From Thermococcus sp. EP1 (GTDB lineage: Archaea; Methanobacteriota_B; Thermococci; Thermococcales; Thermococcaceae), in contig NZ_JXCG01000001.1 in assembly GCF_001317345.1 (NCBI RefSeq), forward strand, positions 372,001 through 436,000: 64,000 nt of DNA, in the 5' to 3' direction. Below, piece by piece: positions 1-64,000 of this stretch (positions are counted from its first letter, which is position 1; every line of letters begins with the position of its first letter). The notes under the pieces were generated by a model. That model ran no database searches and was not told where the DNA came from. It was given only the letters and a program-made list of their open reading frames with translations. The position numbers and the translations under genes were made by a program.

Positions 1-184
1 CGTTTTCAACATCTACAATGAGATACCCCTCTTCAGCGCTTATAGTAGGTTTTATCCTAAACTTACGTTTAATGGCTCTCTCGAGAAGCTTTTTTTCAAA
101 ATCGGCATAGAGGGTCTCTCTCCAAATCAATCTTATGCTATTCTCGTGTTCTTCAAAATATGAATTTGGAAGCTTTATTCTCAT
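1..184 (-). CDS. Unidentified protein, N-terminal part only (cut by window edge)
   Basis: An open reading frame of 61 codons runs from an ATG at 184 to the window edge without a stop. A second ATG lies directly upstream at 187, and a GGAG ribosome binding site lies at 191-194. The visible N-terminus begins MRIKLPNSYF and is basic and charged, without a signal peptide or membrane segment. I do not recognise the family. It is divergent from the ACT-domain regulator at 332, and the shared 147 bp spacer presumably holds both promoters. The reading frame is clear; function is unknown. Confidence 0.6.
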   Translation of the reverse strand, partial: MRIKLPNSYFEEHENSIRLIWRETLYADFEKKLLERAIKRKFRIKPTISAEEGYLIVDVEN

Positions 185-331
185 CATATACTCCTTTGAA
201 AAGAACTTCCTTTTAAAATTTTTAGCAAGATTTATAAAATAGATAACTGAGCACATTACCGCATGGAAACATTTTAATACTTTTGTAGCAAAGGGTCTAA
301 TGATGGACTATTGTGGACAGAGGTGAGGAAA

Positions 332-832
332 ATGTGGGGTAAGCTTGAACATTACTTTGATGAATATCCCGTGAGGAAACAAATAGCTAAATTGCTCTTA
401 AAGTATGGTTTAAAGGTTTCGGATGATATGAAAATTAAGTGTGGGGAAATAGAGGTACCCTATACAAAAATAGCAAAGGCACTTGATGTTGATAGGAGAG
501 TCGTTAAAGAAACTGTCACAATGATTCTGAAAATTCCCGAACTTAAGGAGGTTTACGTTAATCTAGAACCTACTGTGCACATGAAGTTTGTTGGAAGGCA
601 CGTTGGTTATGGAGTTATAGAGATTGAACCAGAACCAAGGGCTATCGGAATCTTGGCAAAAGTGGCCTCTAAGATCGCTGATAGGGGCATAAATATTATA
701 CAGGTAGTTGCGGAAGACCCAGAACTTTATCCAGAGGCTACACTCACAATAATCACAGAAAAACCAATTCCTGGCGAACTGATAAACGAACTATCAAAGC
801 TTGAAGGAGTTAAAAGGATTTCAATTTATTGA
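332..832 (+). CDS. HTH plus ACT-domain predicted amino-acid metabolism regulator
   Basis: A 166-residue protein. Residues about 1-75 look like a winged-helix or HTH region (VPYTKIAKALDVDRRVVKET). Residues about 90-166 form an ACT domain (YGVIEIEPEPRAIGILAKVA and a closing strand LEGVKRISIY), the fold that binds amino acids. This matches the archaeal family of predicted regulators of amino-acid metabolism with ACT domains (COG2150-like). The ATG at 332 is chosen over an in-frame TTG at 311 because GAGGTGAGG at 320-328 sits at the right distance. It is monocistronic, followed by a T-rich tract. Which amino acid or promoter it senses cannot be told from sequence. Confidence 0.75.
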   Translation: MWGKLEHYFDEYPVRKQIAKLLLKYGLKVSDDMKIKCGEIEVPYTKIAKALDVDRRVVKETVTMILKIPELKEVYVNLEPTVHMKFVGRHVGYGVIEIEPEPRAIGILAKVASKIADRGINIIQVVAEDPELYPEATLTIITEKPIPGELINELSKLEGVKRISIY

Positions 833-851
833 CCTTTTTTATTCTTCTTGA
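833..851 (+). terminator. T-rich tract after the ACT regulator
   Basis: A run of six T followed by further T-rich sequence directly after the stop codon fits the U-rich intrinsic terminators of Thermococcales. No stem is needed in archaea. Confidence 0.4.
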
Positions 852-984
852 ATTATTTAGGGAAGGACTTATTCTATATCTTGACAATTTTGAATATGCT
901 GGATTTTTTAGCTTTTTACGCCTCTTAAATATTGTAGATCTTGATTTTCTCTTATTCTCAGGAGCATGTTTCTAATATATAACC

Positions 985-1001
985 AATGGTTATTAACCAT
1001 T
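985..1001. promoter_or_regulatory. 17-bp palindrome upstream of mbx TATA box, candidate SurR site
   Basis: AATGGTTATTAACCATT is a perfect inverted repeat around a central T and contains GTTattAAC (989-997). GTTn3AAC is the published core of the redox-sensitive sulfur regulator SurR of Pyrococcus furiosus, which is known to act on mbx. It lies about 15 bp upstream of the TATA box. Binding is inference. Confidence 0.65.
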
Positions 1002-1013
1002 TGCTCTCTTGGG

Positions 1014-1026
1014 AAGGTTTATAAAT
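1014..1026 (+). promoter_or_regulatory. BRE/TATA promoter of the mbx operon
   Basis: AAGG followed by TTTATAAAT is a strong archaeal BRE/TATA element. Start of transcription is expected near 1048, giving a leader of about 50 nt before the mbxA ATG and its GGAGGGT site (1086-1092). Confidence 0.75.
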
Positions 1027-1044
1027 GTATATGTCTCAATAAAC

Positions 1045-1053
1045 GTTAGAAAC
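1045..1053. promoter_or_regulatory. Second GTTn3AAC site over the predicted mbx transcription start
   Basis: GTTagaAAC, followed directly by another GTT, overlaps the expected transcription start about 25 bp downstream of the TATA box. A site here would block polymerase, which fits the known repression of mbx by reduced SurR when sulfur is absent. The site is read directly; the role is inference. Confidence 0.55.
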
Positions 1054-1098
1054 GTTAGGTGTAAAAACTTTCAACCTTTGCTTACGGAGGGTTGTTAA

Positions 1099-1605
1099 AT
1101 GGGAGAAGCAAGCAAAGTAAGCCGCTATCTATACACGGTTTTAATCCTGTTTATTATTTGGATGTTTTTGACAAGCAGTTTTGATCCACAAGAGCTAGTA
1201 ATGGGAGTAATATTTTCATTAATCGTTGGAGCACTCACATACGAGGTATTTACTGAAAAAGGCCTAGCAAATCTTAATCCGAGAAGAATAGCCTATTTCG
1301 TAGCATACATTCCATATTTCATCTGGGCAATGATAATGGCCAATCTGGATGTTGCCTATCGTGTTTTACATCCAAAACGCCCAATAAACCCAGGGATTGT
1401 TGAATGCAAAACAACGCTCACAAACAATACTGGAAAACTCGTTCTTGCAAACTCAATAACTCTAACTCCGGGAACAATAACCCTTGATGTCAAAGGAGAT
1501 AGATACTTCATCCACTGGATTGATGTGAAAGATGAAAGTGTAGAAGGAGCTTCTGAGAGTATAACAAAACCGTTTGAAAAATTCCTAAAGGTGATCTTCG
1601 AATGA
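1099..1605 (+). CDS. mbxA: Mbx subunit A (MnhE/MrpE-like antiporter subunit)
   Basis: First gene of the 13-gene membrane-bound sulfane-sulfur reductase operon. The complex takes electrons from reduced ferredoxin, reduces polysulfide and moves ions across the membrane. This 168-residue subunit has two or three N-terminal membrane helices and a soluble C-terminal domain with the MnhE motif LANSITLTPGTITLDV. In known structures it belongs to the Mrp-like ion-translocating arm. The ATG at 1099 is preceded by GGAGGGT. The stop overlaps the start of mbxB by 4 bp. Assignment to Mbx rather than to the hydrogenase Mbh rests on operon order and on the catalytic subunit at 8972. Confidence 0.88.
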   Translation: MGEASKVSRYLYTVLILFIIWMFLTSSFDPQELVMGVIFSLIVGALTYEVFTEKGLANLNPRRIAYFVAYIPYFIWAMIMANLDVAYRVLHPKRPINPGIVECKTTLTNNTGKLVLANSITLTPGTITLDVKGDRYFIHWIDVKDESVEGASESITKPFEKFLKVIFE

Positions 1606-1850
1606 TAGAGATTTACCTAATCCTAATTGGGATTGCGGTGATTTTAAGCATGTATAGATTCTTTAGAGGTCCAACAACAGCAGATAGAATTGTCGCTGTC
1701 GATATCATGACGACACTTACCACTGGATTAATGGTGCTTTTTGCCCTTTACTACAGAAGAGCAATATTCCTTGATGTGGCACTGGTTTATGCGGTGCTTG
1801 CATTTGTAGGAGTCATAGCTTTTGCCAGATACATGGAGGGGGGACTATGA
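1602..1850 (+). CDS. mbxB: Mbx subunit B (MnhF-like)
   Basis: An 82-residue protein with three predicted membrane helices. It carries the MnhF/MrpF signature RGPTTADRIVAVD in the first loop and second helix. Together with the A, C, D, F and G subunits it forms the Mrp-antiporter-like membrane module that exchanges Na+ and H+. Both ends overlap neighbours by 4 bp (ATGA), so translation is likely coupled. It has typical length for the family and shows no unusual features. Confidence 0.87.
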   Translation: MIEIYLILIGIAVILSMYRFFRGPTTADRIVAVDIMTTLTTGLMVLFALYYRRAIFLDVALVYAVLAFVGVIAFARYMEGGL

Positions 1851-2260
1851 GTATTGCTTCTATAGTTGGGCAAGCACTTGTATTGTTTGGAACATTCTTC
1901 TATGTAGTATCATCCCTTGGTCTAATTAGGATGCCAGATGTTTACAATAGAATGCAAACTGCCACAAAGAGCGCTACTTTGGGATCTCTTGGTGTCATTA
2001 TTGGAGTTGGAATATGGGCAGTCGGAGAAGTAGGCAGTTACTCTTGGATTCCAAAAACTTTGACAATTGCCGTGTTCTTGCTTTTGACTAATCCAATAGC
2101 AGCTCATGCGCTTATTAGAGCAGCATACAAGAGTGGAGTGCCTCTCTGGGAGGGAAGCATCATTGACAAATACAAAGAGGCAGAGACTTCGTTGGAGAGA
2201 GTAGGGCAGATAAAAGAGGCCTTAGAGGAGTCAGCTAAGGAGGTTGAAAAAAATGAGTGA
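1847..2260 (+). CDS. mbxC: Mbx subunit C (MnhG-like)
   Basis: A 137-residue protein with three membrane helices and the MnhG signature LIRMPDVYNRMQTATKSATL. After the third helix comes a charged C-terminal tail of about 40 residues that is rich in Glu and Lys and likely lies on the cytoplasmic face. It is part of the Mrp-like ion-pumping module. It starts within the last codons of mbxB and ends 8 bp into mbxD. Confidence 0.87.
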   Translation: MSIASIVGQALVLFGTFFYVVSSLGLIRMPDVYNRMQTATKSATLGSLGVIIGVGIWAVGEVGSYSWIPKTLTIAVFLLLTNPIAAHALIRAAYKSGVPLWEGSIIDKYKEAETSLERVGQIKEALEESAKEVEKNE

Positions 2261-2528
2261 TTTGGTGGCCATTTTTATTGCTGCACTAATGGTTATCTCC
2301 GCAATCTTTGCAGTGGAATGGAGAGACCTCTTAGCAGCAGTTGTTGGAATGGCTGCAGTGAGTCTTTTTGCCTCAATAGCGTTCTTCTTCCTCCAAGCTC
2401 CAGATGTTGCAATGGTTGAAGCTGCTATCGGGGCTGCATTAAGCGCTGCAGTGTTTATCTTTGCAATAAAGAGAACTGAGAGATATGAAAAGGAAGAAGA
2501 AGGCACAGGATGGTGGGTGAGATGGTAA
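2253..2528 (+). CDS. mbxD: Mbx subunit D (DUF4040 / MbhD-like)
   Basis: A 91-residue membrane protein with three hydrophobic helices and the DUF4040 pattern WRDLLAAVVGMAAVSLFASI followed by APDVAMVEAAIGAAL. This family corresponds to the MbhD subunit and to a segment of the large MrpA antiporter protein, where the conserved acidic residues (D and E in PDVAMVEA) lie on the ion path. I chose ATG 2253 over an in-frame TTG at 2244 because of AAGGAGG at 2238-2244. It overlaps mbxC and mbxF. Confidence 0.82.
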   Translation: MSDLVAIFIAALMVISAIFAVEWRDLLAAVVGMAAVSLFASIAFFFLQAPDVAMVEAAIGAALSAAVFIFAIKRTERYEKEEEGTGWWVRW

Positions 2529-3235
2529 AAAGAGTTCTAGCAATAGTTTTCATACTTATCATAGGGCTCTGGATGGCAAAAGCACTTGACCAAGTTCCTT
2601 TTGGCGAAGACCGAATGCTCGTGGGTAAATATTACCTTGAGCATGTGAAAGAAGAGACAGGCGCTGTGAATGCTGTAACTGCTGTAGTTGTTAACTATAG
2701 AGGTTTTGATACTCTCGGAGAGGTCACAGTACTTTTCATAGCTTCTACTGGTGTTGCAGCACTTCTATGGAAAAAACGAAAAGAAAGGTCTGCTAAAACG
2801 GAAGGAAGTGTTGTCCTAACAACAGGTGCGAGAATTCTTTTGCCCTTCATAATGCTCTTTGGAGCTTATATCTTCATCCATGGACATCTTACCCCAGGAG
2901 GAGGCTTCCCAGGTGGGGCCACAATTGCAACAGCATTTTTGTTCCTCTACTTGACGTTTACCCTCTATGAAGTGGATCATAAAATCTTCGAGCCACTTGA
3001 AGGTCTTGCAGGAATTGGGTACGTTACAGTTGGTCTTATTGGTCTAGCAGTGGGTGGTTACTTCCTCTTTGACTGGATATGGCAAACATGGGGAGTAGGA
3101 AAGGAGAACATTGGAAGACTCCTTAGTGCAGGCTTCATTCCAATAATCTATACCTTAATTGGAATTAAAGTTGGCACTGAGCTTACTGGAATTATTGACA
3201 ACATGATTAAAGAGCCCGAGGAGGGAGGGCAATGA
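2522..3235 (+). CDS. mbxF: Mbx subunit F (fused MbhE-like and MnhB-like)
   Basis: A 237-residue protein that joins two modules that are separate proteins in the hydrogenase Mbh. Residues about 1-90 resemble MbhE (TAVVVNYRGFDTLGEVTVLF, two helices). Residues about 95-237 are MnhB-like (ARILLPFIMLFGAYIFIHGH then TPGGGFPGGA). Both belong to the Mrp-like antiporter arm. ATG 2522 is preferred over ATG 2510 because GGTGGGTGA precedes it; the four extra residues of the longer form would not matter. The stop overlaps mbxG by 4 bp. Confidence 0.83.
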   Translation: MVKRVLAIVFILIIGLWMAKALDQVPFGEDRMLVGKYYLEHVKEETGAVNAVTAVVVNYRGFDTLGEVTVLFIASTGVAALLWKKRKERSAKTEGSVVLTTGARILLPFIMLFGAYIFIHGHLTPGGGFPGGATIATAFLFLYLTFTLYEVDHKIFEPLEGLAGIGYVTVGLIGLAVGGYFLFDWIWQTWGVGKENIGRLLSAGFIPIIYTLIGIKVGTELTGIIDNMIKEPEEGGQ

Positions 3236-3573
3236 ATCCGTACTATTTTGCTTCAATAGCTCTCATATTAATCGGGTTTTATGCGATATTAGCCAAGAGG
3301 AATATCCTAAAGATGCTTGTAGGTCTAAGTATAATGGAAACAGGGGTTAATCTTCTGCTAATTAGCGTTGGTTATGTGAGTGGTAAGAGTGCCCCAATCT
3401 TAACAGAAGGAGTGACCCCAAATAATGCGGTGGATCCAATTCCACAGGCTTTAGTGCTTACGGCAATTGTAATAGGTGTTGCAACGACTGCAATGGCTCT
3501 GAGCGTTGTGATAAACCTCTATGAAAAGTACAAAACCCTTAACGTAGAAGAGATAAGGAGGTTGAGGGGATGA
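3232..3573 (+). CDS. mbxG: Mbx subunit G (MnhC / NuoK-like)
   Basis: A 113-residue protein with three membrane helices related to MrpC and to NuoK of complex I. It carries the conserved Glu in the second helix (GLSIMETGVNLLLI), a residue of the proton path in the family. The loop after helix two (residues about 50-70) is typical of the MnhC type. The C-terminus is a charged cytoplasmic tail. It overlaps both neighbours by 4 bp. Confidence 0.87.
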   Translation: MNPYYFASIALILIGFYAILAKRNILKMLVGLSIMETGVNLLLISVGYVSGKSAPILTEGVTPNNAVDPIPQALVLTAIVIGVATTAMALSVVINLYEKYKTLNVEEIRRLRG

Positions 3574-5054
3574 GCCAGTACGCTTCACTTCTCATTGCGT
3601 TACCCTTATTTGGCGCGTTCCTTATACCTGTCCTCAAGAAAGTAGGCAAAAACCTCGTAATGCCCTTCCTGGTCCTGGTAACCTTAATACAAACTGGAAT
3701 TGCAGCTTGGGTATTTAATGAAGTTTACACAAGTGGAAAGCCAATAATAATCATGGCAGGTGGCTTTAAACCACCAGTCGGGATTAACCTCTACATAGGA
3801 TATTTCGCAGCATTATTCGTTCTTATAGTTGCAGTTGCAAGCTTTTTAATGGCCGTATTCAGTATAAAAGCTGTAAAAGTTGAACCACAAGATAAATACG
3901 CAATGCTGTTCCTTCTTTTGATGCTTGGTGCAACCGGTATGATTGCAACTGGGGATATCTTCAATCTCTTTGTCTTCATGGAAATAACGGCAATAAGTGC
4001 CTATGCTCTAACTGCTTACAATAAAACAGGGGAAGCGAGTGAGGCCGCCCTCAAATACGTGGTTCTTGGAGGCATTGGTTCGAGCTTCTTCCTAGTTGGT
4101 GTTGCTTTAATCTATGGAAGCCTTGGAACACTAAACATGGCACACATCGCCCAACTAGCTTCAATGATTAATCCAACTGTTGCCAAGGTAGGATTGGCAC
4201 TTCTTATCTTTGGTTTGGCAGTTGAAGCTGAGCTCTTTCCATTAAATGCTTGGGCACCTGATGCTTATCAGGAAGCGCCTCATCCGATAACTGCAGTATT
4301 TTCAGCCTTTGTGGTCAAGGCCTCTCTCTATGCAATAGCAAGGATACTCTATATCTTCAGCGCTTCAGAGGGTTGGAACTCAGTTTTGAGCCTTCTCATA
4401 ATTATGGGAACTCTTACCGTAGTGATTGGCGAACTCAGTGCTTTGAGGCAAACTAATGTTAAGAGAATGATTGCATACTCAAGTATTGCTCAAGTTGGTC
4501 TTATAGCTGTGGGTATAGCATTGGGGACTCAAAAGGGACTTGATGCAAGTATTTTCCAAATGTTCAACCATGCGATAGTGAAACTTCTGATGTTTCTGGC
4601 TGTTGGATACGCCGCTTTAGAACTTGGTGGACCAGAGATGGAGAATTTCAAGGGTCTAGGAAAGAGAATGCCAATTACAGCATTCGGGATAACTCTTGGA
4701 GCCATAGCCATTATTGGAATTCCGCTCTTCAATGTATTCTGGAGTAAGATGCAACTAATCATAGCTGCATTAGAAGCAGAGAAAACCGGCGTCGTTGCTT
4801 TAATCCTTGGTGCAAGCTTGGTAGAGATGGTTTATTATGTTAGGCTAATTCACACGATTTGGTTCCAAGGAGATGGAGATAAGATCAGGGAAAACAGTGC
4901 TCTAGCTTTGGTGATGCTCCTCTTAATAGCGTTCATTATCCTCATAGGAATCTATCCACAACCCTTCTGGGATATAATGCAAAAAGCTGGGAGTGACATC
5001 TTTAACGTTGCCGAATACATTAAGAATGTTCCTCTAGTGGGGGTGAGCCCATGA
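3570..5054 (+). CDS. mbxH: Mbx subunit H (MnhD / NuoN-M-like antiporter)
   Basis: A 494-residue protein with about 14 membrane helices, of the proton-conducting membrane transporter family shared by MrpD and complex I NuoL/M/N. Visible signatures are the key Glu of TM5 (E138 in LFVFMEITAISAYAL), SSIAQVG, and the broken-helix region FNHAIVKLLMF, which contains the His and Lys of the channel. It is a principal ion-translocating subunit. It overlaps mbxG and mbxH' by 4 bp, so the Mrp-like module is translated as a tight block. Confidence 0.9.
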   Translation: MSQYASLLIALPLFGAFLIPVLKKVGKNLVMPFLVLVTLIQTGIAAWVFNEVYTSGKPIIIMAGGFKPPVGINLYIGYFAALFVLIVAVASFLMAVFSIKAVKVEPQDKYAMLFLLLMLGATGMIATGDIFNLFVFMEITAISAYALTAYNKTGEASEAALKYVVLGGIGSSFFLVGVALIYGSLGTLNMAHIAQLASMINPTVAKVGLALLIFGLAVEAELFPLNAWAPDAYQEAPHPITAVFSAFVVKASLYAIARILYIFSASEGWNSVLSLLIIMGTLTVVIGELSALRQTNVKRMIAYSSIAQVGLIAVGIALGTQKGLDASIFQMFNHAIVKLLMFLAVGYAALELGGPEMENFKGLGKRMPITAFGITLGAIAIIGIPLFNVFWSKMQLIIAALEAEKTGVVALILGASLVEMVYYVRLIHTIWFQGDGDKIRENSALALVMLLLIAFIILIGIYPQPFWDIMQKAGSDIFNVAEYIKNVPLVGVSP

Positions 5055-6904
5055 ATGAACTTGCCATAATCATTTTCGCTCCTCTATTAGCTGGAGCATT
5101 GGCGTGGCTTATAGAGGTAAAGGGGATTAGGGAATTAATTGGAGTCACTGGAGCAGCATTACCTTTGGGATTTTCCCTTTTACTGTACCAAAAAACGACT
5201 GAGGGCATCAACCTTGCTCTCAATATTGGGGTTTTCAATTTGACTTTTGCCCTAAATCACCTTAATTGGTTCTTTATTGGAATTGGAACTTTGGTAGGAT
5301 TTGCCTCAATACTAGCTTTAGTCTCAACGGCTAAAGACAGTTATGAATGGCTCTTTGCTTTAATGAGTCTCAGTGGTGTGCTGGGAGTGTTCCTTGCAAA
5401 TGACATGATGACATTCTTCATCTTCTGGGAGATAATGACATTTGCAAGCTTTATGATGGTGCTTCGCTACAACCGCAGTGCATCGCTGAAGTACTTCCTA
5501 TTAAGCGTTTTTGGAGCATATGCAATGCTGATTGCATTGGGAATCATTTATGCAAAACTAGGAACCTTTGACTTTGGAACAATTCAACAAGCAATGTACC
5601 AAGAGGCATATGCAAGTGCATTTGGCGCTGAGACACTACTAAGCAAGAACGAGAGTGCATTAATTTATTTGCTGTTCCTCATTGCATTTGGAGTTAAAGC
5701 GGGCATGTTTCCACTACATGTATGGGCACCAGATGCATATGGAGAGACAAACCAAAGTTATACAGCGATGTTTAGTGGAGTTTTGAGCAAAGCAGGAGTT
5801 TATGGATTCATTTTACTTTACGTACTTATGGGAACCCGTTTAGCACTTGAATTTGGAGCATTCAGAAGTGCAACGAAATTTGGTTATATCATAGCATTCC
5901 TTGGAGGTTTAACTATAATTGTTGGTGGGCTGTTAGCGGCTCTTCAGGAGGATATAAGAAAACTCTTTGCATATTCAAGTATAAGCCAACTTGGATACAT
6001 ACTGGTAGGAATTGGTGTTGGCACAGCGTTAAGTATTCAAGCAGCAATGTTCCATGCTCTTAGCCACGCGTTGTTTAAGGGCCTTTTCTTCCTCATAGTA
6101 GCTACAATAGTATACAGGACTGGTAAAACAACCTTTGCAGACATGGGAGGGCTTGCTGAGAAAATGCCATTTACATTCGCAATGGCCTTTATAGCCATTC
6201 TTAGCCTTGCTGGAATTCCGCCTTTAGTTGGGTTTGCCAGCAAGTGGGTTCTCTTTGAAGCAGTAATAAGCCAGAACTTGCCGATACTAGGTGGCATGGT
6301 GTTCTTTGGAAGTGCAATTGGGTTTGTTTACCTCATAAGATTTGTATACGCAGTATGGTTTGGACAAAGACCCACTGATTTAGATGAAACCAAAGACGCG
6401 CCCTTACCAATGGCTATAGCAATGGCAATTTTAGCTCTCTTCAATGTAATACTTGGAATTGCACCAGGGCTTGTTGCAAAGGAGCTTAATAAAATATTTG
6501 GAAAAGAAGTCATCGGCGGAGACCTCTTCATACTAGATCTAGGGTTTGGAAAGTACAATGCACTGGCAGTCACGATTTATCTTGTAGTTGGCATAATAAT
6601 AGCGGGGATAATCTATTTCCTCGGTGCAAAGGTTAGAAAAGTCCCTGTTACAGACACCTACCAGTCTGCTAACCCTGTAACGATGGAATATAATCTTACA
6701 ATAAGGAGAAACTTCTTCCTTCCACTCAAAGAGACATTGGCATTTTGGCTTAGGATAAGCTTTGACAGGCTTTATCGCACCATAGGAACATGGGTTGAAG
6801 ATCTAGCGGAAGTTATGAGGACTTATATCTACAATGGAAATACTCAGAGCTATGCATGGTACCTTGCAATACTGTTACTAATACTAGCACTTTGGGGGGT
6901 GTGA
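5051..6904 (+). CDS. mbxH': Mbx subunit H' (second large antiporter subunit)
   Basis: A 617-residue antiporter-like subunit related to MbxH and NuoL. Key residues include E127 (FIFWEIMTFASF), PLHVWAPDAY, YSSISQLGY and the MFHALSHALFKGLFFL channel motif. The C-terminal 150 residues, absent from MbxH, hold a further helix, a stretch with DTYQSANPVTMEYN and a last membrane anchor, as expected for the subunit that bridges the antiporter arm and the peripheral arm. Having two large antiporter subunits (H and H') separates Mbx from Mbh and makes it more like complex I. Confidence 0.88.
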   Translation: MNELAIIIFAPLLAGALAWLIEVKGIRELIGVTGAALPLGFSLLLYQKTTEGINLALNIGVFNLTFALNHLNWFFIGIGTLVGFASILALVSTAKDSYEWLFALMSLSGVLGVFLANDMMTFFIFWEIMTFASFMMVLRYNRSASLKYFLLSVFGAYAMLIALGIIYAKLGTFDFGTIQQAMYQEAYASAFGAETLLSKNESALIYLLFLIAFGVKAGMFPLHVWAPDAYGETNQSYTAMFSGVLSKAGVYGFILLYVLMGTRLALEFGAFRSATKFGYIIAFLGGLTIIVGGLLAALQEDIRKLFAYSSISQLGYILVGIGVGTALSIQAAMFHALSHALFKGLFFLIVATIVYRTGKTTFADMGGLAEKMPFTFAMAFIAILSLAGIPPLVGFASKWVLFEAVISQNLPILGGMVFFGSAIGFVYLIRFVYAVWFGQRPTDLDETKDAPLPMAIAMAILALFNVILGIAPGLVAKELNKIFGKEVIGGDLFILDLGFGKYNALAVTIYLVVGIIIAGIIYFLGAKVRKVPVTDTYQSANPVTMEYNLTIRRNFFLPLKETLAFWLRISFDRLYRTIGTWVEDLAEVMRTYIYNGNTQSYAWYLAILLLILALWGV

Positions 6905-6907
6905 AGG

Positions 6908-7837
6908 ATGATTGAAATTGCTTTAAAAGCTCTCTTTATCTTAATTTATGCAACTTTCGTAGGTTTCATGTTCATGGGAATAATAAGAATAGTCACTGCA
7001 AGAATACATAGAAGAGTTGGGCCTCCTATCTATCAGCCCATCTTAGATACGATTAAGCTCCTTTCAAAAAAAAGCAACATAACTCATGGTTTAATATACG
7101 ACTTTGGCGTGATCTACGCATTGGGAGCAACAATACTGGCTATAATGTTCATACCTCTTGGAAATATCGGTGTTCTCAGGGCGTACGGTGATCTAGTATT
7201 AATTACCTTCCTCCTTGAGATACCAATGCTTGGGATAATGTTTGCAGCAATGAGCTCAGGAAACCCCTATGCTGGCATTGGTGCTCAGAGAGCCTTGTTG
7301 ACGCTCTTAGCAATCCAAGTGCCACTAGGTTTTGCAATAGTTGCCCTTGCTGAATATTATGGTACATTCAGCACCTATGAAATAGTGATGGCCCAGCAGA
7401 GCATGGGATGGAGTATAACAGCGCTTCCACTCTTGTTTGCAGCAATTGCTTACGATCTTGTACTTCAAGCAATGTTTGGTAAAGAGCCCTTTGATATCAT
7501 GATTGCACCTGGTGAGATATCCCTTGGTCCAATGGTTGAGTTTGGCGGTAAACACATGGGAATACTTCAGATTCAACATGCGATAGCCCTCTTTGGAGAG
7601 ACACTGTTCTTCTCAAACATATTCCTTGGGGGAGCAGCGATTACAATATTTGGGAGTTCAATACTCAATACAATAGCAACTTTGGTTGTACTCCTCATCA
7701 AGCAGACTGCAGTACTTTTGGTGGCAACTTTCATGGGCGCAATATTCCCAAGGTTCACTATAGATCAAGCTGCTAGGTTTTACTGGAAATGGCCTACAAT
7801 AATAGCCGCTCTGGGGGCAATATTAGCGACTCTGTGA
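6908..7837 (+). CDS. mbxM: Mbx subunit M (NuoH / Nqo8-like)
   Basis: A 309-residue membrane protein with about eight helices, homologous to NuoH (Nqo8), the subunit that couples the redox arm to the membrane arm. Family motifs are RRVGPPIYQPILDTIKLL near the N-terminus and the acidic loop FGKEPFDIMIAPGEISLGP, which is the E-channel and quinone-site loop in complex I. It starts 3 bp after mbxH' and ends 11 bp before mbxJ, the junction between membrane and peripheral arm genes. Confidence 0.88.
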   Translation: MIEIALKALFILIYATFVGFMFMGIIRIVTARIHRRVGPPIYQPILDTIKLLSKKSNITHGLIYDFGVIYALGATILAIMFIPLGNIGVLRAYGDLVLITFLLEIPMLGIMFAAMSSGNPYAGIGAQRALLTLLAIQVPLGFAIVALAEYYGTFSTYEIVMAQQSMGWSITALPLLFAAIAYDLVLQAMFGKEPFDIMIAPGEISLGPMVEFGGKHMGILQIQHAIALFGETLFFSNIFLGGAAITIFGSSILNTIATLVVLLIKQTAVLLVATFMGAIFPRFTIDQAARFYWKWPTIIAALGAILATL

Positions 7838-7848
7838 GGTGAAGAAAA

Positions 7849-8430
7849 ATGGTTGATTGGAGATTATATGAACCGCTCATTAACTTTGCGAGAAAAAGGA
7901 GCATGTGGATTGTGGCGTTTTGTACAGGATGTGGCGGTATAGAAATGCCTCCTCTAATGACCTCAAGATACGATCTAGAGCGTTTTGGTATGATGCCTAA
8001 TCCAGCTCCAAGAATGGCCGATCTCTTCCTCATTACTGGATACGTGACTCCTAAGACCCTCAAAAGAATAATAATCACCTATGAAATGCAACCTGATCCA
8101 AAGTACGTCCTTGCTCACGGTTCATGTCCACTAAATGGCGGAATTTACTGGGACGGTTACAATGCTATCAAGCACCTTGACAAGTACCTGCCAATTGATG
8201 TTGCAATAGCTGGATGTATGCCGAGGCCTGAGGCGGTTATGGATGGCATCAAGAAGATAATGGAACTCATTGATAGTGGTAAGGCTGATGGATGGAAACG
8301 CTACAAGGAGAACTACGAGTACTACAAGAAAAATCAGGACGAGCTCTTTGGTGAGGGATGGAGAGAAAAGACTGCGAGAAGATGGATTCCATGGTTAATG
8401 GACAAAAAGAAGAAAGTTAGGGAGGAGTGA
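7849..8430 (+). CDS. mbxJ: Mbx subunit J (NuoB-like, one proximal [4Fe-4S])
   Basis: A 193-residue peripheral subunit homologous to NuoB (Nqo6) and to small hydrogenase subunits. Four cysteines fit the proximal [4Fe-4S] cluster: C25 and C28 (CTGCGG), C93 (GSCPLNGG) and C123 (GCMPRPEA). This cluster delivers electrons to the active site in MbxL. The C-terminal 60 residues are highly charged. The gene is followed after 3 bp by mbxK. Confidence 0.9.
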   Translation: MVDWRLYEPLINFARKRSMWIVAFCTGCGGIEMPPLMTSRYDLERFGMMPNPAPRMADLFLITGYVTPKTLKRIIITYEMQPDPKYVLAHGSCPLNGGIYWDGYNAIKHLDKYLPIDVAIAGCMPRPEAVMDGIKKIMELIDSGKADGWKRYKENYEYYKKNQDELFGEGWREKTARRWIPWLMDKKKKVREE

Positions 8431-8433
8431 AAC

Positions 8434-8961
8434 ATGACACTAGAAAAAGAGGAGAATATAGTGAGGCAAATTCTTGAAAAGGCGCCATATGCAGAGGGAA
8501 AGGTTAGAAGAGCTAGAAGAATAGAGTTTCATATCCCCGCAGAGAGAATTAGAGAGTTTCTCACGCTGCTTAAGGAGAGTAACTTTGAAACTATGATGCA
8601 AATAACAGCAGTAGACTGGATTAAAGATGGGGAGATAGAGCTTGTTTATCAAATGTGGAGTTATACTCACGCTGTTCATGCATTTGTAAAGACAAGAATT
8701 CCAAGGGAAGTAGAAAAGGCAAAAGTACCTTCAGTGAAGGATATCTATCCCGTGGCAGAAACCTACGAGAGAGATGCTCATGAATTTTACAAGGTGTACT
8801 TTGAGGGTAATGAAAAACTGGAAATGCCGTGGATTCTCGAGGATGAGGATAGAGAAGCAGGAGTTTGCCATAGAAAAGACTTTGACATGCTTGATTATGT
8901 GAAAAGGAAATACAAGATTCTGGATAGGTTCGAAGAGGATAAGGAGGACTATGTAATTTGA
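8434..8961 (+). CDS. mbxK: Mbx subunit K (NuoC-like)
   Basis: A 175-residue soluble protein of the NuoC (30-kDa) family. It holds the family signature YPVAETYERDAHEFYKVYFE, where complex I has the ERE-x-D-[FL]-G motif, here degenerate as in other Thermococcales. It has no cofactor ligands; it scaffolds the catalytic L subunit in the peripheral arm. GTG-free ATG start, with GGAGG upstream at about 8421-8427. Confidence 0.85.
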   Translation: MTLEKEENIVRQILEKAPYAEGKVRRARRIEFHIPAERIREFLTLLKESNFETMMQITAVDWIKDGEIELVYQMWSYTHAVHAFVKTRIPREVEKAKVPSVKDIYPVAETYERDAHEFYKVYFEGNEKLEMPWILEDEDREAGVCHRKDFDMLDYVKRKYKILDRFEEDKEDYVI

Positions 8962-8971
8962 GGTGATGATG

Positions 8972-10147
8972 ATGGTTTCACAAGAGGAACTCATTAGAGA
9001 AGCGAGAGAGAATGGGATGGAACTCTTACCCCTGGATAAAGACACTTATGAGTTGTTTTTTGGTCCCCAGCACATGGCCACTGAGAATTACAGCTTAATC
9101 TTAAAACTGGATGGGCATAGAGTTGTTAAAGCCATAGCTAATCCAGGCTTCCTTCACAGGGGATTTGAGAAACTTGCCGAGCTAAGACCATGGTACACAA
9201 ATATAGCACTTCTACTGAGAATCTGTGTCCCAGAGCCTGATGTTCCAGAGGCTATTTATTCCATGGCTGTTGATGAGCTTATGGGATGGGAGGTTCCAGA
9301 AAGGGCTCAGTGGATCAGGACGGTTGTTCTTGAGATGGCTAGAGTTACTTCGTACCTATTCTGGACAATGGGATTATCATTTAAGCTTGGTGTTTACACA
9401 GCAGGACAATGGGCTGCTGCTTATAGAGAGAGGTTTATGGCACTCTTTGAACAGCTTACTGGAGCAAGAGTTTACCATATTTATACAATTCCTGGTGGAG
9501 TTAGAAGGGATATCCCTGGAGACAAGTGGCTGAGGCAGCTCAAAGACACTGTGGAATATGTTAAGAATAAACTTCCAGACTTTGACAACATCTTATTTGA
9601 AAATTACATTACTTACAACAGGCTTGAAGGGATTGGAGTAATGGACAAAAAGTTCGCTTTAGCAGAAGGCGTTACCGGACCAAACTTAAGGGCTGCAGGA
9701 GTAAAAGCAGATGTAAGGAGATTAGATCCCTATTTACTCTACCCAGAGCTTGATTTTGAAGTACCTGTTCTCAAAGAAGGTGACTCTTTGGCCAGAGCAC
9801 TTGTGAGGAGATTTGAAATTGAACAGGACCTTTACATCCTTGAACAGCTTCTTGAGATGGGACCACCGGATGGGCCTTATAAAGTGGAAGATCCAAGACT
9901 TAAGGCACTCCCGAGGTTTAAAGTTCCTGCAGGAGATGCTTATGCTCATGTAGAAGCTACTACTGGAGATTTTGGAGCCTATGTTGTAAGCGATGGAGGA
10001 AACAAGCCTTACAGAGTCCAGATAAGAGGTCCAAGCATATCCCATGGAATTAGGGTAATAGAACAGCTTTTGGTGGGGGCTAGAATAGCAGACGTGCCAG
10101 TTATATTGATGACCTTAGGGAACTGTCCACCCGACATAGACAGGTGA
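8972..10147 (+). CDS. mbxL: Mbx subunit L (NuoD-like catalytic subunit)
   Basis: A 391-residue homologue of NuoD and of large [NiFe]-hydrogenase subunits. A hydrogenase needs two C-x-x-C pairs; here only the first Cys of each is kept: C85 (RICVPEPD) and C385 (NCPPDIDR). The NiFe centre therefore cannot be built, which matches the Mbx/Mbs sulfane reductase in which the remaining site near the [4Fe-4S] cluster reduces polysulfide. Several ATG codons follow one another at 8966, 8969 and 8972; GAGGTGAT at 8960-8967 favours 8972. It lies between mbxK and mbxN as in P. furiosus. Confidence 0.9.
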   Translation: MVSQEELIREARENGMELLPLDKDTYELFFGPQHMATENYSLILKLDGHRVVKAIANPGFLHRGFEKLAELRPWYTNIALLLRICVPEPDVPEAIYSMAVDELMGWEVPERAQWIRTVVLEMARVTSYLFWTMGLSFKLGVYTAGQWAAAYRERFMALFEQLTGARVYHIYTIPGGVRRDIPGDKWLRQLKDTVEYVKNKLPDFDNILFENYITYNRLEGIGVMDKKFALAEGVTGPNLRAAGVKADVRRLDPYLLYPELDFEVPVLKEGDSLARALVRRFEIEQDLYILEQLLEMGPPDGPYKVEDPRLKALPRFKVPAGDAYAHVEATTGDFGAYVVSDGGNKPYRVQIRGPSISHGIRVIEQLLVGARIADVPVILMTLGNCPPDIDR

Positions 10148-10153
10148 TGAAAA

Positions 10154-10765
10154 ATGAGTGAAGCTAAATTTAAAATTGCACCTGAGGAGAAGGTTAAGAA
10201 GAGGCCCTCTTTCTTGAAACCCTGGCTTAGTCTAAAATATCTCTTCAAAAAGCCTGTAACTATAAAAATCCCCTATGAACCCACACAAATTGCTGAAAAA
10301 TACCGTGGATTCCATACTCTCAACTGGAAGACATGTATCGGTTGTAATATGTGTGGTCAGATATGTCCCGCAAGGGCTATAGAGATGACATGGATTGAGG
10401 GAGAAAAAAGAGCACATCCAAAGATAGACTATGGAAGATGTACCTTCTGTCAGTTCTGTGTTGATGTATGTCCTACTGGAGCATTGGGCCATGTTGAGCA
10501 CTATATCTTAACTACAGAGTGGAAAGAAGAAGAACTTGAGCTCTTTGACTGGGTTCCATTGCCAGAAGATATGGTGAGAAAATTCGAAGACTACAGGCAT
10601 CCATTAGCCAAGATCGAATATCTTGAAGATGGGAAAGTTAGATATATCCTGAGGGATGGGAGCACTTTTGAATTCAAAATACTCGGTTATGGTCTTAAAC
10701 CACCAGCAAAGCCAAAACCATCTAAAGAAAAGAAAGAGTCTGCAGAAGAGAAAAAAGTTGATTAG
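10154..10765 (+). CDS. mbxN: Mbx subunit N (NuoI-like, two [4Fe-4S] clusters)
   Basis: A 203-residue ferredoxin-like subunit homologous to NuoI. Eight cysteines in two motifs bind two [4Fe-4S] clusters: C61, C64, C67, C71 and C96, C99, C102, C106, each set closed by CP. It receives electrons from ferredoxin and passes them to the MbxJ cluster. The C-terminal extension is rich in Lys, Pro and Glu and looks flexible. It is the last gene of the operon and is followed by a T-rich tract. Confidence 0.9.
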   Translation: MSEAKFKIAPEEKVKKRPSFLKPWLSLKYLFKKPVTIKIPYEPTQIAEKYRGFHTLNWKTCIGCNMCGQICPARAIEMTWIEGEKRAHPKIDYGRCTFCQFCVDVCPTGALGHVEHYILTTEWKEEELELFDWVPLPEDMVRKFEDYRHPLAKIEYLEDGKVRYILRDGSTFEFKILGYGLKPPAKPKPSKEKKESAEEKKVD

Positions 10766-10782
10766 TTCCCCTTTCCTTTTTT
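10766..10782 (+). terminator. T-rich tract closing the mbx operon
   Basis: A pyrimidine tract ending in six T follows the mbxN stop and precedes a separate promoter-like CTCTATAAGT at about 10788, so the operon probably ends here. Confidence 0.45.
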
Positions 10783-10819
10783 CGCAAACTCTATAAGTCC
10801 TTCATCCCTTTCTATTTTG

Positions 10820-11572
10820 GTGGAAGCGTTGAAAGTTGAGGTACTTAAAAATATCCTTATGGAACTGGGGATCGAATGCGCGAGAATTATCGAAGAAAAA
10901 GTGGATCTCCAGTTTTCAGCATTAGAAAAGCTCTATGAAAACCTAGGCAATGATGAACTCTTCATTAAGCTTGTTATAGCGAATTCTATTGTTAGTTATC
11001 AGCTCTCTGGTAAGGGGGAGCAGTGGTGGTTGGAATTCTCCAACTATTTCTCCCAAAATTACCCAGAGACCACCATCTTAAGAGCTTATTCTGAGTTTTT
11101 ACCTAAATCTAAAACTAATAAAAGGCTAATTTCCTCAAAGCTAAACCGTCTGGAAAGACTTGAACCGTTTTTAATGACTCTGACATTAGAGAATTTTGAA
11201 GTTTATTACAACAACATGCTAAAATTTAGGAATGATCTTGTGAAGGTCATGAGAGCCAAGGGAGATGCTAAAACAATAGTATTTGCTGTTAAAATGTTTG
11301 GGTATGCGTCTAGAATTGTTTTTAGAAAATTTGTTCCTTATCCAATGGAGATTCCTATACCCAAAGACTTTAGAATTGAAAATTACACAAAAAGGTTTAC
11401 ATCTGAAGATCCTGTGAAGTTTTGGGAGAGAATTTCAAAAGAGGTTGGGATCCCACCTCTGCACGTAGATTCTATTCTCTGGCCTGTTTTAGGGGGAGAG
11501 GAGGAAGTAAAGAAACGGCTTAAAGAGCACTGTGAAAAAGCCGAGTTAGTTTTAAGGCTCTCTTCTTTGTGA
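10820..11572 (+). CDS. Archaeal 8-oxoguanine DNA glycosylase/lyase (AGOG)
   Basis: A 250-residue protein matching the AGOG family of helix-hairpin-helix glycosylases, which excise 8-oxoguanine and nick the abasic site. Visible features are the N-terminal YQLSGKGEQWWLEFS block that shapes the base pocket, and KTIVFAVKMFGYASRI, whose Lys is the Schiff-base nucleophile in the family. The start is uncertain: GTG 10820 is given; TTG 10829, preceded by GGTGG, is an alternative, and TATA-like CTCTATAAGT lies about 30 bp upstream. Repair of oxidised guanine suits the neighbouring oxidative-defence genes. Confidence 0.82.
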   Translation: MEALKVEVLKNILMELGIECARIIEEKVDLQFSALEKLYENLGNDELFIKLVIANSIVSYQLSGKGEQWWLEFSNYFSQNYPETTILRAYSEFLPKSKTNKRLISSKLNRLERLEPFLMTLTLENFEVYYNNMLKFRNDLVKVMRAKGDAKTIVFAVKMFGYASRIVFRKFVPYPMEIPIPKDFRIENYTKRFTSEDPVKFWERISKEVGIPPLHVDSILWPVLGGEEEVKKRLKEHCEKAELVLRLSSL

Positions 11573-11675
11573 GAGATTTTCCCAGAAGATGTAGCATTTC
11601 GGAGAATAATGGAGACATTTACGCAACATTATATTTGAAATTTTGCTATTTAAATATTATCAGACAAACCAAAAA

Positions 11676-11692
11676 CCTTATATATTCGAACT
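11676..11692 (+). promoter_or_regulatory. Promoter of the peroxiredoxin gene with TCGAACT element
   Basis: CCTTATATAT forms the TATA box (11677-11684), directly followed by TCGAACT (11686-11692), an element that recurs near promoters of other redox genes in this window. Confidence 0.6.
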
Positions 11693-11730
11693 ATGTTAGT
11701 TTCATATGAAATAATTGTGAGGTGATAGAA

Positions 11731-12381
11731 ATGGTAGTTATTGGAGAAAAGTTTCCAGAAGTTGAAGTGAAAACAACCCATGGAGTGATAAAGCTTCCCG
11801 ATTACTTTGTTGAGAAAGGTAAGTGGTTTATCTTATTTAGCCACCCAGCGGACTTTACTCCGGTTTGTACAACTGAATTCTACGGCATGCAAAAAAGAGT
11901 TGAACAGTTCAGAGAACTTGGTGTTGAACCTATTGGATTAAGTGTTGACCAAGTGTTTAGCCACCTTAAGTGGATGGAGTGGATAAAGGAGAACCTTGGT
12001 GTGGAGATAACGTTCCCAGTTATCGCTGACGATCGTGGTAACCTTGCTGAAGCTTTGGGCATGATACCCAGTGGAGCAACGATTACAGCAAGAGCAGTTT
12101 TTGTAGTTGACAATAAAGGAATTATTAGGGCCATTGTATACTACCCGGCAGAAGTTGGCAGAGATTGGGACGAAATACTTAGACTTGTGAAGGCTCTTAA
12201 AATAAGCACCGAAAAAGGTGTTGCATTGCCTCATAAATGGCCAAACAATGAGTTAATTGGAGATAGGGCTATTGTACCACCTGCCGGAACCGTTGAACAA
12301 ATCAAAAAACGCAAAGAAGCCAAAGCAAGAGGGGAAATTGAGTGTTATGATTGGTGGTTTTGCCATAAAAAGCTAGAATGA
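11731..12381 (+). CDS. Peroxiredoxin (Prx6-type, archaeal)
   Basis: A 216-residue thiol peroxidase that reduces H2O2 and alkyl peroxides. The peroxidatic Cys is C46 in [11 protein letters not shown]205 and C211 near the C-terminus match the resolving cysteines of the decameric Pyrococcus and Aeropyrum enzymes, as does the length. The conserved Arg lies in the [10 protein letters not shown] region. ATG 11731 is chosen over GTG 11722 because GAGGTGAT (11719-11726) is the ribosome binding site. It is a single-gene unit with its own promoter. Confidence 0.93.
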
Positions 12382-12447
12382 CTTTTTCTAACTCTGTTCT
12401 TTTCTTCTTTAAGATGGAGGATCTTATTATTAGGATTCCAAAAGAAA

Positions 12448-12457
12448 ATTATATAAA
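12448..12457 (+). promoter_or_regulatory. TATA promoter of the 2-oxoacid oxidoreductase operon
   Basis: ATTATATAAA is about 60 bp upstream of the ATG. A TCGAACTTAAT element lies at 12488-12498 just after the expected transcription start. Confidence 0.55.
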
Positions 12458-12513
12458 CCTAACTCACAAACCTTATTATGACGAAAGTCGAACTTAATGT
12501 GAGGGATTGAGAT

Positions 12514-14226
12514 ATGGTTGAGTTTAAAGAAGATGTTTCTATTGTTTTGGGTGGTGCAGCAGGGCAGGGAATTCAAACCGTGGAGGAAATCTTAACAAGG
12601 GTTTTGAAACTTTCTGGATACAATGTCTATGCGAATAAAGAATATATGTCTCGAGTGAGAGGAGGTATAAATACAACCGAAATAAGGGTTTCTTCTAAGA
12701 AAGTAAGGGCCTTTATAAAGAGAATTGACATTCTAATTCCCTTCAAGCGTGGAGTTTTACCTTGGCTGCAAAATAGGCTCTCAGAAAATACGGTTGTTCT
12801 TGGAGAGCGAGAAAACGTCGAAGAGGAATTTATGGAGAAGATTACTTTTGTTGAAGTTCCTTTTAACAAAATGGCAAAAGATGTGGGCAGTCCTTTATAT
12901 CTAAACACAATAGCTGCTGGAATAGCAGTTGGTCTCTTCCATGGGGATTTTGAGATTCTCAAAAAGTACTTAATGAAGAGATTTGGCTCTAAAGGCGAGG
13001 ATGTAGTCTCTAAAAATATTGAGGCGGCTGAAAAAGGATATAACCTTGGTGTAAAGTTGTGTGAAGAAAAGACCATTGGAATCGATGTGAAAAAAGATGA
13101 GAGAGTTAAGGAAGAAGTACTCTTGAGTGGCACTGAGGCTATTGCTTTGGGGGCCATTGCTGGAGGAATGAACGTTCTAACTTTTTACCCAATGAGTCCG
13201 TCAACTGGAGTTGCTGTTTTTTCCGCTCAACATGCAGAAGAGTTCGAGATAATTGTGGAACAAACGGAAGATGAAATTGCAGCAATAAATATGGCACTGG
13301 GCGCATGGTTTGCTGGTGCAAGAGGAATAGTCACAACTTCCGGTGGAGGATTTGCTTTAATGAGTGAGGCCCTAAGCTTGGCTGGAATGGCAGAGAACCC
13401 AATAGTAATTCATCTAGCTCAAAGGCCAGGCCCGGCAACTGGTTTACCTACAAGGACACTGCAAAGCGATTTGAACCTTGTCCTATACTCTGGACATGGT
13501 GAGTTCCCACGTATAGTTCTTGCTCCGGGGAGCATAGAAGAGGCGTTCTACCTAACAGCTACTGCGTTCAACTTGGCGGATAAGTATCAGGTTCCTGTGA
13601 TAATTCTCACTGATCAATACTTTGTTGATACATACTATAACTTGCCAGAGTTCGATTTGAGTGAACTTAAGCTTGAGAAACATATAGTCGAGACAGACGA
13701 AAACTATAAGCGCTACCTCCTCACAGAAGATGGTATCTCTCCGAGGGGAATACCTGGTTATGGAAAAGGAGTTATAATAGCAAATGGAAATGAACACGAT
13801 GAATGGGGAGATATTACAGAAGATGAAGAACTCTCGAGACTTATGCAGGAGAAAAGGGCCATTAAAAAGCTCATGACAATAAGAAAAAATGCAATGATGC
13901 CGGAGCTTATTGGAAGTGAAGACGCGAGGTACCTTGTTATTAGTTGGGGTTCAACATATCATGTAATAAAAGAGGCTCTTGAGAGTCTTAGAAGGAAAGA
14001 CATCGCATTTTTACATTTTAAATGGCTTTATCCACTACCAGATGCTGTTAAAGAACTATTGGAGGATAAAGTGCTAATTGATATTGAGCAGAACGTTACA
14101 GCTCAGTTTGCGGAACTCCTAAAGAAAGAATTTGGAGTAAGCGTGGACCACAAGATTTTGAAGTATGATGGGAGGCCTTTCTCAGTTGAGGAGATTCTTG
14201 ATGCTCTTAAGGGGGTGTTAGAATGA
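12514..14226 (+). CDS. 2-oxoacid:ferredoxin oxidoreductase, fused gamma-alpha subunit
   Basis: A 570-residue protein that joins the gamma domain (residues about 1-185, beginning [12 protein letters not shown]) to the alpha domain (about 205-570, with FYPMSPSTG in place of the usual YPITPSS and the QTEDEIAAI block). The enzyme oxidatively decarboxylates 2-oxoacids to acyl-CoA with ferredoxin as acceptor and CoA as co-substrate. The fused gamma-alpha plus beta layout is the two-subunit type. The exact substrate (2-oxoglutarate or branched, aromatic or other 2-oxoacids) cannot be read from sequence. Overlaps the beta gene by 4 bp. Confidence 0.87.
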
Positions 14227-15095
14227 CCTCTCCAATGCTTTTTGAACCAAACAGGCCAGGAAGTAAGGATGTAGCGTGGTGCCCCGGATGTGGGAATTTT
14301 GGAATTAGAAACATCTTAAGGAAGGTTTTTGCTGAGCTTAATCTAACGCCTCAAGAAGTAGTGATCATAAGCGGAATAGGTCAGGCTGCAAAGATGCCCC
14401 ACTACATAAAGGTCAATGGTTATCACACACTTCATGGGCGTTCAATACCCATAGCGACTGCTGTAAAGGCAGCTAATCCAAAGCTTACCGTGATAGCGGA
14501 AGGTGGGGACGGGGATATGTATGCCGAAGGAGGGAATCATTTCCTTCACGCAATAAGAAGGAACCCCGACATCACGATCCTCATCCATGACAACCAAATT
14601 TATGGGCTTACCAAAGGTCAGGCTTCCCCCACAACGATGCTTGGAATGAAAACTCCAACTCAACCTTGGGGTGTCTTTGAAGAGCCATTTAACCCAATAG
14701 CATTAGCAATAGCCCTCGATGCATCATTTGTTGCGAGAACTTTCATGGGGTACTTCGAGGAAAGTGCAGAAATTATAAAGAAAGCAATTCAGCACAAAGG
14801 ATTAGCTATAGTGGATATATTTCACCCCTGTGTAAGCTTCAACAAGATAAATACCTACGAATGGTACCACAAGCATACATACTGGATGGAAGATCATGAT
14901 CCATACAATAGGGAAGAGGCTTTTAAAAGGGCAATAGAAACTGATCCTCTTCCACTTGGAATATTCTACATCCACGAGAAACCAACATTTGAAGAGCAAG
15001 TTACAGCTTATAAGAAGGACAAAACACCATTATGGCAGAGAAAACCAAAACTTGGGCAGATTAAGGAGATTTTGGAGGCAAAGAAAGGCTTTTAA
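14223..15095 (+). CDS. 2-oxoacid:ferredoxin oxidoreductase, beta subunit
   Basis: A 290-residue thiamine-diphosphate-binding subunit. The TPP motif begins GGDGD at about residue 98 and ends near [23 protein letters not shown] near the N-terminus, a Cys in the HPCVSFN segment and nearby residues bind the single [4Fe-4S] cluster of this type. No separate ferredoxin-like delta subunit is present, as expected for two-subunit enzymes. Its ATG overlaps the alpha stop, so the two are translated together. The reduced ferredoxin it makes is the electron donor of Mbx. Confidence 0.9.
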
Positions 15096-15144
15096 TTTTG
15101 TTATCCCCTTCTTGAGGTATTTGAGTTTTTTGAAAAGTGAAAAA

Positions 15145-15157
15145 CCTTTTATATTTT
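15145..15157 (+). promoter_or_regulatory. TATA promoter of the FprA-type gene
   Basis: CCTTTTATATTTT lies about 40 bp upstream of the ATG. A related but imperfect CTGAACTAAAT element follows at 15164-15174. Confidence 0.55.
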
Positions 15158-15189
15158 TGATTTCTGAACTAAATTGGGGTGATGAAAAA

Positions 15190-16416
15190 ATGTCAAAGGT
15201 TTGGATTGAGAAGCTTTTAGAAGAGCCAGAACTCTACCTTTTGAGAATTGATGATGACCAGATAAGATATTTTGAAGCTACGTGGGATATCCCAGAGGGA
15301 ATAACGTACAATGCCTATTTGATGAAAACAGATAATGCTGTTATACTCTTTGATGCTTGGAAAAAAGATTATACGGAAGAATTTCTTGAGGCACTTTCTA
15401 GCATTGTTGATCCTAAGGAGATAACCCATATTGTAGTCCATCATATGGAACCTGACCATAGTGGAGCACTACCGAAAGTGCTTGAGGCCAACGGCTATAA
15501 AGCGAAAATAATTGGGACAATATTTGCAAAAAGACTTCTAGATGCATTTTTTGGGATAAAGGAGAATGTTCATGCAATTAAAGACGGAGAAGAGCTTAGG
15601 ATAGGAAACAGAACTTTTAAATTTATAACAGTTCCATGGCTGCACTGGCCCGATACAATGATAACGTACTTGGTTGAGGACAAGATAATCTTTGGCTGTG
15701 ATGTTGGAGGAGGCTACTCAATACCTGAGGCAATAGATGATAGTGATGATGAAATTGTGGAGAAGTACCTTCCATATGTAACGAAGTATATTGTAACTGT
15801 CATTGGCCACTATCACAAGTACATTGTAGAAAATCTCGAGAAAATAAAGAATCTGGGTATCGTGAACGATGTTAAAATGATTCTCCCTGGCCATGGTTTA
15901 ATATGGCGTAAAAACCCGCAGAGGATTTTTGAATACTATGCAAAAGTTGGAGCTGGGGTTCCAACAAAGGGAAAAGTTCTAGTGGTCTATGATTCAATGT
16001 ATGGATTTGTTGAAAAAAGTATCCAAATAGCTATTGATGAATTAAGGAAACAAGGGTTTAATCCAGTAGTTTACAAGTTTACAGATAAAGAAGCACCAGC
16101 AGTTAGTGATATCCTTGGAGAAGTTCCCGATAGTGAGGCCTTGATAATTGGGGCTTCGACTTATGAAGCAAACATCCATCCCCGCATAAGATACACTCTT
16201 TACGAGCTACTTGATAAAGCCAACTACGAAAAACCTGTGCTTATACTTGGTACTTTTGGATGGGCAGGAGTTGCAGGAAGAGAAATAGAGACGCTCATCA
16301 AAAGATCAAAGTTCGACCATGTGGATACCATTGAGGTAAAAGGTCAAACCACTCCAGAAGACGAAGTACGGATAAGGGAAGGTATGAGAAAGCTCATCCA
16401 GAAGCTTAGGAAATGA
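15190..16416 (+). CDS. FprA-type diiron flavoprotein (O2/NO reductase)
   Basis: A 408-residue A-type flavoprotein. Residues 1-250 form a metallo-beta-lactamase-like diiron domain with H85-x-E87-x-D89-H90, later His in WLHWPD, Asp in FGCDVGGG and His in LPGHG. Residues about 258-408 form a flavodoxin domain (VVYDSMYGFVEKS binds FMN phosphate). Such enzymes reduce O2 to water or NO to N2O with electrons from rubredoxin. The open frame extends far upstream, but GGGGTGATG before ATG 15190 fixes the start. It opens the oxygen-defence cluster that includes its likely donor at 18910. Confidence 0.92.
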   Translation: MSKVWIEKLLEEPELYLLRIDDDQIRYFEATWDIPEGITYNAYLMKTDNAVILFDAWKKDYTEEFLEALSSIVDPKEITHIVVHHMEPDHSGALPKVLEANGYKAKIIGTIFAKRLLDAFFGIKENVHAIKDGEELRIGNRTFKFITVPWLHWPDTMITYLVEDKIIFGCDVGGGYSIPEAIDDSDDEIVEKYLPYVTKYIVTVIGHYHKYIVENLEKIKNLGIVNDVKMILPGHGLIWRKNPQRIFEYYAKVGAGVPTKGKVLVVYDSMYGFVEKSIQIAIDELRKQGFNPVVYKFTDKEAPAVSDILGEVPDSEALIIGASTYEANIHPRIRYTLYELLDKANYEKPVLILGTFGWAGVAGREIETLIKRSKFDHVDTIEVKGQTTPEDEVRIREGMRKLIQKLRK

Positions 16417-16545
16417 CTCTTCTTTAAATTTTTAAATGTTATATTTTTCTGAAAACTCGCTTCTCAGGAAGAAATAAGTCTCATCTAAAACTCGATATTA
16501 TCTTTTTTGTTTTTGAATGGGAACTATTAGGATCGTTTTGGATAC

Positions 16546-16554
16546 TCTTAAATA
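16546..16554 (+). promoter_or_regulatory. TATA promoter of the first ferritin-like gene
   Basis: TCTTAAATA is about 40 bp before the chosen ATG. It rules out the more upstream ATG at 16561, which would lie before the expected transcription start. Confidence 0.5.
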
Positions 16555-16587
16555 GAAGCTATGAAAAATATTATTGGGGTAATGTCA

Positions 16588-17130
16588 ATGGAAGAAGAAA
16601 TTGTTAAAAAATTGGAGAAACTGCCTGAAAAGGAGATTTTAGGATATGCAATTGCATCTGAGGAGGATGCAAAACAGTTCTACCTAAAACTTGCCGAGGG
16701 AAAAGGTGAGTTAATAGGGGAATTCTTTAAAGACCTTGCAAAGGCCGAACAGGCCCATAAAACACTTCTACTAAACCTTTATGATAGGATCTTTGGGGAT
16801 AAAGAGTATACAGTCCCAGAAAACGTCCCATTTGTAGAGAGTACGGTTAATATTGTAACTCTAGGAAACTTAGTGGAGGCATTAAAAACAGCCCTCATGA
16901 ATGAAAAGACTGCTGAAAGAGTTTACACTCTTTTGGCTCAAAAACTTCCCGAACATAAAGTCCTTTTTGATTTCCTAGCTGCACAGGAAAAAGCCCACTA
17001 TAAAGCTATTGAAGCTCATAAGGAGTATCTTGAAGGGCTGATGAGAGGAAAGCCCGAATATACCGAAATACCAGCGCATGTAATATTTAATCAAGTGGAG
17101 ATATATTACAAACCTAGAACTCAACCATGA
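16588..17130 (+). CDS. Ferritin-like diiron protein (rubrerythrin-type, no rubredoxin domain) 1
   Basis: A 180-residue four-helix-bundle protein with paired diiron motifs: EEDAKQFY and AEQAHKT in the first half, NEKTAERVY and QEKAHYK in the second. The two ExxH motifs mark the rubrerythrin-like branch rather than classical ferritin. It has no C-terminal rubredoxin. A peroxidase or iron-handling role is likely but unproven. ATG 16588 is preceded by GGGG at 16576-16579. It lies between FprA and the rubredoxin reductase and probably shares a transcript with the latter, 9 bp downstream. Confidence 0.8.
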   Translation: MEEEIVKKLEKLPEKEILGYAIASEEDAKQFYLKLAEGKGELIGEFFKDLAKAEQAHKTLLLNLYDRIFGDKEYTVPENVPFVESTVNIVTLGNLVEALKTALMNEKTAERVYTLLAQKLPEHKVLFDFLAAQEKAHYKAIEAHKEYLEGLMRGKPEYTEIPAHVIFNQVEIYYKPRTQP

Positions 17131-17139
17131 GGGAATTTT

Positions 17140-18231
17140 ATGGGGCTTTTGATTGTTGGAAATGGCCCTGGGGGAGTTGAATTAGCAAAGCAGCTTTCCG
17201 ACGAATATGAGGTAACTATTATAGAGCAGGAGGATCTTCCTTACTATATCAAACCTATGTTGAGTCATTACATAGCAGGGACTGTAAAAAAGGAGAAACT
17301 TTTTCCTTATTCGCTTGAGTGGTATGAAAATAAAGGGATAGAGCTAAGATTGGAGACTAAAGCAGAGGTTATAGATAGAGCCCGTAAAAAATTGATAACG
17401 AGTGCAGGGGAACTTCCTTATGATCTTCTCGTAATAGCTACAGGGGCCAGACCTAGGGAACCAATGATAGAAGGAAAAGAGAATCTAATGCCACTCAGAA
17501 CATTAAGAGATGCAGAGAAAATAAAGCAACTGGTTGAAAATAAAGGTGATGTTCTTATCGTTGGAGGGGGATTTATAGGGCTTGAACTGGCAGGCAACTT
17601 ATCAAAAGCTGGCTATAGGGTTAAACTTGTCCATAGAGGAAGTAACCTTCTTGGCCTTGATAATGAGCTTACAGAGCTGATAATAGAAGAGCTTGCATCT
17701 AAAGGTGTGGAGTTCTATTTAAATGCCAATGTATTAAAAGCTGATAGAGAAGGCGTTTTCACTGAGAAGGGCTATATAGAGGGAAGAGTAAAGATCTGTG
17801 CAATAGGGATAATCCCAAACAAAGAACTTGCCCTGAAGAGTGGCATTCATGCAGGCAGGGGAATTTTAATTGATGAGCGATTCAGGACTTCAGCTCGAGA
17901 TGTCTATGCTATTGGGGACTGTGCAGAATATAACGAAATAATCTGTGGAACAGCTAAAGGTGCAATGGGACATGCGAAAGTTCTTGCAAATCTCATACGG
18001 GGTGAAGAAGATAGGTATGCTTTTGAGTTTCGTTCTACCGTTTTTAAGTTTGGTGACTTCCCTATAGCTATCATAGGGGAAACAAAGGGGGATGGGAACT
18101 GGCTAGATGATAAAACAAAGGTATTTCTTAAGGAAGGAAAAGTTGTTGGGGCAGTTATCATTAAAGATGTGAAAAGGGCATTAGAACTTGAAAGGAAAAT
18201 AAAGTCTAGAGTTAGCATTAACGAACTTTAA
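17140..18231 (+). CDS. NAD(P)H:rubredoxin oxidoreductase (NROR-like flavoprotein)
   Basis: A 363-residue FAD enzyme of the pyridine nucleotide-disulfide oxidoreductase fold. FAD binds at the N-terminal [10 protein letters not shown] motif and NAD(P)H at [11 protein letters not shown] (about residue 143). [11 protein letters not shown] is the second FAD motif. No CxxxxC redox disulfide is present, as in NROR. Size and context match the P. furiosus enzyme that reduces rubredoxin with NADPH or NADH. Its neighbours are rubrerythrin, rubredoxin and superoxide reductase, so it is the entry point of electrons into this pathway. Confidence 0.88.
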
Positions 18232-18267
18232 TATTTCCTCTCCTCTTTATAAGTTTCGGATAGAAAA

Positions 18268-18297
18268 CCTTTTATATTTCTCTATCGAATTAATAAT
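18268..18297 (+). promoter_or_regulatory. Rubrerythrin promoter with TCGAATTAATAAT element
   Basis: CCTTTTATATTT forms the TATA box (18269-18279). TCGAATTAATAAT at 18285-18297 lies between TATA box and expected start site and closely resembles the element at the rubredoxin promoter. Confidence 0.6.
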
Positions 18298-18317
18298 GTC
18301 GTTTTGGGGTGGTAGCT

Positions 18318-18833
18318 ATGGTAGTCGAAAGAAAAATGACGAAGAAGTTTCTTGAAGATGCATATGCAGGAGAAAGCCAAGCGCATATGAGATATCTAAT
18401 TTTTGCGGATGTTGCTGAAAGGGAAGGATTCCCTAATATAGCAAAGCTCTTTAGAGCAATAGCTTTTGCTGAGCTTGTACATGCTAAAAATCATTATCAA
18501 GCACTTGGCAACATTAAGGACACTCCTAGCAACCTTCAGGTAGCAATAGATGGGGAGACTTTTGAAGTCGAAGAAATGTATCCAGTTTACAAAGCAACTG
18601 CTGAGCTCCAGGGTGAGAAAGAGGCTGTGAGGAGTACTCATTATGCCTTAGAGGCAGAAAAAATTCATGCAGAGCTTTACAAGGAAGCCAAAGAACTGGC
18701 GGAACAGAAAAAGGATCTTGAAATAAAGAAGGTCTACATATGTCCAGTATGCGGATACACGGTTATAGATGAGGCTCCTGAGTATTGTCCAGTATGCGGG
18801 GCTTCAAGAGAAAAGTTTGTAGTTTTTGAGTGA
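18318..18833 (+). CDS. Rubrerythrin
   Basis: A 171-residue protein with the N-terminal ferritin-like diiron domain ([24 protein letters not shown] and [10 protein letters not shown]) and a C-terminal rubredoxin domain with two Cys pairs (CPVCGYTV and CPVCGAS). It reduces hydrogen peroxide to water with electrons from rubredoxin. Length equals that of the P. furiosus protein. ATG 18318 is chosen over GTG 18309 because GGGGTGGT (18307-18314) is the ribosome binding site. It has its own promoter within the cluster. Confidence 0.95.
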
Positions 18834-18867
18834 TCTTTCATTCTTTAACCATATTGGTTTGGAGCAC

Positions 18868-18893
18868 AAACTTTTTAAGGTCGATCTAATAAT
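18868..18893 (+). promoter_or_regulatory. Rubredoxin-SOR promoter with TCGATCTAATAAT element
   Basis: AACTTTTTAAGG is the TATA region (about 18869-18880). TCGATCTAATAAT (18881-18893) follows it, matching 11 of 13 positions of the element at the rubrerythrin promoter. Confidence 0.55.
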
Positions 18894-18909
18894 ATTAGGT
18901 GGTGGAAAC

Positions 18910-19074
18910 ATGGCAAAGTGGAAATGTATAGTATGTGGGTATATATACGATGAGGAAACAGGAGATCCAGATAGTGGAGTTAATCCAGGAACAAAGTTTG
19001 AGGAAATCCCAGATGATTGGGTATGCCCGCTCTGTGGGGCTCCAAAAGATATGTTTGAGAAGATAGAGGATTGA
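18910..19074 (+). CDS. Rubredoxin
   Basis: A 54-residue one-iron electron carrier that begins [15 protein letters not shown]. The four iron ligands are the Cys of C-x-x-C-G (C6, C9) and of CPLCGA near the C-terminus (C39, C42). It is nearly identical in layout to the well-known P. furiosus rubredoxin. The in-frame region upstream to 18826 is not coding, since TATA box and GGTGG site lie directly before ATG 18910. It passes electrons from the reductase at 17140 to superoxide reductase, rubrerythrin and FprA. Confidence 0.96.
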
Positions 19075-19085
19075 GGTGATTGAAA

Positions 19086-19433
19086 ATGATTAGTGGAACT
19101 ATAAGAAGTGGGGATTGGAAAGGAGAAAAACATGTACCTGTTATAGAGTACAAAAAAGAAGATGATTTAGTAAAAGTAAAAGTTCAAGTTGGTAAGGAAA
19201 TTCCACATCCAAATACTCCTGAACATCATATAGCTTGGATTGAACTTTATTTCCACCCAGAGGGTGAGAACTTTCCTATACTTGTTGGCAGGGCAGAATT
19301 TGCAAACCACACAGATCCCCTAACAGAGCCCATAGCTAAATTCTTCTTTAAGACGACTAAAAAAGGGAAGCTTCATGCTTTAAGCTATTGTAATATTCAT
19401 GGTCTCTGGGAAAATGAGATTGTATTTGAGTGA
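19086..19433 (+). CDS. Superoxide reductase (neelaredoxin type)
   Basis: A 115-residue mononuclear iron enzyme that reduces superoxide to hydrogen peroxide without making O2. All ligands are visible: E14 and H16 (GEKHVP), H41 and H47 (IPHPNTPEHH), and C102 and H105 near the C-terminus (SYCNIHG). There is no N-terminal desulforedoxin domain. ATG 19086 is preceded by GAGGTGAT that overlaps the rubredoxin stop; a TTG at 19080 in frame is not used. It is co-transcribed with rubredoxin, its electron donor. Confidence 0.96.
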   Translation: MISGTIRSGDWKGEKHVPVIEYKKEDDLVKVKVQVGKEIPHPNTPEHHIAWIELYFHPEGENFPILVGRAEFANHTDPLTEPIAKFFFKTTKKGKLHALSYCNIHGLWENEIVFE

Positions 19434-19450
19434 TTTTTCTTAAACTTTTT
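19434..19450 (+). terminator. T-rich tract after superoxide reductase
   Basis: TTTTTCTTAAACTTTTTT-like pyrimidine-rich sequence after the stop likely ends the rubredoxin-SOR transcript; the next gene has its own TATA-like ATTTATTTACTT near 19468. Confidence 0.35.
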
Positions 19451-19520
19451 TCAAGATATCCGGAAGATTTATTTACTTTTCTGTATAAACATAATAGTCA
19501 AAGACGTGGATGATGAGAAC

Positions 19521-20141
19521 ATGGTTGACCAATATCAAATCTTCATGAGTGTTGGTGGTATTTTGGTGCTTGCGGGAATTTTTCTTACATGGAACTTATC
19601 ACAGCAAATAGAAAAAGTAAGGCTCAGAGGTAGGCGACTCTCTCGCTATATTCTTCTTGGAGGGATTTTAACGTCGCTTGGATTTATCGCTACCATGTTT
19701 GAGATTCATGAAGCCGTCATAAGTGTTGCGATTCTCTTGGGACCTGCCATGATAGCATATTCCCTCTCCGAGAGTAAGCTTGTGAAAGCAACTTGGACAA
19801 TGCTCTTGCAAATAGTGCTTATAATGGCCTCTACAGTTTTTGTTGAGGAGAAAGGATTTTATGTCGTTGAATTGGGGTCCTCAGTTTCCTTGATTCTACT
19901 TATTAATGCAATTGCAGGATACATTAGAACGCCAGAAAATTACAAAACACTCGCAAAAATTTCCTCTTGGGTATTCGTGATCTTTATCTGGCTCAATGCA
20001 CTTCAATCTACTAGAACAATGGCCCCAGTAGTCTATTTGTTGTCGCTCGTCATTTGGATTTATACTCTTGTGAGATTGCACTATGTAGCTAGAATCCGAT
20101 TTAGCAATCTCGAGATAGAATCTCAGTATACCCGTGAATAG
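19521..20141 (+). CDS. Uncharacterised seven-helix membrane protein
   Basis: A 206-residue protein with about six or seven predicted hydrophobic helices and short charged loops. It has no Cys clusters, no obvious catalytic residues and few His residues (one in EIHEAVIS within a helix border). I do not recognise the family. ATG 19521 is preceded by GATGATGAG; an upstream GTG at 19506 would add five residues. It has its own promoter and lies between superoxide reductase and a ferritin-like gene, so a link to redox or metal stress is possible by context only. Confidence 0.7.
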   Translation: MVDQYQIFMSVGGILVLAGIFLTWNLSQQIEKVRLRGRRLSRYILLGGILTSLGFIATMFEIHEAVISVAILLGPAMIAYSLSESKLVKATWTMLLQIVLIMASTVFVEEKGFYVVELGSSVSLILLINAIAGYIRTPENYKTLAKISSWVFVIFIWLNALQSTRTMAPVVYLLSLVIWIYTLVRLHYVARIRFSNLEIESQYTRE

Positions 20142-20235
20142 TTTTTTGTTATTTAAAAACCTCATCAAATGGAAAGGTTTTAGTATAAGGGGGTTCTATT
20201 AGATAATATCAGGTTTTTGAAATGAGGTGAGAGAA

Positions 20236-20757
20236 ATGGTAGTTGATATGGATATGGGGATCCCTCTTGAGAGGGTAAATGAATTCTCCCTTAAGGAACT
20301 TTTGGGAATGGCTATAAAGGCCGAAATTGGGGCAAGGGATTTTTATAGAAGCATGGCTGAGAATGTGGGTGTAGAAACCTTAAAAAAGAAGCTTGAGTTC
20401 CTTGCAGGTGAAGAGGAAAAGCATGAGGAGTTTTTAAGAAAGCTTTATGCTCAGTCTTTCCCGGGAGAAGATATTGTATTTCCGAAAGAACATGTAGGAC
20501 CTGAGTTGAAACCGGTTTTAGAGAAAGTTAAAGATGTTCACGATATATTAGAGCTTATTCGTTGGGCAATGGAGGCCGAAAGAATAGCTAAAGAGTTTTA
20601 TTCAAAGCTTGAAGATATGACGGAAGACAATGCTAAAAAAGGCCTTCTTAGGTATCTTGCTTCTATGGAAAATACTCACTACTTCATCCTGAAGACAGAG
20701 TACGACCTTCTCCTTGACTGGGAGATGTACTCTCAAATGATGCATGTTGGTCCATAA
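20236..20757 (+). CDS. Ferritin-like diiron protein 2
   Basis: A 173-residue helical protein with the two-repeat diiron pattern: AEIGARDFY and GEEEKHEEF, then AMEAERIAKEFY and SMENTHYF. ExxH motifs place it in the rubrerythrin-like branch; no rubredoxin domain is present. It resembles the proteins at 16588 and 26242 in layout. ATG 20236 follows GAGGTGA (20224-20230), so GTG 20227 is not used. Function is probably peroxide or iron handling; the ZIP transporter follows 60 bp downstream. Confidence 0.8.
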   Translation: MVVDMDMGIPLERVNEFSLKELLGMAIKAEIGARDFYRSMAENVGVETLKKKLEFLAGEEEKHEEFLRKLYAQSFPGEDIVFPKEHVGPELKPVLEKVKDVHDILELIRWAMEAERIAKEFYSKLEDMTEDNAKKGLLRYLASMENTHYFILKTEYDLLLDWEMYSQMMHVGP

Positions 20758-20817
20758 TCCTTTGTTTTTGGCAATTTTATAATATTTCAACATTTTATTT
20801 ATTAGGGTGGGCTAAAA

Positions 20818-21627
20818 GTGTTAGAGAACTCTATTGCAGGACTTGGAGAGTACCTACTCAACATATCTGGGGGTAATCTCATAGTAGTCTCTTTCTATGC
20901 GGGTCTCTTTGTAGCAATAATGACTACATTGGGTTCTTTATTGGCCATATTCTACAATAAACTGCCAGATTGGGGAATTGATGTGAGTCTATCTTTTGCT
21001 GCTGGAGTCATGATTGTGGCTAGTTTCACCAGCTTAATACTACCAGCGATTGAATTTACAAATAGTTTTACTCCAGCAGGAATTGGAATACTTTTAGGAA
21101 TATTGCTTATCTATGCTATAGACAGGTTTATACCTCATGAACATCTGGTTAAGGGATATGAGGGTCCGAAAGAGCTGAAGGATAGGCTCAGAGTGGTTTG
21201 GCTCATAGTTCTTGCTGTTGTAATTCACAATCTTCCTGAAGGCCTTGCAGTGGGCACTTCAATAGTCTTTGATCTAAGGACCGGTATTATCACAGCTATA
21301 GCGATAGGTATTCAAGATTTTCCTGAGGGAGCGGTGATTTCTCTTCCTCTTGCAACTCTCCAAAAGAAACGGCTCCAACCAATTCTAATGGGGAGTTTAA
21401 GTGGTGTAGCGGAAATGATCATGGTGCTTGTTGGTGCACTCTTCTTTACAACATTTCGCAGTCTCCTTCCTTACGGTTTGGGCCTAGCAGGGGGGGCAAT
21501 GCTTTACGTAACTGTGAAAGAAATGATTCCGGAGATATACAAAAGGGAGGAAAATGAGCTTTATGTAACCCTTGGATTCTTCATTGGCTTCTATGTAATG
21601 CTCTTCTTGGATTCTATGCTAGGTTAG
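20818..21627 (+). CDS. ZIP-family divalent metal transporter
   Basis: A 269-residue membrane protein with about eight helices. The metal-site motifs of ZIP/GufA-type transporters are clear: HNLPEGLAVG in TM4 and QDFPEGAVISLP in TM5. A short cytoplasmic loop with HEH near residue 106 may bind metal. ZIP proteins import Zn2+, Fe2+ or Mn2+; the metal cannot be told. The start is GTG with AGGGTGGG about 8 bp upstream and no ATG nearby. Placement among ferritin-like genes suggests iron or manganese supply. Confidence 0.87.
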   Translation: MLENSIAGLGEYLLNISGGNLIVVSFYAGLFVAIMTTLGSLLAIFYNKLPDWGIDVSLSFAAGVMIVASFTSLILPAIEFTNSFTPAGIGILLGILLIYAIDRFIPHEHLVKGYEGPKELKDRLRVVWLIVLAVVIHNLPEGLAVGTSIVFDLRTGIITAIAIGIQDFPEGAVISLPLATLQKKRLQPILMGSLSGVAEMIMVLVGALFFTTFRSLLPYGLGLAGGAMLYVTVKEMIPEIYKREENELYVTLGFFIGFYVMLFLDSMLG

Positions 21628-21664
21628 TTCGAACTCTATACTTTTACTTTTAATTTTTCGAAAA

Positions 21665-21677
21665 GTTTATTAAAATG
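21665..21677 (+). promoter_or_regulatory. Promoter of the osmoprotectant ABC operon
   Basis: GTTTATTAAAATG is TATA-like and lies about 35 bp before the ATG. A perfect 8-bp palindrome GTTCGAAC is nearby at about 21627-21634 but has no known regulator. Confidence 0.45.
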
Positions 21678-21706
21678 CTCGAACAATATAGTAAAGGTGT
21701 GTAAGA

Positions 21707-22609
21707 ATGCACAAATCAGCTGCTTTGATTGTAGGAAGCTTGGTTTTGGTTTCTTTTCTAAGTGGGTGCATAAGTGAAAAAGAAGAAGTCCCTACAATAG
21801 TTATTGGCTCTAAACCATTCAATGAACAGTACATTTTGGCCCATATGATAGCTCTCCTCTTAGAGAATAATGGCTATAAGGCTGAGGTAAAAGAGGGGCT
21901 TGGTGGGACACTAGTAAATTATGAAGCATTGAAGAAGGGCCAAATTCATATTTATGTTGAGTACACTGGAACAGCATACAATAATATCCTTAAACTTGAT
22001 CCTCCAGAAAATTGGGATCCTGATTATGTATATGAGAAGAGTAAAGAGGAAATGCTCAGTCGTGATGGTGTTTTAACGGTTGTAAAATTAGGTTTTAGAG
22101 ACGACTATGCGATAGCTGTGAAGAAAGAATTTGCTGAGAAAAACGGCCTTCAAAAGTTGAGTGATTTAGCTCCATATGCTCCCAACATGGTTTTGGGTAC
22201 AGATCCAGAATTTGCTACGAGACCAGACGGGTTGCCGAGGATTAAAGAGGTATATGGTTTCACATTTGGGGATGTTAAACAGATGGAACCCACATTAATG
22301 TATGAAGCTATAAAGAACGACCAAGTAGATGCAATTTCTGCTTACACCACAGATGCACGTGTTGATCTATTTGGTCTTAAGATACTTGAGGACGATAAAG
22401 GTGCCTTACCTCCCTATGATGCAGTTATACTTGTAAAGAAAGATTTTGCTGACAAATATCCTGAAATTATTGAAATTCTTAAGAAACTTGAGGGACTTAT
22501 CGATACTGACACAATGAGAGTATTGAACTACAAATACGATGTAGAGAAAAAAGATGCTAGGGAGATAGCAAAAGAGTTTTTAATCGAAAAGGGCCTTATA
22601 AGTGGCTGA
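21707..22609 (+). CDS. Osmoprotectant (glycine betaine/choline-type) ABC transporter, binding lipoprotein
   Basis: A 300-residue extracellular substrate-binding protein of the OpuC/ProX type. A lipoprotein signal ends in LSGC with the anchored Cys near residue 21. The mature part starts with [17 protein letters not shown], the hallmark of this family, and includes [10 protein letters not shown] and [10 protein letters not shown]. It is the first gene of a four-gene operon with ATPase and two permeases. Substrate could be glycine betaine, choline, carnitine or a similar compatible solute. A short T-rich spacer separates it from the ATPase gene. Confidence 0.9.
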
Positions 22610-22635
22610 TTTTTCTTTCCTTTTTGGTGAGGGAC

Positions 22636-23730
22636 ATGCTCTTTAATAAAATAGAAAATGTTAAACTCAAAAATGTGACAAAACGTTATGGGAATTTTAA
22701 AGCTGTTGATAACGTTAGTCTAGAAGTAGTTGGAGGTGAGCTTCTTATACTAATTGGACCAAGCGGTTCAGGGAAGACAACACTTTTGAGAACTATAAAT
22801 AGACTTGTCGAGCCAGATGAAGGTGAGATCTTCATAAACGGGAAAAATGTGAAAGAATTTGATGTGGTGGAACTTAGGAGAAGTATAGGCTATGTAATTC
22901 AACAGATCGGTCTTTTTCCACATATGACAGTTAAAGAAAATATTGCTCTTCTTCCAAGACTTGAAGGATGGAGTGAGGAGGAAATTGAAAATAGAGTGAA
23001 TGAACTTTTAGATCTTGTTGCCCTTCCAAGAGAGTTTGCTAACCGTTATCCTCATCAGCTAAGTGGAGGGCAGCAACAGCGTGTTGGTCTTGCTAGGGCG
23101 TTGGCTTTAAACCCGCCCTTACTTCTAATGGATGAACCATTTGGTGCTTTGGATCCTATCTTAAGGAAACAGCTTCAAGAGGAGTTTGCTAAGATAAAAG
23201 AGACCCTCGGGAGAACAATAGTGTTTGTAACACACGATATAGAAGAGGCCTTTAGACTAGGAGATAGAATTGCTATAATGAGGAAAGGTAAGCTTATTCA
23301 AGTTGGATATCCTGATGAACTGGTTTTAAATCCAGCCAACGAGTTTGTGGCTAGACTTGTAAATGCTGATAAAAAGTTTAAGCATCTTGACACTCTAAAA
23401 GTCAGGGACCTAATGATGCCTGTTGAACCTTATTTGGTGGAAGCTGGAGGGAAAAATCAGTTAATAAAATGGATGAAAGAAAAGGATGTTGAATTTGCTG
23501 TTCTCGTTGATAGAGGAGTGTTAAAAGGGATCGTAGAGCTTAAGACACTCTTGATCTCAAAAGATTTGGAGAAGGTAATTAAACAGCCCATGACGTTTTC
23601 GCCAGAGGACTCACTAGCTTCTGCTCTCGCTGAGATGAAAATGAAAAACACCTTTTTGGGTATTGTAGTGAAAAGAGAGAGACCGGTGGGGATACTCCTT
23701 GCAAGTGAAGTACTTCTAAAACTTTTGTGA
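22636..23730 (+). CDS. Osmoprotectant ABC transporter ATPase with CBS domains
   Basis: A 364-residue ATP-binding subunit. Walker A GPSGSGKTT, Q-loop VIQQIGLF, signature LSGGQQQRVGLARAL, Walker B LLLMDEPFGALD and the H-loop VTHDIEEA are all intact. From about residue 255 to the end there are two CBS domains (VRDLMMPVEPYLV and KQPMTFSPEDSLA), which in OpuA/OpuC transporters sense ionic strength. ATG 22636 follows GGTGAGG; the upstream TTG is not used. It ends 9 bp before the permease gene. Confidence 0.92.
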   Translation: MLFNKIENVKLKNVTKRYGNFKAVDNVSLEVVGGELLILIGPSGSGKTTLLRTINRLVEPDEGEIFINGKNVKEFDVVELRRSIGYVIQQIGLFPHMTVKENIALLPRLEGWSEEEIENRVNELLDLVALPREFANRYPHQLSGGQQQRVGLARALALNPPLLLMDEPFGALDPILRKQLQEEFAKIKETLGRTIVFVTHDIEEAFRLGDRIAIMRKGKLIQVGYPDELVLNPANEFVARLVNADKKFKHLDTLKVRDLMMPVEPYLVEAGGKNQLIKWMKEKDVEFAVLVDRGVLKGIVELKTLLISKDLEKVIKQPMTFSPEDSLASALAEMKMKNTFLGIVVKRERPVGILLASEVLLKLL

Positions 23731-23739
23731 GGGAAAGAA

Positions 23740-24372
23740 ATGGACGTTCAGTGGGTGTGGGAGAGTCAAAAGCTAACTCAGAGAACGATAGAGCATCTGA
23801 GAATATTTAGTATCTCTTTGTTATTGGCTATACTCATAGGTGTTGCTTTAGGCCTATTCCTTTATCGTAGACCAAAACTTGCTTCATTAACTCTGAATAT
23901 ACTAAATGTGGTTGAAACAATCCCAACATTGGCTCTTCTTGTATTATTTCTTCCTATCTTGGGTATTGGAGAAAAACCTACTATAGCAGCTTCTGTACTC
24001 TATTCTATCCTCCCTATAGCGAGAAACACTTACACTGGATTAACAACGGTTGAGAGAAGTTACTTGGAGGTTGCTGAGGCAATAGGTCTAAGTGATAGGG
24101 AAATATTGATGAAGGTGAGGTTTCCATTGGCTTTACCTTTAATTGCAGCTGGGGTTAGGATAGCTGTCGTTTTTACGATGGGTGTGGTGACATTGGGTGG
24201 CCTGATAGCTGCTGGAGGTCTTGGGGCTCCAATTCAGACAGGCATCCACCTCTATGATAAGGAAATAATAATTGTCGCTGGTCTGTGGGTGGGAATCCTT
24301 GCGTTACTCTTAGACGGTATTGCAGCTTTGATTGAAAAGTACTTAAGGAGGCGTTATCGTGGTGGGGATTGA
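23740..24372 (+). CDS. Osmoprotectant ABC transporter permease 1
   Basis: A 210-residue membrane protein with about five or six helices. The binding-protein-dependent permease loop that contacts the ATPase is EVAEAIGLSDREILMKVRFPLALP. It has the family's VVETIPTLALLVLFLP near helix three. It overlaps the next permease by about 14 bp. Together with the paralogous permease it forms a heterodimeric pore. Confidence 0.9.
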   Translation: MDVQWVWESQKLTQRTIEHLRIFSISLLLAILIGVALGLFLYRRPKLASLTLNILNVVETIPTLALLVLFLPILGIGEKPTIAASVLYSILPIARNTYTGLTTVERSYLEVAEAIGLSDREILMKVRFPLALPLIAAGVRIAVVFTMGVVTLGGLIAAGGLGAPIQTGIHLYDKEIIIVAGLWVGILALLLDGIAALIEKYLRRRYRGGD

Positions 24373-24976
24373 AAGAATTTTAAGTGCTTTCAGTGAACAC
24401 ATTGTTCTAACGTACGTCTCACTCTTTGTAAGTATCTCGGTTGGAATTCCTCTTGCAGTACTGGCACTTAAAAGCAAAAGACTTGCATCGATCATAATGG
24501 GGTTTGCGAACTTGGTACAGGCCATTCCCAGCTTTGCTGTTGTTGCAATAGTGGTGCCACTTCTTGGCATAGGGTTCACTCCTGCAATCTTTGCAATATT
24601 TCTCAGGGCCCTGCTTCCAATAGTCAAAAACACCTATGTGGGTCTTAGTGAGGTAGATGAAGCTATGATTGATGCCGCTGAGGGTATAGGGTTAACTGAA
24701 TGGGAGATAATTCGCCATGTTCGCTTTCCCCATGCCTATCCAGCAATGTTTGCAGGTATAAAATTCGCAGCAGTTTTAGCTAACTCAATAGCAATCTTAA
24801 CGGCTATAATTGGTTCTGGCGGTCTTGGAAGGCTGGTTTTTGAGGGTTTGGCAAGCTTTAACACAGATAAAATCTTAGCAGGCTCAATTCCTGCTATTCT
24901 TATGGCAGTTTTTATAGATGTAAGTTTCTCTTATGTTGAGAAGAAGATAACTCCTGAGGGAATTGGGAGTGAATGA
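24359..24976 (+). CDS. Osmoprotectant ABC transporter permease 2
   Basis: A 205-residue paralogue of the upstream permease with the same fold, including LVQAIPSFAVVAIVVPLLG and the coupling loop DAAEGIGLTEWEIIRHVRFP. The start is one of two tandem GTG codons (24359 or 24362) behind AAGGAGG (24346-24352), inside the end of the preceding gene. It closes the operon. Confidence 0.88.
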   Translation: MVGIERILSAFSEHIVLTYVSLFVSISVGIPLAVLALKSKRLASIIMGFANLVQAIPSFAVVAIVVPLLGIGFTPAIFAIFLRALLPIVKNTYVGLSEVDEAMIDAAEGIGLTEWEIIRHVRFPHAYPAMFAGIKFAAVLANSIAILTAIIGSGGLGRLVFEGLASFNTDKILAGSIPAILMAVFIDVSFSYVEKKITPEGIGSE

Positions 24977-24995
24977 TACTCTTCTCTAGCTGGTC

Positions 24996-25030
24996 TTTTC
25001 CCTACCCTTTAGGGCAAGGCTTTCAAAAGA
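24996..25030 (+). mobile_element. Possible decayed right end of an IS200/IS605-type element
   Basis: CCTTTAGGGCAAGGCTTTC with a short CCCT/AGGG hairpin resembles the right-end hairpin of archaeal IS200/IS605 elements. It matches 19 of 24 positions with a stretch at 56177-56200. No transposase gene or left end is visible, so it is at most a scar. Confidence 0.3.
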
Positions 25031-25107
25031 AAAAAGTAATGGGCTTTAAAGTAGATGGTTACTCCTAGAAAATAAAAATAATCCTGGAAGCTCAATATTC
25101 TCTAACT

Positions 25108-25554
25108 TCAATCTTTATGCTTTTCTATGAGTTCCTTTAGAAGTTTGTGGTGCTCCTTTTCATTTTCAACAAGAGCTTCTGCTAGTCCTTTAAAGAGGGG
25201 ATGAGTCATCTTTTCGGCCATTTTTTGATATGTTTCGATCATATCCTTTTCAATTTCAAGATGCATTTCGGCAAATCTCTTTACAAGAAAACCCTGTTCT
25301 TTGCCCATTTCTATCTCCATAGGCTCTTTAACATGTTCATACCCTTTTCTCACTTTTTCGAGCTCTTTTTGTGCTTCTAGAATAGCTTTCATCAAGTGTT
25401 TATGGACAATTGTGTCAACAGCTATCTTACTTACAACCGCCTCAACATCTGTGTACTTCAAACCTTGGCCTCTTAATTTCGCAAGCCCTTCAGTATAGCT
25501 TTTAGCAGCTTCATTCTCAACATCCGCTGCTTTTTTTACAAGAGGTTCGACCAT
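25108..25554 (-). CDS. Ferritin-like protein 3
   Basis: A 148-residue all-helical protein with candidate diiron residues VENEAAKSY, VHKHLMKAI, EMHLEIEKDMIETY and NEKEHHKLL. The ExxH motifs are shifted relative to rubrerythrin (HKH and EKEHH), so it is a divergent member of the ferritin-like superfamily. ATG 25554 follows GTGGTGA; the GTG at 25566 is not used. It stands alone on the minus strand, convergent with the transporter operon. Role in iron storage, peroxide reduction or another diiron reaction is open. Confidence 0.68.
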   Translation of the reverse strand: MVEPLVKKAADVENEAAKSYTEGLAKLRGQGLKYTDVEAVVSKIAVDTIVHKHLMKAILEAQKELEKVRKGYEHVKEPMEIEMGKEQGFLVKRFAEMHLEIEKDMIETYQKMAEKMTHPLFKGLAEALVENEKEHHKLLKELIEKHKD

Positions 25555-25566
25555 CGGAATCACCAC

Positions 25567-25809
25567 TTCGTATTATCGTATTTGGAAGTTATATATTTTT
25601 CTCACTGGGGGATGAAGAAGACTCAAAGTCCATAGTGAAAACTCGATATTGTTTGAGAAACTCCCCAAATAAGTTCGAGAACGTATATAGAAATTATCTT
25701 CGCATAAGACATGTTACAGAAGACTTGGTTTGAAGCCTTGTTTAAAAAATAAAGTACAAAGATCTTCCAATAGGGCGATTGTCTGGATTTTTGAAGCTTC
25801 TTGGAGGTA
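25567..25809. other. 243-bp spacer without gene
   Basis: No coding sequence is visible, and specifically no piece of an encapsulin shell gene. It should carry the promoter of ferritin-like gene 3 (minus strand) and the end of the next transcript. Confidence 0.6.
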
Positions 25810-26154
25810 TTATCTTTTGGGCGGGAAGACCTCTTCCGAAAGGGAGGGGTAGTTCACTTCTGTTTTAATTCCCGTTAATTCTTCAACTTCTTCGAAACCA
25901 TCCTTAAGTTCATTAAGCTGTTCAGGATCTAGATTAAGCAGAAGAGCCATGAACTCTCCTACATGGGCTTTTTCTTCTTTTGCCACATCTAAAAATACTT
26001 TCTTTATGTTTTCGTCTTCTATTAATGTTGCAAATTGTTCATAGAATGTTATGGCATCTAGTTCTGCGATGATGGCCCATCTTAGGGCCTGAGCAATTTC
26101 TTCTTTTGATAGGGATTTTTCACGAGATATCGAAATAGGGTTTAATCCCAACAT
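25810..26154 (-). CDS. Encapsulated-ferritin-type protein (single-repeat ferritin-like), shell-less
   Basis: A 114-residue half-ferritin: one helix pair with AIIAELDAITFYEQ and DVAKEEKAHVGEFMALLLNL. This is the pattern of encapsulated ferritins, which form an active site only as dimers. In P. furiosus this domain is fused to the N-terminus of the encapsulin shell protein. Here the reading frame stops soon after the ferritin part (tail ends in VFPPKR) and no shell gene lies nearby. ATG 26154 follows GGTGAT. Likely a ferroxidase; its packaging partner, if any, must be encoded elsewhere. Confidence 0.78.
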   Translation of the reverse strand: MLGLNPISISREKSLSKEEIAQALRWAIIAELDAITFYEQFATLIEDENIKKVFLDVAKEEKAHVGEFMALLLNLDPEQLNELKDGFEEVEELTGIKTEVNYPSLSEEVFPPKR

Positions 26155-26241
26155 ATCTATCACCGATTTTATTTAGTTTTCAAACTAGATAAGTTTTTTC
26201 TCTAGAAATTCACATGTTCTTTTCGAAAATCTCCTCTTGGA

Positions 26242-26718
26242 CTAATCTACCTCAAGACTGAAGTCTTGATAATCCATCCAGATGCCAGTTTTCATAACAG
26301 AATCGTATTGGGCCTTAAGAAGTTCATAATGGGATTTTTCAACTTTTGCAAGTTCATCGAATATTTTTCTCACATTTTTGTCCTTAGCTTCCTCTGCAGC
26401 TTTCTCATAAAATTCCCAAGTCCTTTTTTCCTGTTCCATTCCTATTTCCACAGCCTTGACTTCACTTAGTTCTCCTTCATATTTTGGGATTAACGTTTCA
26501 AACATCTCTTTGGTAACGGAGGGGAGTTCACACTTTTCTACAAGTTTATTGATAAAATTTTTCTCAAAAATATCCCAGTGTTCAGCTTCTTCATGTGCCA
26601 AGAAGAGAAACATCTTTTTGGCCTTTTCATCACTTGCTTTTTTGGCCATCTCAATATAAAACTTTAATTCGGCTTTTTCTACCTCTAAAGCTATCGCTAA
26701 AGCTTCAAGTTCGTTCAT
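26242..26718 (-). CDS. Ferritin-like diiron protein 4 (rubrerythrin-type)
   Basis: A 158-residue two-repeat diiron protein: KAELKFYIEM and AHEEAEHWDIF, then EQEKRTWEFYEKA and VEKSHYELL. It has no rubredoxin domain. The layout is the same as in the proteins at 16588 and 20236. ATG start with GGTGGT upstream (about 26722-26727). It lies upstream of and in line with the half-ferritin gene, 87 bp away, so each may have its own promoter. Confidence 0.8.
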   Translation of the reverse strand: MNELEALAIALEVEKAELKFYIEMAKKASDEKAKKMFLFLAHEEAEHWDIFEKNFINKLVEKCELPSVTKEMFETLIPKYEGELSEVKAVEIGMEQEKRTWEFYEKAAEEAKDKNVRKIFDELAKVEKSHYELLKAQYDSVMKTGIWMDYQDFSLEVD

Positions 26719-26829
26719 AATACCACCATTTCTTATTTTATCTTATCTCCTAATTAACTTTTTGACCTATTTTCTGTTTCATCCGTTGGATTTATTAGCC
26801 ACTTTTCTTAATTTTAATATGGTGAGAGC

Positions 26830-27354
26830 ATGAGAATAACTAGGGTTAGAACTCCATTAGAACTTAAAGATGAGTTGGTAAAGTTTGTTTTCCGCGTCTA
26901 TCAAGGAACCAATGGAGCATATCCAGCCCTTGAATGGGTAGAAAATAAACCAAGTATAGATGATTTTGAGGGCTTTAAGAGAGTATATGAGCCATTCCTT
27001 GAGTTTAGACTTGGAAAAGAGTTTGATGAACTGTATTTGGGAACTGAAGAAGAGAAAGTCATTGGTACCATAGCTCTCGTTTACAATCTTGAAGGCAAAG
27101 ATGTGTGGTGGGTGCCAGAGGATATCAAAGATGAAGAGACAGGTCTTATAGAGTTTTTCATGGTGGATCCTGCATACAAAGGTAAGGGCTACGGTTCACA
27201 GCTTCTTGAATTTGCCGTGGAACGTTTAAGAGAATTGAAAAAAGAGCCATATATAATAACGTTTCCAAATCTCGAAGCTTATAGCTACTATCTAAAGAAG
27301 GGTTTCAAAAAGATCATGGACTACAAAGAGTTCGTAGTGCTGAAGAAAGAATAA
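26830..27354 (+). CDS. GNAT-family N-acetyltransferase
   Basis: A 174-residue acetyl-CoA-dependent acyltransferase. The acetyl-CoA-binding motif A is EFFMVDPAYKGKGYGSQLLE (about residues 112-132), with the Q/RxxGxG/A loop as KGKGYG. The C-terminal strand YYLKKGFKKIMDYKEF is typical. The substrate is unknown. ATG with GGTGAG at 26820-26825, a single-gene unit. Confidence 0.85.
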   Translation: MRITRVRTPLELKDELVKFVFRVYQGTNGAYPALEWVENKPSIDDFEGFKRVYEPFLEFRLGKEFDELYLGTEEEKVIGTIALVYNLEGKDVWWVPEDIKDEETGLIEFFMVDPAYKGKGYGSQLLEFAVERLRELKKEPYIITFPNLEAYSYYLKKGFKKIMDYKEFVVLKKE

Positions 27355-27408
27355 CCACCCTTTTATTATCTTTTGAGGCTGTGTTTTCATTATAGGATAG
27401 AGAAGATG

Positions 27409-27909
27409 TCAACGGTGTCTTCTAATAAACTCTCCTATATCAGTAATATTTTTGATAAATTTTCTTTCGCTTTGGGGATTTATTAAGCCTAGTCCAAGAA
27501 TTATGCCTTCTTCGTTCATAACGACTATTTTTTTACTGCCCTGCCAGACGTATTCCCTAACCCCATTCTTTGGAACATCTTTTCCTGTAGTAAAGAGAAA
27601 TGCCGGTTTGGGTTTCAAAATTGCATAGTTTTTCTTTATCTCTACAAAGTAAAAGAACTCGATGTTAGGGTAAAATTTCTCAACGAGGTTCTTATCCTTT
27701 TTAATCGTCCCAACAAATGTTCCAAAAGAGTAGGGGTGTATTTTTAAGTCTTCTATTTCTCTCCAAATCTTTTCATTTACAGCATAAATGTCTATAAATT
27801 TTCCCTCAACTACACCAAAGAAGTTATGTTTCAGCTCTCCAAACTTTTCTGCTTCTTTTGTTATTAGTTCAAGCTCTTGTGGTAATGCCCTTCTATAATG
27901 GAGCTCCAT
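27409..27909 (-). CDS. Nip7-like PUA-domain protein (ribosome biogenesis)
   Basis: A 166-residue protein matching archaeal Nip7: an N-terminal alpha/beta domain ([12 protein letters not shown]) and a C-terminal PUA RNA-binding domain ([19 protein letters not shown] through [10 protein letters not shown], ending DIGEFIRRH as in eukaryotic Nip7 DIGEYVR). In eukaryotes Nip7 acts in 60S maturation and in yeast works with Nop8 and exosome factors. ATG 27909 is chosen because GGTGG lies 5 bp upstream; it starts inside the last codons of the upstream cysteine-cluster gene. Confidence 0.8.
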
Positions 27910-28414
27910 TCTCGCCACCATTCAGAAGTCTGTTTAAACTATCTAAATCAGTTTTCTTAAACTCTCTGTGGAATTTTATGCCTAGCTCGGCTATCTGTTC
28001 TCTTGTTATAACGTTTCCTCCCTCTCCGAGTCCAGGGCAATTCTCGTCATAATAAAGCCAAAACTTTTCTCCATTGTACTCAAACGGTTCCTCCCCTTCA
28101 ATGCCAAGGGGTTTGTGAGAGACCATGAACGGATAGATCTGGCAGACTAAAGGGTTGTAATCGTGGATTTTGCATTTCCCTGTTTCTGGATCGTGAAAGA
28201 TGCACCCCAAATCCCATTCCCTGTATGCAAGTACGAAGCGGATCCTTTCTCCTTCTGCAGTTAAAAGCATGAATTCTTGTGGGTCATGACCATGGTTTAT
28301 TATTTTCTCAATATCTGAAAGGGTTAAATAGATAAATCTACCCCGACAACAATCAAGGCAGAATTTACACTCAAAGTTTACGTCCCTTGTTAATGGTCTT
28401 GGTTTGAACCGCAC
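27893..28414 (-). CDS. YkgJ-family cysteine cluster protein
   Basis: A 173-residue protein with the Cys-rich zinc/iron-chelating domain of the YkgJ family: [10 protein letters not shown] near the N-terminus, C at [22 protein letters not shown] in the middle and a Cys in DENCPG. These would bind a metal or iron-sulfur cluster. The biochemical role of the family is not established. The start is a GTG, with only a weak GAGGG upstream. It overlaps the Nip7-like gene by 17 bp. Confidence 0.85.
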
Positions 28415-28477
28415 TTTTTAACCCTCATGAAAAGCTATCCTCAAAACTTTTAAATCTCTCGGAATAAAAGTAGAAAT

Positions 28478-30145
28478 ATGAAAGCACGTTCTGTTGTAGT
28501 AGTCTTTTTAGTAACTTTCATAGTCATGTGCATCAGTCCTTCATATACATTCGATAAGTTCCAATTTTCAAAAACAGACAATGCTAAGCTCCTTTTTGAA
28601 AGAAGCAAGGAATTTATCTGGGGTAATAGCAGTATTTCTTTAGAGATAACTTTTGATGGTTGGAATGCAATCATCAGTGGGATTCAAGAGGTTGAGCTCT
28701 CTTTAACATCTCCGACTCTTGTTACCTTCTTCTTCGAAAACTCCTCTATTCTGAATGTGAACATTAAGAAAATCGAGGTCTACGGTGCAAAAGCAACCAT
28801 GGAAGCGTTTTATGATGGAAGATACGGCCTTTTGCTGCTCAATGTGAGCCCCAATAAAAGTAGACAAAAGATTAGGATTTTCTATACTTCGCATTATCAG
28901 CCTTTATTGGACGTATATATGAGAGATCTAATTGAGTGGCACTTGAAATCTACTAAAGACTACTTCTACATTCCCCCTGAGGCTTATATGTTACTTTCAA
29001 AGCTGAAGGGAAACTTCACAATCAACGTGGAATCTTACCCAGCGAACTATATGCTTGCTGGTATTTTAAAGCTCCCAAACAACAAATACAAGCCACTTCT
29101 TCCAGAAAGGGGTACTTTTTACGCTAATGGTGGAAGATTTTACATCCTTCTTGGAAGATGGGATATTTACAAGAAGAACATCGTGATTGATGGAAAAAAT
29201 GTAAATGTGGTGGCTCTTACTGATGAGGGAGAATGGACTGTTGATGAGCTTGCAAAAATTCTTAAAATATATTCCTCTCGTCTTATTCCATATCCATACG
29301 ATGAGTTCATTTACATAAGGATCAAAGGGCATAGAAGTGAAACCGAGGGATTTGGACTCTATGAAGGAGCAGTGGGGACACAGTTTAAGAGTGTTATCCC
29401 CCATGAGGCTGCTCACAATTGGTTCGGAATTTATGCAGAGCTTGGACTTTTGGATGAGTCCTTCGCAACATACACTTCCTCCTTTTACAACATGACATCT
29501 GAGCAACTGGACTATTGGGAGGGAATATGCCTCAGCTCAAGGGATTGGACCCCAATAGTTGATATTAACGCTGTTACAAGAAAGCACCAAACCAATCTCT
29601 ATCAGAGGGGTGGCTTTATTCTCCGATCTCTCCAGTTTGTTGTTGGAGACGAAATATTCTTCGAAGGGCTTAGAGAACTCCTTAAGATCTGCCACGTTAG
29701 AGATTGCACTCAAACTGAAGAAACACTAAACTTGATCAAGGAAATCTATGAAAATCTGACTGAGCAGAATTTGGACTGGTTCTTCAAGGAGTGGTTCTAT
29801 ACAGCAGATTATCCAAACTTCACAGTCTCCAGCTTGAAAATCACCCAAAATAGTGGTTATTATACTCTAATACTTAACATCACCGAAGAAAACGGCTTTG
29901 CAATGCCTCTGGAAGTGAGAATTGTAACATTGGCGGAGAACATAACGAAGAGAATCCTTGTGAATGGCTCATCTTTTCTGGAGGTTAAAACCAAGGAGAG
30001 ACCCATAATGATAATTTTAGACCCCAATGACTGGATGGCTAATATTAATGGCTCCTCTTATAGAATTAACTGGGAAAAACTCACATTTGAGAAAATCGAG
30101 AAAAAAGAAAGGGAAATTAATGGAGTTAAAATAGTCATAAACTGA
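28478..30145 (+). CDS. Secreted M1-like gluzincin metallopeptidase
   Basis: A 555-residue protein with an N-terminal signal (VVVVFLVTFIVMCISPSYT) and many N-glycosylation sequons. The zinc motif is H309-E310-x-x-H313 in PHEAAHNWFG, as in M1 aminopeptidases, followed by DESFATY with a possible third ligand E327. The spacing is 13 residues instead of the usual 18. An Ig-like C-terminal part follows. Probably an extracellular aminopeptidase for peptide use. A TATA box CTTTTAAAT about 25 bp before the ATG and no clear ribosome binding site suggest a leaderless transcript. Confidence 0.8.
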   Translation: MKARSVVVVFLVTFIVMCISPSYTFDKFQFSKTDNAKLLFERSKEFIWGNSSISLEITFDGWNAIISGIQEVELSLTSPTLVTFFFENSSILNVNIKKIEVYGAKATMEAFYDGRYGLLLLNVSPNKSRQKIRIFYTSHYQPLLDVYMRDLIEWHLKSTKDYFYIPPEAYMLLSKLKGNFTINVESYPANYMLAGILKLPNNKYKPLLPERGTFYANGGRFYILLGRWDIYKKNIVIDGKNVNVVALTDEGEWTVDELAKILKIYSSRLIPYPYDEFIYIRIKGHRSETEGFGLYEGAVGTQFKSVIPHEAAHNWFGIYAELGLLDESFATYTSSFYNMTSEQLDYWEGICLSSRDWTPIVDINAVTRKHQTNLYQRGGFILRSLQFVVGDEIFFEGLRELLKICHVRDCTQTEETLNLIKEIYENLTEQNLDWFFKEWFYTADYPNFTVSSLKITQNSGYYTLILNITEENGFAMPLEVRIVTLAENITKRILVNGSSFLEVKTKERPIMIILDPNDWMANINGSSYRINWEKLTFEKIEKKEREINGVKIVIN

Positions 30146-30146
30146 A

Positions 30147-31913
30147 TTAGGTATTCAAGTGTCCATCGAATTCTCTGCTTTTTGTGAAGTTGGCATATCC
30201 CTTTTTATCAAGTCTCTTACTTACATAGGGCCCATCCTTGCGGTAGCCGAACTTTCTGTAGTACCCCCTAACACCAACACCACTTATGATAAGCATTTTC
30301 TTTCTGTCAAATTCTTCAAAGGCTATTCTCTCCGCCTCAGCTAAAAGTTCCTTTCCATATCCCCTGTGTTGCCATTCATATTTTGGTCTTCCTCCTATTG
30401 GCACAAGCGGTCCATAGACATGGAGTTCTCTGACTATTGCAGATGGGCAACAATTAATTTCTTTTCTATGGGCCTTTTCACTTGGAATTCTAAGCCTTAT
30501 GAAACCAATTAATATGTCGTTCTTCACATCTTCAAAGCTCAGGAATATCTCGTGACCTTCACTTGCCTCATAATCCTCTCTCAAAAGTTTGATGTGTTCC
30601 ACTTCAGGCTCTATTCCAAACTTCTGCATCACATGACCAACTTCTCTAAAGCGAATCTCTCTGGGTCTTATTCCTCTTTTCACAAGTTCGTTAAACACAA
30701 GTTGGCCCAAATTGGAATGCTTTACTCCGGCTTCCACGAGTTGTACGGGTATATCTCTCTGAATTCTCATAATCCTGACCCACTTTGGAAGGAGTTTATA
30801 AACTTCAACTAGGAGCTCTACGGCTTCTTCAGTTGTATAAGGTCTGTATTTGCCTTCTTTATACCATTTATAGAGGAGAGTATCTCTTGTAACCAGAGTA
30901 GGGTAAATCTTGAGCATATCTGGCCTAAACCGATCGTCTTTAAATATAATCTTAAATGACTCCAGATCTCGTTCAAAACTACTTCCCGGCAGGCCAGGCA
31001 TCATATGGTAGTTGATTTTAAGGCCAGCGTCTTTGAGTAGCTGAGTTGCTTTAATTGTCTCCTCAACGGTGTGACCTCTCTTAACTCTCTCATAGATGAA
31101 ATTGAAAACCGTCTGAACTCCAAGTTCAACTCTTGTGGTACCGAGTTTGAGCATCCTGTCAATGTGTTTCTCCATAGCCCAATCGGGCCTAGTTTCTATT
31201 GTCAATCCAACCATTCTAACCTTTGCCTTTTCATTTTTCCTCTGCTCCTCTTCGAGATAGTAGTAAGGTTTCTTGTGTGTTCTTTCCCAGGCTGCTTTAA
31301 AGAGTGGATCTTTATCAATATCTCCAAAGAGAACTGCCTTCCTTATCTTTTCCTCAAGGTTTTCAATGTCTTTGAAATGTGGAAAGTCATTCATAGCTTT
31401 GAAGGCCTCTTTAATGAACCATTCCTGGTAATCTAGATCAACTGCAGGGAAGGTTCCTCCCTGAATTATGACTTCTACTTTATCGATATCGTGACCTATA
31501 TCGTAGAGTTGCTTGAGGCGATTTATCATTATGAGATAAGGATGGTAAACATTTTGGAGAGCTCTAAGAGCAGAGGGCTCTTTTCCGGTATAACTTTGAG
31601 GAGAACCTTCACTTGGCCCTCCCGGGCAATAGATACATCTACCATGGGGACAGGGGAAGGGTTTAGTCATCATAGCAACAACGGCCACACCGCTTATTGT
31701 ACGAGTTGGTTTCTTTTTGAGGAAGTCCTTGAACTTTTCCCTATCCTCTTTATTCATCACTCTAAGAATGTCCGAATTAGTTGGAAGTTTGCTTAGATGG
31801 TATTTTCTCGCGATTTTTACCTTAAATTTGTTAAGCTCGTTCCTATCTTTAATCTCACCACTTATTAAGACCTTTGCAATTTCCTCACAGGCTTTTTGAT
31901 ATTTCTCTTCCAT
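30147..31913 (-). CDS. elp3: Elp3 tRNA uridine acetyltransferase (radical SAM plus GNAT)
   Basis: A 588-residue archaeal Elp3. The radical SAM domain has CPHGRCIYCPGGP (C-x4-C-x2-C) at about residues 86-98, and the GNAT domain lies at the C-terminus (HRGYGKELLAEAERIA). It makes the carboxymethyl modification on wobble U34 of tRNAs and works alone in archaea. ATG 31913 follows AAGGTGAG; the upstream GTG at 31934 would add seven residues and is not used. A TATA box CTTTTAAGC lies at about 31953-31962. It is convergent with the peptidase gene, one base apart. Confidence 0.93.
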   Translation of the reverse strand: MEEKYQKACEEIAKVLISGEIKDRNELNKFKVKIARKYHLSKLPTNSDILRVMNKEDREKFKDFLKKKPTRTISGVAVVAMMTKPFPCPHGRCIYCPGGPSEGSPQSYTGKEPSALRALQNVYHPYLIMINRLKQLYDIGHDIDKVEVIIQGGTFPAVDLDYQEWFIKEAFKAMNDFPHFKDIENLEEKIRKAVLFGDIDKDPLFKAAWERTHKKPYYYLEEEQRKNEKAKVRMVGLTIETRPDWAMEKHIDRMLKLGTTRVELGVQTVFNFIYERVKRGHTVEETIKATQLLKDAGLKINYHMMPGLPGSSFERDLESFKIIFKDDRFRPDMLKIYPTLVTRDTLLYKWYKEGKYRPYTTEEAVELLVEVYKLLPKWVRIMRIQRDIPVQLVEAGVKHSNLGQLVFNELVKRGIRPREIRFREVGHVMQKFGIEPEVEHIKLLREDYEASEGHEIFLSFEDVKNDILIGFIRLRIPSEKAHRKEINCCPSAIVRELHVYGPLVPIGGRPKYEWQHRGYGKELLAEAERIAFEEFDRKKMLIISGVGVRGYYRKFGYRKDGPYVSKRLDKKGYANFTKSREFDGHLNT

Positions 31914-31996
31914 GCTTCTCACCTTGCAGCTCACTTAGGAAAAAAGTGGGAAGCTTAAAAGTTTTTGTGCAATAAAATAAAGGGAAGAAAAGTGCC

Positions 31997-33355
31997 TCAA
32001 AAGAGCAGTCCTACAAGATATGGTGCAGCAACTAGCACCATGAAGAGTATTCCAATTGAGACACCGTTTCTAACAAATGTCGCTGAGATAAGGCCCACTA
32101 GGATTGAACCAAAGATTCCTGCAATTCCTGCGTCATTGTATGCTAACACCAGTACTATTGCTAAGAATGTAGCATACAATGCTTCTGCGGGCACTTTTTT
32201 GAAGACAAACCTAGTTAATTGCTTTGAGTATTTGATCAATATGAAGTATGCTAGAAATGCGGCAAATATAGTTGCATAAATTGTTACAAGCATTATGGTT
32301 GGGGTTGAATACCTCTGGAGTAAGACATCTCTTGGTGTGGCTCCTCCAAATGCTGCGAGTTCAGCAAAGAATGGATGTGCTGGACCAGCAGACATTGGAC
32401 CAGTGGGCACTCCTAGTGCTATAAGTGGTATCAACGTTCCTCCAATGTAAGTAGCATTCTTTATAGCGTCTCTCACTGCATATGCCATGAGAGATCCCTT
32501 GAGCTCGTCTTTTTGGCTTTCCTTTGTGAGATCTCCGAAGAGAACCGTTAATCCAACGGGGCTCATGAAAGTTGCTAGGATGCCACTTAATCCAGCCAAG
32601 ACTGAAGAAAGGGTAACCTCCGCTTTTGTGAGATGGTGAAGGGGATTTAGTGAAATCTTTCCAGTCTTTACGAGTTTAATCCGTGCGTAATCCTCACGCT
32701 TTAGGCGGTGGTTACTTGGAGAGATTAGGGTTAAAAGCTCATAGAGTATTGGGCCTATAGTAATAGCCAAGAAGATACTTATGAAGGCTGATTGTCCGTA
32801 TAGTCCTCTGAGGCCTTGAATAAGCATTGCAAAGGGGAATATTGCCAGCAGCGCAAGTATTTTGGCTTTTGACATTATTGCCAATAACAATATTCCTGCG
32901 ACAATCAAATATACCCATCCAGGCCAGTTTAAAGGCCCTGCTGGATTTTTAAGCAACTCGCCTAGTGGAGCCAGGTAAAAAGACAATGGTAACGTTATTG
33001 CTATAGCCACCACAGTTCCAATAACGCTTGCGGTAATACCCTTCCTTAAAATAATTTCTGAGTATCCATATTTTCTGGCCACCAATGCATCTGGAACCTG
33101 TGGTACGGCCATAACTCCACCGGGAATTGCAGCAAGTGCAGTAGGGACAGCATCTGCGGCTTTAAATGCTACTATTGTCCCCATAAACCACGCAAGAACG
33201 AGTAATGGATCAAACCCTGCTGCAAGAAATGCTAAAGTTATGGGAGCAATTGTGGCAGTTTCGTCGGTTCCGGGTATCATTCCAATTATTATATATAGTA
33301 GAACTGAGAATGTTGTTAGAAAAGTAGCTTGGATTAAAAGGGTTGCAATCTCCAT
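31997..33355 (-). CDS. TctA-family tripartite tricarboxylate transporter large membrane subunit
   Basis: A 452-residue protein with about 11-12 helices of the DUF112/TctA family, with the typical repeat IIGMIPGTDETATIAPITLAF and ALAAIPGGVMAVPQVPDAL. In bacteria it works with a small membrane subunit (TctB) and a binding protein (TctC). Here only the small subunit is adjacent; no TctC is seen in the window. ATG 33355 follows GGAGGAG and starts 1 bp after the stop of the small gene. The carried substrate is unknown. Confidence 0.87.
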   Translation of the reverse strand: MEIATLLIQATFLTTFSVLLYIIIGMIPGTDETATIAPITLAFLAAGFDPLLVLAWFMGTIVAFKAADAVPTALAAIPGGVMAVPQVPDALVARKYGYSEIILRKGITASVIGTVVAIAITLPLSFYLAPLGELLKNPAGPLNWPGWVYLIVAGILLLAIMSKAKILALLAIFPFAMLIQGLRGLYGQSAFISIFLAITIGPILYELLTLISPSNHRLKREDYARIKLVKTGKISLNPLHHLTKAEVTLSSVLAGLSGILATFMSPVGLTVLFGDLTKESQKDELKGSLMAYAVRDAIKNATYIGGTLIPLIALGVPTGPMSAGPAHPFFAELAAFGGATPRDVLLQRYSTPTIMLVTIYATIFAAFLAYFILIKYSKQLTRFVFKKVPAEALYATFLAIVLVLAYNDAGIAGIFGSILVGLISATFVRNGVSIGILFMVLVAAPYLVGLLF

Positions 33356-33356
33356 T

Positions 33357-33611
33357 TTACTCCTCCTCCACGATCCTTTTTGGCTCAATAGTGGCTGTTG
33401 ATATTATGAACCCTAAAAATGCTCCAAGAGCACTCAAAGTAACTCTTAAGGCGTTTAACAAGTCCTCTCTTCCAAGCATTTTGACTATTTGGGGAGCACT
33501 AAAGTACATTAAAAATGCTAATATGCTTGTAATTAAAAATGCTTTTAGAAAGTCGTGTTCTGCTATAACTTCTCCGAAAATTTCGTATAGGTTTTGTCCT
33601 ACTTTGCCCAT
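33357..33611 (-). CDS. Small membrane subunit partner of the TctA-like protein
   Basis: An 84-residue protein with two predicted helices (FLKAFLITSILAFLMYF and LGAFLGFIISTATI). It precedes the TctA-like gene by one base, so both are translated together; it may be a short TctB counterpart. No sequence signature of TctB is clear. ATG 33611 with GGTGA about 8 bp upstream is chosen over the frame start at 33632. Confidence 0.7.
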   Translation of the reverse strand: MGKVGQNLYEIFGEVIAEHDFLKAFLITSILAFLMYFSAPQIVKMLGREDLLNALRVTLSALGAFLGFIISTATIEPKRIVEEE

Positions 33612-33749
33612 AGTGGTTTCACCAAATAGCAACTTTTACGTTTCTGTATTTAAAATTTTCGGCTATAGTTGGTAGATTTTTAGATAATTGTCGAGTATTA
33701 TGAAAAACATTTAAACATGTTAAAAGCAATTATTAAGAGGTGAAGAAAA

Positions 33750-34508
33750 ATGGTAATCAGAGATGAGATTGTGACATTCCTTGATGCATACCTAGATATA
33801 AATGCCTTTTCTGACAAATCTCGCAACGGATTGCAGATAGAAGGAAAAGAAGAGGTAGAGAAAGTGGCTTTTGCTGTTGACGCATGCAGGGATACCTTTG
33901 TGAAGGCTAAGGCTCTAGGAGCAGACATGCTGATAGTTCATCACGGCTTAATATGGGGTGGGATAGATTACGTTAGGGGGCTGGTGCAGAGAAGGCTTAA
34001 ATTTCTTCTTGAGAATGGAATAAATCTTTATGCAGCCCACCTGCCATTAGATGTCCATCCAGAGGTTGGCAATAACGCCCAGCTTTTGAAGCTTTTGGAC
34101 TTGGAGCCCAAAGAATCCTTCGGAGAGTACAATGGCTTAAGCATTGGGTACATGGCGGAGTTTAAGGAGCCAAAGCCTCTTCCTTTAATAGCTCAAATTC
34201 TTGTAGAGAAATTGAAGATAGATTATGTAAAGGCTTATGAATTTGGGGTTGAGGAAATAAAAACTGTTGCCGTTGTGAGTGGTCGAGGAGGCTTTGCTAT
34301 ACCTGAGGCTATTGAAAAGAAAGTGGATCTCTTCATAACAGGTGAATTTTTACACGATGATTACCATAAGGCCAAAGAAGGAAGGCTCAGCGTTATTGCC
34401 GCTGGACACTATGCAACTGAAACCCTTGGGGTTAAGGCCCTTATGCCCCTCTTAAGAGAGAAATTTGAGGTTAAAACTGTGTTTATTGATAATCCCACGG
34501 GATTATAG
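33750..34508 (+). CDS. NIF3-like dinuclear metal protein
   Basis: A 252-residue protein of the NIF3/YbgI family, which binds two metal ions in a hexameric toroid. The metal residues appear in VHHGLIWGG, AHLPLDVHPEVGNN and the C-terminal AGHYATE. The biochemical function of the family is unclear, although GTP cyclohydrolase-like activity has been discussed for some members. ATG follows GAGGTGAAG. It is convergent with and overlaps by 6 bp the next minus-strand gene. Confidence 0.88.
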   Translation: MVIRDEIVTFLDAYLDINAFSDKSRNGLQIEGKEEVEKVAFAVDACRDTFVKAKALGADMLIVHHGLIWGGIDYVRGLVQRRLKFLLENGINLYAAHLPLDVHPEVGNNAQLLKLLDLEPKESFGEYNGLSIGYMAEFKEPKPLPLIAQILVEKLKIDYVKAYEFGVEEIKTVAVVSGRGGFAIPEAIEKKVDLFITGEFLHDDYHKAKEGRLSVIAAGHYATETLGVKALMPLLREKFEVKTVFIDNPTGL

Positions 34509-34883
34509 TGATTTTAAAAATTCTTTTAGTTTTTTTCCAATCTCTTTAGGATGAACAACTTCAATTTCTACTCCAAGTTCCTCTATAAAGCTTCCAACCC
34601 AGCTATTTTTTAAGGGTTTATTGTTGAAAGGATATACGATCCAAAGCCTGTTGAACCCGTCTCTATGGGCTTTTATTGCGTTGTAAAGAACTCTCTGTTT
34701 TATCCATTTATAGGAATTTTCAAATTCAATTGCTAGGATTTTTTCGTTTTCTTTCAGAATAGCTAAATCTATTCGAGCACCATCTCTCGTGAAGAGCTCC
34801 TTTACGGCCTTAAATCCCATCATTTCTGAGATTTCAATTATCTCATTGGTGAGAGCTTTTATCTTAATTTTAAAACCCTCCAA
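34503..34883 (-). CDS. Nuclease-like protein (possible PD-(D/E)xK fold)
   Basis: A 126-residue protein with the order expected of PD-(D/E)xK folds: RIDLAILKENEKILAIEFEN (D, then E-x-E in place of E-x-K) and a following helix with K and R. The helix after it (RVLYNAIKAHRDGF) and strand LWIVYPF fit. I cannot identify the family; activity is unproven and the catalytic Lys is not certain. It starts 11 bp after the alanyl-tRNA synthetase stop on the same strand and is probably co-transcribed with it. Confidence 0.6.
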   Translation of the reverse strand: MEGFKIKIKALTNEIIEISEMMGFKAVKELFTRDGARIDLAILKENEKILAIEFENSYKWIKQRVLYNAIKAHRDGFNRLWIVYPFNNKPLKNSWVGSFIEELGVEIEVVHPKEIGKKLKEFLKSL

Positions 34884-34894
34884 AAAGTTAAAAA

Positions 34895-37621
34895 TTAAAG
34901 AGCTTTTTTAAGCTCTTCTATGGCTTCTTTAGCCTTTAGAATGTTCTTTATCTTCCCCTGGGCGAGATCCTTCTTACCTCCGCCGCCTCCACCAGCGACT
35001 TTGGTGATTATTCTTATCAAATCACCAGCTTTATGCGGTACATCGTCTCCAACGCTGATCACAACTGCGTTTGTGTCTTCGCTTATTAATGCTACAATAC
35101 GGCTTGCTTTCTTGAGTTTGAGTGCTGCTTCCCTTAAGTGATTTATTTCTCCTTCTACTATCTCTCCAATGAACTCTACTTCTCCAATTTTCTCCACTCT
35201 GCTCTCGAGTTCATAGACTAAAAGCTTTGCAAGCTCTTTGTTAAGCTTTTCTACTTCTTTTCTCGCTTGTTTCCATTCTTCAAAGAATCTTTCGGCAGTT
35301 TCGGGTAATTTTTCCGGTGGTACTCTAAAGACTTCGCTTGTTTTGCGTAAAATCTCCCTTTCTTCTTGCCATTCTTTAATAGCAGCCTCACCACATGCGA
35401 ATATTATTCTCTCAACACCATCTTGGATTCTTTCTGTTCTTAAGATTTTTATTGGCCCAATTAGGCCTGTACTTGATAAGTGAGTACCACCACATGCTTG
35501 AACATCCCAGTCTTTGATATTAAGTACTCTAATTATTCTTCCGGGTACCACACCACCCTGGTAGAGCCTGAAACCATATCTTTGTTCTGCTTCTGTTCTT
35601 GGAAGCCACTCCCATTTTACCTCTCTGTCTTCCATAACAATCTTGTTTGCTAGAAGTTCTATTTTCTTAAGTTCCTCCTCGCTGATACGCTTGTAGTGAG
35701 CTATGTCTAATCTTGCCCAGTCAGTGGTTAACTGGGAACCGGCCTGCCATACGTGTTTCCCGAGAACCCTAACCAAGGCACCCATAAGAACGTGGGTTCC
35801 GGTGTGGTGTCTCATATGTTGTATTCTTCTTTGCCAGTCAATCTTTCCATGTACGAGTTCGCCTTCTTTGAATTTCTCTGGGTTCTTGACCTTGTGCAGT
35901 ATTACTTTTCCTATCTTTTGAACGTCTATGACTTCAATGCCATTCAACTCTCCCAAATCGCACGGTTGTCCACCGCCTTCGGGATAGAACGCTGTGGCAT
36001 CTAGGACAACCCAATTTTCAATCACTTTGAGGACTTTTGCGTCAAATTCTTTCATAAATGGGTCTTCGTAATAGAGCGTTCTTGTGTCTGGTAAATTCTG
36101 AACAAGTTCAAAATCTACTATCTTTTGTTCTCCCTCTTCTTTTTTGGCAGTCTTCTCGGCCTCTTTTGCAATTAGGCTGTAGAAGTTATCTGGAACATGA
36201 ACCCTCATACCCTCTTTTTCGGCTATTTCTTTTACAATCTCGGGAGTTAATCCATGGCTTTCATAGAAGAGCATGAGTTTATCAAGTGGAAGTTCTCCAA
36301 TGCCCTGTTTTTTGAGTTTGTCTATTTCTCTCTTGACAAGTCCACTTCCTCTTTCTAAAGTTTCGGCATACTTCTTTTCCTCAACATTCACCATGTCTAG
36401 GATGACATCCTCCATCTCTTTGAATTCTGGGAATGTCTTGTGGAGTTCTTTTATGTGCAATGCCATTATTTCACTGAGGGGGATTTCTAAACCAAGCTCT
36501 CTGAGGTGTCTTATACTCTTTCTTATGAGAAGTCTTGCCAGATAACCGGCTTTTACATTTGATGGAACAACCCCATCGGCCAACATGAAGGTGAGAGCTT
36601 TTGTATGGTCTGCTATTGCATAAATAAGCTCGTATGGTCTAACGAGTTTTGTAAGTTCGTCTGGAGCAATTTCAACCTTTTTAGCAACAGTTTCTCTCAA
36701 TACTCTCAGGTCGCCCATATCTTCTATGTCAAACATTCCAGCAAGGCGGGAGTTCTCCATTAGGATTCTATCATCTATCTTCTCTATTCCTGCCAGTCTC
36801 TTGAGCGGCTCAACCACATATCCAAGAACGGCATCGTAGGCAGTTGGTGTCCCTTGGCTCATCCATACGAGCCTCTCCAGACCGTAACCAGTGTCAACTA
36901 CCCTTGTATCCATGGGGATGTATTTGTCTCCTTTTATCTCCACTATTTGAGATGGATCTGCATCAGGTGGGGCTAATTTATATTGCATGAAAACGAGGGT
37001 TGCTACCTCTAGGCCACGGTAAAGCACTTCGAAAGCTGGTCCGGCATTCCCTCCTCCGGCCCATGGATTTTCTTTGAAAGTTATATCCTCTCCTTTCATA
37101 CCTAAATCTTTAGTAAAGAACTCATAAGCGTACTCAACAGTTTCATCCATCCAGTATATCGGTTTTCCAGGATAGTTGAAAGTGTGATGTGCCATCATTT
37201 CGAAAATTGTGAAGTGTCTTCCAGTAATACCCACATTGTCAATATCAGTGAATCTAATTGAGGGTTGTGAAATAGTTAAGGGGTTTGCTGGGGGCTCGGC
37301 TTCTCCGCTTATAACCCATGGTTGGAAGTCCATAATGCTTGCACCAACTAGAAGAACATCATCTCTCCATCTAGGGAGCACTGGATAACGTTTTACTCTT
37401 CCATGTCCGTTTCTCTCAAAAAAGCCTAGAAATGCCTCTCTCATCTCATCTAGAGTATATTTCTTTGGAATTCCTGGATTTCCGATGAACTCGTACTCAT
37501 CACAGGGTGGGTCTCCACATGTCTCTCTATCTGGATCTAGAGTCCAGAATGGTTTCCCACATACTTTACACGTTTTTCTTATCCATCCTTCCTCTTTGAA
37601 CATCCTAGTACTCATGTCCAT
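34895..37621 (-). CDS. alaS: Alanyl-tRNA synthetase
   Basis: A 908-residue class II synthetase that charges tRNA-Ala and edits mischarged Ser and Gly. The N-terminus has the archaeal zinc-like [10 protein letters not shown] and CGDPPCDEY. Motif II and III blocks include [24 protein letters not shown]. The editing domain has HHTGTH and CGGTH, and the C-terminal domain ends in GGGGGGK. ATG 37621 follows GGTGAT; an in-frame ATG at 37633 would add four residues. A TATA box GGCTTTTTAACA lies at about 37664-37675. Confidence 0.95.
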
Positions 37622-37723
37622 GATTATCACCATTTCTAATTCTAACCTAAAAGTTGTGCTTTATGTTAAAAAGCCTTTGTCTGAATGAAGCTTCATAACT
37701 TTGGAGTAAAGATGAAAAATACG

Positions 37724-38002
37724 CTATTTGTCAACTTCTATATCTTTGAATTCGTCCTCGTCAATTACTACAAAGGGTATTTTCATCTTCTTGAGCATTT
37801 CAATGAGCTGGTTGTGTGTCTTTTCTAGTCTTTCTATTTTGTGCCTTAAGCTTTGGTTCTCAATGTAAAGACTAGTTGCTTCTTCTGTTTTCATGTTGAG
37901 TTGGGTCTTTAACTCAATTATTTCTTCTTCAAGTTCAATAATAGAACGTTCAAGTCTTTCTATTTCCCGATAGAGGTCCTTACAGAGGATTCTTTTTATC
38001 AT
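37724..38002 (-). CDS. Small coiled-coil protein of unknown function
   Basis: A 92-residue protein that is almost entirely a heptad-rich helix: LYREIERLERSIIELEEEI through RHKIERLEKTHNQL, followed by a short acidic tail (VVIDEDEFKDIEV). It should dimerise as a coiled coil. The ATG at 38002 lies directly after a predicted C/D-box guide RNA, with no standard ribosome binding site. It follows the HEAT-like gene on the same strand, 50 bp away. No function can be assigned. Confidence 0.65.
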   Translation of the reverse strand: MIKRILCKDLYREIERLERSIIELEEEIIELKTQLNMKTEEATSLYIENQSLRHKIERLEKTHNQLIEMLKKMKIPFVVIDEDEFKDIEVDK

Positions 38003-38004
38003 TA

Positions 38005-38060
38005 CGGTCAGCCCCGCGAAACTTCCTCATCACTCAGGGGGCTCCAGACTCATCATTCCG
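38005..38060 (-). ncRNA. C/D-box guide RNA (predicted 2'-O-methylation sRNA)
   Basis: Read on the minus strand: C box ATGATGA (38056-38050), a 12-nt spacer GTCTGGAGCCCC, D' box CTGA (38037-38034), C' box GTGATGA (38033-38027), a 15-nt spacer GGAAGTTTCGCGGGG and D box CTGA (38011-38008). CGG before the C box (38060-38058) pairs with CCG after the D box (38007-38005) as a terminal stem. This is the canonical archaeal layout. By the D+5 rule it would methylate C in GGGGCTCC and G in CCCCGCGAAA targets. Targets are not identified. Confidence 0.75.
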
Positions 38061-39780
38061 ATTTTACATTAATTCTTATGTTTCTTGGGTCTTTTAATTT
38101 TTTGTTTATTTCTTCAATCAGAATTTTTATTCTTCTTTCCACGATTTCCGGTACTTTGGAGTTTAGATCCTTCAAAATCGTCGTCAATTCCCATAATCTT
38201 TCCGTTTCATCTGATGGTATAGTATCGATAATGATTTCTATGATTCCTAATGTCCATATTGCAGTTTTCTTTTTTGTAAGTAATCTAGGCAAATATTTTA
38301 ATATCAATTCCCATGCATTCTTGTCCCATTTGTTTTTTAGATAATACTTAAAGAAAATTAGAGCTCTCATTCTGTGCTTGTCTTCTAAAAACAAGAATTT
38401 GGCGATATCATTTATATTTTCTTGTGAATTTGGGAGGATACTTAATATTTTTGCAAGAATTTTTGCAGTTTTATCTACCACCCATTCATTATTTGTGGAG
38501 GAGAAAATTCTAAGCAGTTCAGGAACAAAAAGTTTAAACTCCTCCACGTTCTGAGAATTTATCTCATTAGAAAGTTCATAAAGCTCCCAGAGAGCATCTA
38601 TAATTTCTGCACGATCACTGCTCCTTAATTTTGTCATGAGGTTTGAAAGATCTTTTTTCATTTTGTTCAATTCAAATTTGCTATCTGCATTCCCATCATT
38701 TTCAACTGTCTTTTTTCTGATTGTTAGATAGCTTAAACGGGGTATATAAATTGTTTTTTCTGTTAGGTCAGGGTGGATATTAAGGTACTTGGGCCCACTC
38801 ACTAATCTGAGGAGACCTTCAATCCCTTTTTCTTTTTCTCTTTTGTTTTCTTTTATCTTCTGAGAAACCCATTTGATAATATCTTCATTCCCTATTATCC
38901 CAGCTAAAGTCATGGCATCTTCATACCTTTCTTCTTGAATTAAGTCCTCCAGTACTCTAAATGATTCGTTTATTCTCATACGATAGTATTCACGGATAAC
39001 CTCAATGAGATAATTGATAGTTCTTTTCAGTTCGCTTCTTATAAGCCAGCTTCCAGATTTTTCAATTTCTTTCATGGCTTTTATCCATGCAAAGGATCTT
39101 TTGATGATCTCACCTGAATCCTGGTATCTTGTTGCAATCTCCTTGATAAGTTCAAGTGTAACTTCCACCACAGTTTCATCGTCACTCTCTAATAGACTGG
39201 GGATCTTTGATAAAATCCCTTCCAGAATTTCTGTTGATCTGATATCTCTAGTAGAATTCAAAAACCTCCAGAGGCCCCATGTTCCCAAGACTCGTACTCT
39301 ATCGTCTCTTGAGAGTGTCATTTCAGTAAGGTAGTTTAAAATAGACGGATGGGGTTTTATGAACTTTAAAGCTTTGAATGTATTTACAAGCTGTAGGAAT
39401 ACAAAATCATTCTCTAGTATGCGTGGAATGCTAATTGTTTCAAAAATTTTTAAGGAAGCGTTAGCTGATAGTGATATTCCCTTTATTAGTGATTCCAGCA
39501 CTCTCAGGGTTAGTTCTTGGATTCTTTGATTTTCATCAAAGAGATTTTCTAGCAGTATCTCCAAACCTTCTTCTAAAAATCTCTTTCGTTGTTCTATATC
39601 CGTAAGTTTAATCTTTTCATTCAATATCTGAAGTGTTCTGATTTTTGTGGGGAGATCTCCTTCTTTAATTCGCTCTAATAATTTATTTAAAGTCTCTTTG
39701 TCTATTCCTTTTTGAATAATTTCTTGAGTAGGTGAAGGCTGTTCTTTTATTATATAATCATTTTTGAAGAGCCCACTCAT
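38053..39780 (-). CDS. Large helical repeat (HEAT/ARM-like) protein of unknown function
   Basis: A 575-residue soluble protein made of repeated antiparallel helices, e.g. RVRVLGTWGLWRFLNST, DDETVVEVTLELIKEIATR and EIIDALWELYELSNEIN, that look like HEAT or armadillo repeats. The middle has a less regular linker (about 320-375). No catalytic or metal motifs are seen; such folds bind proteins or nucleic acid. ATG 39780 follows AAGGGGTGTGGA. Its stop codon overlaps the C box of the predicted guide RNA. Downstream is the coiled-coil gene; the nitrilase gene ends 17 bp upstream, so one operon is likely. Confidence 0.72.
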   Translation of the reverse strand: MSGLFKNDYIIKEQPSPTQEIIQKGIDKETLNKLLERIKEGDLPTKIRTLQILNEKIKLTDIEQRKRFLEEGLEILLENLFDENQRIQELTLRVLESLIKGISLSANASLKIFETISIPRILENDFVFLQLVNTFKALKFIKPHPSILNYLTEMTLSRDDRVRVLGTWGLWRFLNSTRDIRSTEILEGILSKIPSLLESDDETVVEVTLELIKEIATRYQDSGEIIKRSFAWIKAMKEIEKSGSWLIRSELKRTINYLIEVIREYYRMRINESFRVLEDLIQEERYEDAMTLAGIIGNEDIIKWVSQKIKENKREKEKGIEGLLRLVSGPKYLNIHPDLTEKTIYIPRLSYLTIRKKTVENDGNADSKFELNKMKKDLSNLMTKLRSSDRAEIIDALWELYELSNEINSQNVEEFKLFVPELLRIFSSTNNEWVVDKTAKILAKILSILPNSQENINDIAKFLFLEDKHRMRALIFFKYYLKNKWDKNAWELILKYLPRLLTKKKTAIWTLGIIEIIIDTIPSDETERLWELTTILKDLNSKVPEIVERRIKILIEEINKKLKDPRNIRINVKSE

Positions 39781-39797
39781 TCCACACCCCTTCGGAC

Positions 39798-40592
39798 TCA
39801 GGGGGCATAATATTCAGGTCTTCTATCTTTAAATAGATCGTTAAATTCATTTAATTTTTTATTTCTGGCTTCTTCAACGTTTATTTCGACGACACCAACT
39901 TCTTCCTTATCTTCACTTGCTCTAAGTAAAATTTCAGCTTTTGGTGAGTTTATCTGACTCATTCCTATGAATCTCAATCCTCTCTCTTCTCCAATTCTGT
40001 TTGCGGTTATGCTGAATACCCTGTTCTCGAGGCTCCTTATTGGCATGGCCCTGGGCGCATATGGGAGAACAAGGTTAGCTGGATGTGTTACAATGTCAGC
40101 TCCCTTTAGTGCGAGGGTTCTCATGGCCTCAGGGAAAATCCAATCAAAACAAATCATTATTCCAACTTTAGCAATTCCAATATTAAATACATGAAATCCA
40201 AGATTGCCTGGTTCAAAAAAGAGTTTTTCTCTGTAAAAAAGATGGATTTTTCTGTATTTTCCAATGTAGCCTCCTCCAAGGGGCCCTACCATAACGGCAG
40301 AATTGTAAAGTTTTCCCTTTTCATCTTTCTCTGCAGTGCCGGCTACGATGAACATTTCATGTTCTTTTGCCTGTTCGACTAAAAATTGGGTTGTTTCACC
40401 ATCCGGGATTTGCTGAGCTATTTCCATAACCTCATCTTTTGTCTCAAAGTTATATCCTGTGTCAAAGAGTTCTGGTAGCACAATAAGCTTAACATTCTGT
40501 TTTGCAGCTTCTTTAAGCAGTTTCTCTGCCTTGCTTAAGTTGGCATCTAGGTCTAAAAGTTTTGGTTTCATCTGAATGAAGCCTACTTTCAT
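39798..40592 (-). CDS. Nitrilase-superfamily carbon-nitrogen hydrolase
   Basis: A 264-residue hydrolase with the Glu-Lys-Cys triad: E41 in VLPELFDTGY, K115 in GKYRKIHLF and C148 in IMICFDWIFPE. It matches the thermostable P. abyssi nitrilase in size and motifs. The true substrate may be an amide or a nitrile. ATG 40592 is chosen over GTG 40604 because GGGGGAG lies just upstream. A reverse-strand TATA box GTTTATAAACC lies at 40615-40625 and would start transcription close to the ATG. Confidence 0.9.
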   Translation of the reverse strand: MKVGFIQMKPKLLDLDANLSKAEKLLKEAAKQNVKLIVLPELFDTGYNFETKDEVMEIAQQIPDGETTQFLVEQAKEHEMFIVAGTAEKDEKGKLYNSAVMVGPLGGGYIGKYRKIHLFYREKLFFEPGNLGFHVFNIGIAKVGIMICFDWIFPEAMRTLALKGADIVTHPANLVLPYAPRAMPIRSLENRVFSITANRIGEERGLRFIGMSQINSPKAEILLRASEDKEEVGVVEINVEEARNKKLNEFNDLFKDRRPEYYAP

Positions 40593-40978
40593 TTTCTCCC
40601 CCACAATTATTTAGGTTTATAAACAGTTAATAATTTATCGGGAGTCCAGGGAGAAAGTGGAGGGGATAGTTACGAAAACAAAATTTTAAGATCTTTTAGT
40701 GGCTTTAACATGGTTGACAACTCTTTATAAGTATAAATCAATATTGTGTGTATCACAAAGATGTTAAGGGGAGTTTTTGTTTCTATTTATCGATTATCAA
40801 CTGTTTTCGTGGCTGTAGTATATCCAAAATAAGGGAAAAGTTCTGATTGGCCAAAATCGTTATTTATCTCCTTTATTTTGTCTTTTTTATTTTTGCTATA
40901 CTCTGGTATCTTTTGATGGAAAAGCTTAAAAACCAAGCAAAGCGAGGATACTCTGGAACGATCATAGAGGTGATCATC
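40593..40978. other. 386-bp intergenic region with promoters in both directions
   Basis: It holds the nitrilase promoter (minus strand, 40615-40625), an orphan plus-strand promoter-like CTCTTTATAAG near 40721-40731 with GTTgacAAC just before it, and the L41e promoter. A 23-codon frame at 40761-40832 starts where the orphan promoter would begin transcription; I do not call it a gene. Confidence 0.5.
40924..40934 (+). promoter_or_regulatory. TATA promoter of the L41e gene
   Basis: GCTTAAAAACC lies about 50 bp upstream of the L41e ATG, with GAGGTGAT (40967-40974) as ribosome binding site. Confidence 0.6.
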
Positions 40979-41092
40979 ATGAAGAGGAGACCAAGGAAAT
41001 GGAAAAAGAAAGGAAGAATGAGGTGGAAATGGATTAAAAAGAGAATTAGGAGACTCAAGAGGCAGAGAAAGAAGGAGAGAGGATTGATCTGA
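40979..41092 (+). CDS. rpl41e: Ribosomal protein L41e
   Basis: A 37-residue, extremely basic protein (Arg/Lys-rich, beginning [18 protein letters not shown]) with no acidic stretch, matching the tiny L41e/eL41 of Thermococcales, a single helix that sits between the ribosomal subunits. The frame is open further upstream, but TATA box and GAGGTGAT fix ATG 40979 as the start. A phosphoesterase gene follows 44 bp downstream and is probably on the same transcript. Confidence 0.92.
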
Positions 41093-41136
41093 TCTTTCTT
41101 CCTTTGCCTTATCACTTCTATTTTTAAGTGATGCGT

Positions 41137-41796
41137 ATGGAACCATTTTCTCTTTATGATGAGCTTTCTCTTGAACTTAACACTTCCTTTGGGAAAGTTC
41201 TTGTTTTAGGTGATCCTCACATAGCATTTGAGCTTTCTAGAGGTTTAAGGGTGAGAACTTGGTTTGAAAAGACCCTTGCAGAGTTTGTAAAGTCAAAAAG
41301 ACCGGATTTGCTTATTGTTCTTGGAGATGTTAAAGAGCCTATTGGATTGGGAACTTTCACTAAAAAGCTGTTAATGGAGTTCTTTTCTGAGCTTAGTGAG
41401 TTTAGGATTGTTATTACAAAGGGAAACCACGATGGGAAGATAGAAGAAATAACAGCACAGTTTGAGAACATAAACGTTGTGGACTATTTTATTTTGGATA
41501 ACATGCTTTTTCTTCATGGGCACCAGTCCCTTCCAAAAGTTGAATTCGAAAGAGCGATTTTAGGTCATATTCATCCTGCAGTTAGTGTAAAGATTGGGAA
41601 TAGAACTAAAAAGGCCAAATGTTTTTTTAAAATTGGTAACTTCTTAATTCTCCCTACAGTAAATCCATACATAGAGGGGTTTGATGTAAGGGAAGGGATA
41701 AAAATGGTACCCTTTTTAAAGAGATCTTCAGAGGGGGAGGCTTATCTTCCAGATGGCACGTACCTTGGAGTAATTGAACTAGACCCGAAACCTTAA
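41137..41796 (+). CDS. Metallophosphoesterase
   Basis: A 219-residue calcineurin-like phosphoesterase with five motifs: DPH (VLGDPHIA), GDVKE, GNHDG, HGHQ and GHIHP. These bind a dinuclear metal centre. It resembles archaeal proteins of the YfcE/MJ0936-like type or ICC-like enzymes; phosphodiesterase activity on small substrates is likely, the real substrate unknown. Tandem starts exist (GTG 41128, ATG 41131, ATG 41137); GTGATG before 41137 makes that the best choice but not certain. Confidence 0.87.
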   Translation: MEPFSLYDELSLELNTSFGKVLVLGDPHIAFELSRGLRVRTWFEKTLAEFVKSKRPDLLIVLGDVKEPIGLGTFTKKLLMEFFSELSEFRIVITKGNHDGKIEEITAQFENINVVDYFILDNMLFLHGHQSLPKVEFERAILGHIHPAVSVKIGNRTKKAKCFFKIGNFLILPTVNPYIEGFDVREGIKMVPFLKRSSEGEAYLPDGTYLGVIELDPKP

Positions 41797-41835
41797 AATA
41801 TTATGAAGATAAATTTTCATAGGTGTGAGGCAAAG

Positions 41836-42171
41836 ATGGGAGAGATTTATGATAAACTGGAAGGGCTCCTAAGAAGCTTAGGTTTTAAAAAGAATGAACT
41901 TAGGATATACCGTCTTCTTCTTGAGAAAAACAGTTCTATGAGAGTTACAGAAATAAAAGAAGAGCTGGGAATAAGTGAAAGAAGTGTTAGGGAGCACGTG
42001 CTTAATCTCTATAGGCGTGGAGTTCTTAAAAGAGAGCTTATAGAGAGAGGTTGGCTTGGTTATGCTTACTCCGCAGTTTCTCCATCAGAACTCTTGGCAA
42101 AACTTAGGGAGAACGTTGTGAAGAAAATAAATGAAATTGAAAAGGAACTAAAAAGAGACAATGTCGAGTGA
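41836..42171 (+). CDS. Winged-helix DNA-binding protein (TrmB/ArsR-like)
   Basis: A 111-residue protein with a helix-turn-helix (SSMRVTEIKEELGISERSVR with recognition helix SERSVREHVLNLYRR) and a C-terminal coiled-coil (KLRENVVKKINEIEKEL) for dimerisation. It resembles the N-terminal domain of TrmB-type regulators, without a sugar-binding part. The upstream ATG at 41803 lacks a ribosome binding site; AGGTGTGAGG precedes ATG 41836. Its last 24 bp overlap the convergent peptidase gene, so antisense transcripts may form. Target promoters unknown. Confidence 0.75.
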   Translation: MGEIYDKLEGLLRSLGFKKNELRIYRLLLEKNSSMRVTEIKEELGISERSVREHVLNLYRRGVLKRELIERGWLGYAYSAVSPSELLAKLRENVVKKINEIEKELKRDNVE

Positions 42172-43833
42172 TTTCAATATTTCAAGGGCCTTCTCAAGTT
42201 TTTCTCGGTCTATCTCTCCAAATTCTTCTTTCAACACATTGTAGGTTTCCTCTTTTGATAGCATTTCTCCAAGCATTAAGAGTTCGTGGAGGAGGATTCC
42301 TATTTTTCTATCTTCGAGTATTTTAGCCAATTCCGTTCCTTTCTTTTCGTCTAACTGTCGGATGGAACGTGGGGAGATTACTCCTTTTCTTTGCCACTTT
42401 AACCAGGGATTCGATTTCAATTCATGCCCTAAGTTTATTCCTAAAAAGTCTGAATCTCTGTTTAATCCATTCATGACGAGTTTCTCGGCAACTTCAAGAT
42501 CTTTTTCCATATTCAGCTCCCCTAGGTATTTCATGGTATATGCTCTTGCAAAGCGTTTGAGTTGCTTGATCTCTCCTTTAGAAAGTGCTAATGAAGTTGC
42601 TAGAACGGCTTTTCCAATAATTTCGAGGCTCTCTTTACTAATTTTCTCAATGGTATCTTCACTTGAATGGTAAAACTTATCGGGCCATGTTATAGGCATC
42701 ACGCTTGGAATCCCAAAAAAGTTGAAGACATCATGATCGCTTCCCATCTCGTAGGAATAGCTTTTCACTTTCATCTTTGGTAATGGACTTCCACCAAAAC
42801 TTTCTCCTCCGGAGTTTGCCAAGTTAATGAAGTATTCCAGTAGTCCTGATATTATAGAAAATCGCGAAAGAGGTGTTTTTATTACCATTATAGTTGATCC
42901 AGATCTGTCTTCGCTACCACCAACCATGTCTAGATTTATCACTGCATAATACTCTTCGAGATGGGCCCAATTTTCTATAAAGGCCTGGGTACCATAGTGC
43001 TCTGGAATCCAGAGAAATGCAAATCCAAACCTGAAGGAGTTGTTGTAAAACTCTTTGAGAACTCTGGCTAGCTCTATTAACATGGCCGCGCCACTTGCAT
43101 TATCATTTGCTCCGGGTTTTGGGTGGCACATGTGTGCCGTAAAGAGAATGTAGGGAGGACTTCCTATTTTAGCATATACAAGGGGCAAGGTTTGTTTCTC
43201 TGAGATGACACTCTCAACTTTGAGTTTCACTTTTATTTTTTCCCCTTTTTTGAGTTTTTGAATAATCTTGTTTGCAATTTTTTCACTTAGAGTAACTGCC
43301 GGTATTTTTGCCCACTCTAAATCATTCTTGGTCAAAAATAGCCCTATATATGGGAATGCTTTTCCGGTCCCTTTTTTGTATGCTATGAATCCTATGGCAC
43401 CATTTTCGTTAGCTTTTTTATAATTTTCATACCATTTTTCTCCAATAAGGACTACTTTTCCTTTTACTTCTTTCCAATCTTCTTCTTTATCGATTGCTGT
43501 AACTTCACCTTCAACGTCGCCTGGTGGTGAATGAGCCATTACAACCAGAGGAGTTTTTGATGTGGTTATCCGTTCATTATCAATCTCTATCTCTCCATAA
43601 ACGAGATCCCATGGGATCGGTGAGGCTAAGGTTAAATGCCATTTTTTCCCATCGTAAACTTCTTCTAAGAGTTCGGCTTTAAGGCCATTTATTCTGAGTT
43701 CTTCCAAAATATATCTTGCAGCCTCAACGAGCTCTTTAGAGCCTTGGATTCTGTGAAATTTGCTGATTTCTCCAATATAATTCATGACATTTTCCACATC
43801 AAAAACATCGCTTTCTTTCAAAAACTCCCTCAT
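42148..43833 (-). CDS. M28-type zinc aminopeptidase with PA-like insert and C-terminal extension
   Basis: A 561-residue protein. Residues about 1-70 form an N-terminal cap, 90-200 a PA-like lid (VVMAHSPPGDVEGEVTAI, KGKVVLIGEKWYENYKKA). The metallopeptidase core follows: FTAHMCHPKPGANDNASG (His, Asp), WIPEHYGT (Glu), INLDMVGG (Asp) and KFYHSSEDT (His). The last 120 residues form a helical extension with a possible winged helix (SKEETYNVLKEEFGEIDREK). No signal peptide, so cytoplasmic. It likely trims peptides. Promoter lies in the 134 bp to the right. Confidence 0.82.
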   Translation of the reverse strand: MREFLKESDVFDVENVMNYIGEISKFHRIQGSKELVEAARYILEELRINGLKAELLEEVYDGKKWHLTLASPIPWDLVYGEIEIDNERITTSKTPLVVMAHSPPGDVEGEVTAIDKEEDWKEVKGKVVLIGEKWYENYKKANENGAIGFIAYKKGTGKAFPYIGLFLTKNDLEWAKIPAVTLSEKIANKIIQKLKKGEKIKVKLKVESVISEKQTLPLVYAKIGSPPYILFTAHMCHPKPGANDNASGAAMLIELARVLKEFYNNSFRFGFAFLWIPEHYGTQAFIENWAHLEEYYAVINLDMVGGSEDRSGSTIMVIKTPLSRFSIISGLLEYFINLANSGGESFGGSPLPKMKVKSYSYEMGSDHDVFNFFGIPSVMPITWPDKFYHSSEDTIEKISKESLEIIGKAVLATSLALSKGEIKQLKRFARAYTMKYLGELNMEKDLEVAEKLVMNGLNRDSDFLGINLGHELKSNPWLKWQRKGVISPRSIRQLDEKKGTELAKILEDRKIGILLHELLMLGEMLSKEETYNVLKEEFGEIDREKLEKALEILKSLDIVSF

Positions 43834-43967
43834 TCACAACACCAGATAAAATGAGTTAGAAAAAGCAATAAAGTTTACTATTCAGATCCTTTTCTTGGCT
43901 CTAGAGAAATAACCTTGCAAAAGATAGATTCAATTTGAGGATATGCTTGTTGGGGGCGATGAAGAAA

Positions 43968-44399
43968 TCACTCTTCTCCGCCGAGCATCTTGGGTAAGGA
44001 GAGCATTTTTGGGGCTTCTAGGGACTTTATGAGTTTTAGTATCTCAGGGGGTTCCATTATTTTTGGTGTTTTTGCAAATGCTTGGTACTCTTCTTCAATT
44101 TCTTCTTTTTCTTTGGTTTTAGTGGCTTCTTTTGTACTCTCGGGAATGATCTCAGATTCTAATTTGCTGAGTCCGAGTTCTATTTCTTTTAATCTTCTGG
44201 CCTTTCCGTCTTCTATGCCCTTTTCATACGCTGTCCTTACTTCATTATATATGCCAAAGAGCTTTGCCTTTTCGTAGATCTCTCCTTTTTTCTTGGAGAC
44301 CCAGGAGACCCATTCTGTATGCCCCTTATATCCAACAAAGTATCCAAACCTATAAGCCTCTTTTATAAGTTCTTGCCTTTTGGTTGCCTTTTCACTCAT
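43968..44399 (-). CDS. Small charged protein, partner of the KaiC-like ATPase
   Basis: A 143-residue protein. Residues 1-70 are helical and aromatic-rich (KEAYRFGYFVGYKGHTEWVSWVSKKK), the middle is a Glu/Lys-rich low-complexity stretch (ESTKEATKTKEKEEIEEEY), and the end is KMLSLPKMLGGEE. I do not recognise it. ATG 44399 follows GGTGAC and overlaps the end of the ATPase gene region, with only 5 bp between coding parts. A functional link with the ATPase is inferred from coupling alone. Confidence 0.65.
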   Translation of the reverse strand: MSEKATKRQELIKEAYRFGYFVGYKGHTEWVSWVSKKKGEIYEKAKLFGIYNEVRTAYEKGIEDGKARRLKEIELGLSKLESEIIPESTKEATKTKEKEEIEEEYQAFAKTPKIMEPPEILKLIKSLEAPKMLSLPKMLGGEE

Positions 44400-44404
44400 C
44401 TTAG

Positions 44405-45115
44405 TCACCAGGGTGCTTCATTATACACCTCTATGCCATTTTCCGTGATTTTTATTTTCTTCAAATTATTGTCATGTGAGGTTCCTCTCATTTTTAGTAT
44501 TTGAAGTGCTCTTATCATGTTATACTGTCGCATAAAATGATGCATCATTATCACTCCACTGGCCACGTAGTAGTCATCTGTGTATTTTTCAGATTCCATC
44601 ATCTCTGTTATTATGATTGCCGTTATTTCCATGGTAGAAAGCAGTTTTATTAACCTCACAACCTCTTTTCTTTTATTTTCAGGATCTTGTACCATGAATT
44701 CTAATGGAGTAAAGGAATCTATAACAACTCTTTTTGCATTTTCATGCAATATGATACTTTTTATTTCCTCTAAAATCTCTGCCCACGTTGGTTTTTTGCT
44801 TCCTTGGGTTAAAACGGCTCCTAAGTCATATATCACAATCCTTTTGCTTCGAATGTGGGACAGAAGGTTGAACCTATAATAGAGCATATCTTGGATTATA
44901 GTCTTGGGGTCATCAACTAGGGAAATATAAATTCCCTTTTCCCCGTTCTTAGCTCCTTCAACTAGAAACTGAATTCCCAAGGTGGTTTTACCACTACCTG
45001 GGGGCCCGGTAACAACGTAGACTCTGCCGGGGATAAGCCCTCCACCGATGAGACTATCAAGCCCCTTTACTCCAGTAGAGACGCGGGTATATATTGGGAG
45101 TGATTTATTTTCCAT
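44405..45115 (-). CDS. KaiC/RAD55-like RecA-family ATPase
   Basis: A 236-residue ATPase. Walker A is GPPGSGKTT, Walker B ends in RVVIDSFTPLE. The N-terminal TGVKGLDSLIGGGLIPGRVYVV segment is the hallmark of single-domain KaiC/RAD55-like archaeal proteins, which act in signalling or regulation rather than in recombination itself. GGAGGAG precedes tandem ATG codons at 45118 and 45115; spacing favours 45115. It is followed by the small partner gene and comes after the mannose synthase gene on the same strand. Confidence 0.82.
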   Translation of the reverse strand: MENKSLPIYTRVSTGVKGLDSLIGGGLIPGRVYVVTGPPGSGKTTLGIQFLVEGAKNGEKGIYISLVDDPKTIIQDMLYYRFNLLSHIRSKRIVIYDLGAVLTQGSKKPTWAEILEEIKSIILHENAKRVVIDSFTPLEFMVQDPENKRKEVVRLIKLLSTMEITAIIITEMMESEKYTDDYYVASGVIMMHHFMRQYNMIRALQILKMRGTSHDNNLKKIKITENGIEVYNEAPW

Positions 45116-45185
45116 CATGTTCTCCTCCATTTGTATTTTGGCGCGGAAATATTTATTCTTTTCTTTTTCTTTGAGGATAGGCAGA

Positions 45186-46241
45186 TCATCCCCATGTAAT
45201 ATTTCGATTGAAGATAAACCGTACTATAAAAGAGAACCCAATCCCGATGAGGTTTGCAATTAGATAGTGGAGCCCCATGTAAAGGAGAATTAAGTAAATA
45301 GCCCATTGTACTAGAGCTCCAGTGAGAGCAGCAAGATGGAAGTTTAGGAGTCTTAAGTGAAAAGGTTTTCTTTTTAAGTCTTTAAACGTCCAGATGTCGT
45401 TCCATGTAAAATTGTTGAGTATTGAAAGCTCGGTAGCTGGAAGAACGGCTAGTCTTTTGTCCCAACCTAGGAACTCGACGAAACCTAGTAGTGCTCCCTC
45501 ATTTACAAAAATCCCACTTAAACCCACAAAAGAGAATTTAATCAATCGATCTATTTCCCCTTCCCACCTCATCAGGCGATAGATGTGCCTTAGGTAGTTA
45601 ATGATCTGTTTTTGACTTAGCTTGCTTTCTCCGGCTCGTCGCAGGCCAAAGGTGAACGGGATCTCAACGACTCTCTCATATTGTCCTTTTATAAGTATTT
45701 CCAGAAGTATTTTGAATCCCACTGGATTTAAATCCGTTTTCGCAATGACGCCCTTTTTGAGAGCAAAGAATCCACTCACTGGATCTTTCACATTTCTTAT
45801 CTTTGGTAGAGCAACTCTCCCAATCATTATGGCTCCTTTTGATATGAGCTTCCTCCACCAGTACCAATTTTCAACTTTCCCACCTTTTGTGTACCTGCTC
45901 GCTATGGCAATATCTGCCCCATTTTTAATAGCTTCAATAAGCTTAGGAATGACTTCAGGGGGATGTTGAAGGTCTGCGTCCATAACTATAAATATATCTC
46001 CTCTGGCTTCTTTAAATCCTCGTATGACTGCTGAAGATAGGCCTTTTTCTTTTGTTCTTCGTATAACTTTCACGGGATATATTTTTCCGAGAGTTTCTGC
46101 TTTTTCCCAAGTTTTATCGGGGGAATCATCATCTACCACTATTATCTCGAATTCATGGTCTCTTAGGGCTCTCGAAATTCTCTCAAAGAGTTCCTCAAGG
46201 TTTTCCCGCTCATTGTAAGTTGGTATTATTATGGATATCAT
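45186..46241 (-). CDS. Dolichol-phosphate mannose synthase with GtrA-like membrane domain
   Basis: A 351-residue two-part enzyme. Residues 1-225 are a GT2 glycosyltransferase (IIPTYNERENLEE, VVDDDSPDKTW, metal site DADLQHPPEV). Residues about 230-351 are a GtrA-like domain with four membrane helices. It matches the structurally known P. furiosus DPMS, which transfers mannose from GDP-mannose to dolichol phosphate for glycoprotein and lipid synthesis at the membrane. Its start has a reverse-strand promoter in the spacer shared with the tRNA. Confidence 0.92.
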   Translation of the reverse strand: MISIIIPTYNERENLEELFERISRALRDHEFEIIVVDDDSPDKTWEKAETLGKIYPVKVIRRTKEKGLSSAVIRGFKEARGDIFIVMDADLQHPPEVIPKLIEAIKNGADIAIASRYTKGGKVENWYWWRKLISKGAIMIGRVALPKIRNVKDPVSGFFALKKGVIAKTDLNPVGFKILLEILIKGQYERVVEIPFTFGLRRAGESKLSQKQIINYLRHIYRLMRWEGEIDRLIKFSFVGLSGIFVNEGALLGFVEFLGWDKRLAVLPATELSILNNFTWNDIWTFKDLKRKPFHLRLLNFHLAALTGALVQWAIYLILLYMGLHYLIANLIGIGFSFIVRFIFNRNITWG

Positions 46242-46309
46242 AAAAACCCCTCAATTTTATGCGAATATACCTTTATATTGTTTTTTGAAAACCTTACTTT
46301 TTTCTTTTA

Positions 46310-46324
46310 AAAGCCCCGGGCTTT
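46310..46324. repeat. 15-bp perfect palindrome upstream of the tRNA-Pro promoter
   Basis: AAAGCCCCGGGCTTT is a perfect inverted repeat around one central C, in the divergent spacer of the mannose synthase gene and the tRNA. It may be a regulator site or the trace of a mobile-element end; nothing decides. Confidence 0.4.
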
Positions 46325-46365
46325 AGGCCGAGGTAGCTCACATTTGTTTGCGTGCTCTTAGAAAA

Positions 46366-46374
46366 ATTTATAAC
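46366..46374 (+). promoter_or_regulatory. TATA promoter of tRNA-Pro
   Basis: ATTTATAAC lies about 30 bp before the tRNA 5' end, consistent with transcription starting a few bases upstream of the mature end. Confidence 0.6.
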
Positions 46375-46398
46375 TTGGCCCTTGGAAGTTAGCGCTGG

Positions 46399-46476
46399 GG
46401 GGCCGTGGGGTAGCTTGGCCTATCCTTCCGGCTTCGGGAGCCGGGGACCCGGGTTCAAATCCCGGCGGCCCCACCA
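46399..46476 (+). tRNA. tRNA-Pro (anticodon CGG)
   Basis: Cloverleaf read by eye: acceptor GGGGCCG/CGGCCCC, anticodon stem CCGGC/GCCGG with 7-nt loop TTCGGGA (anticodon CGG, reads CCG), T stem CCGGG/CCCGG with loop TTCAAAT. A discriminator A and CCA are encoded. No intron. It is 20 bp upstream of the Sfm1-like gene and may be co-transcribed with it. Confidence 0.96.
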
Positions 46477-46495
46477 GAGGTTTCTGGGTGAGATC

Positions 46496-47122
46496 ATGGC
46501 ATACCTTGTGATTGAGCATCTTGAGGAAATAAGTGAATGGCTTTGGTTAGAATACTCCCACGTTTCGAAGTGGTGGGGGAACAAGCTTATTTTTACCAAT
46601 GTGAGGGAAGATGAGAGGGAAAAACTTGCAAAGCTTGGGAGCGTTGTCTCAGAGAGTGTTGTAAGATTTCCTTTTGACCGCTCAAAAATTATTGTTCTCG
46701 ATCTCCAAGCTGAGGAGGAATTAAAACCTGAGGATATAGAGGAGGACACTATAATAGTAGTCGGCGGAATTCTTGGTGACGCTGTTCCAAAAGGAAGGAC
46801 AAAAGAATTTATTACATCAAAAATGGAGGGTGTTAAAGTCAGACACATTGGGAAACCTCAGTATTCAATTGATGGCGCCTCAATTGTTGCTAAATTAATA
46901 GCAGATGGTAAACGTCTAAAAGAGATAGAATATGAGGAAAATCCAACAATAAGGCTTGATGAATTTAGTGAGATTACCCTCCACTACGCTGTTCCGAAAC
47001 TTGATGGGAAGCTTTTGCTTACACCTGGATTGATTGAGCTACAAAAGAAAATGCTTGGATTTGATGAGGATATAAGTGATGAAGAACTAGTAGAATTCTT
47101 TGAAGGGAAAAGAGAGATTTAG
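46496..47122 (+). CDS. SPOUT-family methyltransferase (Sfm1/DUF431-like)
   Basis: A 208-residue protein that resembles the yeast protein arginine methyltransferase Sfm1: N-terminal YLVIEHLEEISEWLWLEYSH, cofactor-knot motif VVGGILGDAVPKGRTKEF, and RLDEFSEITLHYAVP. It should bind S-adenosylmethionine in the trefoil knot. The archaeal target may be ribosomal protein S3 or an RNA; this is not known. ATG 46496 is set by GGTGAGA upstream; the open frame further left runs through the tRNA and is not coding. Confidence 0.8.
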   Translation: MAYLVIEHLEEISEWLWLEYSHVSKWWGNKLIFTNVREDEREKLAKLGSVVSESVVRFPFDRSKIIVLDLQAEEELKPEDIEEDTIIVVGGILGDAVPKGRTKEFITSKMEGVKVRHIGKPQYSIDGASIVAKLIADGKRLKEIEYEENPTIRLDEFSEITLHYAVPKLDGKLLLTPGLIELQKKMLGFDEDISDEELVEFFEGKREI

Positions 47123-47142
47123 TCTTGTGTTTTAGATTGGAA

Positions 47143-47442
47143 CTAGCCCTTTGTCCATTTCTCACTAACTTGAACTATCTCTCTGCTAACTTTCTCTCTG
47201 TCTGCTTTGTCTACAATAAGAAAGATTTCTTGAACACTTCCATCACTCTTTGCTAGAAGCTTTAGGCCGGTGAGCGTTTCTCTAACCACCTTAATCTCAA
47301 AACCTCTTGAGTCACTCGAATAAATTCTCCCTGGAATAACTTTTTTAACTCCTTTTAATGCTGAAATCTCCTCGAGGACCTTCTCAATACCCTTGAGTAA
47401 ATGGTGCTCTCGTTTAACACCTCTTTTGAAGTGCTTTGGCAT
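47143..47442 (-). CDS. Small basic protein (DUF2103-like)
   Basis: A 99-residue protein, PKHFKRGVKREHHLLKGIEK at the N-terminus and a core VIPGRIYSSDSRGFEIKVVRETLTG. The Lys/Arg/His-rich N-terminus and the core fit the archaeal DUF2103 family, described as possibly metal binding; assignment is from memory of the pattern. It lies 14 bp behind the archaeosine synthase gene on the same strand and probably shares its transcript. Confidence 0.6.
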   Translation of the reverse strand: MPKHFKRGVKREHHLLKGIEKVLEEISALKGVKKVIPGRIYSSDSRGFEIKVVRETLTGLKLLAKSDGSVQEIFLIVDKADREKVSREIVQVSEKWTKG

Positions 47443-47456
47443 GCTCTCACCAGGAG

Positions 47457-49172
47457 CTATGCTTTCTTTCTGACCTTAACAGCAATTCCTCTTCTCGCTT
47501 TTATCATTTCTTCTCCACTTAGAACAGCTTTACCAACACCAACCACTTTTTCGTCTCTCACAACACCAACAATATCGTCCGGCCTTATTTTGGCATCAGC
47601 CTCGTTCACACCGATAGCAAAAACGTCTCCCCTGAGATCAAAGTCTATCTTCACATAGTAGCTTTTTGTTGCTTCATAAATGCGCTGCATCCCAAAAGGA
47701 GTCACACTTATTACTCCATCCTGATATGTCCCAGTTTGATTGTTGTCTACCATGAGACGAAGCATTTTAGATCCAACAATTCTGGCGTTTTCTGGTAAAA
47801 CAGCTTTTCCTGCTCCGATACCAAAGTAGAAGTCAAAGACTTTTCTTATATTTTCATAGAAGCGATAAGTTTTGTCTTTTTTTCCGCCTTTTGGCTCAAG
47901 AGTTATTTCTCTTATTGTTTCCTTTAGGGAACTTAAACTTTCCTTGCTTGTTGTTCCATTTTTAACTTTGGTAAAAACTATTTCTCTTCCACTTATTTCG
48001 CTCGCTCTCTCTGCTACTTCTACATAGGCCTCATCCAGATGTGCTATGATGGGAATGTGTTTTGGATATTTTTCGAGGGTTTTAGCTAATAACTCTGCTG
48101 CGCTGCTTATTTCTTCCTCACTCCAGTGGCCAGTAACAACAATGTCATATTTAGCCAACCACTCCCATTCTCGTGGCACTACGCCATAGGGTGACGTTAG
48201 GATAAGCTCATGTATTCTATAAATCCCGTTTCCAAGAGTTTCTTTAAGTGCTCTTCTATACAAGATGTGACTTCTTGAGTGCGAGTATGGCTTTTTAGCC
48301 GAGCAGGGAAATAAAAAGAGTGCTTCTACATTTTCTGGAGGATTAAATCTCTCAACGACCCTTTCTCTCCATCTTATGACCTCTGGTCTGTTCTGAGATG
48401 CATCACTTATGAAGTACACGATTTCTTTTTGGATTGGTGTGTATTTTTCCAAATAATCTGGGTGCTCTTTGTCGGCTATCCTTAATATTCCCACGTGAGA
48501 TTGAGTATAGAAAAAGTTTTCAACAAGATAGCGAAGTTTATTTTCTTCAAGAGCTTTTCTAACCAATTCTATTGTTTCTTTTGCAAATTCCAACGAATTT
48601 GCTTCCTCTTTCCATAACATTGGTGAAAATTGAGTAAAACCTTTATTGCGGAAATCGTAGAGTTTTAGAGAACGAGTATCAAAGGCGTCTATTCCCAAAT
48701 ACACGGCTAAAGGGTAAAAGATGGGTTCTAAATCTGCAATAATCATTAGATTTGGGTCTTTTTCTCGGATTAGACGAATTGTTTCTACAAACTTCCGATA
48801 TTCTCTTATCAGAATTTTAGAATTCCCAAGGTAAAGAGCATCAAAATTTTTTTGAGAGAAAATTTCTTCGAGAAACTCTCCCATGTATCTCGTGTCCCTT
48901 ACTATAGGGAGGTAGATAGCATTAAATTTTGAATAATCAACATTATAGAGTCTTTTTAAAGCCTTCTCTATTATTTCCCTTGGAGCGTAAAAGCTGAGGG
49001 GGATCGAAGGTGCAAGGGTAAAGTCATAGTCTTCAAACTCCTTAGGGTAGAAGTATGAATTGAAAGGAGAGAGTGTAAAATCCACATTAACAAGTGCGGG
49101 GGTTCTAAAACTTTTATCTTTAACTCTAACCAGGCCAAGTCTTCCAGGCCCTTCGTGTTTTATGATTTCCAT
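47457..49172 (-). CDS. arcS: Archaeosine synthase ArcS
   Basis: A 571-residue paralogue of tRNA-guanine transglycosylase that helps convert preQ0 at tRNA position 15 into archaeosine. The N-terminal TGT-like fold lacks the catalytic Asp set but has the ArcS-specific motif PCx3KPYx2Sx2H as PCSAKKPYSHSRSH (about residue 288). The C-terminal part (about 480-571) has a PUA domain (VLPENARIVGSKMLRLMV and VGVGKAVLSGEEM). It acts with a radical SAM partner (RaSEA) not present here. A 3-bp gap separates it from the upstream coiled-coil gene. Confidence 0.93.
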   Translation of the reverse strand: MEIIKHEGPGRLGLVRVKDKSFRTPALVNVDFTLSPFNSYFYPKEFEDYDFTLAPSIPLSFYAPREIIEKALKRLYNVDYSKFNAIYLPIVRDTRYMGEFLEEIFSQKNFDALYLGNSKILIREYRKFVETIRLIREKDPNLMIIADLEPIFYPLAVYLGIDAFDTRSLKLYDFRNKGFTQFSPMLWKEEANSLEFAKETIELVRKALEENKLRYLVENFFYTQSHVGILRIADKEHPDYLEKYTPIQKEIVYFISDASQNRPEVIRWRERVVERFNPPENVEALFLFPCSAKKPYSHSRSHILYRRALKETLGNGIYRIHELILTSPYGVVPREWEWLAKYDIVVTGHWSEEEISSAAELLAKTLEKYPKHIPIIAHLDEAYVEVAERASEISGREIVFTKVKNGTTSKESLSSLKETIREITLEPKGGKKDKTYRFYENIRKVFDFYFGIGAGKAVLPENARIVGSKMLRLMVDNNQTGTYQDGVISVTPFGMQRIYEATKSYYVKIDFDLRGDVFAIGVNEADAKIRPDDIVGVVRDEKVVGVGKAVLSGEEMIKARRGIAVKVRKKA

Positions 49173-49175
49173 ATT

Positions 49176-50114
49176 TCACACCAAGTTGTATCTCTGCAGG
49201 AGCAGTAGCTCATCGAGAGTAAGTTTTTCGCCGCGTTTGAACTTTTCGAGAGCTTCTACGGCTCTTTCAAATGTGGCATCTTTCTTTGATCTCATTTTTG
49301 CTACCATTTTATACGCTATAAGCTCTTTGTGTTTCTGGTCAAACTCGAATATCTTTCTTTCTACTTCTCTTAGTTCTCTTCTGATTTCTATCATCTTTTC
49401 TCTTAATTCAACGACTTTCTGGTGATATTCATCTGCCTCCTTTTTAATTTCGTCTGCCTGTTGGTATGCCTTAAGCATTTGTTCGTGGAACTGCTGGCTT
49501 TGGTTTGCTAGTTTTTGTATTTCCATACCCATGGCCCGTCTAGCTCTCTTTAGACTTTCGATCTTTTTCCTTGTCTCCTGTAATTTCTTGTGGAATCTTT
49601 CAGCTTGCTGAAGAATTTCAAGCTCTGTAGCCAAAACTTGGATTTGATCTACTATCTGTTTTTCTCTTTCAGGGGTGGTTGGGTTGGTCTGCAACTCCCA
49701 TTCTAGCTTTTCTATCCTCTCTTCAATCTTCTCCTTTGGCATCTTAAGTCTTCTAAGTTGTCTGTATTCGTCCCTCTTAGCTCTGTATTCCATGGCCTCT
49801 TGATATAGAAGATCAAGCTTGGCATTTATGTCCTCTCTGTTCTTTTTAAGTTCTTGAATTTGTTGGTTAATCTCATCTCTCTTACTCTTATATTCTCTGG
49901 CTTTTTCCCTTAGTTGTCTTACTTCGTTATTCTTTTCATCTCTCTTTTGGATCCATATATTTAGCTCTTTTTGAAGCTGGTCTAATCTCTCTTGGATTCC
50001 CTTTTTCTCTCTTTCTAAAGCCTCTATTTCGGCTTTTATCCTTTTAATTTCTTCTGGATCTACTTTCACTTGCATGGTCTCTTCCCCTTCCTTCATTTTA
50101 GAATAGTTAATCAT
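49176..50114 (-). CDS. Long coiled-coil archaeal protein (COG1340-like)
   Basis: A 312-residue protein with almost continuous heptad coiled coil from about residue 18 to 280 (EEIKRIKAEIEALEREKKGI through REMIEIRRELREVERKIFEF), followed by a short non-coiled C-terminus (RGEKLTLDELLLLQRY). It fits a widespread archaeal coiled-coil family of unknown role, sometimes mislabelled as phosphoserine phosphatase. ATG 50114 is preceded by GGTGAG. No enzyme motif is present. It shares strand and transcript with arcS. Confidence 0.78.
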   Translation of the reverse strand: MINYSKMKEGEETMQVKVDPEEIKRIKAEIEALEREKKGIQERLDQLQKELNIWIQKRDEKNNEVRQLREKAREYKSKRDEINQQIQELKKNREDINAKLDLLYQEAMEYRAKRDEYRQLRRLKMPKEKIEERIEKLEWELQTNPTTPEREKQIVDQIQVLATELEILQQAERFHKKLQETRKKIESLKRARRAMGMEIQKLANQSQQFHEQMLKAYQQADEIKKEADEYHQKVVELREKMIEIRRELREVERKIFEFDQKHKELIAYKMVAKMRSKKDATFERAVEALEKFKRGEKLTLDELLLLQRYNLV

Positions 50115-50258
50115 GATCTCACCCTGATTTAAGCCTCACTAAGTTGAAGTAAAAACCAAATAAAAACTTTTTGGCTAAAATGGGAAATCATTCAATGAAA
50201 TTGAGAATATTTGTTTAACTTTTCTAAAAGATGAAGGAAATAAAAACAAACCCCTCAC

Positions 50259-51101
50259 TTATTCTTTCCCTTGTTGTTTTACTGGATAAGGCATGAATTC
50301 TACAGTCCCCCTTTGCTTAACTGGCTGCTTGTAGAGCTCCATTAATGCGTAAACCTCTTCTGGGACGTTGGTATCTATGTCGAGTCCTAGTTCTTTGGCA
50401 TGTTCAACGGTGATTGGATAATCATGGGTCCATCTACCCTCCGTTAAAATCTGAGCTAAGTTTTTAGCTTTTTCTTCTCCGTACTTATCTTTTAAGAGGT
50501 TGTATATGAAATCTTGGACTTGAGTTATTGCCTTCTTAGCAACATCCGCTAGTATCAAAGTTTGGTCTTCTACCTTTTCTTTTCCTTTCTGCTCTACTGC
50601 TCTTATTATACTTGGAGCAGGATATTGACCTAACTGGGGATCAACAGGACCTAAAACGGCGTGAGGATCCATTATAATCTTATCTGCGGCAAGGGCTATT
50701 AAAGTTCCACCGCTCATAGCATAGTGAGGTATTATTACCCTCGTCTCAGCTGGATGGTCTTTTAGGGCTTTTGCTATTTGTGTTGCCGCCAAAACCAGTC
50801 CTCCTGGTGTATGAAGAATTAAGTCTATGGGTTTATCCTTTGGTGCCATTCTAATAGCCCTAAGTATCTCCTCGCTGTCTTCTATGCTTATGAACTTATA
50901 AACTGGAATTCCGAAGAACCCTATACTTTCTTGTCTGTGTATCATCGTGATTATTGTGGAGTTTCTTTTTCTTGCTAGTTTTTCTAGTAGCTTTGTTCTT
51001 GCTACTTGTAATTGCCTGTACTGGATTTGTGGCCCCATGAGTAGGAAAAAGAATAGTATCCACCATATCAATGATCCTATGAATCCACTGAATGGATCCA
51101 T
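50259..51101 (-). CDS. Membrane-anchored ClpP/SppA-like serine protease
   Basis: A 280-residue protein with one N-terminal membrane helix (IWWILFFFLLMGP) and a ClpP-fold domain of the SDH/SppA-like type. The nucleophile is the Ser in HYAMSGGTLIALAADKIIMDP, and IDLILHTPGGLVLAA forms the oxyanion strand. A conserved later Lys or His completes the site in relatives. It may degrade membrane or peptide substrates. It has its own promoter, with the ribosome binding site GGGGTGAT in front of ATG 51101. Confidence 0.86.
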   Translation of the reverse strand: MDPFSGFIGSLIWWILFFFLLMGPQIQYRQLQVARTKLLEKLARKRNSTIITMIHRQESIGFFGIPVYKFISIEDSEEILRAIRMAPKDKPIDLILHTPGGLVLAATQIAKALKDHPAETRVIIPHYAMSGGTLIALAADKIIMDPHAVLGPVDPQLGQYPAPSIIRAVEQKGKEKVEDQTLILADVAKKAITQVQDFIYNLLKDKYGEEKAKNLAQILTEGRWTHDYPITVEHAKELGLDIDTNVPEEVYALMELYKQPVKQRGTVEFMPYPVKQQGKE

Positions 51102-51226
51102 AGAATCACCCCATTTCAGCTTTCTGTAGATTATTATAACCTGAAGTTTTTAAAAACTTTTGGTAAATGAAAATTGAAAATCTCACTTAGTTGCACTTAA
51201 ATAGTGAAAATAAAGATATAACAAAA

Positions 51227-52174
51227 TTATTTGATGATTTGTGTTCCTGTTTTTCCTTCTAAAGCTTCAACGGCTTTATCTAGGGCTGCTATTATTGCCC
51301 TTTCCCCTCCCCATTCGATGAATCTTATTGCTGCTAGAACTTTTGGTCCCATACTTCCTTTCTTAAAGTGCCCTTCTTCATAATACTTTTTCATCTCGTT
51401 AACGGTAACCTTCTCAAGCCATTTCTCTTCGGGCTTGCCATAGTGTATGGCTGCACCATTAACATCTGTGAGGATCATAAAAATATCAGCATTAACTTCT
51501 TCAGCAAGCTTCTCTCCAGCTAAATCCTTGTCAATGACAGCCTCGACACCCTTGAGTTGCCCATCTTCTTCTATAACAGGTATTCCTCCGCCGCCTGAGG
51601 CTATTACTATAAATCCCTTATCAACTAGATCTTGAATTATCGGGGCTTCAATATGGCTGATTGGATCTGGTGATGGTACTACTCTTCTCCATCCTCTTCC
51701 AGAGTCCTCTATTACTACCCATCCCTTTTCTTTAGCGAGTTTTTTAGCAGTTTCTTCATCATAGAAGGGTCCGACTGGCTTGCTTGGGTGTTGAAAAGCT
51801 GGATCGTTTTTGTCGACAAGGGTTTGAGTGACTATTGTAGCAACGGGCTTATCGATACCTCTTTTCCTTAGTTCGTTCTTTATTGCTTGTTGAATCATGT
51901 AACCGATTTGACCTTGACTCATTCCCCCACAAACATCCATGGGTTGAGCTGGAATTCCATGTACGTGCTCTCCGGCATCTTGTTGGAGGAGAAGTGCTCC
52001 CACTTGGGGCCCATTACCGTGAGTTATTACAACTTCATACTCGTTATTAAGGATAATATCGACGATTTGCTTTGCAGTCTTTTTAACATTCTCCATTTGC
52101 TCTTCATAAGTACCCTTTTGGCCTCTTTGAAGAATAGCGTTCCCACCTAATGCTATGACAACTCTCTTCCTCAT
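51227..52174 (-). CDS. Carbamate kinase / carbamate kinase-like carbamoyl-phosphate synthetase
   Basis: A 315-residue amino-acid-kinase-fold enzyme that is very close to the P. furiosus carbamate kinase. Motifs include [39 protein letters not shown] and [10 protein letters not shown]. It makes carbamoyl phosphate from carbamate and ATP or runs the reverse to gain ATP. ATG 52174 follows GGAGGG; GTG 52192 is not needed. It is a single-gene unit. Confidence 0.93.
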
Positions 52175-52330
52175 TCTTATTCCCTCCGTCACTGGTGCAT
52201 AAGATTAGACATCAGAGAATTAAAAGGGTTTCTTAGTGTCGCAATGGGTTTTATAGAAAAAAATTTTGAACATTGCTTCAATAATTTTGCAAAAGTAAAG
52301 GAAATGCATCAAATCAGTTTCTAAAAGATT

Positions 52331-53593
52331 TCAAAGGTACCACTCGTTAAAGTTTCCAATTCCCAGACTTTGTAGGGTTTTCATTACTCCTAGGGCGATG
52401 CCTTCTACCTCAATGCCCCCTTGGCCTTTATTAGCATCCCCTACAATGTAAACGTTTTCCATCGGAAAGTCCACGTGATTACCTGAGGCAACCCTATTAA
52501 CAGGGTTTTTATCAAGGTATGTCTGCACCATCAAAATCTCTCCATTCCTTTCAAGCTCTGGGAATAAGTAGTACAGATCTTCAATTCCAAGGTGTTGTTC
52601 TCTTTTTATATTTCTGCTTTTTATGGCCTGGTGAGTCATTATGAGAGTGTAACCTTCTTTTGAGAGTTCTGGACTCAAAGCTGAGGGCTCATTGTATCCG
52701 TTTATTCTCTCTGTATCTAGTGTAAAGACAACGGTATTTCCAATTTTTGACTTCCCTTTAAGGGCAATGTTGATTTTAATGCCTTCTGCAGGTTTTAAGG
52801 AATCAACTCTCCGTAAGTACTCTCTATCAAAGTTCTCCCTTCCAAAGAGTTCCACAGTTTCCTTTATTCCAATGTTTGAAATTAGTATATCGTAGGGATA
52901 CTCTGATCCATCAGCTGTTATAATTCTCCCTTCTTCCGCTTCAACAACTTTCTTTCTGGTAATTATTTTTCCCCCATTTTCTCTTACAATTCTTGCTAGC
53001 TCTTCACTAACTGCCTTGCAACCACCTTTTATGAGGCCTGGTCCACCCCATTTAAGGGTTGCTTTGATTTCTTTGGCTAACTCTATTGCAGGAACTTCTT
53101 CTGGAGTCAAACTGATTGCCCATCCAAGGAAGCTCTTTATGAAAAGATAGACAAATTCATTGTCTCCTACTTTCTCCCTTAGCCAATCCCACGAATTAAG
53201 GGATGCTTCCTCACCTTTTGGTAGTCTATTGGCTCTTATTTCTGCAAGGAGTTTCATAGCCTTGGCTTTTTCCTTTAGACTCAAGTATTTCCATCCTTTT
53301 CTATAGTGGTGGATTCTCCCATCTATAAAGAACTTCCCTTTAGGGTTTGAGTTTACGATCTTAACGTTTGCATTAAGAAGGCTTAACAGATGTGCGAGAG
53401 GGCCATCTTCACCATGTGGAATCATGTGCAATGCTCCAGTTGATAATTGAAATCCCTTGTAGTTTAAATTTGTGAATCTACCACCCACAAATGGGGCCTT
53501 TTCTAAAATTGTTACATCATAGCCCTCTTTAGCTAAAAATGCACTTGTTAAGAGACCTCCAAGTCCTGCTCCTATTGTTACTACTTTCTTCAT
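52331..53593 (-). CDS. FAD-dependent oxidoreductase (phytoene desaturase/isomerase-like)
   Basis: A 420-residue flavoprotein with the N-terminal GAGLGGLLTSAFLAKEGYDV motif and a C-terminal YIVGDANKGQGGIEVEG, as in phytoene desaturases, carotenoid isomerases and related amine-oxidase-fold enzymes. It contains EVPAIELAKEI and GCKAVSEELAR typical of the desaturase group. In a thermococcal archaeon the likely targets are isoprenoid lipids or quinone-like compounds, but this is inference. ATG 53593 follows GGAGGCGAT and abuts the CoaD stop. Confidence 0.78.
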   Translation of the reverse strand: MKKVVTIGAGLGGLLTSAFLAKEGYDVTILEKAPFVGGRFTNLNYKGFQLSTGALHMIPHGEDGPLAHLLSLLNANVKIVNSNPKGKFFIDGRIHHYRKGWKYLSLKEKAKAMKLLAEIRANRLPKGEEASLNSWDWLREKVGDNEFVYLFIKSFLGWAISLTPEEVPAIELAKEIKATLKWGGPGLIKGGCKAVSEELARIVRENGGKIITRKKVVEAEEGRIITADGSEYPYDILISNIGIKETVELFGRENFDREYLRRVDSLKPAEGIKINIALKGKSKIGNTVVFTLDTERINGYNEPSALSPELSKEGYTLIMTHQAIKSRNIKREQHLGIEDLYYLFPELERNGEILMVQTYLDKNPVNRVASGNHVDFPMENVYIVGDANKGQGGIEVEGIALGVMKTLQSLGIGNFNEWYL

Positions 53594-53594
53594 T

Positions 53595-54065
53595 TTATCG
53601 CCTCCTTGGGTTACCAAAAGGATCTATCAATCCAGCTCTTATTAGGGAGGAACTTATTTTGCCCCCAAGTTTACTTTTAATTAGCTTTATGGTAACTATT
53701 TCAAGGGGCCTTAATCCTTTCTCCATTCTTGCCCTGTTAACAAGTAGTGCGCCTTTATATGTTTCTTCACTCACAATTATAGCTTCTAAATCTCTTATTT
53801 TATCTGTAAATCCTATGGCTGTATTTATTTTTATTATCCGATAGTCTTTATATTCGTTCACTTCAAAAAACTTTAGGAGATCTCTTAAACGAACTTCATA
53901 TGGGAGTATCTTTTCAGCATAAGGCTTGGTTTTTATCATTTCATCAGAAGTTACTCCAATATAAACGTATTTTCCTACCTCAAAAGCTTTTCTAAGAAGA
54001 GCTTTGTGTCCTAAATGAAGCCTATCGAACGTTCCTCCCACAACAACTTTTTTGTATCTCTTCAT
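53595..54065 (-). CDS. coaD: Phosphopantetheine adenylyltransferase, archaeal type
   Basis: A 156-residue nucleotidyltransferase that adenylates 4'-phosphopantetheine in coenzyme A synthesis. The nucleotidyl motif is GGTFDRLHLGHKALLRKA (T-x-G-H family) and the C-terminal ISSSLIRAGL is the second conserved block. Length and motifs match archaeal PPAT. ATG 54065 is chosen because GAGTGAT lies upstream; the longer frame to 54113 is not supported. It ends 1 bp before the start of the flavoprotein gene. Confidence 0.88.
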   Translation of the reverse strand: MKRYKKVVVGGTFDRLHLGHKALLRKAFEVGKYVYIGVTSDEMIKTKPYAEKILPYEVRLRDLLKFFEVNEYKDYRIIKINTAIGFTDKIRDLEAIIVSEETYKGALLVNRARMEKGLRPLEIVTIKLIKSKLGGKISSSLIRAGLIDPFGNPRRR

Positions 54066-54141
54066 TTGTATCACTCGGCTTATTCGTTCTACACCAATAA
54101 ATTTTTTTATCACTGTTTGAAAACTTTTTGGAGGTGAAGGT

Positions 54142-56018
<1,877 letters not shown>

Positions 56019-56106
56019 ATTTTGAAAATTTTTTCGGTTCTCGTTAAAAATGCTTGTTTTTTCTTTTTGCTCATTTAAATCTATTGGTTTTAGATTTTTT
56101 CTGATC

Positions 56107-56137
56107 TTCTCCCTGCCGTGAACGACGAGGCTTTTAG
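56107..56137 (+). mobile_element. Possible decayed IS200/IS605-type right end, copy a
   Basis: TCCCTGCCGTGAACGACGAG followed by GCTTTTAG resembles a right-end motif with a damaged hairpin. It is followed 26 bp later by a similar, better-preserved copy. No transposase or TnpB remains. Confidence 0.25.
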
Positions 56138-56162
56138 AAAGAAAATGTCATGTTTTCTATCT

Positions 56163-56200
56163 GACTCCTCCCCCGTCCTAAGGGGCAAGGCTTGAAAAAG
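56163..56200 (+). mobile_element. Possible decayed IS200/IS605-type right end, copy b
   Basis: CCCCCGTCCTAAGGGGC forms a CCCC/GGGG hairpin followed by AAGGCTTGAAAAAG. It shares GGGCAAGGCTT with the scar at 24996-25030. Confidence 0.3.
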
Positions 56201-56235
56201 TCACTTGAATTGTACGTGAAAACTTAGCTTGTTAA

Positions 56236-57267
<1,032 letters not shown>

Positions 57268-57274
57268 GTTTTTA

Positions 57275-58105
57275 TTAGAATTTCTTCTTTATTTTTAAGG
57301 TATATTTCGGATAGATTCTTTTTGAAAACCTTACGAACTTCGTTTTTCGTGGGGATTTTTCTATCCTTATCGTTAAATTGGGTGGGAGTTGGGTGTAGAA
57401 TTGGCCATCCACTGTGAGGATAATTTCTCTTTCTGTTGAAACTTCTATATCTATTGAGGAGGAATCAGGTACTACAAGAGGTCTAGCAGTCAGAGCAACG
57501 GGTGCTAGGGGGACTAGTAATATAGCATGGAGCCTTGGATCTACTAATGGACCTCCAGCAGAGAGGGCATAAGCAGTTGAACCAGTGGGTGTTGAGATTA
57601 TCAATCCATCCGCCCGAATCTCCTCAGCAAGTTCTCCGTCTATATAGTATTTTAGCTGTGTAACTTTTCCTGGAACTCCAGAAAGTATTACTACATCATT
57701 GAGCGCATCAGGCACTGTGATTCCCTCTACAAAAACCCTTATCTTCATCCTTTCGTCGATAAAGTAATCCCCTTCAAGTACTCTGGAAATTGCGAAAAAT
57801 GTCTCGGCCGGTTCTACCTCGGCTAAAAATCCCAAGGTGCCCATGTTTACTGCTAGAATCGGGATATCTTTTGAGGTTTTATGCTCGACTCTAAGCACCG
57901 TTCCATCCCCACCGATTACAATGATCATGTCAACATCCATCTTTTCTAAAGGCAAAACATCCTCGGGGGAGAAATGGGGGAAATTTTCATGAGTCTCTTT
58001 ATCCACATAAACGCCATAATTACTAACCCTAAGAAAATCATAAACTCTATATGCTAGTTTTAGAGCTTCTTCACGATCCCTTCGGGCTACAATCCCAAAC
58101 TTCAT
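57275..58105 (-). CDS. nadK: NAD kinase
   Basis: A 276-residue NAD(+) kinase that makes NADP+ from NAD+ and ATP or polyphosphate. The catalytic GGDGTVLR motif is at about residue 66-73; the second signature is [26 protein letters not shown]. The length is typical of archaea. It overlaps the flippase-like gene by 4 bp and is convergent with kae1, 7 bp apart. Confidence 0.93.
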
Positions 58106-59121
58106 TTTCTCACACTCTCTTTACTGAATTTTACTCCTAAGTATATGCTTAACCCACCGCCAATAATTGTTGGGAGCCAGAAGGATATAAATCTATCTAA
58201 GACCGTTGCAGTAACAGCGAGGCTCTTATCAATTCTTAAACTTAAATAAAGTGCGGAGTTTACAGCTTCAGTTATTCCAAGCCCTCCTGGAAGGATGCTT
58301 ATCATTCCCAGTGCAATACCGGCCATTTGCACCATAAGGATTTTGTGAAGCTCAAGAGTATACCCAATGCTCTCGAAAATAAAATAAGTTCGGAGGAGCA
58401 TGAATCCCCACAAGGCTAAGGAATAGAAGAGTGTTTTTCCCATTACAACTGGATCTTTAGAGAGTTCCAAAAATGTTTCTCTGAATTCTAGGACAGACTT
58501 TTTAATTTTTTCTTCTAGTGTTTCTTCTATTCCTACAAACTTTTCAGGGAAAATACGTCGGATAAGGTTTGTTATTTTATCCAATACTTTAAAGGCGAGT
58601 TTCTCATTTAAGGATATTAAAAGACTTATAAGAACTATCATAAGGAGTACTGCAGTTGATATGGATAGAACGGATAGTAATAGTTTAATCTTTAATGAAA
58701 GAGCGTATTTAAAGGCAATTAGGGTGAATAGCAATACGGGTATTACATCTAATATTCTATCGGCCATTATTGTGGCAAAAACCTGTCCATAACCACTTTT
58801 TGACCTTTTGGTTATTACATACATTCTTGCTGGTTCTCCACCTGCCCTTGCTCCAGGGGTCAGGTTATTTGCAAATACACCTATTAGAGTTGCTATCAGG
58901 ATATCTCTCATTCTCACAGAAACCTCAGCACGTTTTAAGAAAATTCTCCATCTAAGAGTCCAAGCAATAGTTGCAAAAGCCTGCATAAGTACAGCTAAGA
59001 GAAAATATCTCAAATTAGCTTGCATTATAAGAGCTAGGGTTTCTTCCACCCCTGCCCACCAAATTAGGAGCAAGATTACGATAATTCCTACTCCAATTAA
59101 AGTAAAATCTCTTCCCTTCAT
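58102..59121 (-). CDS. Flippase-like/UPF0104 integral membrane protein
   Basis: A 339-residue protein with about eight helices. It belongs to the lysylphosphatidylglycerol-synthase-like TM family (UPF0104), with [21 protein letters not shown] near residue 85 and [17 protein letters not shown] near residue 280 as conserved re-entrant motifs. Members are thought to move lipid-linked substrates across membranes. Substrate is unknown, but the DPMS gene and surface proteins of this window show an active glycan and lipid pathway. Its ATG overlaps the methyltransferase stop by one base. Confidence 0.82.
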
Positions 59122-60272
59122 TAGCTCACCTTCCTCAGCCTTGCTATAAAGAATCCTTGAGTTTTGTGTTTGTGGGGGTAGAAACGTTGAACTTCTTTGA
59201 TTCCAATACCTGGAGAGCCAATAAAGATTTTTTGCTCTTCTAGCTTTAGGCCTTTCTTCAGCATGTATTTGACGTTTCTTTCATTCTCTTCATAACTCAG
59301 AGTGCAAGTTGAGTATATCAATACTCCACCTCTTCTAAGGCTTTTTATGGCCGCATTTATAAAGTGTCTCTGATACCTGGCAGTTGCCTCTATATCTTTT
59401 GGTGTTTTTGTCTCCCAAAGTTTTGGTCTAACTCCCAAGGCTGTACATGGGACATCCAATAGGATCTTATCAGCCTGGATTCCGAGGTCTGGCAAGTTCC
59501 TTGAGTCCATATGGATTAATTTAACATTCTTAACTCCGAGCCTTTCTAGTTCTAGTTTCATCTTTGATAGCCTGTTTTTGGATTTATCTAAAGCTAGGAT
59601 CTCTCCTCTGTTTTCTAATAGTTGTGCTATGTGAGAAGTTTTTCCTCCAGGAGCAGCAGCCATGTCTATTATTAACTCCTCTTCTCTAGGATCCAAAACA
59701 TGGGGGACTATCATTGAGGGCAAACTTTGGGCATAGAAATAGCCCTTTTCATAGGATTTTAGCTCACTTAAGCTTGGGAGCTTGAACTTTGGAAGAGTGA
59801 CTTCAACGGCAATTCCCCGAGTTGCTAATATCATTTCCTTGGAATTCATTTTGGCAACTCCTATGCCAACTAAAAGTCCTTTGGGGTCTCTGATCTGGAC
59901 TTTATCTCCCTCTCTTATGTTTTTATCTGCTTTTAGGACTCCGGGGGCATAAAGCTGTGCTCCCTGATAAACGCTTTCAGATGCGAATTTATTTGCAACA
60001 ACAGTGGGAAGCTTGGGGTTATAATCATCCGGGAAATTAGGTCCCTGTCGTTCAAAATATATTCCTTCTTCTAGATATGGGCTTCGTTTTGGTTTAAGAC
60101 CCTCTTTTTGAAGCTCTTGGATAAGTTTGTCTCTGCTGATCTTGAGTGTATTTACCCTTATGTAATACTTTTCCACAGGCTCCCTTAATTTTTCCATGAT
60201 GCTCTCTGCTTCATTTCCAAAGAGTTCATAGTAATATCTTTGGAGCTCTTCAGGGAACGCTTCTTTATACAT
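59121..60272 (-). CDS. tRNA cytosine-C5 methyltransferase, NSUN family with PUA domain
   Basis: A 383-residue SAM enzyme. Residues about 100-165 hold an inserted PUA domain (YAPGVLKADKNIREGDKVQI and GIGVAKMNSKEM). The catalytic core has AAAPGGKTSHIAQ, motif IV DVPCTALG and motif VI STCTLSYEENE, giving the two active-site Cys of m5C enzymes. The PUA insert resembles NSUN6, which modifies C72 in the acceptor stem. Position specificity is inference. It is followed by the flippase-like gene. Confidence 0.9.
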   Translation of the reverse strand: MYKEAFPEELQRYYYELFGNEAESIMEKLREPVEKYYIRVNTLKISRDKLIQELQKEGLKPKRSPYLEEGIYFERQGPNFPDDYNPKLPTVVANKFASESVYQGAQLYAPGVLKADKNIREGDKVQIRDPKGLLVGIGVAKMNSKEMILATRGIAVEVTLPKFKLPSLSELKSYEKGYFYAQSLPSMIVPHVLDPREEELIIDMAAAPGGKTSHIAQLLENRGEILALDKSKNRLSKMKLELERLGVKNVKLIHMDSRNLPDLGIQADKILLDVPCTALGVRPKLWETKTPKDIEATARYQRHFINAAIKSLRRGGVLIYSTCTLSYEENERNVKYMLKKGLKLEEQKIFIGSPGIGIKEVQRFYPHKHKTQGFFIARLRKVS

Positions 60273-60281
60273 GAGATCACC

Positions 60282-60794
60282 TTAGATTTCCAGAACCTTG
60301 TACTCTTTTGCCAGTTCTATAAATTCAAAAAGTTTTTTCTCGATTTCTATTGCGTTGTTCCCCTCGATTTCAAACTGGAGTATCTTCTCTTCACTCTTTA
60401 CAATATGTTTATAAACATCATTTGGAGGTTTTGGGTTGTTGTGATTGTATATGTCCTCTAAAAAGTTTTCGCTCCCGTAAATATAGCTTTGGGGGAATTT
60501 TTTCAGGAACTGGGCGATAAACTCTTTACTCACCTTTTCTCTTGGAATACCAAAAACAAAGTAAAAACTTTGAATAGTTGCCCCCACTTCTCCTTGTGGC
60601 TTTATTTCAAACGCAGGGTGGGGATAGAGCATCTCCCTCCATTCTCCTTCTAAATAAATGTACGCATTGAAAACTTCTTCAACATTTTCTACTTTGAATC
60701 CTAGTGGACGAAGTTTCTCCCTGAGTTCTTCATTCAATCTAAAAATCTCGCCCCAAATTTTATTTAGATGATTGTGAACTTCGAGCATATTCAT
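60282..60794 (-). CDS. Conserved archaeal protein of unknown function (possibly DUF3201)
   Basis: A 170-residue soluble protein, alpha/beta in pattern, with EGEWREMLYPHPAFEIKPQG and SFYFVFGIPREKVSKEF in the core. I do not recognise a motif with known activity; DUF3201 is my best but uncertain match. GGAGGTGAT directly precedes ATG 60794, so the GTG at 60803 is not the start. It lies 9 bp upstream of the methyltransferase gene, on the same strand and likely on the same transcript. Confidence 0.65.
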   Translation of the reverse strand: MNMLEVHNHLNKIWGEIFRLNEELREKLRPLGFKVENVEEVFNAYIYLEGEWREMLYPHPAFEIKPQGEVGATIQSFYFVFGIPREKVSKEFIAQFLKKFPQSYIYGSENFLEDIYNHNNPKPPNDVYKHIVKSEEKILQFEIEGNNAIEIEKKLFEFIELAKEYKVLEI

Positions 60795-60837
60795 AGTTAT
60801 CACCTCCAGAAAGAAATATAGAGGAAAGTTTAAATGT

Positions 60838-61731
60838 TTATCCTGAAAGCGCCCAATTTAGCCCCTCTACAATATTTGTTTCGACGGTTTTTTCAACGGT
60901 TGGCAGATCAAGGGTAATTTCTCTGCTAAATACATTAACATTTAACGATAACTTTAGGACTAACTTGCTTCTTTCTCCTCTTTTTATATGTTCTGCGATC
61001 ACTTTTGGTAAGATATCCGTGTCGATCACTGTTCTTATCTTGGCAGTTTCTCTACCATTGGCTGGGATTGTAACACGCTCTAGAAGTTCTCCTTGAGCCA
61101 CTGAATAATCATTGGCGTCTATTGTGTACTTGATTCCAAATAGAGGGAGTGGGAATGGATTGGGATTATAGATCTTTACATCACTTAGGATTTCAATGGT
61201 ATTTTTGCTGATTTCTCCCCATTTAGAAGGCATACCTTCCACGGCAGGAGTCTTTATCAGATCCCCGCTACTTTCAATACTTATATTGCTAATGTATGAG
61301 AGTAGGTCCGTCTCTATAGGCTGGGAAAAGCTTCCTCTCAAGAATGGCAATCCAAATATTGAACCACGCACTCTTATCTCAACTTCACTTTTTTCCCCAT
61401 TTTTAATGTGTTGCTTCAGGGCTTCGACAATTTCTTTACTGTTGAGAATGAGCACTCCTCTGGCGCTATCCTTAAAGAACCCTATCTTTAGGTCTTTCAA
61501 TGTTCCGACTTTTATGCCTGCCCAATATAGCTCTGCTTCTTCTATTCCTCCAGATATTGGTAAAGGTTTTCCAAAGTAAACGCTTATATCTAGTTCAATA
61601 CTTTTTTCGTCTACATAGCCCCATGCTCCGCTTATTTGGGGGGTTAGGGTGAGGAGGGCATAACCTAAATAGAAACCCCATAAAACAATGAGTAAACTGA
61701 TGACTGCGAGTACTTTTCCAAGAATTCCCAC
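60838..61731 (-). CDS. LEA14-like (WHy/LEA_2 domain) membrane-anchored protein
   Basis: A 297-residue protein with one N-terminal membrane helix (LAVISLLIVLWGFYLGYALL) and two LEA type 2/WHy-like domains, at about residues 40-150 and 175-295 (VKIYNPNPFPLPLFGIKYTI, then IPANGRETAKIRTVI). Such proteins are found in desiccation and stress response of plants and in archaea; the biochemical role is not known. GGTGG about 5 bp before GTG 61731 favours this start; GTG 61740 is possible. It has a promoter shared with none of the others. Confidence 0.75.
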   Translation of the reverse strand: MGILGKVLAVISLLIVLWGFYLGYALLTLTPQISGAWGYVDEKSIELDISVYFGKPLPISGGIEEAELYWAGIKVGTLKDLKIGFFKDSARGVLILNSKEIVEALKQHIKNGEKSEVEIRVRGSIFGLPFLRGSFSQPIETDLLSYISNISIESSGDLIKTPAVEGMPSKWGEISKNTIEILSDVKIYNPNPFPLPLFGIKYTIDANDYSVAQGELLERVTIPANGRETAKIRTVIDTDILPKVIAEHIKRGERSKLVLKLSLNVNVFSREITLDLPTVEKTVETNIVEGLNWALSG

Positions 61732-61782
61732 TTCCACCACCTATCAAAAAGAAAGAAATAAAAGCTTAAAAGGTTTTTCAAG

Positions 61783-64000
61783 TTAGCTCTTTTTTCTTCT
61801 CCGGTACGTCCATAGGATTACTATTGCGGTCAAAATTCCAACTATTACTCCTGCCATTCTTAGAGTATTTCTAGCTTTAATATTCTCCTCTACTGGAATT
61901 GTGATCGACTTTTCAAAGACATATACATTATCGTCTCCACTTTCTTTATCTCCCACAGCTCTAATTCTTATCTGTATTGTATACTCTTTAGGGATTGCAT
62001 TCCTGTCTATGCCTAACTCAAGAACTCCTTCTCCTTCTTGCCCGGGATCTAATGTACCTACGTAATCCGATCTTTTTGGCAATGTGAATGGTTGATCGGC
62101 TTTTACAACTCCTTCTATTACCACATTTTCTGCTTGTTCTCCCCCAGTATTTTTGAGTCTTATATAAACTCTGATGTCTTCACCTTGTATTGGGGACTTA
62201 TCAAATCTTACATCCTCTATTTCGATTTTTGGCTTTTCTTTCACTATTATTGGGATTTTTATTAATTCTTCTTTGCTCTCCCCAGAAGCGTCTTTGTATT
62301 CTATTTTTACAGGAATCTCATAAGTTCCTCCCTTTGTGTTTTCTCTTACATTTATTTTAAAACTGGTTTTTGCAGAATCGCCTTGTCTTAGAGTCCCCAG
62401 GTTTATTATTTGTTCACTTGTTTCACTAAGTTCAAAGGGATCCCTTGGCATTGGTTTTAAAATAACATATCGTGCACTTCCACTTCCAATATTCTCTACT
62501 TCAAAGGTAACTTCTACATTATTAGTTCCAGGTAAAACCCTAGTTGGAGATGTTGATATTTTAGATATAATTATGTGCTCTTTCCCAAGGATATTGACTC
62601 CAATAATTCTTTCGTCACTTAATTTTTCATCGTTTGGCGTACTTAAGTATTCTATTGAAATCCTAAGAGGATATATTCCATTTTCGAGTCTTTCATCAGA
62701 TTTCAGTCGGAATTCTAGAACTTTCTCTTCATTTGGTTTTATTTCATTTACGTATTTGGTATTGTCCTCTCCGACGGGAAGGAAGGGGTTTATATTCTCC
62801 TTTGCTAGTTGTTCCATGATCTGGTTTAAAGCAGTTTGGAGATTTTCACTTATAGCTTGGCTTCCTTGTATTGGGAGGTTTTGGAGAGATGATAAGTCAA
62901 TTTTTGTAACTTCCCCGGGTATAGTGACTTTATTTGGTTCAATTTTAAGAGAAAATGCTTTTGCTGCTTCATCCCCGACGTTTTTTATCTTTACCTTTAA
63001 TATAAATTCATCTCCTGGTTCTATGGTGCTTGGCTCGAGGTCTATATCTTCAATCTCAATAAAAGCCTGATTTCTTTTTATTATCTGAATTGAAAACTCA
63101 AAGGTTTGTTCTTTTTGTTCTTTTGAATCTCCACTGAAATAGGAGACTTTCAGACTAAGTGGATAACTCCCAGTATTAGCATCTTCGCTTGCATGGAGTC
63201 GGAATTTGTACTCAACGGTTTTATCACTATTTATCACATATGTAAAGTGCTGATTTGTAGCGTTATCTATTAATATCGCTTCCTTAGTAAGTTCAATTGG
63301 AGAATTCATCTCAACGAGAACGCTTTTCGCAGATTCGAATCCCATATTCCTAAGTCTAACTGTGATCTCAAAATCCTCTCCAGGGTGAACAATCTCAGGC
63401 TTTTCTACGTATTCCAGTTCAAAACTTGCATCACCTTCTCGAATTACAGTTATAGAAAAGTAGTTAAACCCCTGAACCATCTGCATGGTCCCTTCACTTT
63501 GAATGTAGTATGCCATTGATATATAGAGAGGGTAGATTCCAGGATCAATATTTTCATTTACTTTAACTTTGAACTCTAAAACTCTCTCCTCTTTCCCATC
63601 TAAGTACTCCACATACTTTACAGCAGTGTCTGCAGGGAGAAGGGCGCTTTGGAGTACACCACTTTGGGATGCTACTTGAACCAGTACGTCAGTACTTCCA
63701 CTGGGAGAGGGAGTTAGAGATACAGGTGTTGGCGAGAGAACGACCGTAATGTACTTGGCCTTCAAAGCTCCTTCATTTTTGAGATGCACTCTTATTGTTA
63801 TTTCATCTCCAGGTCTAATCCTTTGTGGTGTCTCAACCCAGCTTGTGAGATATGCGGATATCATTGAGGCCTCCCATTCTTCTGGTCCGCTGATGCTTAT
63901 TCTTGCTCCGTTAGGATAAACCTGAAGGGCCGTAACAAGAACTTTCTCTCCATCCACTTCTACTTCAATAGTTTCATTCTCTCCTACTAGTTCTATGTTT
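61783..64000 (-). CDS. Cell-surface protein with repeated CARDB/NEW3-like domains, partial
   Basis: The frame is open to the window edge, so the true start is to the right of 64000. At least 739 residues are visible. Five related Ig-like repeats of about 110-150 residues begin IRPGDEITIRVHLKNEG, VHPGEDFEITVRLRNMG, IEPGDEFILKVKIKNVG, VLPGTNNVEVTFEVENIG and IQGEDIRVYIRLKNTGG. The C-terminus has one membrane helix (MAGVIVGILTAIVILWTY) and a basic tail (RRRKKS). It is an S-layer-like or transporter-associated surface protein; the rest decides. Confidence 0.85.
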   Translation of the reverse strand, partial: NIELVGENETIEVEVDGEKVLVTALQVYPNGARISISGPEEWEASMISAYLTSWVETPQRIRPGDEITIRVHLKNEGALKAKYITVVLSPTPVSLTPSPSGSTDVLVQVASQSGVLQSALLPADTAVKYVEYLDGKEERVLEFKVKVNENIDPGIYPLYISMAYYIQSEGTMQMVQGFNYFSITVIREGDASFELEYVEKPEIVHPGEDFEITVRLRNMGFESAKSVLVEMNSPIELTKEAILIDNATNQHFTYVINSDKTVEYKFRLHASEDANTGSYPLSLKVSYFSGDSKEQKEQTFEFSIQIIKRNQAFIEIEDIDLEPSTIEPGDEFILKVKIKNVGDEAAKAFSLKIEPNKVTIPGEVTKIDLSSLQNLPIQGSQAISENLQTALNQIMEQLAKENINPFLPVGEDNTKYVNEIKPNEEKVLEFRLKSDERLENGIYPLRISIEYLSTPNDEKLSDERIIGVNILGKEHIIISKISTSPTRVLPGTNNVEVTFEVENIGSGSARYVILKPMPRDPFELSETSEQIINLGTLRQGDSAKTSFKINVRENTKGGTYEIPVKIEYKDASGESKEELIKIPIIVKEKPKIEIEDVRFDKSPIQGEDIRVYIRLKNTGGEQAENVVIEGVVKADQPFTLPKRSDYVGTLDPGQEGEGVLELGIDRNAIPKEYTIQIRIRAVGDKESGDDNVYVFEKSITIPVEENIKARNTLRMAGVIVGILTAIVILWTYRRRKKS

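Follow-up and report, generated by a model that had tools for sequence, protein, structure and literature searches.

In the common view, C/D box sRNAs have rRNA and the bodies of tRNAs as their targets. Being an archaeal guide, sR23 would direct ribose methylation together with L7Ae, Nop5 and fibrillarin. A connection of another kind is found in Escherichia coli, where 3'ETS-leuZ is a tRNA trailer that is complementary to an sRNA and serves as a sponge for it. As reviewed by Breuer et al., overlap with the end of a gene is frequent among sRNAs of archaea and a C box commonly contains a stop codon, and 5' overlaps, which are rarer, lower the expression of the downstream gene (PMC7994747). A C/D-type k-turn beside a start codon is also present in the 5' UTR of the L7Ae mRNA itself, where it regulates translation in place (PMC5539422, PMC6298567). 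The sR23 family is catalogued in Rfam for Pyrococcus and Thermococcus (RF01138), in an entry that gives a link neither to a downstream gene nor to tRNA-Gln trailers. For the orthologue from T. kodakarensis, sR46/Tko-sR50, expression, transcript position and circularisation have already been published. According to the accessible parts of the two reports, it maps to 1371729-1371790 (+/-5) with a TSS at 1371720, is represented by 176,232 small-RNA reads and has a 62-nt circular form dependent on the ligase TK1545 (PMC9014305), and it lies inside the 5'-terminal part of the transcript of TK1565, which is abundant (Jaeger et al., PMC4247193). The conserved fixed junction and the targets described in the following are not reported in those parts.

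The window studied here is a stretch of 64,000 nucleotides from Thermococcus sp. EP1. RF01138 matches it at full length on the minus strand at 38006-38058 (70.1 bits, E 6e-15, gathering cut-off 45), and the RNA is thus a member of the already catalogued family sR23, with which it shares length, boxes and D' guide. This agrees with the original prediction of a C/D box sRNA, and the elements named there are all in place: including the terminal stem CGG (38058-38060)/CCG (38005-38007) the feature spans 38005..38060 and consists, in the direction of transcription, of the C box ATGATGA (38050..38056), the 12-nt D' guide GUCUGGAGCCCC (38038..38049) that makes up the C-D' spacer, the D' box CTGA (38034..38037), the C' box TGATGA (38027..38032), the D guide GGAAGUUUCGCGGGG (38012..38026) and the D box CTGA (38008..38011). 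The stop codon TGA of the upstream gene (38055-38053) resides within the C box, and the ATG of the downstream gene (38002-38000) follows 2 nt past the CCG of the terminal stem. There is a single complete C-D'-C'-D pattern in the window and none in 200 random windows of equal dinucleotide make-up.

Conservation in other species, proposed originally as a check, is extensive. Of 94 Thermococcaceae genomes 90 were found to contain sR23, compared with 0 of 14 controls, and positions 3-11 of the D' guide are near-invariant throughout the family. Weak second matches to RF01138 in genome groups g3, which we take to be the Pyrococcus group, and g5 (L064-L069) belong to a distinct C/D sRNA, the D' guide of which is AUACGGGGCCAC. 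The genus of the window is group g1, presumably the T. litoralis/T. sibiricus group.

The gene arrangement around sR23 is equally informative. On the downstream side, a gene for a 92-aa coiled-coil protein (37724..38002, minus strand) begins 5 nt after the D box; its orthologue occupies the TK1565 position in T. kodakarensis. This gene was detected in 85 of the 94 Thermococcaceae genomes, and where both elements are present it starts no more than 11 nt after sR23 in 74 of 84 cases, the commonest spacing being that of the window (5 nt past the D box, equivalent to 4 nt past the end of the Rfam model). The junction of sRNA and start codon is kept in six genera. Overlap of an sRNA with a gene is an arrangement of known kind, and the present data add that it is conserved from genus to genus. 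Nor is the coupling strict, since sR23 and the coiled-coil gene are unlinked in three genomes of the Pyrococcus group and sR23 occurs without a detectable coiled-coil gene in four genomes. In G074 (L032) the coiled-coil gene is interrupted by a stop codon and in G079 (L037) and G087 (L052) it was not detected, while sR23 is intact in all three, implying that the sRNA can persist when the protein is missing. An identity of the protein as YabA was considered and dismissed; the Pfam score is borderline (30.5 versus 30) and the scores stay far under the NCBIfam cut-offs, so that we read it as a generic coiled coil. Upstream, the gene for a 575-aa HEAT-like protein (38053..39780, minus strand) is a lineage-restricted neighbor; no more than a few close relatives have it in front of sR23 (among them L034, L039 and L041; 45% identity in L033), and we rejected it as a functional partner because it is not conserved. 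The idea that sRNA levels are tied to both flanking messages is thus supported for the downstream gene, with which the T. kodakarensis data agree, and not for the HEAT gene.

Several features point at sR23 as the 5' leader of the coiled-coil gene. In aligned upstream sequences, an A/T-rich, TATA-like peak is located at -37 to -26 relative to the C box in most relatives, and for the genome of the window a possible BRE/TATA element, aaaaattaaaaga, can be proposed at approximately 38083..38096 (minus strand), inside the 3' end of the HEAT gene, which covers the presumed sR23 promoter. Because of this element some 26-37 nt before the C box, sR23 probably has its own promoter. By its coordinates the T. 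kodakarensis sRNA represents the same locus: the sR23 match in G024, presumably T. kodakarensis KOD1 (1371731-1371782), coincides with the mapped sR46/Tko-sR50 and the coiled-coil ORF begins at 1371787. The TSS lies 11 nt before the start of the sR23 model and the mapped junction of circular sR46 extends to the nucleotide that follows the ATG, +/-5 nt. We propose that sR23 is transcribed, from a promoter of its own, as leader of the coiled-coil gene and that the precursor either gives rise to the sRNA, by excision reaching roughly to the start codon, or is used as mRNA. sRNA and coiled-coil mRNA would then plausibly compete for one transcript, and after excision of the sRNA the message would be leaderless at most. 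A GGDGRD (Shine-Dalgarno) site 3-13 nt before the coiled-coil start was found at 0 of 45 junctions, and in 33 of the 45 such a motif is present only further upstream, within the sRNA. The position of sR23 near the start codon fits with the 5'-UTR switch of L7Ae, and translation control at this place is a putative function. Unlike the L7Ae element, which acts in place, sR23 is a complete dual-guide sRNA that is excised.

Targets in the genome of the window were sought by sequence-pattern searches. The two exact target strings put forward originally, GGGGCTCCAGAC and CCCGCGAAACTTC, match nothing apart from the sRNA itself, and the proposal that targets would be found among rRNAs and tRNAs was borne out in another form, by matches in tRNA-Trp and the tRNA-Gln precursor. 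Positions 2-11 of the D' guide are complementary to GGGCUCCAGA and form 10 bp with positions 29-38 in the anticodon arm of tRNA-Trp. The first G is missing from the D' target and guide position 1 stays unpaired, which is why the pattern GGGGCTCCAG failed to match tRNA-Trp. C32 is situated opposite guide position 5 and hence in the correct N+5 register, so that the D' guide is predicted to direct formation of Cm32. The corresponding 10-mer GGGCTCCAGA resides in the intron-containing tRNA-Trp of every genome examined (that of the window, G076, six from the Pyrococcus group and G060). No good match to the D' guide exists in rRNA, and the mature 3' end of tRNA-Thr, GGGGCTCCA, was rejected as a target since it offers no partner for the UCU that is invariant in the guide. 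The tRNA-Trp target is not new, as C32 of P. furiosus tRNA-Trp is already a predicted C/D target in snoRNAdb, as cited in the accessible part of Wolff et al. (PMC7668247); predicted non-wobble methylations including that of tRNA-Trp C32 were not detected in the tRNAs analyzed by these authors (PMC7668247). The same anticodon arm is acted on by the C/D sRNA from the tRNA-Trp intron (RF01297, sR40), which differs from sR23 in being intron-encoded and in guiding positions 34 and 39 (Cm34/Um39) instead of the predicted 32.

In the genome of the window, and likewise in G076, each of the two tRNA-Gln genes is closely followed by the same 10-mer, GGGCTCCAGA. Altogether it occurs in 58 tRNA-Gln trailers and starts 6-8 nt after CCA in 57 of them and 10 nt after CCA in the remaining one. 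Identity amounts to 98-100% at nine of the ten positions and to 93% at the first G, compared with at most 67% in the flanks. The conserved stretch thus coincides exactly with D' guide positions 2-11, and position 1 has no partner here, just as in tRNA-Trp. A report of a conserved C/D sRNA site in a tRNA 3' trailer was not encountered in the open papers searched. Alternatively, the motif could serve in cis as a signal for folding or processing of tRNA-Gln, with its GGGCU pairing with AGCCC of the 5' acceptor strand, as it does in some predicted precursor folds, or with the trailer pairing with the anticodon arm UCUGGAUCCC, to which, judged by eye, 9 of 10 nucleotides are complementary. Against this, the C that faces U in the anticodon arm never varies, which would be expected if the motif paired with sR23 but not if the precursor paired with itself. 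Pairing with the acceptor strand does not account for the final AGA, and genomes without the motif share the same 3' half and anticodon arm of the CUG tRNA; we regard a signal in cis as improbable. Most trailers of Thermococcus s.s. and a few others (e.g. L198, L252, L122, L164, L173) contain, 1-8 nt past the motif, CGAACCCC, usually in the form TCGAACCCC. This is the reverse complement of GGGGTTCGA in the T-arm, and if the two paired, the site of the D guide would become free. The genomes G074, G077, G078, G087 and G092 each contain two tRNA-Gln genes with near-identical trailer starts, suggesting gene conversion running past CCA.

The second guide of sR23 points at the same precursor. Among the tRNAs of the genome, tRNA-Gln(CUG) and tRNA-Gln(UUG) are the two best partners of the D guide (-21.7 versus -16.7 for the next), the match to CCCCGCGGGGCU in the 3' strand of T-stem and acceptor comprising 12 pairs, of which 9 are Watson-Crick and three G-U. 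This score is matched by 1% of shuffled guides. In the precursor the D site comes first and the D' site follows about 12 nt on, which is the order needed for simultaneous pairing by both guides. Besides tRNA-Gln, there is an rRNA candidate for the D guide, ACCCGCGAAA in 23S rRNA, with 9-10 Watson-Crick pairs. sR23 may therefore be viewed as an ordinary dual guide that methylates tRNA-Trp C32 via D' and 23S (or 16S) rRNA via D, the trailer motif having another cause; in group g5 position 1 of the D guide becomes U and pairs with an A in 23S rRNA, and guides of this kind are the norm (PMC7994747). We consider this rather unlikely as a full account, as it leaves unexplained why a 10-nt trailer motif keeps a fixed distance and corresponds precisely to guide positions 2-11, and why at least three lineages have lost both this motif and the D guide. 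The invariant UUU of the D guide, together with the three G-U pairs where C would pair better, nevertheless suggests that the D guide has a further, A-rich target containing AAA, such as ACCCGCGAAA in 23S rRNA.

The distribution of trailer motif and D guide bears on this question. The motif is present in 48 of 50 genomes with the canonical D guide and in 0 of 12 in which this guide is a variant; Fisher's test, without correction for descent, gives p = 4e-11. The two exceptions are G064, a contaminated assembly, and G003, in which one gene was seen. G055 and G065, chosen as a test because of their variant D guide, both lack the motif. Conversely, G069 has the motif though sR23 was not found, and the sR23 locus may be absent from the assembly. 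A comparable association is apparent within single genomes: in Thermococcus s.s., the T-stem CCCGGCG of the UUG tRNA-Gln gene breaks pairing with the D guide and this gene lacks the motif, which is present at the CUG gene. Genomes whose D guide is variant retain the D' guide, which is what one would expect if tRNA-Trp is still the target of the latter. The association might also reflect shared descent and not function, given that the genomes are related and independent events few. On a tree of the coiled-coil protein, however, the variant D-guide class needs four changes, at least three of which are forced by well-supported branches; trailers were read in three of the lineages with a changed class and the site is absent from all three. 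D guide and trailer site have thus been lost jointly, and descent as the sole reason has only a slim chance of being correct.

We favor the reading, with a probability of roughly 60%, that sR23 is the leader of the coiled-coil gene with a promoter of its own, that its D' guide is directed at tRNA-Trp C32 and that both guides pair with pre-tRNA-Gln. Binding of sR23 to pre-tRNA-Gln is the new element; it is evolutionarily supported and putative. With the D guide on CCCCGCGGGGCU and the D' guide on the trailer site GGGCUCCAGA, the sRNP would straddle the CCA end of pre-tRNA-Gln before trailer removal in most Thermococcaceae. A point against this reading is that methylation at the trailer site would serve no purpose, as the trailer is discarded. 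The pairing may have a role in tRNA-Gln folding or 3'-end maturation. Another possibility is that released tRNA-Gln trailers or precursors act as a putative sponge, titrating the D' guide and tuning Cm32 of tRNA-Trp to tRNA-Gln transcription. The 58 trailers are indeed complementary to the sRNA, in likeness to 3'ETS-leuZ, and mimic the tRNA-Trp site perfectly, free position 1 included. The sR23 match is distinct from that case in being bidentate, involving trailer and tRNA body at fixed spacing, and in concerning a methylation guide. A sponge needs neither a fixed distance from CCA nor a matching D guide, both of which are observed, and we judge it quite unlikely; because the trailer site keeps its distance from CCA, a role in folding or maturation appears likelier. 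More tentatively, and with less than even odds in our estimation, sR23 straddling the 3' end of pre-tRNA-Gln could couple 3' maturation of tRNA-Gln, anticodon methylation of tRNA-Trp and expression of the coiled-coil protein.

The start-codon junction in six genera provides a clear case of an sRNA and an mRNA that probably compete for one transcript. If the proposed pairing is correct, a guide RNA would gain a role in folding or 3'-end maturation of a precursor tRNA, or a new kind of sponge would be added, and a single RNA would tie together tRNA-Trp, tRNA-Gln and a protein gene. As T. kodakarensis is genetically tractable, the pairing is directly testable there.
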